Positions 1 to 50,215 of a stretch of DNA of 50,215 nucleotides are shown here, piece after piece. Position numbers and translations under genes: made by a program. The DNA is taken from positions 1-50,215 of the IMG/VR virus record IMGVR_UViG_3300047493_000197; one strand, written 5' to 3'. A model generated the notes under the pieces. That model was not told where the DNA came from. It saw only the letters and a list, made by a program, of their open reading frames with translations, and searched no databases. Numbering within the stretch: position 1 is the stretch's first letter; every line of letters begins with the position of its first letter. The stretch is from a virus.

Positions 1-123
1 GCTCCAAGGGACCGAAACGATAATCCGCCGCGAAGCCGTCGTGGCCTCGTTTCGATTATAGAGTTCGAGATCGCGGCGTTCGTGCTGTCCGCCGGTCTTC
101 TGGCCCGGTCTAATTTCCCACAT
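1..123 (-). CDS. partial ORF running off the left edge
   Basis: An open frame of 41 codons starts at ATG 123-121 and has no stop before position 1. A good ribosome site (AGGAG, about 7 nt upstream) precedes it, which supports a real start. The product is polar (begins MWEIRPGQKTGG) and I do not recognise it. It lies 54 bp downstream of the nuclease gene in the leftward group. If the molecule is circular, the frame continues exactly into the ATPase frame at the right edge, and this would be that protein's N-terminus. Otherwise it is the 5' part of an unseen gene. Confidence 0.55.
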   Translation of the reverse strand, partial: MWEIRPGQKTGGQHERRDLELYNRNEATTASRRIIVSVPWS

Positions 124-177
124 GGCGGGGCTCCTATACCGACCAGCGCTCGGTGGAGTGGGCGGTCATTGCGGGCC

Positions 178-918
178 TCAATGTTTCGCCGGGCGCCAGC
201 CTGCCGCGACGGCTTCGTCTTCGGTGCAAAACCAGCGTTTGCCGGGCGCGTCCATATTGACTTTGGCGTAGCTGCCGCCGCCGGGCAGGTGATAGATGCG
301 CTCGCCGGCTCGGTTGACATTGCCCTTGATGGTGCAGTCGGGTGAGGGCGCCTCGGCGGCGGACGCCGGTTCCAGCAATTGCGCTTGCGCGGCGACCGGG
401 ACGGACAGGGCGCCCAGGATCGTCGTGCCCTTGTCGCGATGGCGCCAGTCCCATGGCGCGATGAAGGCGCCGCTCCATAGGCCGGCCAGGGCCTTTCTGG
501 CTTTCGTTTCTTCGGCCACATAAGCCGTCGAATAGCGAACGAATGCGAGGGCATAGCCCTCGCGCACCATCCAGGCGTTCAAATCTTCGCCGGCGACGCT
601 GCAAACAGCGAGAGTGCGGCCATAACGGTCCGTGCCGCTCGGCTTGCAACCGAGCGGTCGCCCGGCGACGTGCTCTACCAGCCGGTCGCGGGCAACGACG
701 CCGCAACTCCACGTCACTGCTTTCGCATCGAGGCACACCTGATCGGTTTCCGGCGCATCGATGCCCTCAAGCCGTATCTTGGTTTCGCCGATGGCGAGAG
801 TGTCGCCGTCAACGATGCGCGCCGCGCCGGAGATCGTTTCAGCGCCGTAGGCGATGCCGACAAGCGCGATGGCAATCGCCGTGCCGCGCCAGAGATCATT
901 GATGATAGCCGCCGCCAC
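178..918 (-). CDS. staphylococcal nuclease (SNase)-like exported nuclease
   Basis: A 246-residue protein with a hydrophobic N-terminal segment (about residues 12-26), so probably exported or membrane-anchored. An SNase/thermonuclease domain follows, about residues 30-155. Signature motifs are IVDGDT (35-40), IRLEGIDAPE (48-57) and DRYGRTLA (97-104). The family catalytic Arg, Asp, Glu and Arg map to R49, D54, E57 and R101, so activity looks intact. The C-terminal 50 residues (CTIKGN, then HLPGG and GKRWFCTEDEA) form a Cys-containing tail common on alphaproteobacterial thermonuclease homologues. The start is GTG at 918, overlapping the upstream 54-residue ORF by 23 bp, so translation may be coupled. 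The role in the phage is unknown; degradation of DNA outside the cytoplasm is an inference. Confidence 0.9.
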   Translation of the reverse strand: MAAAIINDLWRGTAIAIALVGIAYGAETISGAARIVDGDTLAIGETKIRLEGIDAPETDQVCLDAKAVTWSCGVVARDRLVEHVAGRPLGCKPSGTDRYGRTLAVCSVAGEDLNAWMVREGYALAFVRYSTAYVAEETKARKALAGLWSGAFIAPWDWRHRDKGTTILGALSVPVAAQAQLLEPASAAEAPSPDCTIKGNVNRAGERIYHLPGGGSYAKVNMDAPGKRWFCTEDEAVAAGWRPAKH

Positions 919-1060
919 GGCCCCAACCTTTGTGGGAGGGGCCGTTCATACCCGCATGATGCCCGATGCGCGGTCGAGAGCCGGAGCTTGACCGCGCCTC
1001 TGCCGCGAGGCCTCCCAGCAGGACGACGCATAACACCACGATTGCGCATGCTTTCCACAT
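896..1060 (-). CDS. small exported Gly/His-rich peptide
   Basis: A 54-codon ORF starting at ATG 1060 behind a near-consensus ribosome site (GTAGGAGGT). The first 22 residues form a clear signal peptide: MWKAC, a run of Val/Leu/Ala, then AAEA as a likely signal-peptidase site. The mature part is short, basic and rich in Ser, Gly and His (ends GRGGGYHQ). It lies 9 bp after the repressor stop and overlaps the nuclease start by 23 bp, consistent with one leftward transcript. I do not recognise the family. It resembles in style the other mini-protein at 23980-24135. Confidence 0.7.
   Translation of the reverse strand: MWKACAIVVLCVVLLGGLAAEARSSSGSRPRIGHHAGMNGPSHKGWGRGGGYHQ
918..944 (-). promoter_or_regulatory. 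hairpin over the nuclease translation start
   Basis: A perfect 7-bp inverted repeat (CGGCCCC and GGGGCCG, 13-nt loop) lies immediately upstream of and touching the GTG start of the nuclease gene on the minus strand. The only purine-rich ribosome site (AAGG) is in its loop. Ribosomes finishing the overlapping 54-residue ORF would melt it, so it may enforce translational coupling. The fold is seen in sequence; the function is inferred. Confidence 0.35.
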
Positions 1061-1069
1061 AGTCACCTC

Positions 1070-1675
1070 CTACAAATCGAGCAGCGTGCGGCGCACGCGG
1101 CCGACCACTCCGAAGTCCCGCTTTTTCCTGATGTAAATCGCCTCGTTAGCGATGTTCCAAGAGAACGGCTCAAGCCGGTCTGGATTTGGCTGCCAACGCT
1201 TGTAAGTCGTGCCTTCGAGGCGGTGCCAAAACACGTAGGGCTTACCGGGTACGAGCGTCCGGTCGGATCGGTCGACCACAATGACGGAGCCCTCCGGGGA
1301 CACCCGGTCCATCGAATCGCCTTGCACGGTCAGCGCGAAAAAATCGCCGCGCCCGAGATCGGCGAAGGCCAGCAGCGGCACGCCCTCCACTGGAATTTGC
1401 GACCGCGGCTCGGTCAACTTGCCGGCGCTCACCATGTCGATCAGCGGGACTTTTGTCGGCACGTGCGGCGACGGGACCGGGAGGCCCGTAATTCCCTCGA
1501 TCGCCAACATCTCGTCAGCCGCGACGTCACGGCCGCCATTGACCATCTTGTTCACGGCCGCGCGGTCAATCTCTCGGCGCAGTTCTTTGGTCAGCAGCCG
1601 GGAAAGCTCGGCTTGCTTTAGGCCGCCCTTCCTTATGGCGGCCGCAACCCATTGATTGACTGGCGGAATGCTCAT
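1070..1675 (-). CDS. CI/LexA-type phage repressor (S24 peptidase)
   Basis: A 201-residue protein. The N-terminal helix-turn-helix is about residues 8-65 (Lys/Gln-rich, with AELSRLL and AAVNKMVNGG). The C-terminal S24/LexA-like peptidase has QGDSM with nucleophile Ser121, the Lys general base at K159 (TTYKRW), and an Ala84-Gly85 scissile bond in MVSAGK. All self-cleavage elements are present, so SOS/RecA-induced inactivation is likely. It is divergently transcribed from the Cro-like gene across three operator-like repeats. The start ATG at 1675 has no visible Shine-Dalgarno, as for lambda CI made from a leaderless maintenance transcript. It should maintain lysogeny by repressing the rightward early promoter. 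Confidence 0.92.
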   Translation of the reverse strand: MSIPPVNQWVAAAIRKGGLKQAELSRLLTKELRREIDRAAVNKMVNGGRDVAADEMLAIEGITGLPVPSPHVPTKVPLIDMVSAGKLTEPRSQIPVEGVPLLAFADLGRGDFFALTVQGDSMDRVSPEGSVIVVDRSDRTLVPGKPYVFWHRLEGTTYKRWQPNPDRLEPFSWNIANEAIYIRKKRDFGVVGRVRRTLLDL

Positions 1676-1682
1676 TAGCCAA

Positions 1683-1703
1683 GCGTAGCGCTGAACGCTA
1701 CGC
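1683..1703. promoter_or_regulatory. operator-like inverted repeat O1
   Basis: A perfect 8-bp inverted repeat GCGTAGCG / CGCTACGC with a 5-bp spacer, just upstream of the repressor start. The core CGTAGCG-N5-CGCTACG is shared with the repeat at 1740-1762. The site is palindromic, 21 bp, and lies in the divergent control region. It is therefore a likely binding site for the repressor and/or the Cro-like protein. Confidence 0.75.
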
Positions 1704-1709
1704 CTCGTC

Positions 1710-1728
1710 TGTGGTGGAAATCGCTACA
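1710..1728. promoter_or_regulatory. degenerate operator-like repeat O2
   Basis: The half-site CGCTACA has a partner TGTGGTG (5 of 7 matches to the perfect complement) with the same 5-bp spacing as the two perfect repeats. Centres of the three sites are about 26 and 32 bp apart, reminiscent of three-site lambdoid operators. As a degenerate site it would bind more weakly. Confidence 0.45.
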
Positions 1729-1734
1729 CAGGGC

Positions 1735-1762
1735 TTGCAATCGTAGCGAATATCGCTACGAT
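1735..1762 (+). promoter_or_regulatory. rightward early promoter with operator O3
   Basis: A perfect 9-bp inverted repeat ATCGTAGCG / CGCTACGAT (spacer AATAT) occupies 1740-1762. It coincides with a plausible sigma70-type promoter: TTGCAA at 1735-1740 and TACGAT at 1757-1762, 16 bp apart. Binding would block RNA polymerase directly. The expected start point lies only a few bases before the Cro-like gene ATG (1771 or 1774), which has no ribosome site, so the transcript may be leaderless. Operator palindrome: seen. Promoter: inferred. Confidence 0.65.
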
Positions 1763-1770
1763 GCCCGCCC

Positions 1771-2046
1771 ATGATGGAGCCAGCACAGACGATCATCGGA
1801 AAGTTCGGCGGCCCGACAGCCATGGCCGAACTTCTCGGCATACACCGCACGCGCGTCTCCAGTTGGCAGCGCCCCAAAAGCGCTGGCGGCACGGACGGTC
1901 TCATTCCCCAACGCTACCATCCGGTGCTGCTCGACTACGCGCGTGAACACGGCCTTGACCTCAAGGCCGAAGATTTTCTCCCCGTCGTACCCTCTCCCTC
2001 GCAGGGAGAGGGCGGCGCGCCCCAACACGAGCGCGCCGCGTCATGA
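1771..2046 (+). CDS. Cro-like helix-turn-helix protein
   Basis: A 91-residue protein and the first rightward gene, divergent from the repressor. Residues about 8-40 form a Cro/YdaS-type helix-turn-helix (IIGKFGG, TAMAELLG, RTRVSSWQ). The later part contains IPQRYHPVLLDYA, often seen in YdaS-like phage regulators. It probably binds the operator repeats just upstream and counteracts the repressor. Two adjacent ATG codons (1771, 1774) are possible starts; no Shine-Dalgarno is visible. The last 20 residues are low-complexity. The stop overlaps the next ATG (2043-2046). Confidence 0.85.
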   Translation: MMEPAQTIIGKFGGPTAMAELLGIHRTRVSSWQRPKSAGGTDGLIPQRYHPVLLDYAREHGLDLKAEDFLPVVPSPSQGEGGAPQHERAAS

Positions 2047-2390
2047 TCCCCAATTCACCTTCCGTGCGCGCGAGTTCGGCTGACACTGGTCCCGCGCGCG
2101 TCGGATCGCGGCGTCCCGGCGGAGGCTCCTGCCGGGGCGCCGATGCTATGCCGGCGAACGAGAAGGCGCTGACGACGTCCGGCCTCCTGTCCGCCCGTTT
2201 GCACGCGCTCGCGCCCCCGCCCGCGCTGATCTGTTCGCGCTGCGGTGGCCCGCGCTCGTCTTTGAAAACCCGCCGATGCCGCACCTGCCACGCCCACGAT
2301 ATGCGTGCCTGGCGCGCGGCACGACGGGCGGCCGCTTCACATGAAACGCGCCGCTCACTGATCCTCGGCCTCTTATCGGAGGCCGCCTGA
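2043..2390 (+). CDS. small zinc-ribbon protein
   Basis: 115 residues, start ATG overlapping the Cro-like stop (ATGA). The N-terminal half is low-complexity. Residues about 64-85 carry a zinc-ribbon pattern, CSRCG followed about 12 residues later by CRTCH, then an Arg/Ala-rich helix. Four Cys and a His imply zinc binding, with a role in DNA binding or protein contacts. The family is unrecognised. Its position directly after cro suggests an early regulatory or anti-host function. The true start could be an internal codon, for example the ATG within ADAMPANE. Confidence 0.6.
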   Translation: MIPNSPSVRASSADTGPARVGSRRPGGGSCRGADAMPANEKALTTSGLLSARLHALAPPPALICSRCGGPRSSLKTRRCRTCHAHDMRAWRAARRAAASHETRRSLILGLLSEAA

Positions 2391-2425
2391 CGACAGGACG
2401 CGAGCGGTTGCCGCCGCTTGCGTCC
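2366..2425 (+). promoter_or_regulatory. two consecutive hairpins after the cro operon
   Basis: A perfect 7-bp stem (CGGCCTC / GAGGCCG, 6-nt loop, 2366-2385) overlaps the end of the zinc-ribbon gene. It is followed by a 12-bp stem with one G-U pair (2396-2407 with 2414-2425, 6-nt loop). Neither is followed by a U-tract, so they are not classic intrinsic terminators. They may mark a processing, pausing or antitermination site. The rest of the 145-bp gap up to 2536 shows nothing clear except an 8-bp palindrome TACGCGTA. Confidence 0.4.
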
Positions 2426-2535
2426 AACAAATAACGATGGGGTACGCGTAACCAGTTCCCCGAATTCCTTTGTGCCGTTGCGTCTTTGCTCACCCCCGTT
2501 CGTGCGTGTGTTCAGCATGAACGAGAGGCTTCCGT

Positions 2536-2910
2536 ATGTCGCCGAAATTTTCGTCCGGTGCGTCGTTACGTGAGTTGGTGGCGACCGTCGCGGGCCAGCG
2601 TGAGTGGACGGATACGCGTGAGAGTTGGCTGGCGCGCGCGGCGCGGCAAGCCGGTGTCAGCTTTCGACAGATCAGATCGATTTGGTATGGCGAACTCACA
2701 AACCCCAACGCTCCTTCGGCGCGCAAACTACGCGATGCAGCCGCCCGCGCGGGACGCGCGGAGGCCCGCGCCCTCGCCGAACGCTTCGAGACGATGGCGC
2801 GCGCCCTGGTCGCGGCCGATCCGGATTTTCATAGCGCGGACGTGCATGCGCTGGTCGACGCGGCTCGCGCGTTGCGCGGTCTGGATCGCGCCGGAAATGA
2901 TCAGGAGTGA
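2536..2910 (+). CDS. hypothetical early protein with helix-turn-helix-like segment
   Basis: 124 residues; start ATG 2536 preceded by GAGAGG at good spacing. Residues about 30-60 (ARQAGVSFRQIRSIWYG) look like a helix-turn-helix, followed by a charged Ala/Arg-rich helical half. It may be a DNA-binding regulator of the early region. No family is recognised with confidence. It lies 3 bp before the next gene, so the two are co-transcribed. Confidence 0.65.
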   Translation: MSPKFSSGASLRELVATVAGQREWTDTRESWLARAARQAGVSFRQIRSIWYGELTNPNAPSARKLRDAAARAGRAEARALAERFETMARALVAADPDFHSADVHALVDAARALRGLDRAGNDQE

Positions 2911-2913
2911 GCC

Positions 2914-3264
2914 ATGACCAGCGCGAGCCTCACGCCCGACTGCATCGAGCGCACCTTCACCGCCTTCGAACACGCGGCGGCGCATGGGCTGCGCGCGCCG
3001 ATGAACAACACCAACGGCGTGCGCACCGATGCCGCGACGCAACTCGCCTTCGACGGCCGGATCAAAATCGAGATCGGCGGCCACAACTGGCGGCGCGTGA
3101 CGATCCTCACGGGTCCGCACGCCGGGAAGGCGACCCGCGCCGACCCGCTCGGTGGCCGCATCTACAAGATCATCGACGCTGACGGCGTGCGCATGATCCG
3201 CCAAGCCGCAGCGCCACCGCGGCGTTTGCGCACCGGCGAACTGGCCACGGGGATCGGGCGCTGA
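2914..3264 (+). CDS. hypothetical early protein
   Basis: 116 residues; start ATG 2914 follows AGGAG closely, with the upstream stop 3 bp away. The centre (residues about 45-85) looks like a compact beta-rich fold: LAFDGRIKIEIGG, then RRVTILTGPHAGK and GRIYKIID. It has a small-domain character, possibly nucleic-acid binding, but the family is unknown. The C-terminus is Arg-rich. Confidence 0.6.
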   Translation: MTSASLTPDCIERTFTAFEHAAAHGLRAPMNNTNGVRTDAATQLAFDGRIKIEIGGHNWRRVTILTGPHAGKATRADPLGGRIYKIIDADGVRMIRQAAAPPRRLRTGELATGIGR

Positions 3265-3299
3265 GGTTTTCTTTTGGGGTGTGAGCAGTGGAGGGGATC

Positions 3300-3635
3300 A
3301 TGTCGCAAGCGGGGTGGAGTTCGATGCAGATCGAGACGGCGTTGCGGATGCGTCGCGAGGGCGCCTTCTGTCGCGAGATCGGCGAGGCGATCGGCAAATC
3401 GGAACAGGCCGTCAACCGTTTCTTCCGCGCCCACGCCGGTCGTCCCGACTATGTCGGCAAGAGCGCCGTGGCCTCGGACATCTTGCGTCAGTCGAGCGGC
3501 GCGATCCGCACGCCCGTCGAAGTGCTGTTTGATCGCGACCGCCGTCTCAATTCACCGCGCGCCGCTCACCCCAACTGCATCGTGCTCGGCGACCCGGTCG
3601 TACCGCGCTGGCATTCCAACGCGGCGCGCCGCTGA
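3300..3635 (+). CDS. helix-turn-helix protein (GcrA/Sigma-like fold possible)
   Basis: About 111 residues from ATG 3300. This start is preferred to GTG 3288 because GGAGGGG sits just before it. Residues about 10-45 show a classic helix-turn-helix: IETALRMRREG, CREIGEAIGKSEQAVNRFFRAH. This resembles GcrA-type or resolvase-type DNA-binding domains of alphaproteobacteria. The C-terminal half is basic and unstructured. It is probably a transcriptional regulator of phage early genes. Confidence 0.65.
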   Translation: MSQAGWSSMQIETALRMRREGAFCREIGEAIGKSEQAVNRFFRAHAGRPDYVGKSAVASDILRQSSGAIRTPVEVLFDRDRRLNSPRAAHPNCIVLGDPVVPRWHSNAARR

Positions 3636-3658
3636 CGTTCACAACAGGGAGAGCCATC

Positions 3659-4282
3659 ATGGCCAAATCGAACGGTAAGACTGCGCGTGCGAAGTCCGGC
3701 AAGAAGCCAACACCGAGCCGGGGCAAGAAGAACGGTCACGCCAAACCGACAGCGGAAGCGCTGAGCGACCAACAGCGCCAGGCGCTCCTGTTCGCGCACG
3801 CGCGCAAGCTCAAGCCACTGCTCGCCGCGAAAAAAGACGCCGCCGACGAAGTGAGCCAAGCCTACGAGCTCGCCAAGAAGGAAGGCATCACCCGGAAGGA
3901 AATCGAACTCAAGATCGCGCTCGAAACCGGCGAAGGTATCGAGAAGATCAAGCTCGAAGTTGAGCGCACCAACCGGATCGCCCGCTGGATGGGCGTCGGC
4001 AAACAATTGACCCTGTTCGGCGACAGCGAGACGGTCGCGCAGCGGCATTACGAAGATGGGCGCCGCGCCGCGCTCAACGATCAGCCCGCCAAGCCGCCGG
4101 CGCATCTGGCGAGCAAAGACGCCGACACCTGGCTCCAAGGCCACGCCGCCGGCCGGCAATCGCTCAATGAGACGCGCATCCGCAGCATGCAGCCGGAAGG
4201 CCAGGTGTCGCTCGGTGATGCCGCGGCCGGCATCGTCAACAAGATCGGCGATCAAGCGCCGACGCATCGGGAAGCCGCCTGA
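3659..4282 (+). CDS. basic, helical protein with Rmf-like C-terminal domain
   Basis: 207 residues, start ATG 3659 behind GGGAGAG. The first 35 residues are very Lys/Arg-rich. Residues about 37-115 are alpha-helical and charged (QQRQALLFAHARKLK to TNRIARWMG), loosely reminiscent of GapR/DUF2312-type nucleoid proteins. Residues about 125-150 (EDGRRAALND, DTWLQGHAAGR) match the pattern of ribosome modulation factor-like domains found in alphaproteobacterial phages. The exact function is unknown; nucleic-acid or ribosome binding is an inference. It lies one base before the resolvase gene. Confidence 0.65.
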   Translation: MAKSNGKTARAKSGKKPTPSRGKKNGHAKPTAEALSDQQRQALLFAHARKLKPLLAAKKDAADEVSQAYELAKKEGITRKEIELKIALETGEGIEKIKLEVERTNRIARWMGVGKQLTLFGDSETVAQRHYEDGRRAALNDQPAKPPAHLASKDADTWLQGHAAGRQSLNETRIRSMQPEGQVSLGDAAAGIVNKIGDQAPTHREAA

Positions 4283-4283
4283 C

Positions 4284-4823
4284 GTGCAACAGGCCGGAAC
4301 CATCTTCGCTTTGGACCTCGCCGCGCGCACCGGGTTTGCGACCGGGCGCGCGGGCGAGCGTCCGCGTTCCGGCACCGTCATCCTCAAAGACCCGAAAGAG
4401 CCGCGCGCGGTGGCACTCGGCAATCTGATCGACTGGCTGAACGAGCGATGGTCGATCGAGAAGCCCGCGCTGGTGATCAAGGAAGCGCCGTTTTCGCTGC
4501 AAGCCTTCAAGGATCACGCGAACGCGGAAGCCACCGTGCTCATGACCTACGGGTTGCACGGCATCGTCGAGGCGATGGCGTGCCGGTTTGGGATTGAGTG
4601 CCGCGACGCGCACGCCGCGACCATCCGCAAGCATTTTCTCGGTGTCGGCCGCATGGGTTCACGCGTCGAGATGAAGCGCGCCGTGATCCAGCGCTGTCAT
4701 GTGCTGGGCTACATGCCGAGAGACAGCCATGACGATAATAGAGCCGATGCACTCGCGACGTGGGATTACGCGGCGGCAACCGTGCCGTCGAAGCTTTATC
4801 TGTTCGGGGAGCGCGCGGCATGA
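4284..4823 (+). CDS. RuvC-fold Holliday junction resolvase-like nuclease
   Basis: 179 residues from GTG 4284, one base after the previous stop. The RNase H/RuvC fold is indicated by FALDLAARTGFA (catalytic D11), VIKEAPF (E67) and the C-terminal DDNRADALA (D151 and D155). These form the usual acidic metal-binding set. It probably resolves branched DNA during phage recombination or before packaging. It overlaps the next gene by ATGA. The host RuvC is of similar length, but the spacing and sequence are phage-like. Confidence 0.82.
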   Translation: MQQAGTIFALDLAARTGFATGRAGERPRSGTVILKDPKEPRAVALGNLIDWLNERWSIEKPALVIKEAPFSLQAFKDHANAEATVLMTYGLHGIVEAMACRFGIECRDAHAATIRKHFLGVGRMGSRVEMKRAVIQRCHVLGYMPRDSHDDNRADALATWDYAAATVPSKLYLFGERAA

Positions 4824-5239
4824 CCAAGCGCCGCCGCATCCCGCCGCCGAAAGAGCGCCAGGCCGAGGCGGATTACCGCCAGCTCTGGCGCTTGGTGGAC
4901 GGCGCGCTCGCCGACGTGATCCACCATCATCCCGAGTATTTCCGCAGCCATGACTTGCGCGCGGTGCGATCAAGCATCGCCAAGCGCGTCGTCGGCGCGA
5001 TCAAGGGCTATGCCGGTCAAACGGCATGGGGCCGCTCCGGGGCGTCAACTCCGGCGGCTGACAAGAGCGGGGGCGTTTTAAAGCGCGCCCCTGTGCGCGG
5101 CCACCATGAAGCGGCCGTGGTGGCGGTCGTTTCATGCGGCGACCGCTTGCATCAAGGGCGCCACTTTGATGCAGAGACGGCACGGGCCGGCGAGTTCGTG
5201 CCGTCTCAATTTTCCCTGCATGACGTGGTGGCGGCATGA
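4820..5239 (+). CDS. hypothetical protein, C-terminal half uncertain
   Basis: 139 residues from ATG 4820 (overlaps resolvase stop) to a TGA overlapping the helicase start (ATGA at 5236). Residues 1-75 look coding: basic, helical, with EADYRQLWRLVDGALADVI and AVRSSIAKRVVGAIKGY. The second half (about 5045-5235) is built largely from DNA inverted repeats. These include GGCCAC near 5099 and an 11-bp terminator-like stem at 5174-5207, so its amino-acid sequence may be incidental. No family is recognised. Confidence 0.55.
   Translation: MTKRRRIPPPKERQAEADYRQLWRLVDGALADVIHHHPEYFRSHDLRAVRSSIAKRVVGAIKGYAGQTAWGRSGASTPAADKSGGVLKRAPVRGHHEAAVVAVVSCGDRLHQGRHFDAETARAGEFVPSQFSLHDVVAA
5174..5213 (+). terminator. 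intrinsic terminator-like hairpin before the helicase gene
   Basis: A perfect 11-bp inverted repeat (GAGACGGCACG at 5174-5184 and CGTGCCGTCTC at 5197-5207) has a 12-nt loop and is followed by AATTTT. It lies 23 bp upstream of the helicase/methyltransferase start and inside the 3' end of the preceding ORF. It could attenuate transcription into the helicase gene or be read through by antitermination. Confidence 0.6.
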
Positions 5240-8200
5240 ACGTTATGCCGCGCGATATCGCCGTGCCGGCGAACGGGGAGGGTGCCGACTATCGGCGCTT
5301 CCTCGAGGGGAAGGTCAGGCTCGCGGGGTCGAGCGGCGTCCCGGTGGGGCCGCTGCAAATCCATCCGCTGCTTAAGCCGCACCAGCGCGCGATCGTGCAA
5401 TGGGCCGTTGGGGGGGGCCGACGCGCGATCTTCGCGAGCTTCGGCCTCGGCAAGACCATCATGCAGCTTGAAATCGTGCGCCTCACGCTCGACCACGCGG
5501 GCGGCCGCGGGCTGATCGTCCTGCCGCTCGGCGTGCGGGCGGAGTTCGTGCGCGACGCGGCGACGCTCGGCATCGTGGTCAAGTTCATCCGCACGATTGA
5601 AGAGGCCGACGCCACCGGCATCTATCTCACCAACTACGAGACGGTGCGCGACGGCAAACTCGACCCGGCGCATTTCACCGTCGTCAGCCTTGACGAGGCC
5701 TCGGTCCTGCGCGGCTTTGGCGGCACCAAGACGTTCCGCGAATTCATGGCGCTGTTCGCCGGCGACGCGCGCCGGGCGGGACGGTCAAATGAAATCAAAT
5801 ACCGCTTCGTCGCTACTGCGACGCCATCGCCGAACGAATACATCGAGTTGCTGGCCTATGCCGCCTTCCTCGGCGTGATGGACGTCGGGCAAGCCAAAAC
5901 GCGCTTCTTCCAGCGCAACAGCGAGAAGAACGACGATCTGACGCTCTATCCGCACAAGGAAAAGGAATTCTGGCTGTGGGTCGCGTCCTGGGCGGTGTTC
6001 CTGCAACGGCCGTCTGATCTTGGCTACGACGACACCGGCTACGTGCTGCCGGAAATGAAAGTGCGCTGGCATGAAGTGCCGAGCGATCACAGCAAAGCCG
6101 GACAGGAGCGTGACGGCCAACAGCGCATGTTCCGCAACGCGGCCGCGAGCTTGTCGGACGCCGCGCGCGAGCGGCGTGACAATCTCGGCCCGCGCGTCGC
6201 CAAGCTCACGGAGCTCATCGCCGCCGATCCGGAGCCGCACCGGCTGATCTGGCACGATCTCGAAAGCGAGCGACACGCGATCGCCAAAGCCGTGCCGGAT
6301 GCGGTCGCCATCTGGGGCAAGCAAGACCTCGAAGAGCGCGAACAGCGCGTCGCCGATTTCTCCGACGGCAAGATCAAATATCTCGCGGCCAAGCCCGTGC
6401 TCGCCGGCTCCGGCTGCAATTTCCAGCGCCATTGCCACAAGGCGATCTTTCTCGGCGTCGGCTACAAGTTCAATGATTTCATCCAGGCCTGTTACCGCAT
6501 CCAGCGGTTCCTGCAAGGGCGCCCGGTCGAAATCGACATCATCTATTCCGAGGCCGAGCGCGATATCCGCGCCACGCTCGAAGAAAAATGGGCGCGGCAT
6601 AATGAGCAAGCCGCGATCATGTCGGCGCTCATCCGCGAATACGGGCTCGCCTCCAGCGCGCTCGCCGACACGCTCACCCGCACCATCGGTGCGGAGCGGC
6701 GCGAAGTCGCCGGCGAGCACTATCGGCTGATCAACAACGATTGTGTCGAAGAGACGCGCGCGATGCCGGCAGACAGCGTCGATTTCATCGTGACGTCGAT
6801 ACCGTTCGAGGGGCAATACGAATACACGCCGAGCTACAACGACTTCGGTCACACCGAGAACTCGGCCGAGTTCTGGGCGCAGATGGGCTACCTGATCCCG
6901 GAATTACTCCGTGTGCTCAAGCCCGGTCGGGTCTGTGCCATCCACGTCAAGGATCGGATCACGCCCGGCGGCATCAACGGCTTCGGCTTTCAGACCGTCA
7001 CGCCGATCTCCGATTACACGACGGCACATTTTACCCGGCACGGCTTCGCCTTCCTCGCCCGCAAGACCGTCGTCACCGACGTCGTGCGCGAGAACAATCA
7101 GACCTACCGGCTCGGCTGGACCGAGCAATGCAAGGACGGCTCAAGGATGGGCGCGGGCTTGCCGGAATACCTGATGCTGTTCCGCAAGCCGCCGACGGAC
7201 CGATCAAATGGTTATGCCGACCATCCGGTCGTCAAGACCAAGCCGCTGTCGCTCGACAAGAACGGCAACATCGTGCCCTACGAACAGGGAGACGCGATGA
7301 TCCCCGGCACCGGCTATTCACGCTCGCGCTGGCAAATCGACGCACACGGCTTCACACGCTCCAACGGCAACCGATTCCTGCAGCCGGCCGATCTCGTCGG
7401 GATCGATGCCGACGCCGCGTGGAAGCTGTGGCAAGCGCACTCACTCTCGCAGGTCTATGACTTCGAGCATCACGTCGCCTGTTGCGAGGCGCGCGAGGCC
7501 AAGAAGGAATTGCCCAAGACGTTTTTTCTGATGCCGCCGCACTCCTGGCACCCGGATGTTTGGACCGACGTCACCCGCATGCGCACGCTCAACGGCGCGC
7601 AGCACGCGGCCGGACGCGAACTCCATATTTGTCTTGCGCGCGGCTCGCGTGTACTGACGCGACGAGCAGGTTATGTGCCAATTGAGGAGGTGGCGGTCGG
7701 CGACGAAGTGCTCACGCACCGCGGTCGATGGCGGCCAGTCCTTTTGAAACAAAATACCGGTGTGCGCCCGGTAGTGACGGTCAAGGCGCATGGCGTGCCG
7801 GGGCTGACGCTGACGCCGGATCACAAGCTCTGGACGCGGCCGGTACGAAACCTTCCATGGTCAATCGACCATTCGCGCCGCGAGGCGCAACAGGCCGAAC
7901 CGCAGTGGGTCGGCGCCAGCGAGACTGTCGGCAGCTACGTCAACCTTAAACTGCCGCCGGCTGAAACGCCGGGGGTCGAAAGCCTGCGGCATTGGTGGAC
8001 GGTGGGCCGATGGCTGGCTGACGGCCATTTCAGTAAGGGCGCGCGTAGCTGGGTCATTTCGTGTGGACATCACGAGCTTGATTATCTGATCGCGCGGCTC
8101 GGTGAACATGGCAGCAACAAGCCGCATGACGTTGGCACTGGAATGCAGATTATCTTGCGGACGGATCGCGCATTGCGAGATACGCTTAAGGCCTGCGGGA

Positions 8201-8916
8201 CCGGGGCCGCCGGAAAGCATCTGCCACCTGAGGCTTTCACACTTCCGCTCGTGCAAGCCCGCGCTTTACTTGATGGATATCTGTCGGGCTACGGACATTT
8301 AGTGCCAGCGCGCCAGCACTGGATGGCGACTAGCGTTTCGCGCGACCTGTTGCTCGGCATCGCCTTATTGGCGCAGCGCGCCTACGGGGCAATCGCCAGC
8401 ATCTATCCCGGTCGGTCGCCAGCGACGGCGAAAATTCAAGGCCGCATCGTTTCGACGAAACAAGAGTGGATACTTAGTTTCGACATTCCGGGTGAACGGT
8501 ACAAAGGCCAGCCGCTCCTGCTTGAGGATGGCGCGTGGAAAAAGGTCCGCTCAGCCGCGCCTTGCGGCGAAGTCGAGACGTGGAACCTGCGCGTAGCTGA
8601 GGATGAGAGCTTCACCGCCGAAGGCTGCATTGTCAAAAATTGTCCGCTGCAATTCGACATCGTCGACCGCGCCATCGCGCAATTCACGATGCCCGGCGAA
8701 ACCGTCCTAGATCCATTCGGGGGACTTATGACGGTGCCTTACCGCGCCGTGCTGCTCGGCCGACAAGGCCTCGGCATTGAACTCAACACCGACTACTGGC
8801 GCGACGGCCAGCGCTATTGCGAAGCCGCCGAAGCCAAGCTCGCCGTCCCATCCTTGTTCGATCTGATAGAGGCCGACAAGGCCGCCGACGGCCCAATCAT
8901 GGAAGCTGCCGAATAA
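5236..8916 (+). CDS. SNF2-like helicase / DNA methyltransferase fusion with intein
   Basis: 1226 codons; after splicing the mature protein would be 889 residues. The N-terminal superfamily-2 helicase has motif I FGLGKT (K73), motif II DEAS (153-156) and motif VI QACYRIQR (about 417-424). The C-terminal part is an N4/N6-type DNA methyltransferase with catalytic motif IV TSIPF (520-524) and the SAM-binding motif VLDPFGG (1157-1163) last, i.e. the beta permutation. An intein (residues 799-1135) lies between the two methylase motifs, immediately before CPLQ. No nuclease domain is visible, so this is methylation plus DNA translocation without cutting. Phage proteins of this architecture (P1 DarB is one example) serve in anti-restriction. 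Here that role is inferred. Confidence 0.9.
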   Translation: MNVMPRDIAVPANGEGADYRRFLEGKVRLAGSSGVPVGPLQIHPLLKPHQRAIVQWAVGGGRRAIFASFGLGKTIMQLEIVRLTLDHAGGRGLIVLPLGVRAEFVRDAATLGIVVKFIRTIEEADATGIYLTNYETVRDGKLDPAHFTVVSLDEASVLRGFGGTKTFREFMALFAGDARRAGRSNEIKYRFVATATPSPNEYIELLAYAAFLGVMDVGQAKTRFFQRNSEKNDDLTLYPHKEKEFWLWVASWAVFLQRPSDLGYDDTGYVLPEMKVRWHEVPSDHSKAGQERDGQQRMFRNAAASLSDAARERRDNLGPRVAKLTELIAADPEPHRLIWHDLESERHAIAKAVPDAVAIWGKQDLEEREQRVADFSDGKIKYLAAKPVLAGSGCNFQRHCHKAIFLGVGYKFNDFIQACYRIQRFLQGRPVEIDIIYSEAERDIRATLEEKWARHNEQAAIMSALIREYGLASSALADTLTRTIGAERREVAGEHYRLINNDCVEETRAMPADSVDFIVTSIPFEGQYEYTPSYNDFGHTENSAEFWAQMGYLIPELLRVLKPGRVCAIHVKDRITPGGINGFGFQTVTPISDYTTAHFTRHGFAFLARKTVVTDVVRENNQTYRLGWTEQCKDGSRMGAGLPEYLMLFRKPPTDRSNGYADHPVVKTKPLSLDKNGNIVPYEQGDAMIPGTGYSRSRWQIDAHGFTRSNGNRFLQPADLVGIDADAAWKLWQAHSLSQVYDFEHHVACCEAREAKKELPKTFFLMPPHSWHPDVWTDVTRMRTLNGAQHAAGRELHICLARGSRVLTRRAGYVPIEEVAVGDEVLTHRGRWRPVLLKQNTGVRPVVTVKAHGVPGLTLTPDHKLWTRPVRNLPWSIDHSRREAQQAEPQWVGASETVGSYVNLKLPPAETPGVESLRHWWTVGRWLADGHFSKGARSWVISCGHHELDYLIARLGEHGSNKPHDVGTGMQIILRTDRALRDTLKACGTGAAGKHLPPEAFTLPLVQARALLDGYLSGYGHLVPARQHWMATSVSRDLLLGIALLAQRAYGAIASIYPGRSPATAKIQGRIVSTKQEWILSFDIPGERYKGQPLLLEDGAWKKVRSAAPCGEVETWNLRVAEDESFTAEGCIVKNCPLQFDIVDRAIAQFTMPGETVLDPFGGLMTVPYRAVLLGRQGLGIELNTDYWRDGQRYCEAAEAKLAVPSLFDLIEADKAADGPIMEAAE
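7630..8640 (+). mobile_element. intein (LAGLIDADG type) in the methyltransferase
   Basis: 337 codons in frame. It begins with Cys1 (block A: CLARGSRVLT, GYVPIEEVAVGDEV). Block B is LTLTPDHKLW (T62, H65). The first LAGLIDADG motif is GRWLADGHF (D131). The second, LLDGYLSGYGH, has Tyr221 where an Asp is expected. Block F is WNLRVAEDESFTAEG, and block G ends VKN with C-terminal Asn337. The extein +1 residue is Cys. The penultimate residue is Lys rather than the usual His; some active inteins tolerate this. Insertion is directly before the conserved CPLQ of the methylase. Base and codon use is more AT-rich than the flanks (for example AAACAAAATACC near 7746), consistent with transfer. Confidence 0.93.
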
Positions 8917-9014
8917 TGCTCGGAATAATTGTCGCCGATTTTGTCTGTGTCGCGTGCGTCGTGAGCAACAACAAAAGGAAGTGCGCGCATGTCCGTAAGT
9001 CTACTGCTCCCTGA
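8916..9014 (+). CDS. possible small hydrophobic ORF
   Basis: 32 codons from an ATG overlapping the preceding stop (TAATG) to 9014. A hydrophobic start (MLGIIVADFVCVACVV) is followed by a basic tail, so it could be a membrane micropeptide. It overlaps the next gene by 26 bp and has no recognised relatives. It may be chance. Confidence 0.22.
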   Translation: MLGIIVADFVCVACVVSNNKRKCAHVRKSTAP

Positions 9015-9333
9015 CGATGCGCCGACGCGCGACAAGATGGTGTTGCACGCCACGCGGCGGTTGTGGCAACGGCGCGGCGTCGCGCTATCCGGCGCCGAGT
9101 ATGAGGCGATCTGCGTCGGCATTCGCGCCGGGCTTTATCGGCAAGTCGCCGTCGGCGTCCACGACCGGCCGATCTTCGAGTTGCAGATACGCGGCCGGGT
9201 GATCCATGCGGTGTGGGACCGGCCGTTCGATTGTGTCGTGACCTTCCTGCCGCACCGTTCCTGGGTCGAGCGCAATCATCGCGGACAATTGCGCCGCCAG
9301 GCGCAAGCGACATTCACCGAGGCGCGCGCATGA
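8989..9333 (+). CDS. hypothetical early protein
   Basis: 114 residues; ATG 8989 with AAGGAAG upstream. It contains HATRRLWQRRG near the N-terminus, then a beta-rich centre (VAVGVHDRPIFELQIRGRVIHAVWD) and a basic tail. Its shape recalls small phage proteins placed before replication genes. No family is recognised. It overlaps the DUF1376 gene by ATGA. Confidence 0.6.
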   Translation: MSVSLLLPDDAPTRDKMVLHATRRLWQRRGVALSGAEYEAICVGIRAGLYRQVAVGVHDRPIFELQIRGRVIHAVWDRPFDCVVTFLPHRSWVERNHRGQLRRQAQATFTEARA

Positions 9334-10184
9334 GCCTGCCGCGCATGTCGCTGCATATCGGGGACTATTTGAAAGACACGACGCACCTCGATGCGGCGCT
9401 GCACGGCGCGTATCTGTTGCTCATCATGCACTATTGGGCCAACGGCGAGTTGCCGGACGATGACCGGCAACTGAGCCGCATTGCGCGCATGTCGCCTGTG
9501 GCGTGGCGGCAAGCCCGGCCGGTCATACAAGAGTTCTTTTATGACGGATGGCGGCACAAACGTATCGAGAAAGAGATCGTTGAAGCGCAAGAGAAGTACG
9601 AGCGTCACGCCGCGGCGGGTCGAAAAGGGGGTCGCCCGAAAAAGCCTCGCGAAAGCCAGGCTTTTTCAAAACAAAAGCAACCGATAACCGATAACCGATT
9701 AGAAGATGTTGATGATGACGCGCGCGCGAAGCCGGGTTCAACAACACCGCTGATCCCGGCGGAGGCCTTCGAACTCGCCGACAAAATCACGGTCGCGGCC
9801 GGTCACGATCCTAAGTTCGTTCCGCCGAGCTGGGCTGGGGCGCCGATGCACGTGGCAAAATGGCTGCGCCAAGGCTGGCCGGCCGAAATCATCCTCATCG
9901 CGGTGCAAGCGGCGCTGGCGAAGAAACGCGACGGGCCGCCGCATTCGATCATTTATTTTGAAAAACCGATCGCGGCCGAGATCGCGCGCCAAGCGGCGCC
10001 GCTGCCGACGGTCAAAATTCTCGAAGCGCAGGAAGTGACGATAGGAGGCGCAAATGGACAAAATCGGGGCCGTGGCGGTGCGTTCCGGGCTCGGCTCGAC
10101 CTCGCCCGCCGCGCGAGTGAGCAAGGAGATAAAACCGATCGCTTCGGTGAAAGACCTGCCATCGCCATTTCTGCGGCTGACTGA
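9330..10184 (+). CDS. DUF1376 (YdaU-type) replication-associated protein
   Basis: 284 residues from ATG 9330 (overlaps previous stop). The N-terminal DUF1376 domain, about residues 1-75, contains LHIGDYLKDT, HGAYLLLIMHYW and LPDDDRQLSRIA. A basic linker with GRKGGRPKK near 105 follows. The C-terminal part (about 145-240) includes WAGAPMHVAKWLRQGWPAE. DUF1376 proteins are found at the replication-initiator position in many phages, with winged-helix-like DNA-binding character. The last 44 codons overlap the next gene in another frame. This is probably replication initiation or helicase loading. Confidence 0.8.
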   Translation: MSLPRMSLHIGDYLKDTTHLDAALHGAYLLLIMHYWANGELPDDDRQLSRIARMSPVAWRQARPVIQEFFYDGWRHKRIEKEIVEAQEKYERHAAAGRKGGRPKKPRESQAFSKQKQPITDNRLEDVDDDARAKPGSTTPLIPAEAFELADKITVAAGHDPKFVPPSWAGAPMHVAKWLRQGWPAEIILIAVQAALAKKRDGPPHSIIYFEKPIAAEIARQAAPLPTVKILEAQEVTIGGANGQNRGRGGAFRARLDLARRASEQGDKTDRFGERPAIAISAAD

Positions 10185-10782
10185 CCGCGATATTGCCGAT
10201 CGCGTCGTGTCATTCCGGAACGTCGCTGGACAGCCGGCGGAGTTGCGCCGCGCACTTACCGATCCGGAACGGACGGCGCTGGAACGGCGCGCCGCCGAAC
10301 TGCGAGCGGCGCTTGCGCTGGCACCGGCGGCAAGCCGTGACCGCATCGTCGATGCGCTGCTGTCGATCCAGCCGGCCGGCTTCGATTACGAAACGAGTGT
10401 GGCGGCGGCGACGGCTTATCTGCGCAACCTGGAAGATCGTACTGCGGATTACGCGCATTTCCGTCTCCCGGAATGGGCGATCATGGAGGCGTGCCGTCAG
10501 ATTTGTACGGCCGGGGTGCGCGCCGAAACGGGCACTACCCTCGAACAAACTCTTCACATCACCATCCGCGCGTTGCTGGCGACCTTCGAAAAGCGGCTCG
10601 GCGAGATAGAGGGATTGCTGGGCGCCAAGGTCGATACAGCACCATCCCGAGCGCCAAGCGGTCACCTCGCGCCGATCGCGCCACCGAGAGGCGACGGCCG
10701 GCACGCGCAGCGCGTCGCGGCCGATCTTGAGGAGCGCAAGGCGCGCAACACAGCGCGGCAACAAGAGGGCGAGCATCCGTGA
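10054..10782 (+). CDS. hypothetical protein of the replication module
   Basis: 242 residues; ATG 10054 has a very good ribosome site (TAGGAGG, 6 nt). It overlaps the end of the DUF1376 gene by 131 bp in a different frame. The centre is helical (RTALERRAAELRAALAL to ATAYLRNLEDRTADYAHF); the C-terminus is disordered and basic. Position and helical content would fit a replisome accessory or loader-like protein, but no motif proves this. It overlaps the next gene by GTGA. Confidence 0.65.
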   Translation: MDKIGAVAVRSGLGSTSPAARVSKEIKPIASVKDLPSPFLRLTDRDIADRVVSFRNVAGQPAELRRALTDPERTALERRAAELRAALALAPAASRDRIVDALLSIQPAGFDYETSVAAATAYLRNLEDRTADYAHFRLPEWAIMEACRQICTAGVRAETGTTLEQTLHITIRALLATFEKRLGEIEGLLGAKVDTAPSRAPSGHLAPIAPPRGDGRHAQRVAADLEERKARNTARQQEGEHP

Positions 10783-11261
10783 CGACTGACCTCGCATCGC
10801 GCTCCGGCACCGTCGCCGCGACCTACGCGCGCATCGTCGTGCTGCTGGAAGAGGCGCGGTTGAAACTGCGCGAAGCGATCGAGGCCGAGCTGGACCGCCG
10901 CGATGCCGGCCTCGATTTCGTGCAGGCGATGATGCTCTATCGGCTCGGCGACCGCGAGGTGACCGTCAGCCAGTTGAGGGACGGGTGCTACGGCCGCACC
11001 AACGTCGCCTACAATCTGCGGCTCCTGGAAGCGCGCGGCTGCGTGAGCGTCACGAAGGCGACCGACGACCGGCGCAGCAAGCGCGTCAAGGCCACCAAGC
11101 ACGGGCGCGAGATCGGTGCCATGGTCGCGGCATTATTGGAGGCGCAGGCGGCGCAGTTGACGGTCATCGGCGACGTCGATCCCGAGGATTTGGCCGTCAC
11201 CGAGCGCACCTTGCGCCGCATGGTCGGCTTCCTCGCCCACCAGATTGCTTATCGTCTTTGA
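10779..11261 (+). CDS. MarR-family winged-helix regulator
   Basis: 160 residues from GTG 10779. A MarR-like fold: an N-terminal dimerisation helix, then a winged helix about 55-110 with VTVSQLRDGCYGRTNVAYNLRLLEARGCVSVTKAT split by turns, and a DDRRSKRVKATKHG wing. The wing pattern D-x-R-x-x-x-V is typical of MarR proteins. C-terminal helices complete the dimer. Near the end of the early operon, it may time early-to-late switching; that is inference. Confidence 0.78.
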   Translation: MTTDLASRSGTVAATYARIVVLLEEARLKLREAIEAELDRRDAGLDFVQAMMLYRLGDREVTVSQLRDGCYGRTNVAYNLRLLEARGCVSVTKATDDRRSKRVKATKHGREIGAMVAALLEAQAAQLTVIGDVDPEDLAVTERTLRRMVGFLAHQIAYRL

Positions 11262-11342
11262 GAGGATTTTGAAGCAAACCACTGGCGCTCCTAGCGTTTC
11301 CGCCCAAATCAGCGTATAGCGCCGCCCTGAGAGGGTAAGGGC

Positions 11343-11543
11343 ATGGCAGCGACCGATGATGGGGTGCGCGTGCTCCGGCCGGGCGAGCGCGCTTTTCTGG
11401 CCGTGGAAATTCTTGATTGGCCCCATGGCGATGTGACGAACGTGCGCATCGAGGCGAGGGGCTTTCGGCTTATTCAAAGCCTATGGGTGCCGACCGCGTG
11501 TTTGCTTAGAACGCCGTATGAAGTGGCGGCCGTAACTCCTTAA
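11343..11543 (+). CDS. small hypothetical protein
   Basis: 66 residues; ATG 11343 preceded by GAGAGGGTAAGG. A compact sequence with no membrane segment or recognised motif (FLAVEILDWPHGDV in the centre). The 81-bp gap before it contains a loose inverted repeat (GGCGCT at 11285, AGCGCC near 11319) that may be regulatory. The 105 bp after it, up to 11648, show nothing clear. Confidence 0.45.
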   Translation: MAATDDGVRVLRPGERAFLAVEILDWPHGDVTNVRIEARGFRLIQSLWVPTACLLRTPYEVAAVTP

Positions 11544-11648
11544 CGGGTCAACAAGAAATTGCGGTCCATACCCGCGCTTGCACGATGTGCGGCTCGGCGG
11601 CGATCCCGGTCACGCGTACCCGCCGGGCCGTGCGGTTTGGGGGCCCCA

Positions 11649-12101
11649 ATGAGCGGCCGCGCGCGCCATCTTCGCGACGGCGTCTGGATCACGAACCGCA
11701 AAACGGCGCGCCGGCAATCGCCGCGGCGCCCGTTGCTGGAGCGGCTTCATGACCTCAATGCCCGCCAAGCACGCCGCGATCCCGGCTACGACGTCCGCAT
11801 CGGCTTTCTGTTGCCGCCGGAATTAGGCGGCTTTGTCGCGTCGGGACCGCACGGCGGCGGCGTGCACGTGCTCAAAGACTTTGTGCAGATCAGCGGCGTG
11901 TCGGCGGAACAATGTTTCCAGCGCGCCGCCAACTTCTTCGCGGTGGTGGCCAAGGACCGCGCCTTCACCCGCCGCGCCAGTATCATTTCTTTGAAACGAC
12001 CCGGCGAGCACTACGGCCGGCATCTGACGGTCGCCGGCGGCACGCTGATGGTGTGCGGCGGTTACGTCGAGCCGAAAATCTTTCATGCCAGGGCGACGTG
12101 A
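11649..12101 (+). CDS. hypothetical protein
   Basis: 150 residues if translation starts at ATG 11649; an upstream ATG at 11559 would add a low-complexity basic leader. The N-terminus is basic. The core (about 50-140) has IGFLLPPELGGFVASG, HVLKDFVQISGVSAEQCFQ and GRHLTVAGGTLMVCGGYV, suggesting a small mixed alpha/beta domain. The family is not recognised. It is followed after 0 bp by a membrane mini-protein gene. Confidence 0.6.
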   Translation: MSGRARHLRDGVWITNRKTARRQSPRRPLLERLHDLNARQARRDPGYDVRIGFLLPPELGGFVASGPHGGGVHVLKDFVQISGVSAEQCFQRAANFFAVVAKDRAFTRRASIISLKRPGEHYGRHLTVAGGTLMVCGGYVEPKIFHARAT

Positions 12102-12254
12102 ATGGACGCGCTGCACCGCATCTTGACCGGACAACCTTTGACGCCGCGCGAACTGCGCATCGCCGGGTGGATCGTGGTTGCGTGGTTTCTCCATGGACCT
12201 GGCGCAATGGCTCGATTGGCTGATCGGCAAATTCCAATGAAGGGCCGCGCATGA
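12102..12254 (+). CDS. 50-residue single-pass membrane protein
   Basis: ATG 12102 directly follows the previous stop, and the TGA overlaps the next ATG (ATGA 12251-12254), so it is tightly coupled on both sides. Residues about 19-36 (RIAGWIVVAWFLHGPGAM) can span a membrane; the tail is basic. The function is unknown. Confidence 0.6.
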   Translation: MDALHRILTGQPLTPRELRIAGWIVVAWFLHGPGAMARLADRQIPMKGRA

Positions 12255-13159
12255 AAAAATCGGTCGAGATTGAGAAGCTGTTGCAATGGGCGTACCTCGA
12301 CGAATTGCCGAAGCGGCAAATCTCCTCCGCCGAAGGAATATGGGACCGCCTCGCGCAGTACGGTTCGCTCGGTGGCGTCAATCCCGATCCGGGCGGCAGC
12401 GGCAATGCGCAGCGCTACGCGCAGTTCGGCCTGCCGCACCGGGACGCCGAGTTGATCGAGATCGCGGTCGGCCAGCTCGGCCGCGCCGCCTTCGACTGGC
12501 GCCGTTACTTCGATATCGTCGCCGGCGACCTCGCGGCGCTGATCACCATCAACGACGTGCGGGACGGTTTGCGGGTGCCGGCCGAAGATCCAATGCGGGC
12601 GTTCGTCGAGCCCGCGCGCGACGGTCGCGGCGTGACCAGTCGAGTCGCCCGGCACGCACCGCGCGACGTCCTGCTGGTCAACAGCGTTAATCTTTCTGCC
12701 CTGGTGACGACCCATGCCGTGAAGGGCACCAGGCCCGATTGGCGCACCGAGCAGATGCGCCCGGTGCCGATGCTGGCGGAGCGCTCGAAGCTTGCCATCG
12801 TCATCGGCAAGTCCAAGGCCAAAAACCTTTATACAACGGGCTCCTATTGCCCGCTGGTCTGGTCGCCGTCGCCGGTCGAAGTCGCGCTCACGCGTGCCGA
12901 TTATTTGATGTGGCACCAAGCGCTGATCACCTTGGCGCAAACGCTGACATTGACCGAGCACCAAGTGTTAACGCCGGAGGCGCCAGCGACGCCGTGGATC
13001 GATGGCGAACAAAAAAAACGCCTGCATAGGTCGCAACACATTGGCGAGCAAAAGACTTTGCCGCTCGCCCTGGCCCGAAAACGCGCCGGACCCCCGAGCA
13101 AAAAACCCAAGAAAGACAAAGGCCGCATCATCAAGGTTGCAGAGGGGCGCTTTCCTTGA
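12251..13159 (+). CDS. hypothetical phage protein
   Basis: 302 residues; start ATG 12251 in an ATGA overlap. The middle region reads like a folded enzyme or adaptor: residues 60-100 include RDAELIEIAVGQLGRAAFDW, and 120-230 include GVTSRVARHAPRDVLLV and LYTTGSYCPLVWSPSP. The C-terminal 40 residues are Lys/Arg-rich and disordered. I do not recognise the fold. It is the last gene of the early rightward block, 44 bp before a palindromic terminator-like site. Confidence 0.7.
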   Translation: MKKSVEIEKLLQWAYLDELPKRQISSAEGIWDRLAQYGSLGGVNPDPGGSGNAQRYAQFGLPHRDAELIEIAVGQLGRAAFDWRRYFDIVAGDLAALITINDVRDGLRVPAEDPMRAFVEPARDGRGVTSRVARHAPRDVLLVNSVNLSALVTTHAVKGTRPDWRTEQMRPVPMLAERSKLAIVIGKSKAKNLYTTGSYCPLVWSPSPVEVALTRADYLMWHQALITLAQTLTLTEHQVLTPEAPATPWIDGEQKKRLHRSQHIGEQKTLPLALARKRAGPPSKKPKKDKGRIIKVAEGRFP

Positions 13160-13203
13160 CATGCTGGTGACGCCTGAAAAAGGATTTGGACCCGCTCGGC
13201 GCG

Positions 13204-13219
13204 ACCCGCCGCGGCGGGT
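13204..13219. terminator. GC-rich palindrome between convergent genes
   Basis: A perfect 16-bp palindrome (ACCCGCCGCGGCGGGT) is followed by TTCGCATTTCG on the plus strand. It lies between the convergent ends of the 302-residue gene and the minus-strand 67-residue gene. It is probably a weak bidirectional terminator. Confidence 0.45.
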
Positions 13220-13237
13220 TTCGCATTTCGTGGGAAG

Positions 13238-13441
13238 CTATCTTTGTAGCTCGCGCTCAAGCAGTTGGCGGAAGTGCTGAATGTTGCGCTCATCGCCTTC
13301 GTCGACAGCGCGACGCAGTTCGCTGCGGATAGCATATTCCCGCGTGCTCATGCCCAAGCCAGCTGCGCATAAGGCGTAATAGGCCTTCGCGCCTTTCGCT
13401 AGAGAGATCGCGCTAAGCTTGTCCCAATCGATGACTGGCAT
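13238..13441 (-). CDS. small minus-strand protein between early and late modules
   Basis: 67 residues from ATG 13441, preferred over ATG 13477 because GGAG lies 6 nt before it. The sequence is helical and charged (LAKGAKAYYALCAAG, MSTREYAIRSELRRAVDEG). It is the only minus-strand gene between the early and late rightward blocks. It could be a small regulator or antitoxin-like protein; no family is recognised. The 196 bp between its start and 13638 hold no other convincing gene. Confidence 0.5.
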   Translation of the reverse strand: MPVIDWDKLSAISLAKGAKAYYALCAAGLGMSTREYAIRSELRRAVDEGDERNIQHFRQLLERELQR

Positions 13442-13637
13442 GTTCATCTCCGTTCGCCGGCGCGAAATAATCCCCAATGAGACACACCACTTCGCGTGTC
13501 AGCACAATCCCTTCCGGTGCGGGCGACGTAGTGAACAGCTTCGGCCGCCTTATGCCAAGAAAAATCGCGCCGGCGCTTCGTAGGCTGTTGCCCCATCGAG
13601 CTATTTTAACGATAGGGCACCTTTCGCTTGGCGGCGC

Positions 13638-13874
13638 ATGACCTTCGTCGTCGAGAGGGTCAAGCATCGCATCCCGCCGACCAAGAAGCCGCCGTCTCGG
13701 CCACGACCGATGACGCCGGCGGAAATCGACAGCGATTTGGCCGACATCGCCCAACGGCTCGGCTGGCTGAAACCCTCGAGCCACGATCCCGAGAAATATC
13801 ACGTCGACAAGTCCGAACTCCTGCGCGATCTCGGCAAGCTGCGCGAGCGGGTGCGCATGGGCGTGCGGGAATAG
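13638..13874 (+). CDS. small hypothetical protein upstream of terminase
   Basis: 78 residues from ATG 13638. Basic, Pro-rich N-terminus, then helices (TPAEIDSDLADIAQRLGWL, DKSELLRDLGKLRERVRMG). It is immediately upstream of the terminase genes and may be a packaging accessory. The family is not recognised. Confidence 0.6.
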   Translation: MTFVVERVKHRIPPTKKPPSRPRPMTPAEIDSDLADIAQRLGWLKPSSHDPEKYHVDKSELLRDLGKLRERVRMGVRE

Positions 13875-13941
13875 GGCGTAGCGGCCGCTTTTAGACCGCG
13901 GATGTACCGGCTTAAGCGCGCCGCAGCCGGCAGGACGTTTC

Positions 13942-14409
13942 ATGGCGGGTCGACCGACTGATTACACCCCAGCGATCGCCGACGCGATCTGCCTGCGCAT
14001 CGCCAACGGCGAAAGCCTGCGCCAAGTCTGTAAAGACGAGACGATGCCTGACAAGTCCACCGTACTGCGGTGGCTCCTGAGAGACGAGCAATCGGCATTT
14101 CGCGACCAGTACGCGCGCGCGCGTGAGGCGCAGGCCGATTGCGACGCCGACGAGATTATCGAGATAGCCGACGACACGACGCGTGACGTCACTACGATCG
14201 AGCGCGACGGCAAAGACGTGGAAGTCGTCAACCACGAGCATATTCAGCGCTCACGGCTGCGCGTCGACGCCCGCAAGTGGCGCGCGGCCAAGATGGCGCC
14301 CAAGAAATACGGCGATAAGGTCGCCCTCGAACATACCGGCAAAGACGGCAAGGACCTGCCGGTCGGCCAGGTGACAATCATCCAATTGCCCGACAATGGG
14401 AGAGGTTGA
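13942..14409 (+). CDS. terminase small subunit-like protein
   Basis: 155 residues. The N-terminal helix-turn-helix, about residues 8-45 (YTPAIADAICLRIANGES, KSTVLRWLLRD), matches Sf6-type small terminase DNA-binding domains. A helical oligomerisation region (ARAREAQADCDADEIIEIA) follows, then a C-terminal tail after KKYGDK. It recognises the packaging site and hands DNA to the large subunit, which starts 14 bp before this gene ends. Confidence 0.82.
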   Translation: MAGRPTDYTPAIADAICLRIANGESLRQVCKDETMPDKSTVLRWLLRDEQSAFRDQYARAREAQADCDADEIIEIADDTTRDVTTIERDGKDVEVVNHEHIQRSRLRVDARKWRAAKMAPKKYGDKVALEHTGKDGKDLPVGQVTIIQLPDNGRG

Positions 14410-15820
14410 CGGCGGCGGCGCGCCGTCCAAGGTCATCGTCGGACCGCAGCCCGGTCCACAAACCGCTTTTCTGGCGACGCCGGCCGATATTGCGATTTAC
14501 GGCGGCGCTGCGTTCGGCGGCAAGACGTTCGCGATCTTGCTCGAGCCGCTGCGCTACGTCGCCAACAAAGACTTCGGCGCAGTGATCTTCCGGCGCGTGA
14601 CGCCGCAGATCACCAATGAAGGCGGCTTGTGGGACGAGAGCAACAAGCTTTACCCGCTGCTCGGGGCCGAACCGAAAGTCGGCGACCTGTCGTGGCGCTT
14701 TCCGTCCGGATCGGCGTTGTCATTCGCTCATCTGGAGCACGACAAGACTGCTCAGTCGTGGCAGGGCGCGCAAATCCCGTTCATCGGGTTTGACGAACTC
14801 ACGCATTTTACCAAGTACCAGTTCTGGTACATGCTGAGCCGCAACCGTTCGACCTGCGGCGTGCGACCTTACATCCGCGCCACATGCAATCCGGACGCCG
14901 ATAGCTGGGTCGCGGAATTCATTGCCTGGTGGATTGACCCGGATACAGGTTTCCCGATTCCGGAGCGCGCCGGCGTGCTGCGCTGGTTTGTGCGTATCGG
15001 CGACAACATCGTTTGGGCTGACCGGCCCGAGGATCTGGCGCATCACACCGATCCGAACGGCGTGCCGATACCGCCGAAGTCGGTCACTTTTATCCCGGCC
15101 AAGCTGACCGATAACACCATCGGCACGGCGAAAGACCCCGGTTACATCGCCAACCTCATGGCGCTGCCGACGGTCGAGCGCGAACGCCTCTACGGCGGCA
15201 ACTGGAAAATCCGTGCCGCGGCTGGGCTCCTGTTCAAGCGCACCTGGTGCAAAGTCGTCGACGCCGTGCCGGTCGGCACAGTATTCGCGCGCGGCTGGGA
15301 CCTGGCGGCGACGCCCAAGACCGAGACGAACGATCCGGACCGCACCTGCGCCACCAAGATCGGCAAGATGCCGGACGGCCGCTTTATCGTCGCGCATCAT
15401 CATCGAATGTACGGCTCGCCTGGCGAAGTCGAAACCGCACTCAAGAACACCGCGACCGCCGACGGCAAGTCAGTCCGCATCGGCATCCCCAAGGACCCGG
15501 CGCAGGCGGGCAAGTCGCAGGTGGTCAACCTCGCCAAGCTGCTAGTCGGCTACGACGTTCGGTTTGAAGCCGCTTCCGGCGACAAGATCACCCGGTTTGC
15601 CCCGTTCTCCGCGCAAGCCGAGGCCGGCAACGTCGACGTGCTGCGCGGGCCATGGAACGACGAATGGTTCACGGCGCTCGAAAGCTTCGGGCCCGACGTC
15701 AAGCATGACGACGACGCCGACAGTACCAGCGAAGCGTTCAACACTCTGACCGCGATGCCGGTGGTGACGATCGCCGCACCCTTCGTGACCGGCAAGCCGC
15801 GCCAGATACCGGGACAATAA
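14396..15820 (+). CDS. terminase large subunit (DNA-packaging ATPase/nuclease)
   Basis: 474 residues. The ATPase domain has a variant Walker A, GGAAFGGKT (36-44), and Walker B IGFDE (D133, E134). The RNase H-like nuclease domain begins about 295 with RGWDLA (catalytic D302) and ends with a DDADSTSEAF acidic motif near the C-terminus. It cuts concatemers and pumps DNA through the portal. The length is typical. It overlaps the small subunit by 14 bp and is followed by a 66-residue ORF and the portal gene. Confidence 0.93.
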   Translation: MGEVDGGGAPSKVIVGPQPGPQTAFLATPADIAIYGGAAFGGKTFAILLEPLRYVANKDFGAVIFRRVTPQITNEGGLWDESNKLYPLLGAEPKVGDLSWRFPSGSALSFAHLEHDKTAQSWQGAQIPFIGFDELTHFTKYQFWYMLSRNRSTCGVRPYIRATCNPDADSWVAEFIAWWIDPDTGFPIPERAGVLRWFVRIGDNIVWADRPEDLAHHTDPNGVPIPPKSVTFIPAKLTDNTIGTAKDPGYIANLMALPTVERERLYGGNWKIRAAAGLLFKRTWCKVVDAVPVGTVFARGWDLAATPKTETNDPDRTCATKIGKMPDGRFIVAHHHRMYGSPGEVETALKNTATADGKSVRIGIPKDPAQAGKSQVVNLAKLLVGYDVRFEAASGDKITRFAPFSAQAEAGNVDVLRGPWNDEWFTALESFGPDVKHDDDADSTSEAFNTLTAMPVVTIAAPFVTGKPRQIPGQ

Positions 15821-15822
15821 GC

Positions 15823-16023
15823 ATGGGCGAAGATCGCGCTGCCAACGTGAAAACCATCGCGGCGCGGATCGCGGCGCAAGCGGAAGGCCTTTCAGTCCGC
15901 GAATTTCTCGACGCGTGCGCCTTGGCATCCGCCACGCTGATCCGGGCGATTTACCGCGGGCCTGGCGTTGCGATTGCCACCGAACGATACAACGAGGCTT
16001 TCCACCGCGCGCTCAACAAATAA
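15823..16023 (+). CDS. small hypothetical protein between terminase and portal
   Basis: 66 residues, ATG 15823, two bases after the terminase stop. Mostly helical (KTIAARIAAQAEGLSVREF, ASATLIRAIYRG). Not recognised. Its position suggests a packaging or head-assembly accessory. Confidence 0.6.
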   Translation: MGEDRAANVKTIAARIAAQAEGLSVREFLDACALASATLIRAIYRGPGVAIATERYNEAFHRALNK

Positions 16024-16043
16024 AGCGCCGTTAGGCGAGCCCC

Positions 16044-17519
16044 ATGGCCATTGACCCCTACAGCGACGGCTCCGGCGGCTGGAAAGCGCCGGTGCTGGAG
16101 TACGGACTGAACTTCAAGGACTACGGCTCGTACGGCCTGCGCCAATACAGCGGCTGGGTCCGGGAGGAATTTCTCCCGCAACTGGTTGGCCGCGAAGCCG
16201 CGCGCGTCTACCGCGAAATGCTCGACAACTCATCGACCGTTGGGTCGATGATGTTTGCGATCATACAAGCCATGCGCAAGGTCGCGTGGCGCGTCGAGCC
16301 GGCGAGCGACAAGGCGCAAGCCAGGGCCGAAGCTGAATTCGCCGACACGTTGCGGCTCGATATGTCGCACACGTGGGATGATTTTATCGCCGAAGCCCTC
16401 TCGATGCTGGGGTATGGTTTTTCCGTTCACGAACTCGTCTACAAGAAACGCCTCGGCCTGATACCGCCGCAACCGGATCCGGCGACTGCGCAGGAGGAAT
16501 TGCCGTCATCGAGGTATTCCGACGGGCGCATCGGCTGGCGGCGGCTGCCGATCCGCGGCCAGGATACCGTCCTTAAGTGGTTTTTCGATCCGAACGGGCA
16601 GGTGAGAGGCGTCACCCAACAGCCGTGGGTAGGTTCGCTGATCGACATCCCGATCGAGAAGATGCTGCTGTTCCGGCCGTCGCAGCACAAGAACAATCCG
16701 GAAGGGCGTTCGATCCTACGCAACGCTTACCGCTCGTATTATTTCGTCAAGCGGCTGGAAGAGCTGGAAGCGATCCTCTTTGAGCGCATGGCCGGCTTCC
16801 CGGTCATGTCCGTGCCGAACGCACTGCTCGAAAAGGCGATGGCGCAACAGCCCGACCCGGCTGCGGTCGCAGCGCTCGCCGCCTACAAGAAACTCGTCAC
16901 CAACGTGCGCGTCGACGAGCAAATGGGCGCGATCATCCCGTCCGATTGCTGGGTCGATGCGACCGGCAAGCCGACCAATGCGAGGATGTACAGCTTCGAG
17001 CTGATGACCCCGCAGCACGGCCGATCATCGGTCGACGCCGACAAGACGATCACCCGGCACAAGATCGACATCTTGATGACGTTGCTCTGCGACTTCATCC
17101 AGATGGGCCACGAGGTCCGCGGCACCAACAATCTCGCCACCACCAAGGTGGATATGTTCTACGGCGCCATCGAGGGATGGCTGCACTCGCTGGCGGAAGT
17201 GCTTAATCGCTACGCCCTGCCGCGGGTCTGGCAGTTGAACGCCCTCAGTCGCGATCTGATGCCGCGATACGTGCCGGACATGCCGCAGCGGCTCGACCTC
17301 GACGGGCTAGGCGCCTTTATCGCCAACATCGCCTCGGCGGGCATGCCGCTGTTCCCGGACGAAGAACTCGAATCGTATCTGCGCGACGCGGCTGGCCTGC
17401 CGGACATCGACAGCCCGGAAGCGGCGAAGATCACCAAGAATGCGCCCGACGTGCTGCGCCGGATCGTGCTCGGCGCGGTGGCGAAGCGCATCAAGCAAAT
17501 GCGGGCGACACAGCGATGA
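16044..17519 (+). CDS. portal protein (DUF935/Mu gp29-like)
   Basis: 491 residues, typical portal length. Features seen are GYGFSVHELVYKK (about 121-133), NPEGRSILRNAYRSYYFVKR (about 215-235) and a long helix with LLCDFIQMGHEVRG then DMFYGAIEGWL (about 350-385). These match DUF935-type portals of Mu-like and related phages. It forms the dodecameric DNA channel at the capsid vertex. The start ATG 16044 follows AGGCGAG, and it overlaps the next gene by ATGA. Confidence 0.88.
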   Translation: MAIDPYSDGSGGWKAPVLEYGLNFKDYGSYGLRQYSGWVREEFLPQLVGREAARVYREMLDNSSTVGSMMFAIIQAMRKVAWRVEPASDKAQARAEAEFADTLRLDMSHTWDDFIAEALSMLGYGFSVHELVYKKRLGLIPPQPDPATAQEELPSSRYSDGRIGWRRLPIRGQDTVLKWFFDPNGQVRGVTQQPWVGSLIDIPIEKMLLFRPSQHKNNPEGRSILRNAYRSYYFVKRLEELEAILFERMAGFPVMSVPNALLEKAMAQQPDPAAVAALAAYKKLVTNVRVDEQMGAIIPSDCWVDATGKPTNARMYSFELMTPQHGRSSVDADKTITRHKIDILMTLLCDFIQMGHEVRGTNNLATTKVDMFYGAIEGWLHSLAEVLNRYALPRVWQLNALSRDLMPRYVPDMPQRLDLDGLGAFIANIASAGMPLFPDEELESYLRDAAGLPDIDSPEAAKITKNAPDVLRRIVLGAVAKRIKQMRATQR

Positions 17520-17851
17520 TATCCGCTGCCACGCAACAATACGTCAAAGACAATTGGGCGAAGCTCTCGCCGACGTTCCGCGCGGCGCATAATCGGCTGC
17601 GCCAGCGACTCGGCATGGAAACACTGCCGCCGCCGAAGATCGACCTCTACGTGCCGGCCCGCGGGCCTGCGGCTAAGCCATTCGATCCCACCAATCCCGA
17701 TTTCGTGGCCAGCGCCCGCGAATTCCTCGGTCCAGTGCTCGGTCCGCGCGGTGGCGAAGGCTTCACCATCAACGGTGAGACATCGGGCTCGCCGCACCGC
17801 GCCAAGCCGAAACCGGCCAGTGACGGCGACGAAGGGTTTGTTATCCGATGA
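17516..17851 (+). CDS. hypothetical head-module protein
   Basis: 111 residues; ATGA overlaps at both ends. The helical N-terminus (YVKDNWAKLSPTFRAAHNRLRQRLG) is followed by a Pro/Gly-rich, probably disordered half. Not recognised. It is tightly coupled to portal and protease genes, so likely has a head-assembly role. Confidence 0.65.
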   Translation: MISAATQQYVKDNWAKLSPTFRAAHNRLRQRLGMETLPPPKIDLYVPARGPAAKPFDPTNPDFVASAREFLGPVLGPRGGEGFTINGETSGSPHRAKPKPASDGDEGFVIR

Positions 17852-18399
17852 CAGCGCGCCTATTCGACGATCTGATCAAAGACGCGACCGTGCAGGGCGT
17901 GCACGCGCGCACCGCGCTCGGCAACGTGGCCGAGGAGCTGGATCGCAAGAAGCGCCAAAATGCGCGCGAGCAAGCCGCTGAGACACTGTCCGGCGAGGAC
18001 GCCGCCAAGGCCTTCCTCAAATGCGAGGTGGTGAAGGTCGACGACGGTTTAGGCCTCGTCTTTGGCTTCGCCATCGTCTGCAAACGCGACGGGTCGGACT
18101 ATTTCGACCTACAGGGCGACCACATTCCCGAAGCGGCGATGCTCGAAGCCGCCACCGATTTCATGCTGCACAGCCGCGTTTCCAAGGACATGCACACCGG
18201 CGCGCCGGACGGCAGCGTCGTGTTCGCTTTCCCGCTGACGACGGACATTGCCAAGGCGCTTAACGTCACGACGAAACAGACGGGCTTGCTGATCGCCATG
18301 AAGCCGTCCGCCGACGTACTGAGCAAATACCGTGACGGCACCTACAAGGGCTTCTCGATCGGCGGCTCGCGGGTGCGTGACGAAGAGGTGTCCGAATGA
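17848..18399 (+). CDS. XkdF-type prohead protease, N-terminal portion
   Basis: 183 residues. The core resembles the XkdF prohead protease family: VFGFAIVCKRDGSDYFDLQG (about 71-90), DFMLHSRVSKDMHTG (about 108-122) and YKGFSIGGSRV (about 168-178). His112 and Ser114 in LHSR are candidate active-site residues. The family usually continues into an EISAVDRPA strand. Here that strand is at the start of the next ORF, separated by an ATGA stop/start overlap. It should cleave scaffold and capsid during maturation. Confidence 0.8.
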   Translation: MTARLFDDLIKDATVQGVHARTALGNVAEELDRKKRQNAREQAAETLSGEDAAKAFLKCEVVKVDDGLGLVFGFAIVCKRDGSDYFDLQGDHIPEAAMLEAATDFMLHSRVSKDMHTGAPDGSVVFAFPLTTDIAKALNVTTKQTGLLIAMKPSADVLSKYRDGTYKGFSIGGSRVRDEEVSE

Positions 18400-19568
18400 C
18401 CAAGCGCATCATGCGGGCCTTCAAGATGAACGAGATATCGGCCGTTGACCGGCCGGCTCAATCACCGGCACGGGCAGCCATCATGAAGCGCGCAGTCGGC
18501 AAAGGCATGTATGACGTGGCCGAGTTCGCCCGTGTCATTGCGTCGATCGGCTACCTCCTGCAAAACGCCGACAACGAAGCCGTCATCGAAGCCGATAATT
18601 CCCCGGTTCCGGCGAAACTGCGCGCCTGGTTAGCCGCCGGCGCCAAGGTGTTCGCCGACATGGCGCGCGAGGAAATCGACGAGCTGGTGAACGCCGGCGT
18701 CCGCAAGACGTTCAAGGGCGCCGACGTCATCGACAAGGCGACAGACGCCTTGGCCGAAAGTCTCATCTCGATCTTGGGCTATGCCGCGCCGCTCGAAAAA
18801 CGCACGGCGATGCTCGATCAGACGTTCAAACAATTCAGCGATCACCTGTGCAGCGAACTCGGCGCCAATGCCGCGAAAGGAGATAACGACATGAACGCTA
18901 TCAAAAAGGCGCTGGGGCTTCCGGATACCGCCACCGAAGCCGAAATCGTTGCCGCGCTTGCCAAGCGCGACGCCGATGCGGCCGTGCTCTCGCTGGACCT
19001 CGAAATCCTCAAGGCCGGCATGAGCGACGAGGAGAAGTCTTACCACGACGGCCTCAAGGACGACGACGCCAAGAAGAAATTCCGCAGCCTAAGCCGCGCC
19101 GAGCGCGCCGAGCGGATGAAGAAGCGCGACGATCTTCCGGAGGACGTCCGCAAGAAGCTCGACGAACACGACGAACTGAAAAAGCGCCTGGCGGCGCTGG
19201 AGGACGGCAAAGCGCTCGAAGGCTTCAAGAAGCAAGCCATCGAGGCGGGGCTGCCCGAGGCCGATGGCGAGACGCTGCAGAAGGCGTATCGCGGCGACAA
19301 GAGTGCCGTCGACAAGATCGTCGACGTGGTCAAGGCACTGACCGCGCAAGTCAAGGCGGCCGGCTTGTTCAAGGAAGTCGGCGATCGCCGGACCGGCGGC
19401 GCTGTCATCACGGCCTATGACGAGCTCGTGGGCAAGGCCGATGAACTCCGCAAGACGGAAACGTCGCTCACCAAAGAACAGGCGTTCGCAAAGGTCTACG
19501 CCGATCCGGCCAACGCGGAGTTGGTCCGGCGCGAGCGCGGCGAGAACCGGCCGCAGGTCGCGGCGTAA
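18396..19568 (+). CDS. protease C-terminal strand fused to scaffold region
   Basis: 390 residues. Residues 8-20 (FKMNEISAVDRPA) match the usual end of XkdF-type proteases, so this ORF begins inside that domain. Residues 30-160 are helical. The remainder is highly charged and coiled-coil-like (KKFRSLSRAERAERMKKRDD, ELKKRLAALEDGK), as expected for a scaffold. An internal in-frame ATG at 18891 has a strong ribosome site, so two proteins with a shared C-terminus are likely. It lies directly before decoration and capsid genes. Confidence 0.78.
   Translation: MTKRIMRAFKMNEISAVDRPAQSPARAAIMKRAVGKGMYDVAEFARVIASIGYLLQNADNEAVIEADNSPVPAKLRAWLAAGAKVFADMAREEIDELVNAGVRKTFKGADVIDKATDALAESLISILGYAAPLEKRTAMLDQTFKQFSDHLCSELGANAAKGDNDMNAIKKALGLPDTATEAEIVAALAKRDADAAVLSLDLEILKAGMSDEEKSYHDGLKDDDAKKKFRSLSRAERAERMKKRDDLPEDVRKKLDEHDELKKRLAALEDGKALEGFKKQAIEAGLPEADGETLQKAYRGDKSAVDKIVDVVKALTAQVKAAGLFKEVGDRRTGGAVITAYDELVGKADELRKTETSLTKEQAFAKVYADPANAELVRRERGENRPQVAA
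18891..19568 (+). CDS. nested scaffold protein (internal start)
   Basis: In-frame ATG (residue 166 of the longer ORF) is preceded by AAAGGAG with 6-nt spacing, stronger than the site of the full-length gene. The product would be 225 residues (begins MNAIKKALGLPD), almost all charged helix. Nested scaffolds made from within a protease gene are well known, for example lambda C/Nu3. Ribosome site: seen. Role: inferred from the family and position. Confidence 0.65.
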   Translation: MNAIKKALGLPDTATEAEIVAALAKRDADAAVLSLDLEILKAGMSDEEKSYHDGLKDDDAKKKFRSLSRAERAERMKKRDDLPEDVRKKLDEHDELKKRLAALEDGKALEGFKKQAIEAGLPEADGETLQKAYRGDKSAVDKIVDVVKALTAQVKAAGLFKEVGDRRTGGAVITAYDELVGKADELRKTETSLTKEQAFAKVYADPANAELVRRERGENRPQVAA

Positions 19569-19646
19569 GCCCTTTCAATTCCTCACCCCAGCGGCTGGGC
19601 GCTGTAGAGCGCAAGCGGTCGCGCATTGATTTCAACGGAGAGCCCC

Positions 19647-20060
19647 ATGGCAACCGAAGCCCCTCTGATCAAAGACGGCGCGCAGTGCACGGCCGCGGCC
19701 AACTATTACAATCCCGCCTCGGCGCTCGATGGGCCGGGCGGCTCCGGCCAGTTTCTGTGCGTCAACATCAGCGCTGCGCGCACCGTAGCGGTGCAGACCA
19801 GCGCCGGCGGCGACGTGTACGGCATTTTGCAGAATACGCCAGCCGCCGGTCAGGCGGCTGATGTCGGACTGCTCGGCGTCAGCAAGGCCGTGGCCGGTGC
19901 CGCGATCTCGGCCGGCGTGCTCTTGCAGTGCGACACCAACGGCCGCGTGGTTACCTACACCAGCGGTGCCGTGGTCGGTCGAGCGATCGAGGCCGCCACC
20001 GCAGCCAATCAGATCATCACGATCGCGCTCCTGCCGTCCGGGGCGACGTCGGCCGCGTAA
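19647..20060 (+). CDS. capsid decoration protein-like (DUF2190 type)
   Basis: 137 residues from ATG 19647 behind CGGAGAG; an upstream ATG at 19626 is less likely. Small, beta-rich and Gly/Ala-rich (DVYGILQNTPAAGQ, GVSKAVAGAAISAG, NQIITIALLPSGATS). The pattern matches DUF2190-type phage decoration proteins. It lies between scaffold and major capsid genes, the standard position. Confidence 0.75.
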   Translation: MATEAPLIKDGAQCTAAANYYNPASALDGPGGSGQFLCVNISAARTVAVQTSAGGDVYGILQNTPAAGQAADVGLLGVSKAVAGAAISAGVLLQCDTNGRVVTYTSGAVVGRAIEAATAANQIITIALLPSGATSAA

Positions 20061-20149
20061 CTGATTTGAGTTCTTAGCGGCACCCTCGCGGTCGCCGCTT
20101 CGCCGTTTAGGCCCTTCGGCAAGGCGCCGCATCAAGAGTGGAGTGAACG

Positions 20150-21166
20150 ATGCCGCAACCTACAGTGCAACAGGTCCACGTCCAGGCGGCGCTGACGCAG
20201 ATTGCGACCGCCTACATTCAGGACGCGAAGGCCTACGTCGCCGACAAGGTGTTCCCCATCGTGCCGGTCGAGTTCCAGTCCGACAAATACTTCGCGTTCT
20301 CCAAGGACGATTTCTACCGTGACGAGGCGCAGCAACGCGCCGACGCGGCCGAGTCCGCTGGCGGTGGGTTCAACTTGAACTCCAACAACTCGTACTCCGC
20401 CGACGTGTGGGCGTATCACAAGGACTTGGGCGGCCAGACCCGGCGCAACGCCGACCCGGCCGTGAATATGGACATCGCGACCACCAAGTTTGTGATGCAG
20501 AAGCTGCTCATCCGGCGCGACCGGTTCTTCGCCACGACCTATCTGAAAACCGGCTTGTGGGGTGTCGATAACGTCGGCACCGCGGGCGGCACTCCGGGCT
20601 CGACCACGCCGGCTTACTGGAACGATGACGCCAACGGCGACCCCTACACCGACGTGGCGACGGGCCAGACCACGATCCTGCAAAACACCGGCTTCGAAGC
20701 GAACACCTTCCTGGTTACCTACCCGGTGTACCAGGCGCTCCGTAAGCACCCGCTCGTGATCGACCGCATCAAGTATACGACGCGCGCCGACGCTTCGAAG
20801 ATCACGCCGGAATTGCTGGCGTCATCGTTCGATGTGGACCGCATGCTCGTGTCGAAGGCGGTCTACAACAGCGCAGTCGAGAGCGCGACCGACAGCACCG
20901 GTTCGGCTGGCACCTATAGCTTCATCGCGGGCAAGAACGCGCTCCTCTGTCATGCGGCACCGGAGCCGGGCATCATGATCCCGACTGCGGGCTATACCTT
21001 CGCGTGGTCCGGCCTCACCGGGCTCAACACGATGGGCGTGCGCGTGGCGCAAATCCCGCTGCCGTGGCGCGGGCTGGAAACGGTCCGCACCGAAGGTGAA
21101 ATGGCCTTCGACATGCAGGCCGTCGGCACCGACCTCGCGGTCTATTACAGCGGGATCGTTCAGTAA
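20150..21166 (+). CDS. major capsid protein
   Basis: 338 residues, ATG 20150 with GGAG. No signal peptide. The central region (ADKVFPIVPVEFQSDKYFAF, NMDIATTKFVMQKLLIRRD) and the C-terminal half (GYTFAWSGLTG, VRTEGEMAFDMQAVGTDLA) are typical of an HK97-fold major capsid protein. Place, length and the terminator directly behind it support this. I did not see a propeptide cleavage site that I could assign. Confidence 0.85.
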   Translation: MPQPTVQQVHVQAALTQIATAYIQDAKAYVADKVFPIVPVEFQSDKYFAFSKDDFYRDEAQQRADAAESAGGGFNLNSNNSYSADVWAYHKDLGGQTRRNADPAVNMDIATTKFVMQKLLIRRDRFFATTYLKTGLWGVDNVGTAGGTPGSTTPAYWNDDANGDPYTDVATGQTTILQNTGFEANTFLVTYPVYQALRKHPLVIDRIKYTTRADASKITPELLASSFDVDRMLVSKAVYNSAVESATDSTGSAGTYSFIAGKNALLCHAAPEPGIMIPTAGYTFAWSGLTGLNTMGVRVAQIPLPWRGLETVRTEGEMAFDMQAVGTDLAVYYSGIVQ

Positions 21167-21172
21167 GTACAG

Positions 21173-21205
21173 GGCCGCGCCCCATAGCGCGGCCTTCTTC
21201 CTTTT
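21173..21205 (+). terminator. terminator or attenuator after the capsid gene
   Basis: A perfect 8-bp stem (GGCCGCGC 21173-21180, GCGCGGCC 21187-21194), 6-nt loop, followed by TTCTTCCTTTT. It starts 7 bp after the capsid stop. Partial termination here would give excess capsid mRNA over downstream tail genes; it could also protect the capsid mRNA 3' end. Confidence 0.65.
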
Positions 21206-21225
21206 CGTCACCGAGGACGATCACG

Positions 21226-21528
21226 ATGGATATTGCCGAGCAAGATATCGGCGGCGCGCGCGTACGGCGTCGTTTCAGCCGCGGGACCGAGGCGTTGCTG
21301 GCGGGTCACATGCTGACCGGCGAGGAGGTGCGCGGTATCCCGGTTGCCAACCGGCGCGCGCTCATTGACGCGGGCTTCATCGAAGTGTTTCCGCACGGCT
21401 TCGGCGAGGATGCCGGCGAGAAGCACATCGTGCATCTGGGTCGCGGTCAGTACGACGTCATCCAGGGCCACAAGCTCAACGATGCGCCACTGACCAAAGA
21501 CGAAGCGCAACAACTCGCCGCCGTCTAA
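21226..21528 (+). CDS. hypothetical head-completion-region protein
   Basis: 100 residues; ATG 21226 with GAGGA. It has a short domain (TEALLAGHMLTGEEVRGIPVANR and GEKHIVHLGRGQYDVIQGHKL) not recognised. It lies directly after the capsid gene and may be a connector component. Confidence 0.6.
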   Translation: MDIAEQDIGGARVRRRFSRGTEALLAGHMLTGEEVRGIPVANRRALIDAGFIEVFPHGFGEDAGEKHIVHLGRGQYDVIQGHKLNDAPLTKDEAQQLAAV

Positions 21529-21577
21529 AGCGGCGCTCATCCACTCCGAGAATTAAAACCAATCATAGGAGTTGGCC

Positions 21578-22273
21578 ATGTCGAATGGCTTCATGCAGCG
21601 TTTCAAGGGCAAGATCAAAGCCGCCATCATCTATCTCGACAGCAGCGCTGGCAAAGGCATTCAGCTTAACGCCGGCGGCACCTATGTGCAGTCGCCGAAC
21701 CATTGGTCAAACGCGGGCGCGCCGACCAACGGCACCAACGGGACGCTCGCAGGCTACGCCAATCCCGGCGATCTACTGGCCGATACGACCAACGGCAATC
21801 TCTATCAGAACATCGGAACACTTGCTTCGCCGACGTGGTCGATCTTCGAATCATCCGGCGACATTGCTCCGGTGCCGCAGCAAGCTTACAACGCCGTTTC
21901 CACCGCGCCGACCTCGAACGCGCTGGCATTGACCGGCGCCAACATCACCGGCGGCAGCGTAAAGACCATCCTCAATCTCACGGCCGCCCTCTCGGCCGGT
22001 GCGGCCGCCGATCTGCCGACCGTCGCCGCGCTGGTTACTGCGATGGAAGCAGCCGGCATTACGCCGGCCCCTGGCGCGAGCTACGAACTCGAAATCATGA
22101 ACACGTCGAGCGGCAACTATGCCTGGACCGTCACCACGGCCACCGGCTGGACGCTGACCGGCACCATGACGATCGCGCAGAACACGCTGCGGCGCTTTGT
22201 CGTCACCTTTACGTCGCTGACTGCGGCGACGCTGCAATCGCTCGGCGAGTACGCGATCACGGCAGGCGTCTAA
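21578..22273 (+). CDS. structural protein, probably head or decoration
   Basis: 231 residues from ATG 21578 (AGGAG upstream). The N-terminus is basic (MQRFKGKIKAAIIYLDSS). The middle is Gly/Asn/Thr-rich (NGTNGTLAGYANPGD, LYQNIGTLASPTWSIF). The C-terminal beta-rich domain (SYELEIMNTSSGNYAWTVTT, WTLTGTMTIAQNTLRRFVVTF) resembles phage surface-protein domains. Likely virion-exposed; no precise family. Confidence 0.65.
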   Translation: MSNGFMQRFKGKIKAAIIYLDSSAGKGIQLNAGGTYVQSPNHWSNAGAPTNGTNGTLAGYANPGDLLADTTNGNLYQNIGTLASPTWSIFESSGDIAPVPQQAYNAVSTAPTSNALALTGANITGGSVKTILNLTAALSAGAAADLPTVAALVTAMEAAGITPAPGASYELEIMNTSSGNYAWTVTTATGWTLTGTMTIAQNTLRRFVVTFTSLTAATLQSLGEYAITAGV

Positions 22274-22300
22274 GCGAACCCCTCGCGCGGAGGCCTCCCC

Positions 22301-22804
22301 ATGATGCGGCTTGGCGGGTTGATCCTGGCGGCATGGCTGGCGCTCAGCGCGCCCGCTGCCGCCACCGAACTGCTCAATCTGTCGCCGATCACATCGGCGA
22401 TCGGCGTGACCGAGACCGGGACGTTCCAATTGCGCCCGGGTCCGGGCGGTGCGCTGCCCAGCAATATGACGCTGCAAGCCAATTTCACGTATGGCAGCGG
22501 CGGCACCTCGGTGGATGCCTACGTGCAAACCAGCCTGGATGGCGGCGGCACATGGATCGATGTGGCGGAATTCCACTTCACCACCGCGAGCGAGCGCTAC
22601 GCCTACAATCTCAATTCTTCGACGTCGGTCACGTCCGAATATACCGCGACCGATGGCTCGCTGTCGGCCAATACGGCGAAGGACGGGATTTTCGGGCCTC
22701 AATGGCGCATCAAATATTCCTCGGTTGGAACTTACGCCGGCGGCACATCGCTGCGCATTGACGCCTACGCCAACGGACTGACGGCTTTCACGCCGGGGGA
22801 CTAG
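22301..22804 (+). CDS. structural protein with signal-peptide-like N-terminus
   Basis: 167 residues; first ATG 22301 follows GGAGG. Residues 1-22 (MMRLGGLILAAWLALSAPAAA) look like a signal peptide with an AAA cleavage site, unusual for a head-region protein. The rest is beta-rich (GTFQLRPGPGG, MTLQANFTYGSGG, WIDVAEFHFTTASERYA). It may be a virion protein processed or inserted in the membrane, or a misread start. Unrecognised. Confidence 0.65.
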   Translation: MMRLGGLILAAWLALSAPAAATELLNLSPITSAIGVTETGTFQLRPGPGGALPSNMTLQANFTYGSGGTSVDAYVQTSLDGGGTWIDVAEFHFTTASERYAYNLNSSTSVTSEYTATDGSLSANTAKDGIFGPQWRIKYSSVGTYAGGTSLRIDAYANGLTAFTPGD

Positions 22805-22809
22805 CCGGC

Positions 22810-23274
22810 ATGACCTGGTCGTACAGTTTAACCGACCTCGCCAACACGCCGAAGGATCAAATCCGGCTCCTGATCGGCGACACGGTGTCGACCGATCAAC
22901 AGATGCAGGATGAGGAAATTCTGTATCACTTGACGCAACGCTCTACCGTTTGGGGCGCCGCGGCGGAATGCTGCCGCACCTTGCAGGCGCGCTATTCACG
23001 CAGCGTCGATCAAACTGCCGCTGGCACATCGATCTCTTATTCGCAGATGGCGAAGGCCTACGGCATCAAAGCGGCCGAGTTCGAAGCGAAGGCCGCGGCC
23101 GGCGGTGCCGGGCTGCCTTATGCTGGCGGCATCTCGGTCGCTGACAAAATCAACCAAGAGCAAAATTCGGATCGCGTCGAGCCGCAATTCCAGATCGGCA
23201 TGGACGATGACTTCTATCCGATTGGACCCGGCGGCAACGAAAGCGATGTCGGGGATGGCGGTGGCGGTGGATGA
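22810..23274 (+). CDS. head-tail connector (gp6-like) protein
   Basis: 154 residues. The N-terminal part is typical of head-tail adaptors: LANTPKDQIRLLIGDT (about 8-23), then DEEILYHLTQR and a helical AAAECCRTLQARYSRS. The C-terminus ends in an acidic Gly run. It attaches to the portal ring and fits between portal and tail. It overlaps the next gene by ATGA. Confidence 0.75.
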   Translation: MTWSYSLTDLANTPKDQIRLLIGDTVSTDQQMQDEEILYHLTQRSTVWGAAAECCRTLQARYSRSVDQTAAGTSISYSQMAKAYGIKAAEFEAKAAAGGAGLPYAGGISVADKINQEQNSDRVEPQFQIGMDDDFYPIGPGGNESDVGDGGGGG

Positions 23275-23714
23275 CGCGGCCTTGGGAGAATGTCTCGCCG
23301 AGCGCGCGGCTCTGGGAAGCGCAACAGCCGCTCTTTAACCGCACGGTGGCGGTGCATCGCTCGAAAACGAATGCCGTCACCACGGGCGGGAGCCCGCAAG
23401 TCGGGTTGACCGGCTATTCCGGCCGGGAGCAATCGACTGCCTCCGCGGACGCCGAAGGCGAGACGGTGCTGTTCACCGGATTGCCCGCAGCCATCCAGGC
23501 GAAACGCGCCGGCCGCACCAAGGGCACGCTGTTGGCGGCCGATATCGTCGACAAACCAGAATGGGTGATCCTCATCCCGGCGTCGGCGATCGCGCAATAC
23601 GCGATCCGCGACCGCGACATCATCGTTGACGATGAGCAATACCGTTATATGGTCGCGTCGAATTATTGGACGCTGGTAGGCTACCAACTCTCGTGCATCC
23701 GACTGGAGACTTAA
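23271..23714 (+). CDS. head-closure-like protein
   Basis: 147 residues after the adaptor gene. The beta-rich second half (DKPEWVILIPASAIAQ, RDRDIIVDDEQYRYMVAS) resembles head-closure or stopper proteins that seal the connector. The N-terminal part is less typical. The assignment rests mainly on position and length. Confidence 0.6.
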   Translation: MTRPWENVSPSARLWEAQQPLFNRTVAVHRSKTNAVTTGGSPQVGLTGYSGREQSTASADAEGETVLFTGLPAAIQAKRAGRTKGTLLAADIVDKPEWVILIPASAIAQYAIRDRDIIVDDEQYRYMVASNYWTLVGYQLSCIRLET

Positions 23715-23719
23715 AGCGC

Positions 23720-23983
23720 ATGCTGACGAAAGAGCAAATCGTAGCGACGCTCGAAAAGCTGCACGGCGAACGCGCGCAGGCCGAAGCGATGTTTGTTCAA
23801 GCCCAGGCGCAGATGGCGCAAGCGCGCGACACGATGATCCGGGCCGAAGGCGCGATCAACGCTACCAAATATCTGCTGGCGCAGATCGAGGCAGCGGTGA
23901 GCGCGGACGCCGAACAGCCCGCGAAAGCGGCTGAGGCTCCACTCCCGCAGCCGGTCGAGCAGGAAGCGGCCGCCGCGGCTTAA
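23720..23983 (+). CDS. coiled-coil small protein
   Basis: 87 residues from ATG 23720. Almost entirely one charged helix (EQIVATLEKLHGERAQAEAMF, ARDTMIRAEGAINATKYLLAQIE) with an Ala/Pro/Glu tail. Unrecognised. The stop (23981-23983) overlaps the convergent antisense mini-gene by 4 bp. Confidence 0.6.
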   Translation: MLTKEQIVATLEKLHGERAQAEAMFVQAQAQMAQARDTMIRAEGAINATKYLLAQIEAAVSADAEQPAKAAEAPLPQPVEQEAAAAA

Positions 23984-24135
23984 CGGTCGCCGACGTAATG
24001 GCTGCCTTTGCCGTGACTGCCGACGCCGCCGATACTGTGGCTGCCGGTGCGCCCGCGCGCATCACCATCGGTGATGCTGAGCGCCAGCAAGATGAGGGCT
24101 GCGCATAGCAGCGCGCCCGCTTTCACGTATTGCAT
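23980..24135 (-). CDS. antisense exported mini-protein (moron-like)
   Basis: 51 residues on the minus strand inside the plus-strand late operon. ATG 24135 has an excellent ribosome site (GGGAGG, 6 nt). Residues 1-27 are a signal peptide (MQYVKAGALLCAALILLALS, cut near DGDA). The mature part is Gly/Ser/His-rich (GRTGSHSIGG, GSHGKGSHYVGD), a style common in small exported alphaproteobacterial proteins. Orientation and export signal fit a moron, i.e. a gene of use to the host lysogen. It may have its own promoter, since the operon runs the other way. Confidence 0.65.
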   Translation of the reverse strand: MQYVKAGALLCAALILLALSITDGDARGRTGSHSIGGVGSHGKGSHYVGDR

Positions 24136-24164
24136 CTTCGCCTCCCGTCCGACGGTGACCCTTC

Positions 24165-25070
24165 ATGGCCGATCTGTCGGATGTTACCGCGTACATCGCC
24201 AGCGCGGTAGCGGCAGTCGTCTATCCGAACGGCACGGCGTCACCATCGATCGCGCCGGTCCCGGTCGGGTACACCAACCCGGCCGACGTGCGCATTTTCG
24301 AAGGCTGGCCGGTCCCCGAACAGCTCGACCTCGATCTGGCCGGCCAGGTGATGAGCGGCTCGCCGCCGGTGCCGACTGGACGCGCGAACGGACCCGTCCC
24401 GAACGTCTCGATCTATCCGCTGCCGGGCGCGACCGCGATCCCGTATCAGATCCTCGATAAAACCTACGTGGTGACGCCGGTCACCCTCGGCCTCACAGTC
24501 GTGGTCGAAGGCAACGCGGTTACGATCACGGGCACGCCGAACGCCGGCGAGTTCGTCACCATCGTGGCGGATCGGGAATATATCTTCTCATGCGGCGGCG
24601 CATCCGCGAGCGCCGTGCTCGCAGCGCTGCTCACCGCCGCGCAGGCCGATTATCCGACCGCGAGCCTGGCCGGCTCGACGCTCACCATCCCGGCCGAATA
24701 CTCGCTTGTGGCCCGCCAGGGCGGCCAGGCCACGCTCGGCAAGGTCACCCATCGCCAGCGCCAGGGCGTCATGGTGACGGTGTGGGCGCCGGATCACAAC
24801 ACGCGCTCGGTACTGGCCAAAGCCATCGACGGCGCATTGAAACAAAATCTTGTCGTGACGCTGCCGGACGGCACCGATGCGCTGATCACCTACCAGAGCA
24901 CGACCGTCACCGACGAAAGCCAGAACGTCACCGTCTACCGGCGCGATCTCAACTTTCAGGTCGAGTACGCGACGCTCGAAACCTTCACGGGCACCACCAT
25001 CACGGCGGTCGGGACCACCATTCAAAGCGGCGCCACCGATCGTCAACCGGAAATCTCGCTCGCCAGCTAA
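24165..25070 (+). CDS. tail-module structural protein
   Basis: 301 residues, ATG 24165. The N-terminal domain (MADLSDVTAYIASAVAAVVYP) resembles tail-completion proteins. The middle (VEGNAVTITGTPNAGEFVTI, then ASAVLAALLTAAQ) looks like an inserted Ig-type domain. The C-terminal half (GVMVTVWAPDHNTRSVLAKAID, VYRRDLNFQVEYATLE) is like tail terminator or connector folds. It lies just before the sheath gene. Exact role uncertain. Confidence 0.65.
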   Translation: MADLSDVTAYIASAVAAVVYPNGTASPSIAPVPVGYTNPADVRIFEGWPVPEQLDLDLAGQVMSGSPPVPTGRANGPVPNVSIYPLPGATAIPYQILDKTYVVTPVTLGLTVVVEGNAVTITGTPNAGEFVTIVADREYIFSCGGASASAVLAALLTAAQADYPTASLAGSTLTIPAEYSLVARQGGQATLGKVTHRQRQGVMVTVWAPDHNTRSVLAKAIDGALKQNLVVTLPDGTDALITYQSTTVTDESQNVTVYRRDLNFQVEYATLETFTGTTITAVGTTIQSGATDRQPEISLAS

Positions 25071-25082
25071 CGAGGCCTCGGC

Positions 25083-25322
25083 ATGCCCTACAAATTGGTT
25101 TGCACCCAGCCGTTTCACGACCGGCCGACGAACGCTCATATCGGCAAGGGCCAGCAAATCCACGACCAGGACGAGGTCGCGCGCCATCTGCGCGATCGCG
25201 AGAAGCACTTCGTCAAGGTGCCGATGAACAAAGCCGAACAGGCGGCCGAAGCCGACCGTCAGGCGCAAGTCGCGCTCGCTGCCAAAGCGCGGGCGGACAA
25301 ATCCGCACCCGCCGCCGCGTAA
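25083..25322 (+). CDS. small basic protein before the sheath gene
   Basis: 79 residues from ATG 25083. N-terminal MPYKLVCTQPFHDR and a helical charged C-terminus (NKAEQAAEADRQAQVALAAK). Similar small proteins often precede sheath genes. The function is not known. Confidence 0.6.
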   Translation: MPYKLVCTQPFHDRPTNAHIGKGQQIHDQDEVARHLRDREKHFVKVPMNKAEQAAEADRQAQVALAAKARADKSAPAAA

Positions 25323-25369
25323 CGCGCCGTTACCGCAACCGTTTTCCTCTCATTTTCTGAGGTCGCGCG

Positions 25370-27634
25370 ATGCCGCAGAGCTTTCTCGACGGCCAACAAA
25401 ACTTGGCCGCTCTTACCGTCCCCGGCGTCTATGTCGATATCATCCTGCCGACGCCGATCCTGCTCGGTACGCCGACGAATATCGAAGGCCTAGTCGGCGT
25501 CGCCTCGTGGGGTCCGACCAACTCGATCATTCCGGCGACGCAAGTGTCCGATGCGGCGCTGTCGCTCGGACCGCCCACGATCCGCAATAACGACATCGTC
25601 TCACACATCGAAGCGGCGACCCAGGTCGGCGGCTCGATCGGCTTCAAGTGCATCCGCGTCACCGACGGCACGGACACGGCGGCAGCGGCCAACATCAACC
25701 CCGTCGCGGCCGTGGCCGCGGCGGGTTCGATCGCGTTCACCACCAATCCGGCCAACAACTCCACAATCGCGATCGCCGGCACCACGGTGACGTTCGTCAC
25801 GTCTGGCGCGACCGGCAATCAGGTCAATATCGTCTCCGGCAACCTCGCGAGCACGCTCGCAGCGCTGTTGACGTTCCTCCAGGCCTCGGCCGACAGCAAT
25901 CTCGTCAAGTGCACGTACACGCTGAGCGGCAACACGCTCAATGTGACGGCGGCGACGGCCGGCACGGCGGGCAACAGTCTCGCACTATCGACGACCGTGT
26001 CGGGCGCGACCGCCTCTGGCTCGACCCTGTCCGGCGGTGCGGCAGCGACTTACGGCATCGCCATCACCGCGAAATATACCGGGGTCGTCGGCAACACCAT
26101 CGCCGTCGACGTGGTCAACGGCACGAAGCCCAACACGCTCATGGGCATTGTGTCGTTCCCCGGTGCGGCACCCGAACAGTTCAACAATATCGCGACCGGG
26201 GCGGCGAACGCGGCGGGCTCGATCGCGTTTACGGCCCAGCCCTCGGCGAACCAAACCGTCACGCTGGGCGGCACGGCCGTCACGTTCGTGGCTTCTGGCG
26301 CGAGCGGCGCTCAAGTCAACATCGCGTCGTCGCTCGCCGGCACGTTGCAGGCGCTCGCGCTGTTCCTCAACGCGTCCGCCGACGCCAATATTTCGCAGTG
26401 CAATTATTCGATCAGCGGCACCACGCTCCAGGTCACCAACAAAACCCCGGGCACCGCGGGCAATGCCTTTACGCTGGCGACGACCGTCACGGGCGCGACT
26501 GTGTCGGGCGGCACGCTCTCCGGCGGTGCCGCGGCCGGTAGCGCGTTCTGGACCAATCTGGCGTATGCCATCAACAACGGGACGTCATACCGCGGGCCGT
26601 CGAAATTCGTCATCGCGACGGCCGGCGCGACGGCGGTGCAGCCGACCCTCGCCAGCCCGGTCACGCTCTCGGGCGGCACCGATGGTGCGTCCGGCGTCAC
26701 CGACGCCATCCTCATGGGCCAAGACGTGCTGCCCCGTAAGGGCATGTATGCGCTCCGCTCCTCGGGCTGCGACGGCTTTACGCTGATCGATCATGCCACG
26801 CCGTCGTACTGGGCGGCGATGGAGGCGTTCGCGCTCTCGGAAAATATGATCCCGGTCGTGTCGACGCCGTCGGGCACTTCGTATGCCACGACGATCGCGG
26901 ATCGCGTGGCGGCGGGTGCGGACTCGCCGTGGGCGTGGATTATCTCGGGCGACTGGCCGACGTTCTTTGACGCCTACAACGGGGTCTCGCGGCTCATCAA
27001 TCCTACCGCCTTCGGCATCGGCATCCTTGGCAACCTCGGGCCGCAAGAGTCGCCGCTCAACAAGCCGTTGACGGGCATATCGGCGACACAGACCTCGACG
27101 CTCGGCGAAACCTACGGTCAAACCGACCTGTCCCTGATCAACCAGGGCGGCATCGACGTGATCCTGCCGGCATCGCAATCGCCCGGCGGCGACTATTACT
27201 CGTTCGCCTCGGGCCGCAACGCGTCGTCGAACACGGCCGCGAACGGCGTCGAATACACGCGCATGACGAACTTCTTGGCGCGGACGGCACAGACCGCCGC
27301 CGCGGGATCGTTCATCGGTCAGTTGCAGTCGATCCAGGCCAACGATCAGACGCGGCAGAACGCGGCCGATCTGTTCAACGGCCTGTCTGCGCAACTCGCG
27401 TCGCCGCAGGTCGGCAACGGCATCAACGGCCAGGGGATGATCGACGACTGGGCGGTGCAGTGCAATCTCGCCAACAACACGCCGCAAACTCAGGCCGCCG
27501 GTTATCTGTTCCTATACTGGCAGGTCCGCTACCTCAACGTGATCCGCTACTTCGTCGTGAAATTCGAGGGCGGCGGCAATGTCACGGTGAGTGTGCAGAG
27601 CACGGCGCCGACCGGGTCCACGCTGCCAGCCTAA
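25370..27634 (+). CDS. contractile tail sheath protein
   Basis: 754 residues, longer than typical sheaths of about 400-500. N-terminal sheath start (VPGVYVDIILPTPI, LVGVASWGPTN). C-terminal sheath core has AILMGQDVLP, YWAAMEAFALSENMIPVVS and ending LYWQVRYLNVIRYFVVKFEG, the strands that interlock subunits. Two insertions of about 110 residues (117-226 and 281-389) repeat each other and explain the extra length. They would project from the sheath surface. The sheath contracts around the tube to drive it into the host envelope. Confidence 0.9.
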   Translation: MPQSFLDGQQNLAALTVPGVYVDIILPTPILLGTPTNIEGLVGVASWGPTNSIIPATQVSDAALSLGPPTIRNNDIVSHIEAATQVGGSIGFKCIRVTDGTDTAAAANINPVAAVAAAGSIAFTTNPANNSTIAIAGTTVTFVTSGATGNQVNIVSGNLASTLAALLTFLQASADSNLVKCTYTLSGNTLNVTAATAGTAGNSLALSTTVSGATASGSTLSGGAAATYGIAITAKYTGVVGNTIAVDVVNGTKPNTLMGIVSFPGAAPEQFNNIATGAANAAGSIAFTAQPSANQTVTLGGTAVTFVASGASGAQVNIASSLAGTLQALALFLNASADANISQCNYSISGTTLQVTNKTPGTAGNAFTLATTVTGATVSGGTLSGGAAAGSAFWTNLAYAINNGTSYRGPSKFVIATAGATAVQPTLASPVTLSGGTDGASGVTDAILMGQDVLPRKGMYALRSSGCDGFTLIDHATPSYWAAMEAFALSENMIPVVSTPSGTSYATTIADRVAAGADSPWAWIISGDWPTFFDAYNGVSRLINPTAFGIGILGNLGPQESPLNKPLTGISATQTSTLGETYGQTDLSLINQGGIDVILPASQSPGGDYYSFASGRNASSNTAANGVEYTRMTNFLARTAQTAAAGSFIGQLQSIQANDQTRQNAADLFNGLSAQLASPQVGNGINGQGMIDDWAVQCNLANNTPQTQAAGYLFLYWQVRYLNVIRYFVVKFEGGGNVTVSVQSTAPTGSTLPA
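25718..26047 (+). repeat. sheath insert domain, copy 1
   Basis: Encodes sheath residues 117-226: AAGSIAFTTNP, TTVTFVTSGATGNQVNI, NTLNVTAATAGTAGNS, STLSGGAAA. It aligns along its length with copy 2 at 26210-26536. Similarity is clear in protein and weaker in DNA, so the duplication is not recent. Ig/BIG-like beta domain by pattern. Confidence 0.85.
26210..26536 (+). repeat. sheath insert domain, copy 2
   Basis: Encodes sheath residues 281-389: AAGSIAFTAQP, TAVTFVASGASGAQVNI, TTLQVTNKTPGTAGNA, GTLSGGAAAG. The same motif order and spacing as copy 1, separated from it by 54 residues of sheath-like sequence (YGIAITAKYTGVVGNTIAV). Confidence 0.85.
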
Positions 27635-27674
27635 AACTCAAATCTCTCTCTGATCTCGCAAGGAGACGATCCCG

Positions 27675-28112
27675 ATGCCTATCAATGGCATGACCGTCGG
27701 GCCGGACTATACGTTCGGCTATTACGACGCCAATTCCGGCGCGCTCATCAACTTGGGCGACGTGCAGAACGTGCAAATCTCGCGGCAAAAGCACGATATC
27801 GCCTCACATCCCTACAACAACGTGCCGCGCTTCGGGAATATCGCCGCCGGCTACCGCATCACCGGCACGGTGGTGCGCGGCGTTTCCGCATTGGAGGATT
27901 TCCAGATCACGCTCGATCAGATGTTTAACAATGGGAAGGCGGTACAGCCTGGCTATCTGAACGAAACGATCAACAACGCCGACGGATGGATTTCGCGATA
28001 TCAATACACGAACTTCACGTTCGCCCTCACCGAACACGGCGACGTGTCGCGCGAAAAGACCGTGACCCTGAAATTTGAAGGCATGGCCTCGGATAAGGTA
28101 TCGCTGGCTTGA
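27675..28112 (+). CDS. tail tube protein
   Basis: 145 residues directly after the sheath, ATG 27675 with AAGGAG. Pattern typical of DUF3277-type tubes: SRQKHDIASHPYNN, AAGYRITGTVVRG and GDVSREKTVTLKFEGMA. It stacks as hexamers to form the DNA conduit inside the sheath. It overlaps the chaperone gene by TTGA. Confidence 0.85.
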   Translation: MPINGMTVGPDYTFGYYDANSGALINLGDVQNVQISRQKHDIASHPYNNVPRFGNIAAGYRITGTVVRGVSALEDFQITLDQMFNNGKAVQPGYLNETINNADGWISRYQYTNFTFALTEHGDVSREKTVTLKFEGMASDKVSLA

Positions 28113-28573
28113 ACCGAAAGATGCGCCGCGCGCTGGCTTCTAGCCAGCGCCTAGCGAGCGCTGCTCCAATAGTCCAGCCAGCCACGGCCGAAGCGCGGCC
28201 GGTCGTGGCGTTAGCCAACCCCGCGCCGCAGGATCAGCATCGCATGACGACGGAAACGAAGCCGACGGTGGTCGTTAAGGACAGCCACGGCCGATCCATC
28301 ACCATTCAAAAGCTGAACGCTCTCGACCGTCTGCGCTTGTTCGAAGCGCTCGGCTCCGAACTCTCTGACAACACTCTCTATCTCGGCTATGCCATGATCG
28401 CGGCATGCGTGACCGCCATCGATAATGCGCCGGAGGCATCACCGAACAGCAAACGCGACATCGAACTGATGGTGCAGAAGCTCGGTGACGAAGGGCTGGC
28501 GGCAATCAATAAAGGCTATAAAGAGAATTTTGCCGGTGGCGAAACCGGCGATCTGGCGAAAATAAAAAACTAA
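28109..28573 (+). CDS. tail assembly chaperone, short form (gpG-like)
   Basis: 154 residues, start TTG 28109 overlapping the tube stop; a possible alternative start is ATG 28243 (MTTETKPTVVV), which lacks a clear ribosome site. The core has VVVKDSHGRSITIQKLNALDRLRLFEALG, split by turns, and EGLAAINKGY. It ends exactly after the slippery AAA AAC then TAA. Between tube and tape-measure genes this is the gpG position; it binds the tape measure during tail assembly. Confidence 0.8.
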   Translation: MNRKMRRALASSQRLASAAPIVQPATAEARPVVALANPAPQDQHRMTTETKPTVVVKDSHGRSITIQKLNALDRLRLFEALGSELSDNTLYLGYAMIAACVTAIDNAPEASPNSKRDIELMVQKLGDEGLAAINKGYKENFAGGETGDLAKIKN

Positions 28574-28743
28574 CCCGCGATCCCGCGCTGCGCGAATGCC
28601 TCGCGTTGATCAAGCACGGGATCGCGCCGGACATGGCCTTCAACCTGTCGAACGATATGCGCGTCGCCTTCCTCGTCATCTTTGGCGAAATGGCTGGCGG
28701 CGAGTTTGACTGGGGTTCGGGCAAGTGGGCAGAGCGAGGGTAA
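28109..28743 (+). CDS. tail assembly chaperone, -1 frameshift fusion (gpGT-like)
   Basis: A -1 shift on A AAA AAC (28564-28570) avoids the TAA at 28571 and adds 57 codons, giving a 211-residue fusion ending at TAA 28741-28743. The extension contains IKHGIAPDMAFNLSNDM, FGEMAGGEFDWGSGKW; the GE-x-x-GG-x-FDW pattern is typical of chaperone T extensions. There is no good independent start for the extension. The fusion recruits tube subunits to the tape measure. Confidence 0.82.
28564..28626 (+). promoter_or_regulatory. programmed -1 frameshift signal
   Basis: The slippery heptamer A AAA AAC (28564-28570) is in the correct zero frame. A 5-nt spacer (containing the zero-frame TAA) follows. Then comes a perfect 10-bp stem, CGCGATCCCG at 28576-28585 pairing with CGGGATCGCG at 28617-28626. 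An inner hairpin (CGCGA / TCGCG) lies within the loop. All three parts of a standard frameshift site are present. Confidence 0.85.
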
Positions 28744-28747
28744 GCCG

Positions 28748-29185
28748 ATGATAAGCCTCGACCAGCTCGCCTCCTTGTTCGACGCGGCCGCGGTCCGTTG
28801 CCACGAAGAACTGGAAATAGACCTCGCGAAGATTGGCGAACTCACCTCGACGATGGCCGCCGAATACATCGGCAATAACATGGCTGGCTGGCCGCCACTC
28901 GCGGCATCCACCGTCGCAGAGAAGGCCGCAAAGGGCTACCCGGTGCCGGCGCCGTTGCTTCGCACCGGGGCGATGCGCGATTCGATCAAGGCCGAAGTCG
29001 ATCCGTTCGCGCTGGAGCTGGTCGTCGGTTCTACCGACAAGGTCGCCGTGTATCAGGAAATGGGCACCTCGCGCGGTATCCCGCCGCGGCCGTTTCTTGG
29101 GCTTGCTATGTCGAACAGTCTCGAGCACGCACAAGAGGCGCTGGGCGAAACCGCCGTTAAACTGATAACGCCAGGTAGCCGATGA
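28748..29185 (+). CDS. HK97 gp10-like tail completion protein
   Basis: 145 residues from ATG 28748, four bases after the frameshift product ends. The C-terminal half is diagnostic: LLRTGAMRDSIKAEVD, KVAVYQEMGTSRGIPPRPFLGLA. This matches HK97 gp10/virion-morphogenesis proteins. These usually lie before the sheath or tube genes; here the gene sits between chaperone and tape measure. It overlaps the tape measure by ATGA. Confidence 0.78.
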   Translation: MISLDQLASLFDAAAVRCHEELEIDLAKIGELTSTMAAEYIGNNMAGWPPLAASTVAEKAAKGYPVPAPLLRTGAMRDSIKAEVDPFALELVVGSTDKVAVYQEMGTSRGIPPRPFLGLAMSNSLEHAQEALGETAVKLITPGSR

Positions 29186-31242
29186 TTACGTCTTTTGAAG
29201 TCGGCGCCGTATTCAAGATCGTAGATGAAGCGACGGCCACGTTCCGTCACATCGCCGAACAGGCGAAGGCACTCAACGCCGAAATCAAAGCCCTTACTGA
29301 TCAAGCTCGGGCACTCAACCGGACTTTCCGATCCACTTTCAGGCTAATGGAAGGGAACATTGCGACTTCGGCGGGCGATGTGCGACTTTTGGCCGATGCG
29401 TGGCGCTCGGTGGCTATCGAGGCGTCTGCCGCAGAACGCGCTATACGCGGGAATAGCTTCGGGGTAGGTGGCAACCCGCGCCAGCGGATCGCCGGTCCAC
29501 ATACGGGCGGCGGCGGTAACGGTTTCCACGTCTCCTCATTCGGAGTCCCGGTACCCGGCGGTCACATACGCGGTCGCTTCGGTGGTAACGCCGCGATGCT
29601 CGGGGCAGGGGCTATTGCTTACGGCGTCTATGAGGAAGCCGAGATAGAGGACATTGCCGCTCGGGCCATCATGACCGGGCAAATCGGCGTCGATAGCGGG
29701 CTTAGCTCCAGCGCGCTCTACAAAAAAATCCGCGACATCATTCAGCGCAATGCTGCGATGGGCGGGTTTGATCCGAAAGAAGTCGGCGAAGCCATCCTCG
29801 GCAGCGAGCGCCAGTTCGCCGGACTGCCGTTCGACAAGCGCATGGACGTGCTCAACGTCCTATTGCCGGCGGCGATGCAGGAAGCCCGGTTTAAGGAAAC
29901 TGGTCTTAAAGAGAGCGCCGAGTCCCTTGTGGGGCTTGCGCACATGACCGGCACTTATGATCCAGCGAAACTGCCGGAGCTATATCGCTGGTTTAATTTT
30001 GCATCGATGATCACGCCGGCACCTCTGCCGCAGTTCACGCGCGCGCTGTCGTATTCGATGCCGTCGCTGGTCGCGGGCATGGGTATGGACCCGCAGGCGA
30101 TCATGTTCTTGACCGCCATGAACCAGGCGGCCGGCATCACCAGTTCTAAAGCAGGCACGTGGTTGCAATCGTTCTTCGGCAAATTGATGCCGGAGACCGG
30201 TATCAACCTCACGCGGAGTAAAGAAGCCCACAACGAGGCGTTGCGCAGTCTCGGGCTACTCGACTCCGACAACAAGCCGTCGTGGATGGTCGCCGGCCCC
30301 GGCGGCAAGACCGACTGGCTCGGTTCGCTGCTTAAACTCGCCCCCATCCTGGGCGACAAGTTACAGGCGATGCCCGAAACCCAGCGACTGCAAATGCTGG
30401 ATCAGGTGTTCGGCAAGCAGGGCGGCCGCGAAGCCGGCCTCATGAACCTACCGGAATTCATCGGCCAATTTCCGCGTCTTGCGGAAATGCTCAAGCTTTC
30501 GCCGAGCGGTGAAGATTTTTTGTCGCAGCTTGATGCGGGGTCGCCGGTCCAACAGGCCCGCGGCGCATTCTCCGATCTCAAAAACGTCCTGATGGACATT
30601 GGCAGCGTCGCCCTACCGCCAATCACCAGTGCGCTTCGGAGTTTCGATGAAATTTTGAAGTCGACCAAGGAACACTGGCCGACCCAGGGGCAGCTAGGCG
30701 GACTGCCGAAACCTGGATCGCTTGGCGACGCGCTCGGCAAGGGTATGGGTGAAGGAGTACTGCCGGGCGCAGCCGTTGGTGCGGGGATTGGGGCGATATT
30801 TGGCGGGGTAGGGGCTGTACCTGGCGCCATCCTCGGTGGCGCGAGCGGCGCCGTCGGCGGAGGCTTATTCGAGGCTGGCCGTTGGCTGTTTGGCGGCGCC
30901 GAAACAACAAAAAATGTCGAGGCTACCGACAAGGCGCTTGCAGCCGTCGGAAAGGACGCAAGTGCTGCCGCCGGTTCATTGAGCGCTCTTGATAGTGTGC
31001 TCAAGTCGCTTGGTATTGGCGGAGGCGCATCGCCAATAAAAAAATCGTCGTATGACGTGCTGCCCATGCCTGGCGGCGCGCGGAAGGTCCAGGTCCATAC
31101 CGCGCTGAATATCGACGGGCGCCAATTTGCCCGCGCGGTGACGGAGCACGTCACCGATTACTATGAATTCCCGGCTCAAGCGCCGTTCCACGATGGCCGC
31201 AGCCTGTGGTCGCCGCCCGATATGCAGACCATCACCACCTAA
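29182..31242 (+). CDS. tape measure protein
   Basis: 686 residues. Helical N-terminus (FRHIAEQAKALNAEIKALTD), a central helical region, and a hydrophobic Gly/Ala segment about 530-570 (LPGAAVGAGIGAIFGGVGAV, ILGGASGAVGGGLF) suited to membrane insertion during DNA entry. The C-terminus carries a small folded part (VQVHTALNIDGRQFARAV). Position after the chaperones and overall composition are typical. Length fixes tail length, here probably short to medium. Confidence 0.85.
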   Translation: MITSFEVGAVFKIVDEATATFRHIAEQAKALNAEIKALTDQARALNRTFRSTFRLMEGNIATSAGDVRLLADAWRSVAIEASAAERAIRGNSFGVGGNPRQRIAGPHTGGGGNGFHVSSFGVPVPGGHIRGRFGGNAAMLGAGAIAYGVYEEAEIEDIAARAIMTGQIGVDSGLSSSALYKKIRDIIQRNAAMGGFDPKEVGEAILGSERQFAGLPFDKRMDVLNVLLPAAMQEARFKETGLKESAESLVGLAHMTGTYDPAKLPELYRWFNFASMITPAPLPQFTRALSYSMPSLVAGMGMDPQAIMFLTAMNQAAGITSSKAGTWLQSFFGKLMPETGINLTRSKEAHNEALRSLGLLDSDNKPSWMVAGPGGKTDWLGSLLKLAPILGDKLQAMPETQRLQMLDQVFGKQGGREAGLMNLPEFIGQFPRLAEMLKLSPSGEDFLSQLDAGSPVQQARGAFSDLKNVLMDIGSVALPPITSALRSFDEILKSTKEHWPTQGQLGGLPKPGSLGDALGKGMGEGVLPGAAVGAGIGAIFGGVGAVPGAILGGASGAVGGGLFEAGRWLFGGAETTKNVEATDKALAAVGKDASAAAGSLSALDSVLKSLGIGGGASPIKKSSYDVLPMPGGARKVQVHTALNIDGRQFARAVTEHVTDYYEFPAQAPFHDGRSLWSPPDMQTITT

Positions 31243-31284
31243 TATGGCGCTCGAAGCCGGCCACAGTTGATAAGAGGCGCGGCT

Positions 31285-31716
31285 ATGGACGTCTTGACGC
31301 TCGGCGGCATTCCATTCACCGGGTACTCGCCGCCCGATTCGATGATGGCCGGCGGCCGTCAGGCGATGGTGGTGCACAAGCTGCCCGGCGGCTCGCGCGT
31401 CGTCGACACGCTGGGCCCCGACGAAGCCGACGTCACCTGGAGCGGCATATTTTACGGGAACGACGCCTACGCGAACGCGCAAGCGCTCGATGCGATGCGC
31501 GCCGCCGGCATGGTCGTGCCGCTGACATGGGGCGGCACGTCGCGCTCGGTCATCATCGCTGAATTCATCTATCACGTGCGCCGGCTACCGCTGTGGGTCG
31601 AGTATCGCATCACGTGTTTGGTCGCAGAAAATCCGGCGCTCGGTGTGCTCGACGCCGCCGTGTCGTCGCTCGATCTCCTGGTGACGTCTGATCTCGCGGC
31701 GGCGCTGGCCGCGTAA
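31285..31716 (+). CDS. baseplate/tail protein (Mu gp43-region type)
   Basis: 143 residues from ATG 31285 behind AGAGG; an upstream TTG (31267) is less likely. Beta-rich with TWSGIFYGNDAYANAQALDAM and SVIIAEFIYHVRRLPLWVEY. This resembles the N-terminal domain of Mu-type DNA circularisation/tail hub-connecting proteins. It lies right after the tape measure, so likely connects tube to hub. Confidence 0.7.
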   Translation: MDVLTLGGIPFTGYSPPDSMMAGGRQAMVVHKLPGGSRVVDTLGPDEADVTWSGIFYGNDAYANAQALDAMRAAGMVVPLTWGGTSRSVIIAEFIYHVRRLPLWVEYRITCLVAENPALGVLDAAVSSLDLLVTSDLAAALAA

Positions 31717-31726
31717 AGGACAGCAC

Positions 31727-31873
31727 ATGCGCTCACTCTATCGCCGCCGGCGCGCCGTCCACTTGTCGAGCGCGTGCTACGGCGCCTACATCAACCGTCA
31801 TTGGCTGTTCGGACCGGCACCCGCGTTCCTGCAGATGATCGGCGCGGCGCTCGATGCCAAAGCACGCCGATGA
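31727..31873 (+). CDS. small basic protein
   Basis: 48 residues; ATG 31727 behind AAAGGA, TGA overlapping the next ATG (31870-31873). Sequence starts MRSLYRRRRAVHLSSACYG and is basic and hydrophobic. Not recognised. Tight coupling supports that it is translated. Confidence 0.5.
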   Translation: MRSLYRRRRAVHLSSACYGAYINRHWLFGPAPAFLQMIGAALDAKARR

Positions 31874-32184
31874 GCGTACCCGCCACCATCACGGCTGAAC
31901 TCACCGCGCTCCAGGCGCAGGTGACGGCCGCGGCACCGCTGGCTTCGGCGGCACCAGCGACCATCGCCGCGATCCAGTTGAACGCCGAGCAATTGGTCAG
32001 CGACATCGGCTCCGCTTTGACCACCGCCGCGGGCGCGCTCGACACATGGACGACGCCGACCGATCCGAACGCGATCGCGGCCGGGATCGAAGCGCTCAAA
32101 TGCAGTGCCGAAGATCAGGCCACCCTCGCCAATATGGCCGGTTACGTCGGCCGCGCGACCAAGAACCTCGATCAATTGGTGTGA
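31870..32184 (+). CDS. small helical tail-module protein
   Basis: 104 residues from ATG 31870. Ala/Thr-rich helices (ITAELTALQAQVTAAAPLAS, AIAAGIEALKCSAEDQATLA). No domain recognised. It lies between hub-connecting protein and LysM-like protein, so a baseplate accessory is likely. Confidence 0.6.
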   Translation: MSVPATITAELTALQAQVTAAAPLASAAPATIAAIQLNAEQLVSDIGSALTTAAGALDTWTTPTDPNAIAAGIEALKCSAEDQATLANMAGYVGRATKNLDQLV

Positions 32185-32185
32185 C

Positions 32186-32434
32186 GTGAGCACCGAATAT
32201 ATCGCCGCGACCGTCCCCGCCAAAATCGTGCGCGTGTCGGGCACGACGCTGTTTCACGTCGCGATGAGAGAATGCGGCGATCCGCTGCAATGGCCGGCGC
32301 TCGCCGCGCTCAACGGCATCGTCGACCCGTGGATCGCGGGCCAGGCGGAAATTCTGATCCCGCCGGTTTTGCCTACGGGCACGCAGTCCGGGATCCTTGC
32401 GCCGACATCGGGTGGAGCGACCGCGGGGTTGTAA
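32186..32434 (+). CDS. LysM-like baseplate protein (tail protein X type)
   Basis: 82 residues from GTG 32186, one base after the previous stop. A LysM-like pattern: TTLFHVAMRECGDPLQWPAL, then LNGIVDPWIAGQAEILIPP. In contractile phages such small LysM proteins (gpX, gp53) join the hub to the tube or bind peptidoglycan. It lies directly before the hub gene. Confidence 0.75.
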   Translation: MSTEYIAATVPAKIVRVSGTTLFHVAMRECGDPLQWPALAALNGIVDPWIAGQAEILIPPVLPTGTQSGILAPTSGGATAGL

Positions 32435-32437
32435 GGC

Positions 32438-33463
32438 ATGGCGATTTCGTCCGGCGCCGGCCCGCATTACGCTTGGCTGTCAGTGAACGGCGCGACTTTT
32501 CCCATTGAGGAAGGCGAGGCCGATCAACAAGCCACGCGGCGATCGTCCACTTTCTCGGCGTCGGTGCCGATGAGTTATCCGGGTGCGCTCGCGACCTTCG
32601 CGACGCTGGGACAGAATACCGCGGCGGTCATCGTATCCACGCGTGGGGCGACGGCGCCGCTGGTCACGGGCGAGATCGACAGCGCCGACATCGAGTTCGT
32701 CGGCACCAAGATCAAAGTCACCGGCCGCTGCCAGTCAGCGCAACTGCACGCCAACAAGTCGAGCGAAAAGTGGGTCAACCAGCCCGGCTCGTCAATCGTC
32801 TCGCAGTTGGCCGGCCGCGTCGGGCTGGGCGTGCAGGCGGATCAAAGCCTGCTCCTCGCCGGCAAGTTGGTGCAGATCGACTATGCCAAGATGACGGACG
32901 GCATTTCCTACGCCGCCGTCATTCATAAGCTGTCCGAACTCGACGGCGCGCGCTGGTGGGTCAAGAACGGCACGCTGTTTTATCAATCGCTCGCGAGCCC
33001 GACCGGCATCTACACGCTCAATTACGTGCCACCGACGCCTGAAAGCCCGATGGTGGCCGATTTCTTCCGGCTCAATATCCGACGCAACATCCAGGCGTCG
33101 AAGACGGTCAACGTCACCGTGAAGAGCTGGAACCCCAAGAAGAAGCAGGTCTTCGTCGGGCAGGGGACTGCGGGCGGCACCGCCCCGGGCACCGTCAATT
33201 ACACATATCACATTCCGAACCTGCAACAGGATCACGCCCAGCAGCATGCCAACGCCAGGGCGCGCGAGCATGCGCGGCATGCGCTGACTTTAAGCGCCGA
33301 AGTCGTCGGCGATCCGACCATTGACGTGGCGATGGCGCTGCAACTCGCCGGCACGGGATTTTTTGATCAGGAATACGAAATGGACACCGTCCATCACACA
33401 TTCGGGATGGCGGGCCACAAGATGACGATCACGGCCAAGCTGCCGACGACGAGCGGTAACTAA
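32438..33463 (+). CDS. baseplate hub protein (gpD/gp44-like)
   Basis: 341 residues; ATG 32438, three bases after the LysM-like gene. The hub fold is suggested by ISYAAVIHKLSELDGARWWV (about 152-171), beta strands in TLFYQSLASPTGIYTL, a Lys-rich segment VKSWNPKKKQVF and a helical RAREHARHALTLSAEV near the C-terminus. These are features of the gpD/gp44 late-control hub family. It caps the tube and carries the spike. Confidence 0.8.
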   Translation: MAISSGAGPHYAWLSVNGATFPIEEGEADQQATRRSSTFSASVPMSYPGALATFATLGQNTAAVIVSTRGATAPLVTGEIDSADIEFVGTKIKVTGRCQSAQLHANKSSEKWVNQPGSSIVSQLAGRVGLGVQADQSLLLAGKLVQIDYAKMTDGISYAAVIHKLSELDGARWWVKNGTLFYQSLASPTGIYTLNYVPPTPESPMVADFFRLNIRRNIQASKTVNVTVKSWNPKKKQVFVGQGTAGGTAPGTVNYTYHIPNLQQDHAQQHANARAREHARHALTLSAEVVGDPTIDVAMALQLAGTGFFDQEYEMDTVHHTFGMAGHKMTITAKLPTTSGN

Positions 33464-33464
33464 C

Positions 33465-34232
33465 ATGGCCTCCGCCGATCTGGAAAACCTGATCCTGCGG
33501 GTTATCGAACGGTGGGCCGCCGGCCGCTACACCGAGCGCCACGGGCTCGTCACCTCGTTTGACGGCAAGAACTATCTTGCCAAGGTCACGTTCCAGCCCG
33601 AAGGGCAAGAGAGCGGCTGGCTGCCGATCGAAACCGGCCACATCGGCAAAGGCTACGGCATCGTCATCGGCCTGCAACCGGGCAGTGGCGGACAGTACAG
33701 CGGTGGTGGCTCAGGCATTTCCGGCTCGTCGAGCTCGGAGGCGATGGGCGACCAGGTCATCGTTCGCTACCAAGAAGGCGACATCGAGTCCGGCAAAATT
33801 GTACAACGCTGCCACTCCGAACAAGACACGCCGCCGCCGGTCAATGCTGGCGAAATCCTGATCTGGACCAAGTTCAACCGGGACCAGAACGCCGGACCCG
33901 ACGCCGCGAGCAGCGGACAAAGCGGCAGCCAAGGCCAGCAGTGCTATTTCAAGAATGACGGCTCTATCCTGATCACCGATGGCAATGGCGCGACCGTCAC
34001 GCTCGACGGCAAAGGCAATGCCGCCGTCAATGCCAAGAAAATCACCCTGACGGGATCGGACAACATCACCGTCACCTCGAGCAAAACGCTGTCGCTCTCC
34101 GGGCAGACGGTCAACATTTCATCGCAAGGCGCCACCACGGTCACCGCGCAAAGCGCGCTCAATCTCAACGGCGCGCCGATCAACTTCAACGGCGGCGGCC
34201 CGACTACAAGTCCATTTACCGTACCGGGCTGA
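33465..34232 (+). CDS. baseplate spike protein (gpV/Mu gp45-like)
   Basis: 255 residues. The N-terminal OB-fold-like region (ERHGLVTSFDGKNYLAKVTF, GWLPIETGHIG, GDQVIVRYQEGD) and a C-terminal repetitive beta-helix (VTLDGKGNAAVNAKKITLTG, TVTSSKTLSLSGQTVNISS) match gpV/gp45 spikes. No HxH metal-binding tip or PAAR motif is visible. It punctures the outer membrane. Confidence 0.87.
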   Translation: MASADLENLILRVIERWAAGRYTERHGLVTSFDGKNYLAKVTFQPEGQESGWLPIETGHIGKGYGIVIGLQPGSGGQYSGGGSGISGSSSSEAMGDQVIVRYQEGDIESGKIVQRCHSEQDTPPPVNAGEILIWTKFNRDQNAGPDAASSGQSGSQGQQCYFKNDGSILITDGNGATVTLDGKGNAAVNAKKITLTGSDNITVTSSKTLSLSGQTVNISSQGATTVTAQSALNLNGAPINFNGGGPTTSPFTVPG

Positions 34233-34238
34233 TAACCG

Positions 34239-34607
34239 ATGGCCGATGCGTGCTTGGAGTGGGGCGGCGACTTCATCGCCGACGCCACCGGCGACCTGTT
34301 GGTGATCGACGGCGATAACGAGGTCCGGCAACGGCTGGAACGGCGCCTGTTCACGGCGGCCGGTGGTTATGTGTGGCACCAGACTTACGGGGCCGGGCTG
34401 CCGCGCAAGATCGGCTCGGTGCTGTCGCTGACGCAGATCCAATCGGTCGTGATCTCACAGCTCGCGCAAGAGGCTTCCGTCGCGCCGTCCCCGCCCGCGC
34501 AGATCAGCGTGGGCGCCGCGCCGAACGATGCGAGCCTGATCGTCATCGGCATCAAATACTGGGACGCGCAAACCGGCGAAACGGTTTCGTTCACCATCAC
34601 GACCTGA
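34239..34607 (+). CDS. baseplate wedge protein (gpW/gp25-like)
   Basis: 122 residues. The gp25 fold is indicated by GDLLVIDGDNEVRQRLERRLFTA (split by turns) and WHQTYGAGLPRKIG; DNEVRQRL corresponds to the family's conserved EPR-like region. Wedge proteins of this type link sheath to baseplate. Standard order between spike and gpJ. Confidence 0.85.
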   Translation: MADACLEWGGDFIADATGDLLVIDGDNEVRQRLERRLFTAAGGYVWHQTYGAGLPRKIGSVLSLTQIQSVVISQLAQEASVAPSPPAQISVGAAPNDASLIVIGIKYWDAQTGETVSFTITT

Positions 34608-34629
34608 TCATTCGCGGAAGGCCTGCGAC

Positions 34630-35889
34630 ATGCCGACGTTGCCAACGCAGTCCTTCGCCACGATCGTCCAGAACATCGCCGCCGGCGTGCAGGGGCGCGC
34701 CTCGAAGCTGTTGAACTTCGCGATCGGCGCCACGCTGCGGGCGGTGGCCGAGGGCTTCGCCGGCGTGTTCATGTGGTTTCAGGCCTTGGTCCTGCAACTG
34801 CTCACCGCGATCCGGCTCTCGACCGCGCAAGGGCTCGACGTCGACACCTTCACGGCCGATTTTATGCCCGTGATCCCCGGCAGCCAGTCCGCGGCGCTGC
34901 CGGGCGGCTCACCGCGGCTCGGCGCGCAGGCGGCCAGCGGGCAGGTCACGTTCGCGCGCTTCACGCCGGGGCCGTCGTCGTGCTTTGTGCCGGCGGCGGC
35001 ATCGGTCAGCGCCACCGGCACCATCACCAATGCCGGCCCGAACACGGCCGCGACGGTGCGGACGTCCGACGGTTCGCAGAGCTTCGTCGTCATCGCCGAT
35101 CCGGCTTATTCGACCTATTCGGCCGCGCTCGGCGGTTACGTCATGCCGGCCGCGGTGGCATCGCTGATCGTGCCGGTGCAGGCGGTGACGCCCGGCGCCG
35201 GTGGCAACGTGCAGGCCGACGCCATATCGGTCATCACGTCAGCGCTGACTGGCATCGACACGGTCACCAACAATGCCGCCTTTACCAACGGCGCAAACCA
35301 AGAGAGCGATAGCGCGCTCAAGAAGCGGTTCGCGGCCTACATCCTCGGGCTCTCGCGCGGCGATATTTACGGGCTGACGGCCTCGATCGAAGGCACCGCG
35401 GTCACGGTCCAATGGTCGCTGACCGAGAGCTATAACTACGACGGCTCTTGGCATCCTGGTTATTTCTTCGTCGTCGCCGACGATGGCTCGGGCGCACCGT
35501 CGTCGGCCTTTCTGCAGACGATCACCAACGCGGCCTACGCCGTGCGGCCGCTCAGCATCCAGTGCACGGTGTTTGGTCCGGAAATCATCTGGGCCACGCC
35601 GTCGATGCAGATCACGACGGCACCGGGCTACGACCACGCGACCGTCGTCGCACAAGTCGCCGCGCTGCTCGCGACCAACATCAACAGTCTCGGCCTCGGT
35701 AACCCGCTGCCCTACTCGATCCTGGCGTCGTGGGCGTACACCGTGCCGGGTGTCACCGCCGTCTCGGCCGTCGAACTCAATGGCGAGAGCGGCGACAGCG
35801 CGTCGTTGTCGGCAACCAGGCTCACCCAGGACGGCCAGCAAGCGATCGCTTACGCAACGATCAAGTGCGCATCGGCCATAGTGAGTTAG
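34630..35889 (+). CDS. baseplate J-like protein
   Basis: 419 residues with GGAAGG before ATG 34630. N-terminal helical part (GRASKLLNFAIGATLRAVAEG, LSTAQGLDVDTF) and central beta domain (IVPVQAVTPGAGGNVQADAI, NGANQESDSALKKRFAAYILG, split by a turn) match the baseplate J family. A wedge component together with gp25 and the gpI-like protein. Confidence 0.88.
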   Translation: MPTLPTQSFATIVQNIAAGVQGRASKLLNFAIGATLRAVAEGFAGVFMWFQALVLQLLTAIRLSTAQGLDVDTFTADFMPVIPGSQSAALPGGSPRLGAQAASGQVTFARFTPGPSSCFVPAAASVSATGTITNAGPNTAATVRTSDGSQSFVVIADPAYSTYSAALGGYVMPAAVASLIVPVQAVTPGAGGNVQADAISVITSALTGIDTVTNNAAFTNGANQESDSALKKRFAAYILGLSRGDIYGLTASIEGTAVTVQWSLTESYNYDGSWHPGYFFVVADDGSGAPSSAFLQTITNAAYAVRPLSIQCTVFGPEIIWATPSMQITTAPGYDHATVVAQVAALLATNINSLGLGNPLPYSILASWAYTVPGVTAVSAVELNGESGDSASLSATRLTQDGQQAIAYATIKCASAIVS

Positions 35890-35893
35890 CGCG

Positions 35894-36550
35894 GTGGCCA
35901 CAGGCGACTCGAACGACATCCTCGCCCGCGTCAAGGCGACCATCCCGTTCTATTGGTTCGCCTACATCGCGCCGCTGCGCGACGCCGTGCTCGGCGGCCT
36001 CGCCGATGCGGCCGCGTGGTGTTACGCGTGGATCACTTACGCGAAGGCACAAGCGCGCATCGCGACGTCGACGGGACCATTCCTCGATCTGATCGCGCTC
36101 GACTACACCGGCCGCTATTTGCAGCGCAACGGCGCCAGCGATCCGGTGTTTCTTGCCAAGATCAAGGCGACCATCCTGCAAGAGCGCGTCACCCGCGCCG
36201 GCATGATCAGTGCGCTCACGACCCTGACCGGCACTGCACCCAAAATCTTCGAGCCGTGGAACACGAACGACACCGGCGGCTACGGCACCGGCCACCTCGC
36301 CTACGGCCAAGCCGGCGGCTACGGCTCGATGCAGTTGCCCGCCCAAGTGTTCATCACGGTGACGCGCGGCGCGCCCTCCGGCATCCCGAACGTCGGCGGC
36401 TACGGCAACCCGCTCGGCGGCTACGGCATCGGCGCCATCGAATATGCCGGCCCGCAGATCGAGCAGTCCGGCATCACCGATCAGGACATTTACGACACGA
36501 TCGTCGCCACCAAACCAACCGGCACGATCGCGTGGACCAAAATTCAATAG
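35894..36550 (+). CDS. baseplate/tail protein I-like
   Basis: 218 residues from GTG 35894, four bases after gpJ. Helical N-terminus with PFLDLIALDYTGRYLQRNG and FLAKIKATILQERVTRAGM, a pattern of gpI-type wedge proteins. The C-terminal half is rich in GGYG repeats (GGYGTGHLAYGQAGGYG, GGYGNPLGGYGIG), which is unusual and may form the fibre attachment region. It precedes the fibre genes. Confidence 0.78.
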   Translation: MATGDSNDILARVKATIPFYWFAYIAPLRDAVLGGLADAAAWCYAWITYAKAQARIATSTGPFLDLIALDYTGRYLQRNGASDPVFLAKIKATILQERVTRAGMISALTTLTGTAPKIFEPWNTNDTGGYGTGHLAYGQAGGYGSMQLPAQVFITVTRGAPSGIPNVGGYGNPLGGYGIGAIEYAGPQIEQSGITDQDIYDTIVATKPTGTIAWTKIQ

Positions 36551-36559
36551 GACCAACAC

Positions 36560-38314
36560 ATGGACCGTCCGATTGTCTATGACGGCGCGTTGCCGCAGAC
36601 GACCGATATTCTCAATCTCGGCAAGATGGGCATGGTCGGGCACGCGTTCTTGGCGCGCGCGCTCCTGGGCGGCAGCACCGCTGTGCATGGCCTCGCCTGC
36701 AATCCGACGTCACCGGCATCGCTGCAAGTCACCATCGGCGCCGGCTCGATTTACGCACTCGATGAAGTGGACGCGACCGCCTACGGCGATCTCGGCACCG
36801 ATACCAACACCATCCTCAAGCAAGGCATACTCTACAATCCAACCACACTGACGATCACGCCGCCTTCGACCTCCGGCTACAGTCAGGTCTTTTTGGTCCA
36901 AGCGATCCTGCAAGATATCGATGCCGGCAGTGAGGTGCTGTCCTACTATAACGCCACCAATCCCGCGCAGCCCTTCTCCGGCCCGGATAACGACGGCCAG
37001 TCGCAATACACGACGCGGACCGTCGCCTGCACGATCGCGCTGAAAGCAGGTGCGGCGGCGGCCACCGGCACACAGACGACGCCCACGCCGGACGCCGGCT
37101 ATGTCGGGCTCTATGCCATCACGGTGGCGAACGGGCAGGCGACGGTCACGTCGGCGAACATCGCGACGCTCGCGACCGCACCGTTTTTCCCGACGCTGCC
37201 CGCCGTCCCCGGCGACGTACAGAACGGCACCTGGGTTGGGTTCGACGACACTTCGGCGACCGCGAACACGGTGGTGATCACGCCGCAGCCGCAGATTACG
37301 GCGCTGGCGGAGTACCAGAAGTTCCGCGTCAAGATCAAAAACACCAATACCGGCCCCTCGGCGCTGCACATCGTCAATACGTCCGGCACGCTGTCGGCCG
37401 CGATCCAGTTGCCGAGCGGGAGCGCTTTGGCCGGCGGCGAAATGAAAGCCGGCTCGATATCCGAGTTCATCTATGACGGCTCGGTGGCTGAACTGACCAG
37501 CTTCCCGGCGAACGGTGGCACCGGCGGCGGGAGTGGCGGCGGCGAGGGTGTCGCCGAAGTTTATATCACCGGCGGCTCGAGCATCGTCGGCAGCGCGCCT
37601 GGCGGCACCAAGTCGGCCTCATGGACGATCGAGCAGATTGTCGCCGCCGTATCCCTTGGTGGCCTCGCTTATCTCGGCACCGGGTTGTCGCTGTCGTTTT
37701 CCGGCGCGAGCACCGGCGCGGGCGGCATGGATACCGGCTCGATGCCGGTCAGCGCCGATCTCTCGGTCTATGCGATCTACAATCCGACGACAGCGACCTG
37801 GAGCACGCTCGGTTGTGCCGGCACCGTGTCGAATGGGTCGATCTATTCCGGCACGCACATGCCTTCGGGCTATACTGCGTCGCAACTCATCTTCTCGGGC
37901 AAGACCGACAGCAGCGGCAACATTGTCGCCTTTGTCCAAACCGGCCGGAAAGTCGGCACATACCCGTTCTTTAACTTCATAGCGACGGGGCTGACCGACA
38001 GTTCCGGCTGGACGGAGTTGTCGCTGTCTGCGGTCGTACCCGCCAATGCCAAGACATGGTTTCCTGGCGGCGTTTGTTCGGGTGGCGCCGCCGGCCTCGC
38101 TACAAACAACCTCTATCTGGCGCCAACCTTCCTCACAGCATCGGAAAGTGAAAGCACTGGTGTTGGCGCCCAGGTTTTGGCATCCTTTTGGATGCCCGGC
38201 GGCCCGGCGGTGGTCGCACCGGAAGTGCAAATCCTCACCACGCAGGTCACGTACTACTGGGTCATCAACTCCGGCGGTTCTTGGGGACTTTATTGTACCG
38301 GCTACACGTTCTGA
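36560..38314 (+). CDS. tail fibre or collar-type protein
   Basis: 584 residues. The N-terminal part (MDRPIVYDGALPQTTDIL) fits baseplate attachment, followed by beta-rich segments (TSPASLQVTIGAGSIYALDE, YTTRTVACTIALKAGAAAAT). A Gly-rich linker GGTGGGSGGGEG lies near 320-332. A variable C-terminal domain about 340-584 includes the short motif PGGTKSASWTIEQIVAAVSL. Composition and position support a fibre or receptor-associated protein. Confidence 0.75.
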   Translation: MDRPIVYDGALPQTTDILNLGKMGMVGHAFLARALLGGSTAVHGLACNPTSPASLQVTIGAGSIYALDEVDATAYGDLGTDTNTILKQGILYNPTTLTITPPSTSGYSQVFLVQAILQDIDAGSEVLSYYNATNPAQPFSGPDNDGQSQYTTRTVACTIALKAGAAAATGTQTTPTPDAGYVGLYAITVANGQATVTSANIATLATAPFFPTLPAVPGDVQNGTWVGFDDTSATANTVVITPQPQITALAEYQKFRVKIKNTNTGPSALHIVNTSGTLSAAIQLPSGSALAGGEMKAGSISEFIYDGSVAELTSFPANGGTGGGSGGGEGVAEVYITGGSSIVGSAPGGTKSASWTIEQIVAAVSLGGLAYLGTGLSLSFSGASTGAGGMDTGSMPVSADLSVYAIYNPTTATWSTLGCAGTVSNGSIYSGTHMPSGYTASQLIFSGKTDSSGNIVAFVQTGRKVGTYPFFNFIATGLTDSSGWTELSLSAVVPANAKTWFPGGVCSGGAAGLATNNLYLAPTFLTASESESTGVGAQVLASFWMPGGPAVVAPEVQILTTQVTYYWVINSGGSWGLYCTGYTF

Positions 38315-38347
38315 TCGGCGCCGTGCTTACAAACTAAGGATTGAGCA

Positions 38348-38842
38348 ATGCCTTACGCGGAGCTTTCCTCCGACACGACCAAGATCGTCACGCTCTATCT
38401 CGGCCCGCAAAAGGTCGGCGACAAGGGCGGCCAGGTTGTCGAGATCGCGACCACCGATGCGCGTTATGTCGCTTGGCAGGCCATGCAAGCGGCGCAGGCG
38501 CAATATGCAGCGGCGTTGCTCACCGGCGTGCAGATTACCTCGGCGGCGACACCGGCGCTCAACGGCACCTATGCGTGCAATCCGGCTGCACAACAGGCAA
38601 TGAGCGCCGAGGCGCTTTATGTTCAGGCGACGACAGCCGGCGGCGCTGGAAAATTCACCAACGGTCAGACCACCAAGGGCTGGCCGGATGCGTCCGGCGC
38701 GCTGCACACTTTCACCACCGTGCAGTTCGTGAGCTTGGCTGAGGCGATCGCGCAATATCTCGATGCCCTCGCAACCGCGCTGGCGGCCGCACAAGGTGGT
38801 GCAGCCTGGGCACCCCCGGCGACGGCGCTGTCCATTCCTTAA
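38348..38842 (+). CDS. fibre-associated protein, DUF4376-like (copy 1)
   Basis: 164 residues. The C-terminal 100 residues (AQAQYAAALLTG, PALNGTYAC, GKFTNGQTTKGWPD, HTFTTVQFVSLAEAIAQYLDAL) match a DUF4376-type domain in tail-fibre assembly proteins. The same block recurs in the protein at 42469-43014, with a different N-terminus. Probably fibre chaperone or virion-attached adaptor. Confidence 0.72.
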   Translation: MPYAELSSDTTKIVTLYLGPQKVGDKGGQVVEIATTDARYVAWQAMQAAQAQYAAALLTGVQITSAATPALNGTYACNPAAQQAMSAEALYVQATTAGGAGKFTNGQTTKGWPDASGALHTFTTVQFVSLAEAIAQYLDALATALAAAQGGAAWAPPATALSIP

Positions 38843-38891
38843 CGGCGCCGCGAGCGCGTCTTCTGCGGCTGCATAAGGTTGTCACCTGCCA

Positions 38892-39515
38892 ATGACCAAT
38901 CTGCTCAACCTGCCGCAAATTCCGGCGGGCGACACGATCACGATTGCGGGTAACGCGTCGTGGAACGATCAGTATTTTGTGCCACAGCCGGGTTTCCCAG
39001 CGGCACCCGCGACGATCACTGCCACGCTGTCGACCAGCTCGGCCACCATCACGGGCGCGTCGAGCACGACTGGCTTGGTCGCTGGCATGCTGGCGGTGGG
39101 CTACGGCATCCCGCCGGGCACGACCATCGTGTCTTTTCCGGGCAGCGGCCAAATCACGCTGAGCAATGAGCCGACAGCGGCCGTCACCGGCGGTGAAATT
39201 ACGTTCTATCCGCCGCCGCTCGATCTGACCGGCATCACTTTCACGTCGATGCTGCGGTTGTCCGCCACCGATCCGACCGTGCTGCTCAAGATGTCCACTA
39301 CCAACGGCATGATGGTGAACGGCGGCCCGTCCGGGCAATTCGGCTGGCAGGTCGCGCCCAATCAATTACCCGACTGGCCCGCCCAGCTCGCCGTGCAAGG
39401 TTCGCTCTCGTGCGTGGTCGATATCGAGGCGACGGATAGCACCGGCGCCGTCGTCAATCTTTGCACCGCCAACGGTCCAATCCCCGTCACCGTGCTGCTG
39501 CCGGTCACGCGCTGA
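38892..39515 (+). CDS. structural protein between fibre genes
   Basis: 207 residues, beta-rich with a Ser/Thr-rich repeat-like segment (TATLSTSSATITGASSTTGL, VGYGIPPGTTIVSFPGSGQ) and a second domain (FTSMLRLSATDPTVLLKMST). The middle motif resembles adhesin-type domains. Likely a fibre or baseplate appendage. Confidence 0.65.
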   Translation: MTNLLNLPQIPAGDTITIAGNASWNDQYFVPQPGFPAAPATITATLSTSSATITGASSTTGLVAGMLAVGYGIPPGTTIVSFPGSGQITLSNEPTAAVTGGEITFYPPPLDLTGITFTSMLRLSATDPTVLLKMSTTNGMMVNGGPSGQFGWQVAPNQLPDWPAQLAVQGSLSCVVDIEATDSTGAVVNLCTANGPIPVTVLLPVTR

Positions 39516-39525
39516 AAGCTTCATT

Positions 39526-42465
39526 ATGACCATCAACAGTCCGAGCCTGCCAGGCACGATGTTGCCGGCGGGCCCTCCAGGCGCGCCCGGTGCCACGGGG
39601 GCGCAGGGCATCAGCGGTCCGACTGGCCCGCAGGGACCGTCAGGTCCGGCCGGATCGAGCGGCCCGGCACCGTGGGCGACGCCGATCCCGTGGACCAGCG
39701 GACTGACGTGCGTGGTGGGACCGCCCGCCACCGCCGTTTTCTACAACGGCTCTTTTTATGTTTGCATCTACCCGCACACGTCCGGCGCCACATTCAACGC
39801 GGCCTATTGGCAGCAATGGTTCGGCGCCGTCTCGACGTCGTTAATGGGCGTAGCGAACGGCGTTGCGACGCTCGATAGCGGCGGCCATGTGCCGCTCGGC
39901 CAGTTGCCCGCATCGGTCGTGGGCGACTTGCAATATCAGGGCACCTGGAACGCCTCGACCAACACGCCGACGTTGACATCGAGCGTCGGCACGACCGGAC
40001 AGTATTACAAGGTCAGCACCGCCGGCACGACCAGCATCAACGGCAATGCTGTCTGGGACGTCGGCGACCTGATCATTTTTGACGGTTCGGTGTGGGACAA
40101 GGTCACCGGCAACGCGCTGCCATCGACTGTCCCGCAAAGCGTCAATAACGACACCAATGTCACGGGCTCCATTTCCGGGGGCGCGCTGTCGCTCGGCTGG
40201 ACCGGCACGCTCCTCGTCAGCCGCGGCGGCACCGGCGGCGGTAGCGCGAGCGGCACGTTGCTCGACAACATCACCGGCTTTAGTTCGACCGGCTATCTGA
40301 AACGCACGGGGGCAGGGGCTTATACCTTCGTCGCCGATCCCTCCGACGTGACGACGGTATTCGGCCGCAGCGGCGCGGTTACGGCGCAAAGCGGCGACTA
40401 TAGCGTCGGACAAATTACCGGTGCGGCGCCTGCGGCTTCGCCTTCGTTTACCGGCACGATTACGGGCCCCGATAGCGGCACCTGGGGGTCCGGCGGCATC
40501 AACGGCAGCGCGATCGGTCAGACGACCGCGGAAGCCGGCTCGTTCACGACGCTGATTGCGACGACGTTCAAGATCGGCAGCACCACCGAGAATTTCCCGT
40601 CGTCGGGCAACATTGTAGGCACCACCGACACTCAAACGCTTTCCAACAAAACGCTGTCGTCGCCGACTTTGTCGGGGACCGTTGCCGGGGCCAACACGAT
40701 CCCCCTGTCAATCTTGGCGCAGATCGCCGGCGGCACGGTGCTCGGCAACACGGGATCGTCCACGGCCAACGTCGCGGCGACTGCGACGCCGGTGCTCGGC
40801 ATAGCTGGCTCGGTCGTCGGATCGATTGGTTTTGCAAATGCGACGTCGGGCTCGATCACGATCCAGCCTGCCACGGGGGCACTCAGTTCGTCGGTGATCA
40901 CGCTGCCGGCGGCGACTGACACCTTTGCGCTCCTAGCGGCCACGCAAACGCTCACCAATAAAACGATCTCCTATTCGTCTAACACGCTCACGGGCGTGGC
41001 GTCGACGGCCTCGCCAAGCTTCACCGGCTCGATCTCGACACCGGACAGCGCGACCTGGAATGCGTCGGGCATCGGCTCGCTCAAGGCGCTGGGCGTCGGC
41101 GAGGCCGTACCGTCCGCGGGCAACATCAACATCAGCGGCCAATACCAGGTCGCCGGTTCGCAGATCGCGCTTGCGAACCTCGCCTCGATCGCCGGCTACA
41201 GCCTGGTCGGCAATACCGGCTCGGGCTCCGGTGTGCCGACGGCCTTCACGATCGGCAGCCTGACGCAAAAATCCACGCCAGCCTCCACCGATTATTTGAT
41301 GCTGTCGGATCAGGCGGCGTCGGGCGCGCTGAAATACGCCACCATCGCTGAGGTGGTGGGCTCTGCGGCCAGCGGCGTGTCGTCCTTCAATACACGCACG
41401 GGCGCGGTCCTCCCGCAACCCGTCGATTATCAGGGGTATCAGCTTTCCTTCGTCAATCTGTTCCGCAATCCCAGTCACATCATCGACCAGCGCGGTACTG
41501 GCACCACAGCACTGACGATCACGACCGCGGGCGGCTACGTCACCGATGGCTGGATTGTGGTGCCGACCGGCACCAGCGTTGCCGCCCAACAAGTCGCGGC
41601 ACCAAGCGGCGCGACCTCGCTTAAGGCGCTGAAGATCACGGGCGCTTCGTCCGTTACCGACGTCATTGTCAAACAGCGTATTGAGAGCTGGCAGGCAATG
41701 ATCGCCTATGCCGGCGCCGCCGGCGCGACACTCACCGTTCAAGCGAAGGCATACATCAGCGGCGCGTCTGGGCCCTACACGCCGCATCTGACGGTCAAAT
41801 ATCCGACCGCACAGGATAACTACGCCTCGACCGTCACGGAAACCAACGCCAGTGCTGTTGCGCTGCAATCCGTTGCGAACGCCACGCTCGTCACGCTGGC
41901 GTACACATTCACGGTTTCGTCGGCTGACGTGCAAAACGGCATGGAGGTCGCGTTCGATTTCGGCAACAATTTCGGCAATTCGAGCTACTACGTTACGGTC
42001 ACGGATTTCGATTGCCGGATCACGCCGAACCTAACGGCAAATCAACAAACCAATTCGACCTATGTTCCAGTGCCGGAGTTCCGGCCATTTCCGGTCGAGT
42101 TTGCCTATAACCGCCTTTACTATCGCACCACTTACGGCAACGGTGTCGCGCCGGGTTCATCACAGATCGGCGGAGCCGTCCCGGCCGCTTATTGGGCGTC
42201 GGCACCGGCCCCCACCCCTAACGCTATTATTTTCGACACGCCGATGCGAAACGGCTCATCGCCGTCGATTTCGACCTGGGACACGGCGGGAAATTCCGCA
42301 AAAGCCTCGCTTGTTAATAACGGCGGGGGAGCCCCAACCGCCAACAACAACGGCATAGCGACTTACGACGTCTCAGCATCGGGGTTCTTGGTCTACGCCA
42401 GTAGTGGCAGCGGGACGGCGGGGTACATGTCGATTTTCCACTACTCCGCAAGCGCAGAGCTTTAA
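39526..42465 (+). CDS. large tail fibre with collagen-like segment
   Basis: 979 residues. Residues about 16-48 are collagen-like G-x-y repeats (GPPGAPGATGAQG, GPTGPQGPSGPAG), a trimerisation stalk. The central region has fibre repeats such as SRGGTGGGSASGTLLDNITG, TTVFGRSGAVTAQSGDYSVG and two copies of ASPSFTG with PDS-TW. From about 620, after FNTRTGAVLPQPVDYQGY, a separate C-terminal receptor-binding domain begins (NPSHIIDQRGTGTT, GGYVTDGWIVVPTG). This is the likely host-specificity determinant. Confidence 0.85.
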   Translation: MTINSPSLPGTMLPAGPPGAPGATGAQGISGPTGPQGPSGPAGSSGPAPWATPIPWTSGLTCVVGPPATAVFYNGSFYVCIYPHTSGATFNAAYWQQWFGAVSTSLMGVANGVATLDSGGHVPLGQLPASVVGDLQYQGTWNASTNTPTLTSSVGTTGQYYKVSTAGTTSINGNAVWDVGDLIIFDGSVWDKVTGNALPSTVPQSVNNDTNVTGSISGGALSLGWTGTLLVSRGGTGGGSASGTLLDNITGFSSTGYLKRTGAGAYTFVADPSDVTTVFGRSGAVTAQSGDYSVGQITGAAPAASPSFTGTITGPDSGTWGSGGINGSAIGQTTAEAGSFTTLIATTFKIGSTTENFPSSGNIVGTTDTQTLSNKTLSSPTLSGTVAGANTIPLSILAQIAGGTVLGNTGSSTANVAATATPVLGIAGSVVGSIGFANATSGSITIQPATGALSSSVITLPAATDTFALLAATQTLTNKTISYSSNTLTGVASTASPSFTGSISTPDSATWNASGIGSLKALGVGEAVPSAGNINISGQYQVAGSQIALANLASIAGYSLVGNTGSGSGVPTAFTIGSLTQKSTPASTDYLMLSDQAASGALKYATIAEVVGSAASGVSSFNTRTGAVLPQPVDYQGYQLSFVNLFRNPSHIIDQRGTGTTALTITTAGGYVTDGWIVVPTGTSVAAQQVAAPSGATSLKALKITGASSVTDVIVKQRIESWQAMIAYAGAAGATLTVQAKAYISGASGPYTPHLTVKYPTAQDNYASTVTETNASAVALQSVANATLVTLAYTFTVSSADVQNGMEVAFDFGNNFGNSSYYVTVTDFDCRITPNLTANQQTNSTYVPVPEFRPFPVEFAYNRLYYRTTYGNGVAPGSSQIGGAVPAAYWASAPAPTPNAIIFDTPMRNGSSPSISTWDTAGNSAKASLVNNGGGAPTANNNGIATYDVSASGFLVYASSGSGTAGYMSIFHYSASAEL

Positions 42466-42468
42466 GTC

Positions 42469-43014
42469 ATGACCGTGCAGAGCGCGACCTATTCGGACAA
42501 CACCGGCAACGTCGTCACAGCCGTCATCAGCGGACAGACGATCAGCAATATCGTCTTGAACAAGCCGTCGTTCTATAGCGAGCAGGTCAATGCGTGGATT
42601 GCGGCGGGGAATACGCCAACGGCTTACGTCGCGCCAGTGCAAACAGCCGCGCAAGCGGCGCAAGCACAATATGCCGCCGCCGTCTCCGCTGGCCTCGCAG
42701 TGACATGGTCGATCTCGGGCGCTCTCAATGGCACCTATGCGCTCGGCACTGATCCGATCACTAGCGCGCCAGTGATGTTGCTTATTCAAGCCGAAACCGT
42801 CTCGATCTTGACCAACGGCACTTTCACCAACGGTCAGACCACACGCAATTGGCCCAACGCCGAAGGCTCATTCCAGCCTTTCACGATTGCGCAATTCAAG
42901 GCGCTGGCGACCGCGATTGCACAATATCTCGACGCCCTCGCCACAGCGCTGGCGACGGCGTCCGCCGGCGGCTCGCCGTCATGGCCGAGCGCCAACATCA
43001 CGATCAACGCCTAG
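42469..43014 (+). CDS. fibre-associated protein, DUF4376-like (copy 2)
   Basis: 181 residues, three bases after the large fibre. The C-terminal block (AQAQYAAAVSAG, GALNGTYALG, GTFTNGQTTRNWPN, FTIAQFKALATAIAQYLDALATAL) is paralogous to the protein at 38348-38842. The N-terminal part (VQSATYSDNTGNVVTAVISG) differs. It probably assists folding or attachment of the large fibre. Confidence 0.75.
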   Translation: MTVQSATYSDNTGNVVTAVISGQTISNIVLNKPSFYSEQVNAWIAAGNTPTAYVAPVQTAAQAAQAQYAAAVSAGLAVTWSISGALNGTYALGTDPITSAPVMLLIQAETVSILTNGTFTNGQTTRNWPNAEGSFQPFTIAQFKALATAIAQYLDALATALATASAGGSPSWPSANITINA

Positions 43015-43043
43015 TCTCACTCATCAAATAAAAGGCTGTCTCC

Positions 43044-43556
43044 ATGCGAAGCGTTATCGCCACGCTGCGCGCGTGGGCATTTTGGCTACCGCTGATCACC
43101 GCCGCCCAGGTCGCCTGTCTGCCCCCCCCGGCTTACGCTTTCGATCACGGTTGGGATCACAACGATCCCGTCGTGCAGTGGTTTGAAAGCCTCCAAGAGC
43201 CAGACACAGGCGGCAGTTGCTGCGGCAAATCCGATGTCTATGAGGCCGACCGCTATGTCGATCAGGGCGACCATTACGATGTCTGGATCACAGACGGCAG
43301 CGAGCGCACATACCCTGACGGTACCAAGCGAAAATTCGTACCGGACGGCACCTATGTCCGCGTGCCGAGCAACAAGGTCAACCCGCCGAAAGACGGCAAC
43401 CCGACCAAGCACGCCTGGATTTACATGAGCGTGTACGACAAATCCGCCGCGGCTTACGGCGGTGCTTATGGCGCGCCGATGATGGCACCGATCCCCGGCA
43501 CCGATGAGGTCATAGGCTCGGTCTACTGCTTCGTACCGCTGCCACCGAGTTTTTGA
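43044..43556 (+). CDS. exported hypothetical protein
   Basis: 170 residues with a signal peptide (hydrophobic 10-32, ending PAYA). The mature part begins FDHGWDHNDPVVQWFESLQ and contains a Cys pair (GGSCCGKSDVYEADRY) and KHAWIYMSVYD. Similar exported proteins are frequent in Hyphomicrobiales chromosomes. Probably a moron gene; no enzymatic motif is visible. Confidence 0.7.
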   Translation: MRSVIATLRAWAFWLPLITAAQVACLPPPAYAFDHGWDHNDPVVQWFESLQEPDTGGSCCGKSDVYEADRYVDQGDHYDVWITDGSERTYPDGTKRKFVPDGTYVRVPSNKVNPPKDGNPTKHAWIYMSVYDKSAAAYGGAYGAPMMAPIPGTDEVIGSVYCFVPLPPSF

Positions 43557-43727
43557 ATGGGCGATGTGATCCGTTTCCAGACCACAGAACGGATTGCCCG
43601 CAAGCCGCCCGCACCGAAGCACGATCACGCCAGCAGCGCCGTCGTCGTCGTTTTGCCGGTCATCCACAAGGCCGCGCCGACCGAGTCGCCGTGCGAGGCG
43701 CCTTATGACGACTGGTATTACCGGTGA
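43557..43727 (+). CDS. small hypothetical protein
   Basis: 56 residues; the ATG directly follows the previous stop (TGA then ATG). Begins MGDVIRFQTTERIARKPPAP and ends PYDDWYYR. Soluble, Pro/His-rich. Not recognised. Its direct junction supports translation. Confidence 0.55.
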   Translation: MGDVIRFQTTERIARKPPAPKHDHASSAVVVVLPVIHKAAPTESPCEAPYDDWYYR

Positions 43728-43751
43728 GCGAGCGCGGAAAGGAAAAGCATC

Positions 43752-44093
43752 ATGGCCGCGCTCTCCAAGAAGCTTCGCAGCATGGCCGGCGGCGAAGGTG
43801 CGCCACTCTGGCGCGGCATCGGGTTCTGGTGTCCGGGCTGCGGCGGCACTCATGTTGTGACCCTGAATAGGACAGACGGCAGTCCCATGTGGAGTTGGGA
43901 CGGCAACGTCGAGGCGCCGACGTTCTCACCGAGCATCCTCGTCACCGGGGGCGATCACGATAAGTCGCGCTGCCACTCGTTCGTGCGCGCGGGGAAAATC
44001 GAATTCCTCAGCGACTGCACCCATGCGCTCGCCGGCAAGACCGTGGATATCCCTGACTGGCCTTATGCCGAGGGCGAATACGGCGGCGTCTGA
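43752..44093 (+). CDS. DUF6527-like zinc-binding protein
   Basis: 113 residues. The pattern GFWCPGCGGTHVV, SWDGNVEAPTFSPSILV, RCHSFVRAGKIEFLSDCTHAL and LAGKTVDIPDWP matches the small DUF6527 family of phage and prophage proteins. Cys28, Cys31, His35 plus later Cys/His are candidate zinc ligands. The function is not established. It lies immediately before the endolysin gene. Confidence 0.75.
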   Translation: MAALSKKLRSMAGGEGAPLWRGIGFWCPGCGGTHVVTLNRTDGSPMWSWDGNVEAPTFSPSILVTGGDHDKSRCHSFVRAGKIEFLSDCTHALAGKTVDIPDWPYAEGEYGGV

Positions 44094-44124
44094 TCATCTT
44101 CATTTTTCAAGGGAAGGTCGTCCC

Positions 44125-44778
44125 GTGCCAGCAACCCTGACGCTCGCGCAACTCCAGAAGATGTGGCCGCACGGTGACCGCACGGTGCCGGGCTTGCTGG
44201 AGGGCATTGCCGGTTCGGCACCTGCGGTGTTCGCGAAGTACGCGATCACGTCGCAGCTCGTCGTCGCCATGATGTTCGGCCAGTTCTCCGAAGAGACCGG
44301 CGACGGTTTTGACATGGTCGAGAACATCAATTATTCGCCGGCGCGCGCGTGCCAAGTGTGGCCGTCGCGCTTTCATAGCGTCGCGCAAGTCTATGCGGTC
44401 ACCGGCGCCACGCCCGGCGATCCGCAGTTCGCGATCAAGCTGATGGACAATGTCTATGGCGGCCGGATGGGCAACCGGCCGGGCACGCACGACGGCTCGA
44501 CCTACATCGGCCGCGGCTTGTCGCAATGCACCGGCCGCGATGGTTATGCGGCCGTCGCCAAAATGACCGGGCTCGACGTGCTCAATCATCCGGAAATTCT
44601 CACCGCGCCCGCCACCGCGCTGGAATGTGCCGTCGCGGATTTCATCATCTGCGGCTGCTTGCCGTTCGCGGAGCAGGGCGACGTCCTCAACGTCACCAAG
44701 CATCTCAACGGCGGCATCATCGGTCTGGCCGAGCGCGAGCGTCAGACCGCCGCGTGGCGCGCCGAACTCGGCGTATGA
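44125..44778 (+). CDS. GH19 (chitinase-like) endolysin
   Basis: 217 residues from GTG 44125. A GH19-type fold: FGQFSEETGDGFDMVENINY (candidate catalytic Glu56/57 and E66) and the diagnostic YIGRGLSQCTGRDGYAAVA (about 127-145). No signal peptide, so it needs a holin to reach peptidoglycan. It cuts the glycan backbone. It overlaps the next gene by ATGA. Confidence 0.85.
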   Translation: MPATLTLAQLQKMWPHGDRTVPGLLEGIAGSAPAVFAKYAITSQLVVAMMFGQFSEETGDGFDMVENINYSPARACQVWPSRFHSVAQVYAVTGATPGDPQFAIKLMDNVYGGRMGNRPGTHDGSTYIGRGLSQCTGRDGYAAVAKMTGLDVLNHPEILTAPATALECAVADFIICGCLPFAEQGDVLNVTKHLNGGIIGLAERERQTAAWRAELGV

Positions 44779-45002
44779 AGCGCGGCCGTGCTTGCCGCTA
44801 TTGCGGCTCGTGCGCCTGGCGCAATCCGTGCTGGTGGTCGCTGAAGCACCCCGAGACGGCGCGCTGCGGCGACGATCCGCCATGCGTGTGTGACGATTAC
44901 TACGCCGACCAAAAACGCCGTGGTCGCCGCGCATTCCTCGACGTGTTCATCCCGTTCGCGCTGGTCGTCGGCGCCGGGATCGCCGCGTTTCTCATTTTCT
45001 GA
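44775..45002 (+). CDS. Cys-rich protein with C-terminal membrane segment
   Basis: 75 residues; ATG overlaps the endolysin stop. The first 40 residues have eight Cys (CRYCGSCAWRNPC, RCGDDPPCVC). Residues about 53-75 are one hydrophobic span ending in IAAFLIF. This could be a spanin-like or holin-regulating protein; no family known. Confidence 0.6.
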   Translation: MKRGRACRYCGSCAWRNPCWWSLKHPETARCGDDPPCVCDDYYADQKRRGRRAFLDVFIPFALVVGAGIAAFLIF

Positions 45003-45029
45003 TCCATCCATCAAGCAAAGGAGGCCATC

Positions 45030-45935
45030 ATGGCCGATGACGTGAAAGCCGCGCCGGCGGCCAAGCCGGCCGGCGATGGGCAGGCGAGGCAGGAGGTCTC
45101 CTATCTCGGCGCGCGCCTGCGCGAGAAAAACACCTACGGCGGCCTCGCCACCGCTATCGGATTCGCTGCTGCGCTGTTTCACAATTCCTTCCCGCAGATC
45201 GGAATGGTTGACCCGGCGACGCTCGCGAACGGGATCGAATATCTCGGCATCGGGATCGGCATTTTCATCGGTATCTTTTTGCCGGAAAAAGGCAGCCCGG
45301 TCGGGAAGGTCAATTCGCTTAGCATGGGCGTACTGGCGTGCGCGCTCGCGGTCGGCTGGTCGTTCGACGTCCGCCCGGCCGAGGCCGCCACGGTGAAGGC
45401 CACCGCTGCCGCTCCGTCGGCGACGCTGCCGTGCGACCCGCTCAATTTGCTGCCCGGCTGTGCGCCGAACGCCACCAGCACGGCGGTCAGCGACGTGCTG
45501 GCCAAGATGTACGATTTCGTGGTCGCCGGTGGCGATGCGCTGATCGCCGATATGCAAAAGGGCCAAGGGCTGGCCGCGACCAAGATGCCGGACGGCTCGA
45601 CGGCCGATGCTGCGTCGAGCGCCTGTTTGTCGGCGATTATCCCGTTCGCGCAGCTCATCATTCAAAACGCGGTGCCTGCTACGGCCGCGCCGGCATCCGG
45701 TGCGAGTGCCGCCGCGATCCCGGCACCGAAGCCCGATGGCATGGTCACGGCGTTCGTCAAGCTGCGCATTGTCGTGGCCGCGATCCAAGGCGCGTCCGTC
45801 CAAAGCGGGTGCGCTTGGCTGCAAACGCAGCTTAATCAGACCGGCACGCAAGGGCTGGTCAACGTGCTCTCCGGCCTGATCGGCATGACCAAGCTGCCCA
45901 TCCCGCTGCCCGTCAGCCTGCCGATCGCTCTGTAA
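45030..45935 (+). CDS. membrane protein of the lysis cassette (holin candidate)
   Basis: 301 residues; ATG 45030 with a consensus AAAGGAGG. Three hydrophobic segments at about 36-52, 68-84 and 97-111. The third is followed by RPAEAATV, which looks like a signal-peptidase site. The remainder is soluble, with Cys (CDPLNLLPGC) and Ala/Pro linkers. The N-terminal 115 residues could be a holin; the rest is an extra exported domain. Assignment rests on topology and context. Confidence 0.6.
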   Translation: MADDVKAAPAAKPAGDGQARQEVSYLGARLREKNTYGGLATAIGFAAALFHNSFPQIGMVDPATLANGIEYLGIGIGIFIGIFLPEKGSPVGKVNSLSMGVLACALAVGWSFDVRPAEAATVKATAAAPSATLPCDPLNLLPGCAPNATSTAVSDVLAKMYDFVVAGGDALIADMQKGQGLAATKMPDGSTADAASSACLSAIIPFAQLIIQNAVPATAAPASGASAAAIPAPKPDGMVTAFVKLRIVVAAIQGASVQSGCAWLQTQLNQTGTQGLVNVLSGLIGMTKLPIPLPVSLPIAL

Positions 45936-45949
45936 ACATCGAGGCCGTC

Positions 45950-46165
45950 GTGACGACCGCGCAACGCGCCCGCGCGGCGCTCGACGACGCATTCGGCGAC
46001 GCGATCAAGCATCACTTCGCGGGCTTCGTCGGCCAGGTCGACGGCGACCTCGGGCGCAACCTCAAAAACGATGCGGCTCACTTCACGCAAGGCATCGCCG
46101 ACGTGAAGGCGGCCTATGAAGCCGCCATCCCCGTCATAGAACGCGCATTCGGAGAGGCATCGTGA
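45950..46165 (+). CDS. small helical protein of the lysis cassette
   Basis: 71 residues from GTG 45950. Helical and soluble (ALDDAFGDAIKHHFAGFVGQ, DVKAAYEAAIPVIERAFG). Not recognised. It overlaps the lipase start by GTGA, so the two are coupled. Confidence 0.55.
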   Translation: MTTAQRARAALDDAFGDAIKHHFAGFVGQVDGDLGRNLKNDAAHFTQGIADVKAAYEAAIPVIERAFGEAS

Positions 46166-46797
46166 TCAGCGATTTGGAATTGGTGCAGGCAGCGGCCGAT
46201 ACCTACACACAGCCGCCGACGCTGCCGGTCCCCATGACCGGCGTTTGCGCGCGTGTGGCCCCCGGCTCTGACGGCACGCTGATCGTGGCGTTTCGCGGAT
46301 CGGTGACCGTGGAAGACTGGGTGCACGATTTCATTTTTGCGCCGACCGTCGATCGCGAGCACCCGCAGCTCGGCGTCTGTCACGCCGGCTTTCTCGATGA
46401 TGCCGAAAGCATCGTCGACGAGGTCGCGCGAGCCGTGGGCGACCAGCCGTGGCTCGTCACCGGCCATTCGCTGGGCGGCGCCATTGCGCTCGGCACCGCG
46501 GGCTTGATGGCCTGTCGTGGCCGGGCGCCGCAGGCCTTCGTGACGTTCGGCGCGCCGCGCTTCGGCATGGACAAGTTCGTCAACTGGCTGTTGCGCGTGC
46601 CCGGCCGGCAGTACCGGCGCGGCAACGATCCGGTGCCGACGGTGCCGGAGTTTTTCCCGCCGCTCTTTCGCTTTCTCGATGCGCGCGATCCGTTGATCGG
46701 CATCGGTGCGCCGCAGCGCGACAGGTTCGCGTGCCACCACATCGCCGGATATGTCGCCGACGTCGAAGCGTACCTGAAAACTCAAGCCGCAGCATGA
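46162..46797 (+). CDS. alpha/beta-hydrolase lipase (class 3-like)
   Basis: 211 residues from GTG 46162. The nucleophile motif is GHSLGG (Ser103). The Asp is likely D156 in RRGNDPVPTVP and the His is H192 or H193 in FACHHIAGY, giving a full triad. LIVAFRGSVTVEDWVHDF carries the FRG oxyanion-side motif of class 3 lipases. No signal peptide. In the lysis cassette it may hydrolyse envelope lipids, or it may be a moron enzyme. Confidence 0.85.
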   Translation: MISDLELVQAAADTYTQPPTLPVPMTGVCARVAPGSDGTLIVAFRGSVTVEDWVHDFIFAPTVDREHPQLGVCHAGFLDDAESIVDEVARAVGDQPWLVTGHSLGGAIALGTAGLMACRGRAPQAFVTFGAPRFGMDKFVNWLLRVPGRQYRRGNDPVPTVPEFFPPLFRFLDARDPLIGIGAPQRDRFACHHIAGYVADVEAYLKTQAAA

Positions 46798-46877
46798 ACG
46801 ACGACGAGCGCGAGACGCTGTGCTGGACATTGATCTGCCTGGCCGCGCTTCTGCTCGCCGCGAGCGCAATCGTATAG
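46794..46877 (+). CDS. 27-residue membrane micropeptide
   Basis: The ATG overlaps the lipase stop (ATGA). An acidic start MNDDERETLCW is followed by a hydrophobic span to the end (LICLAALLLAASAIV). It could be a small holin or lysis regulator. Too short for family assignment. Confidence 0.45.
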   Translation: MNDDERETLCWTLICLAALLLAASAIV

Positions 46878-46893
46878 CATCCGGAATGGTTCA

Positions 46894-47298
46894 ATGGTTG
46901 AGAACAACAAACCCAGAAGACTAGGGCAAAGGACCATGTCAGCCAGCGCACTGGCCGCCGTCGAGTCGCGGGTCACCAAGCTGGAAGACTCGCTCAATAA
47001 CGGCTTGGACGAAATCAAGACGCTCATCCGGCAGGAAATCCAAGACCTGAAATCCGAGCAGCTTAACGACATCAAGGGCACGATCGACCGGGTCGAGCGG
47101 GATCTGAAAGCCGAACACGGGCGCCTCGCCGGCGACCAGCAGCGGTTGTGGGATCGGGTGAGCAATCTCGAGCGCCGCGACAATGAGCGGCAAGGCAGCA
47201 AGCGTACTATCGGCGATATCAGCCACTTTATATCGGCCGCGATCGGCGCCCTGATGACCGCCGCTGGTACGTGGCTCCTCACAGGTAAGATGCACTGA
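46894..47298 (+). CDS. XhlA-like coiled-coil membrane protein
   Basis: 134 residues from ATG 46894; ATG 46936 is an alternative start. A long coiled coil (about 20-95: VESRVTKLEDSLNNGLDEIK, RVERDLKAEHGRLAGDQQRL) is followed by one C-terminal membrane span (ISAAIGALMTAAGTWLL). This is the XhlA/hemolysin-type holin-accessory layout. Last gene of the late operon, 94 bp before the terminator. Confidence 0.72.
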   Translation: MVENNKPRRLGQRTMSASALAAVESRVTKLEDSLNNGLDEIKTLIRQEIQDLKSEQLNDIKGTIDRVERDLKAEHGRLAGDQQRLWDRVSNLERRDNERQGSKRTIGDISHFISAAIGALMTAAGTWLLTGKMH

Positions 47299-47392
47299 AA
47301 CGAATTCGGCAGCTTAACCGCCGCCGTCCCTCGCACGCCCACACGTGCAGTCTGACACCTCCCTGAAAGCGGCCGCGATGGCCGCTCGACTT

Positions 47393-47426
47393 AGCCGCCG
47401 GCCTTCACGGGCTGGCGGCTTTTTTT
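47393..47426 (+). terminator. late operon intrinsic terminator
   Basis: A GC-rich stem (AGCCGCCGGCC / GGGCTGGCGGCT, loop TTCAC) is followed by seven T (47420-47426). It ends the rightward late operon, between convergent gene sets. The 47299-47450 gap contains no other clear feature apart from a weaker GCGGCC / GGCCGC hairpin near 47370. Confidence 0.85.
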
Positions 47427-47450
47427 GCGTCTATGCGGGGCGCGTCAGCG

Positions 47451-47657
47451 TTAAATGACTGCCGCGCCGAACGGGCAGCCCGGATGATGTACCACAACGC
47501 AATTACAGGCGCGCGGATGCAGGCCGCGGTGTAGCTTATCAAGCTCGACCTCAAGGCAAAAAGGCGGAGCGGTCCTTACGAGCACTCCCATCGGCGTGTC
47601 CAGCGCGCGAAGGCCGGTCGCCTTCTCAGCTTGCTCTGCCGAGGTGCCATTCACCAA
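47451..47657 (-). CDS. small Cys/His-containing protein
   Basis: 68 residues from TTG 47657, or GTG 47654; a strong GGGAGG lies at suitable distance from both. The C-terminus has CNCVVVHHPGCPFG, a possible metal site. Last gene of the leftward operon. Not recognised. Confidence 0.55.
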   Translation of the reverse strand: MVNGTSAEQAEKATGLRALDTPMGVLVRTAPPFCLEVELDKLHRGLHPRACNCVVVHHPGCPFGAAVI

Positions 47658-47673
47658 CCAATACCTCCCGGTG

Positions 47674-47952
47674 TCATGACCAACACCACACCATCAGGTG
47701 TGTAGGCTCGCACCCAGCGCATCGTTCATCCGGTCTGGACGTCGCCAACGCTTCGTGCGCGCTCGCTGCTGCGTGGAGCGCGTCGCGCGTCATTTTCAAA
47801 CGAGGTCGCCAGCAAGGACAGGTTGGCTTTCGTTCACCGTCGCGCACCACCCAGCCGCCCATGCAAAAGTCCCTTCCTGTCAGCCAATAGAACTTGCAGA
47901 AGATGCGGCATGCCGCTTCGACTTCTTCGTCAAGGATGGCAGATGCCAGCAT
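47674..47952 (-). CDS. Cys-rich hypothetical protein
   Basis: 92 residues from ATG 47952, placed 10 bp after the preceding stop; a longer frame to 48060 would overlap that gene. It contains VEAACRIFCKFYWLTGRDFC and KPTCPCWRPRL, then ERCAGCEP, giving seven Cys in pairs, a likely zinc or disulfide protein. Unrecognised. Confidence 0.6.
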   Translation of the reverse strand: MLASAILDEEVEAACRIFCKFYWLTGRDFCMGGWVVRDGERKPTCPCWRPRLKMTRDALHAAASAHEALATSRPDERCAGCEPTHLMVWCWS

Positions 47953-47962
47953 CGGGGGCTTT

Positions 47963-48184
47963 CTACAGAAGCCGGTGATCGAAATAGGTAAGCTGGCGTT
48001 CGGTCTTGACCGCTTGTAGATCGCGGCCAAATTCAGCATGAGCCGCTTCGGGCGCGTCATTGTGCAGCCCGATCATGGCGACCATCGCGACTACCTTGTG
48101 GCCCTGATAGCTGCCTTCCCAAACGCGGCAGTTGTGGCCTTCCACGCTCTCGAATTTCCCGGTCGGGCTGAGTGTGATCTTCAT
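47963..48184 (-). CDS. small hypothetical protein
   Basis: 73 residues from ATG 48184. Beta-rich (MKITLSPTGKFESVEGHNCR, VWEGSYQGHKVVAMVAMIGL) then charged (EFGRDLQAVKTERQL). Not recognised. Part of the leftward operon behind the ATPase. Confidence 0.65.
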   Translation of the reverse strand: MKITLSPTGKFESVEGHNCRVWEGSYQGHKVVAMVAMIGLHNDAPEAAHAEFGRDLQAVKTERQLTYFDHRLL

Positions 48185-48224
48185 GATGGCCTATTTTGCT
48201 AGAGTTGAGTTTTGAAGGCGTCCT

Positions 48225-48428
48225 TCAACGAAAGGTGCGGGTGATTTCGAGGTCGTCATGCAGGTTAAAATCCCGCTTGACGTAGAGGCCAGCGTTCTCG
48301 GCATCGGCGATTGCGCGTTGCAATGCTCGCCACGCCTTACGCACATTCTTGACGCGCTCGGCATCGGTTATATCCCGGCGCATCCGTGGCGCTTTGGGGA
48401 AACTGACGACTTTGGGCTTATCGTTCAC
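48225..48428 (-). CDS. small hypothetical protein
   Basis: 67 residues; ATG overlaps the ATPase stop (48425-48428), so it is translationally coupled. Basic N-terminus, then a helix (VRKAWRALQRAIADAENAG). Not recognised. The 40-bp gap to the next gene may hold a ribosome site but no strong feature. Confidence 0.65.
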   Translation of the reverse strand: MNDKPKVVSFPKAPRMRRDITDAERVKNVRKAWRALQRAIADAENAGLYVKRDFNLHDDLEITRTFR

Positions 48429-50215
48429 GGTCGGCCCTCAAACAGAATATCGGACGCCTTGACCGAACCTCGATCCGTCGTGACGAGCATCCGGGCACCA
48501 AGCCGCTGGATGTACGTGTCACGGCTCGATTTTTTGTAGCCCGTCGGCTCGTTCAGATCGTCGCGGTCAACAGCGTGCGGATATTGTTCGATCAGATACG
48601 CGAGGATTTTCTTTTCGCCTTCCGGCAGGCGCGCCATCCAATAGGCTTGCAAATCGGCACCGCGCGGCAACGGCTCGTAGTCCGAGCCTAGCGCGTCAAT
48701 GCCTCCCTGAGTGGCCGTAAGAACGCTGCCGGAGATCGCGACGAAGCCGCAAGCCGACAGGCGCTGCAGGTAAGTATCCCGCGACGACTTCTTGTAACCG
48801 GTCAGCACGGTCAACTGCTCGCGCGTCGCGCCCTGCGGATACTGCGCGATGGCGGTAAGGATGATCCTCTCGCCTTTGCCAAGAAGTATCCCATCGGACA
48901 ACGCTGCCGCCGCGTGGCGCGGCGCCGCTGGCGATGGGGCGTGAGGCCGGGGCGCGACAGCTGCGACTTGCAATGTCGGCGTCGGCGCGCTCGGCGTGAA
49001 CGTGATGGTCTTGGCGACATCCGCCACCTGCGCCTTGATCTTCTTCAATTCCTCATCGACCTCGGCGGTGAAGCGGCCAATATGGCTGCGGATCGCCGTC
49101 AGGCCGTCTGCGAGGATGGTTTTCGCCTCCTTGGCAGCCGCGGCCGAGAGTTTCTTTTTCGCCTGCTCGAAGCCGCGTTCCTCGGCCTTTTTGATCGCGT
49201 CCGGATCGGCAACCACTTTCGACTGAACGGCTGCGGCCATCTGGCGCTCAAGCAGTGCCTTGTCGTTTTTGGCCTTGGCCAGTTCAGCCTTGAGCTTCGA
49301 CGGATCGTTCGCTTTGCTTTCCGCCTCCACCGTCGCCAAGCGCTCCTTGAGCTTGTCGAGATTGACGGGCGTGAGCGCCTTCGCCGACGCCATGCGTTCG
49401 CCGCGCTTTGGTGCCCGCGAACTGTCGAACGTGACCTTTTCCGGGAACTGCGCTGTCTTGAGTACGCCGCGGGCTGGCAGCCACACGACGCCCTGGCCTT
49501 GCGGCATGGTGGCCATCTGGCCCCACATCGCTTTCCACTGCGCGGTGTCGGCTTGGCCCTGCACCCAATCGCCGATCGCGTCGCGGTCCTGCACCGACGT
49601 GAGCTTGAGCGCGATCATGCCGTCGATCTGGCTCAGCACGTTTTTGGAAATCACCGCCGGTCGCTGCGAGATCAGCCACGGGATGAAGCCCTTCACCCGG
49701 CCGCGGCGGCAGATGGTTTCCATCATGCCGAGCAGCTTCATCGCTTCGCCTTCTCGGTCGAGTATGCGTTGCGGCGCCCACATATCGGCTTCGTCGAAAA
49801 CCGTGTGCAGCGGCTCGCGCGTCTTGTGCTTGTAGAGCGCGGAGAGGAACGCCAGCATGAAGCGGCGCTCCGCGGCGCCGGTCTTGAGTTCGCTCAAGTC
49901 GAGGATGCAGCTCTCCGCCATGCCGGCGACGGTTTCGCCGATCAAGGCGCCGGAATGCTCGGTGAGGCCCAAGTCACCGCGCGGACCGCCAAAGATCACC
50001 AGCTTCTCGTCGCGGCGGAATTTCGATGGCGACTTGCCGTCTTTCGACAGCGCCAAGCCCCACCAGACGCCGAGCGGGTCCGGGATGACCACGCGGGCGC
50101 CGCTATCGAGCAGGCGCTCGACCGCCGTGCCGGCCGCGTAGGTTTTGCCGCTGCCGGCGTTGCCGACGAAAGCCAGGCGATCGTCGAGGGCCGCCGTGGG
50201 GATGGGGTGCGTCAT
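48425..50215 (-). CDS. HerA/DUF87-type ATPase with tandem winged-helix repeats
   Basis: 596 residues from an ATG at the window edge; it may be longer if the molecule is circular. Walker A GNAGSGKT (18-25), Walker B TVFDEAD (138-144) and SQRP (183-186) match HerA/VirD4-type hexameric translocases. A long helical region (about 284-405) follows. The C-terminus carries two winged-helix domains at about 448-507 and 532-590. Both contain TGYKKSSRDTY and QRL (472-486, 558-572). DNA translocation, partition or transfer are candidate roles. It heads a leftward operon. No partner nuclease (NurA-type) is visible nearby. Confidence 0.82.
   Translation of the reverse strand: MTHPIPTAALDDRLAFVGNAGSGKTYAAGTAVERLLDSGARVVIPDPLGVWWGLALSKDGKSPSKFRRDEKLVIFGGPRGDLGLTEHSGALIGETVAGMAESCILDLSELKTGAAERRFMLAFLSALYKHKTREPLHTVFDEADMWAPQRILDREGEAMKLLGMMETICRRGRVKGFIPWLISQRPAVISKNVLSQIDGMIALKLTSVQDRDAIGDWVQGQADTAQWKAMWGQMATMPQGQGVVWLPARGVLKTAQFPEKVTFDSSRAPKRGERMASAKALTPVNLDKLKERLATVEAESKANDPSKLKAELAKAKNDKALLERQMAAAVQSKVVADPDAIKKAEERGFEQAKKKLSAAAAKEAKTILADGLTAIRSHIGRFTAEVDEELKKIKAQVADVAKTITFTPSAPTPTLQVAAVAPRPHAPSPAAPRHAAAALSDGILLGKGERIILTAIAQYPQGATREQLTVLTGYKKSSRDTYLQRLSACGFVAISGSVLTATQGGIDALGSDYEPLPRGADLQAYWMARLPEGEKKILAYLIEQYPHAVDRDDLNEPTGYKKSSRDTYIQRLGARMLVTTDRGSVKASDILFEGRP

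Follow-up and report, generated by a model that had tools for sequence, protein, structure and literature searches.

An intein within a phage helicase/methyltransferase gene

The window (the whole stretch of DNA analysed here) is a virus record of 50,215 bases. An open reading frame (ORF) on its plus strand, at positions 5236-8916, encodes a protein of 1226 amino acids. In profile searches the helicase part of this ORF matched the PHROG 16 DNA helicase family (E 3e-116) and the methylase part matched Pfam N6_N4_Mtase (PF01555), in agreement with the helicase/methylase host protein proposed in the initial annotation. In the N-extein (798 aa; 5236-7629, plus strand) an SF2/SNF2-type helicase, with a Walker A motif (FGLGKT, residue 69 of the ORF), LDEAS (residue 152) and a motif VI-like YRIQRF (residue 420), precedes the N-terminal portion of a beta-type N6/N4 DNA methyltransferase, which includes motif IV (TSIPF, residue 520). 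The C-extein (8641-8916, plus strand) comprises Cys+1, methylase motif X (CPLQFD, residue 1136; CPLQFDIVDRAI), SAM-binding motif I (VLDPFGG, residue 1157) and the stop codon. The methylase motifs are therefore in the order IV-X-I of beta-type N6/N4 enzymes, and in a profile alignment to solved methylases HLCPLQF aligns with the HPAPF-type motif X of 2zie.

Elsewhere the window encodes a Terminase_6-type terminase, a Mu-type portal and a sheath-like protein. The terminase is 70% identical to those of Rhizobium phages, its closest relatives, and no near-identical DNA to the window was found among phage records. An ORF 5' of the helicase-methylase gene (4056-4823; IFALDLAARTGFATG) resembles RuvC-like resolvases by eye and had no match in Pfam.

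The two exteins are separated by 337 residues (799-1135; 7630-8640, plus strand), which sequence and structural modelling confirm as a class 1 intein with an embedded LAGLIDADG homing endonuclease domain and predicted splicing activity. The intein starts at C799 (TGT, 7630-7632) and ends at N1135 (AAT, 8638-8640), after which the host protein resumes with C1136 and PLQ. The initial annotation had placed these borders, the 337-residue length and the 889-residue extein correctly to the base, and had rightly located the insertion directly before CPLQ, between motif IV and the SAM-binding motif.

Block A (CLARGSRVLT, 7630-7659, plus strand) supplies the nucleophile Cys1, and block B (TPDHK, 7813-7827, plus strand; residues 860-864) supplies the Thr and His of TxxH (T62 and H65 in intein numbering). 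The first LAGLIDADG motif (GRWLADGH, 8005-8028, plus strand; residue 924) keeps its catalytic Asp, which is intein residue 131. The second (8266-8301, plus strand; LLDGYLSGYGHL) contains LLDGYLSGYGH, with SGYG at residue 1017. Blocks F and G (8581-8640, plus strand; WNLRVAEDESFTAEGCIVKN) keep the terminal Asn, with Lys replacing the penultimate His and Glu replacing the block-F His, so that the C-terminal junction reads ETWNLRVAEDESFTAEGCIVKN/C (slashes mark splice junctions).

Profile searches, as the initial annotation had recommended, bore out the assignment. Pfam Hint_2 matched the intein at E 6e-6, just below the cut-off of that model, and PHROG 26446, an intein-bearing NrdD family, covered residues 798-1137 (E 9e-23). 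An AlphaFold2 model of the intein, built from ten aligned relatives, had a pLDDT of 90.7 and a pTM of 0.89. Its top PDB matches were homing inteins aligned over their whole length, including TliVMA (Z 26.7 over 302 residues), 2cw7 (Z 25.1) and PI-SceI (Z 20.1). Splicing domains alone matched the model with Z 18-19 and an rmsd around 2 Å, for example that of Mtu RecA (Z 18.7, 1.9 Å over 130 residues). The LAGLIDADG endonuclease fold is also present, as seen in the whole-length PI-SceI and TliVMA matches and in the appearance of I-DmoI among the matches. Cys1, the block B TxxH, N337 followed by Cys+1, the HINT fold and seamless absence from homologues all place the insert in class 1. The usual, non-obligatory penultimate His is missing (Lys336). 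Approximately 5% of functional inteins are without a penultimate His (PMC4031507), so class 1 membership stands despite Lys336.

The insertion site and its family of inteins

All 77 homologues that span the insertion site align without a single gap letter up to 6 residues from the junction (one of these 77 rows is an intein carrier, aligned only as far as the junction), and the empty site reads HLCPLQF or close variants. The seamless CPLQ junction expected by the initial annotation was thus recovered. These homologues also bear on whether the insert could be a normal domain of the methylase, such as a target-recognition region, and no splicing element at all. The reading frame is open across the insert and beta-type methylases do have variable regions, but the intein motifs and fold, the absence from every spanning homologue, and the occurrence of relatives of the insert in proteins unrelated to this one, NrdD and cytosine methylases among them, make that explanation scarcely credible.

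Within the methylase the intein sits at motif X, with motif IV (TSIPF) on its N-terminal side and motif I (DPFGG) on its C-terminal side. A predicted intein-free methylase domain from one homologous locus (L009) was poorly modelled near the site (pLDDT 68 overall and below 50 at residues 259-296 around it), and the location of the intein relative to the active site was therefore judged by sequence alignment to solved methylases. Before splicing, motifs X and I would be cut off from motif IV, and on these grounds methylation can soundly be expected to depend on splicing. Excision would take place after translation, through an N-S shift at Cys1, transfer to Cys+1, cyclisation of Asn337 and an S-N shift, and the joined exteins would form the 889-residue enzyme.

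Scans of virus and genome collections identified 44 distinct inteins at a single H[ILV]/CP site, counting that of the window, in phages or prophages of at least four bacterial phyla. Named carriers include Micromonospora, Dactylosporangium, Bradyrhizobium, [Pseudomonas] boreopolis, Duganella, a Planctomycetaceae genome, Prevotella and Proteiniphilum. In some carriers (L081, L084) the helicase and the methylase are separate genes and the intein site is unchanged. Our literature search, in a collection that is itself incomplete, found no account of such a multi-phylum spread of CPLQ-site inteins.

Several other loci recovered in the scans deserve mention. In Aureimonas leprariae (L107:5001-5876) a CPLQ-site intein ends at about residue 301, without blocks F and G or a C-extein, which indicates a broken prophage gene; no C half of a split intein was found within the 10.9 kb examined around it. 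A CPLQ-site intein at L128:4001-5011 has lost the catalytic acid of its first LAGLIDADG motif (Asp to Cys, LACGH). The virus contig of locus L086 carries, besides a CPLQ-site intein, a second and distant intein-like insert (LSPP/C...HNCKGF) in an ORF from position 7588. Approximately 15 distantly related inteins lie in apparent cytosine-C5 DNA methylases (loci L090, L091, L092, L094, L147, L148, L149, L150, L153, L157, L160 and L164-L168), directly before the catalytic Cys (GGFP/C...HN/CQPFSxAGKR). Splicing there would thus use the nucleophile of the enzyme itself as its +1 residue.

Cys1, both residues of TxxH and the final Asn are kept in 44/44 CPLQ-site inteins. At the penultimate position 39 have Lys, four have His and one has Ala, and the usual block-F His occurs in none of the 44. 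We counted the penultimate Lys and the block-F Glu of the window intein against a fully active element, as Asn cyclisation could be slow. Taken further, they would describe a splicing-impaired intein, slow or limited to cleavage, that yields a two-part or delayed methylase and perhaps acts as a timing switch, and the penultimate residue is indeed known to set splicing speed in the mycobacteriophage RDF intein (PMC5050341). However, the conservation of Lys in 39 of the 44 family members, together with the invariance of the remaining splicing residues, points to a working variant. Gly, Lys and Ser have been observed at the penultimate position of mycobacteriophage inteins, where the residue tunes splicing speed, and the natural non-His form of the RDF intein splices faster than its His mutant (PMC5050341). 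We therefore regard impaired splicing of the window intein as improbable and favour a copy that splices. A related, speculative and likewise improbable idea concerns the family as a whole: with Lys for the penultimate His and no block-F His, Asn cyclisation might be aided in another way, and a conserved slow or conditional step might time phage DNA methylation and so retain splicing-only copies after homing is lost.

Endonuclease state and horizontal movement

At intein residue 221, in the second LAGLIDADG motif, the window intein has Tyr (TAC, 8290-8292; SGYG) where the other 43 of the 44 inteins at the site have Asp, as do 38 of 39 inteins from outside the CPLQ site. Only one of the two LAGLIDADG helices therefore carries its catalytic acid (Asp131). 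Broad decay of the endonuclease was considered and rejected, as the domain deviates at just two of 34 near-invariant positions. Because it is otherwise well kept, the loss of Asp looks recent, or is a base error. Residue comparison across the family suggests that the homing endonuclease of the window copy is probably dead and has lost DNA cutting. The description of the intein as complete in the initial annotation accordingly holds for the splicing residues and probably fails for homing. PhoVMA provides a precedent: having lost LAGLIDADG active-site residues it was considered inactive, and it cut DNA once those sites had been grafted in again (PMC8966425). By this precedent the window copy should splice and not home.

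There is a smaller, real chance that the endonuclease is still active, either because D221Y arose by error in sequencing or assembly or because a neighbouring acid substitutes for the lost one. The codons for Tyr (TAC) and Asp (GAC) differ by one base, the change was seen in one virus contig, and the remainder of the endonuclease is intact at all but those two near-invariant positions. Against this, Asp is almost universal at the position both within and outside the CPLQ site, and the helicase-methylase ORF shows no other damage. We therefore prefer a probably inactive endonuclease.

Phylogenies of the intein and its host protein were in conflict. In a methylase tree of 117 domains the window fell in a starred clade whose 32 rows include 30 without an intein; the intein-free rows had been chosen as the nearest relatives of the window, which exaggerates the apparent isolation of its intein. 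The window intein itself grouped with a 21-row set containing actinobacterial inteins (97/100). By identity, the methylase nearest to that of the window (73%) is at locus L001, whose intein groups with Duganella-type inteins. In a set of 21 members common to the intein and extein analyses, the window and L001 had sister exteins (100/99), and AU tests rejected both a sister relationship of their inteins (p 7e-6) and an extein clade of the window with the actinobacterial carriers (p 4e-6). Locus L003 gave a second conflict between intein and extein trees in the same set (p 6e-5). The groups were named after the trees had been seen, which makes all of these p values optimistic. The conflict (AU p about 1e-5) indicates that the intein moves horizontally and, on this sequence evidence, the CPLQ-site intein is one that has been transferred between phages of distant bacteria. 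The intein closest to that of the window (65%) is carried by Micromonospora sp. ATA32 (L097:4143 onward). The methylase extein of that locus has a very long tree branch and its ORF is only 708 residues, and it may be damaged or recombined.

The initial annotation had also proposed horizontal entry from base use that differs from the flanks. Horizontal entry is upheld, by the conflicting trees as well as by base use, and the difference in base use is borne out in part. Overall GC was ruled out as a sign of foreign origin, since the value for the intein (0.611) is ordinary and lies inside the range of the coding blocks of the window (0.592-0.673). The extein has a GC of 0.819 at third codon positions against 0.662 for the intein, whose synonymous codon use is also more divergent (chi2 101) than that of equal-sized extein blocks (at most 56; permutation p 0.0005). 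These differences in GC3 and codon use agree with horizontal movement.

Taken together, we assign a probability of about 0.9 to the reading that motif X of this phage helicase/N6-N4 methyltransferase carries a mobile class 1 intein, one of a family presumably spread by homing, and that the window copy probably splices and no longer homes. The family would have spread across phages of different phyla, presumably by homing, with the endonuclease acting at the conserved H[LIV]CPLQ-coding site, and the D221Y copy would represent an early decay phase of the homing cycle.

Relation to known inteins

Methylase inteins are already known, and the novelty given to one in the initial annotation was overstated: mycobacteriophage cluster-F methylases carry an intein at the same site, and two methylase intein classes have been described (PMC5050341). 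The window copy lies in a new host group and has a probably dead endonuclease. The mycobacteriophage methylase intein is hereby extended to a phage of alphaproteobacterial type, and one site-specific intein can be followed across phages and prophages of at least four phyla, with the tree conflict as clean evidence of transfer. The window copy, with a single lost catalytic Asp, and its otherwise intact relatives form a natural study pair, and the CPLQ-site family is useful for the study of Lys in place of the usual penultimate His.

The closest known system is the mycobacteriophage cluster-F methylase intein (Pacc40 gp60, Squirty gp68 and Tootsieroll gp68), which interrupts the same helicase/N6-N4 methylase at the same CPLQ site. 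The window intein is 59-60% identical to the mycobacteriophage methylase inteins over all 337 residues (E 1e-118) and shares the VKN/C end of the Pacc40, Squirty and Tootsieroll copies. The second LAGLIDADG motif reads SGDG in the cluster-F inteins and SGYG in the window, the host proteins are approximately 48-61% identical by segment, and the cluster-F phages infect mycobacteria whereas the terminase of the window phage is nearest to those of Rhizobium phages. Kelley et al. (2016) distinguished DNMT-1 (seven inteins, clusters F1 and F3) and DNMT-2 (PMC5050341). The Pacc40/Squirty intein is apparently DNMT-1, judging by host clusters, gene type and number, and the site of the window intein (HI/C..N/CPLQ) is that of Pacc40 and Squirty, which places it in the DNMT-1 type. 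The Dorothy_75 methylase family of actinophages, described by Gosselin et al. (2023), likewise contains an intein in a phage DNA methylase that is patchy and has moved horizontally between divergent phages, but by its description it is a different methylase family, with two further insert types (PMC9957025).

More distant systems share the architecture of the intein. TliVMA, PhoVMA and PI-SceI have the same fold, a HINT splicing domain with a LAGLIDADG endonuclease (Z 26.7, 22.0 and 20.1), but are only 14-18% identical to the window intein, reside in a V-ATPase host protein and have larger accessory domains. PhoVMA, like the window intein, has lost a catalytic Asp, in its case in block E (PMC8966425). 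The anaerobic ribonucleotide reductase intein of Lactococcus phage 949 is 29% identical over its full length and also ends in VKN/C, but differs from the window intein in host protein and insertion site.
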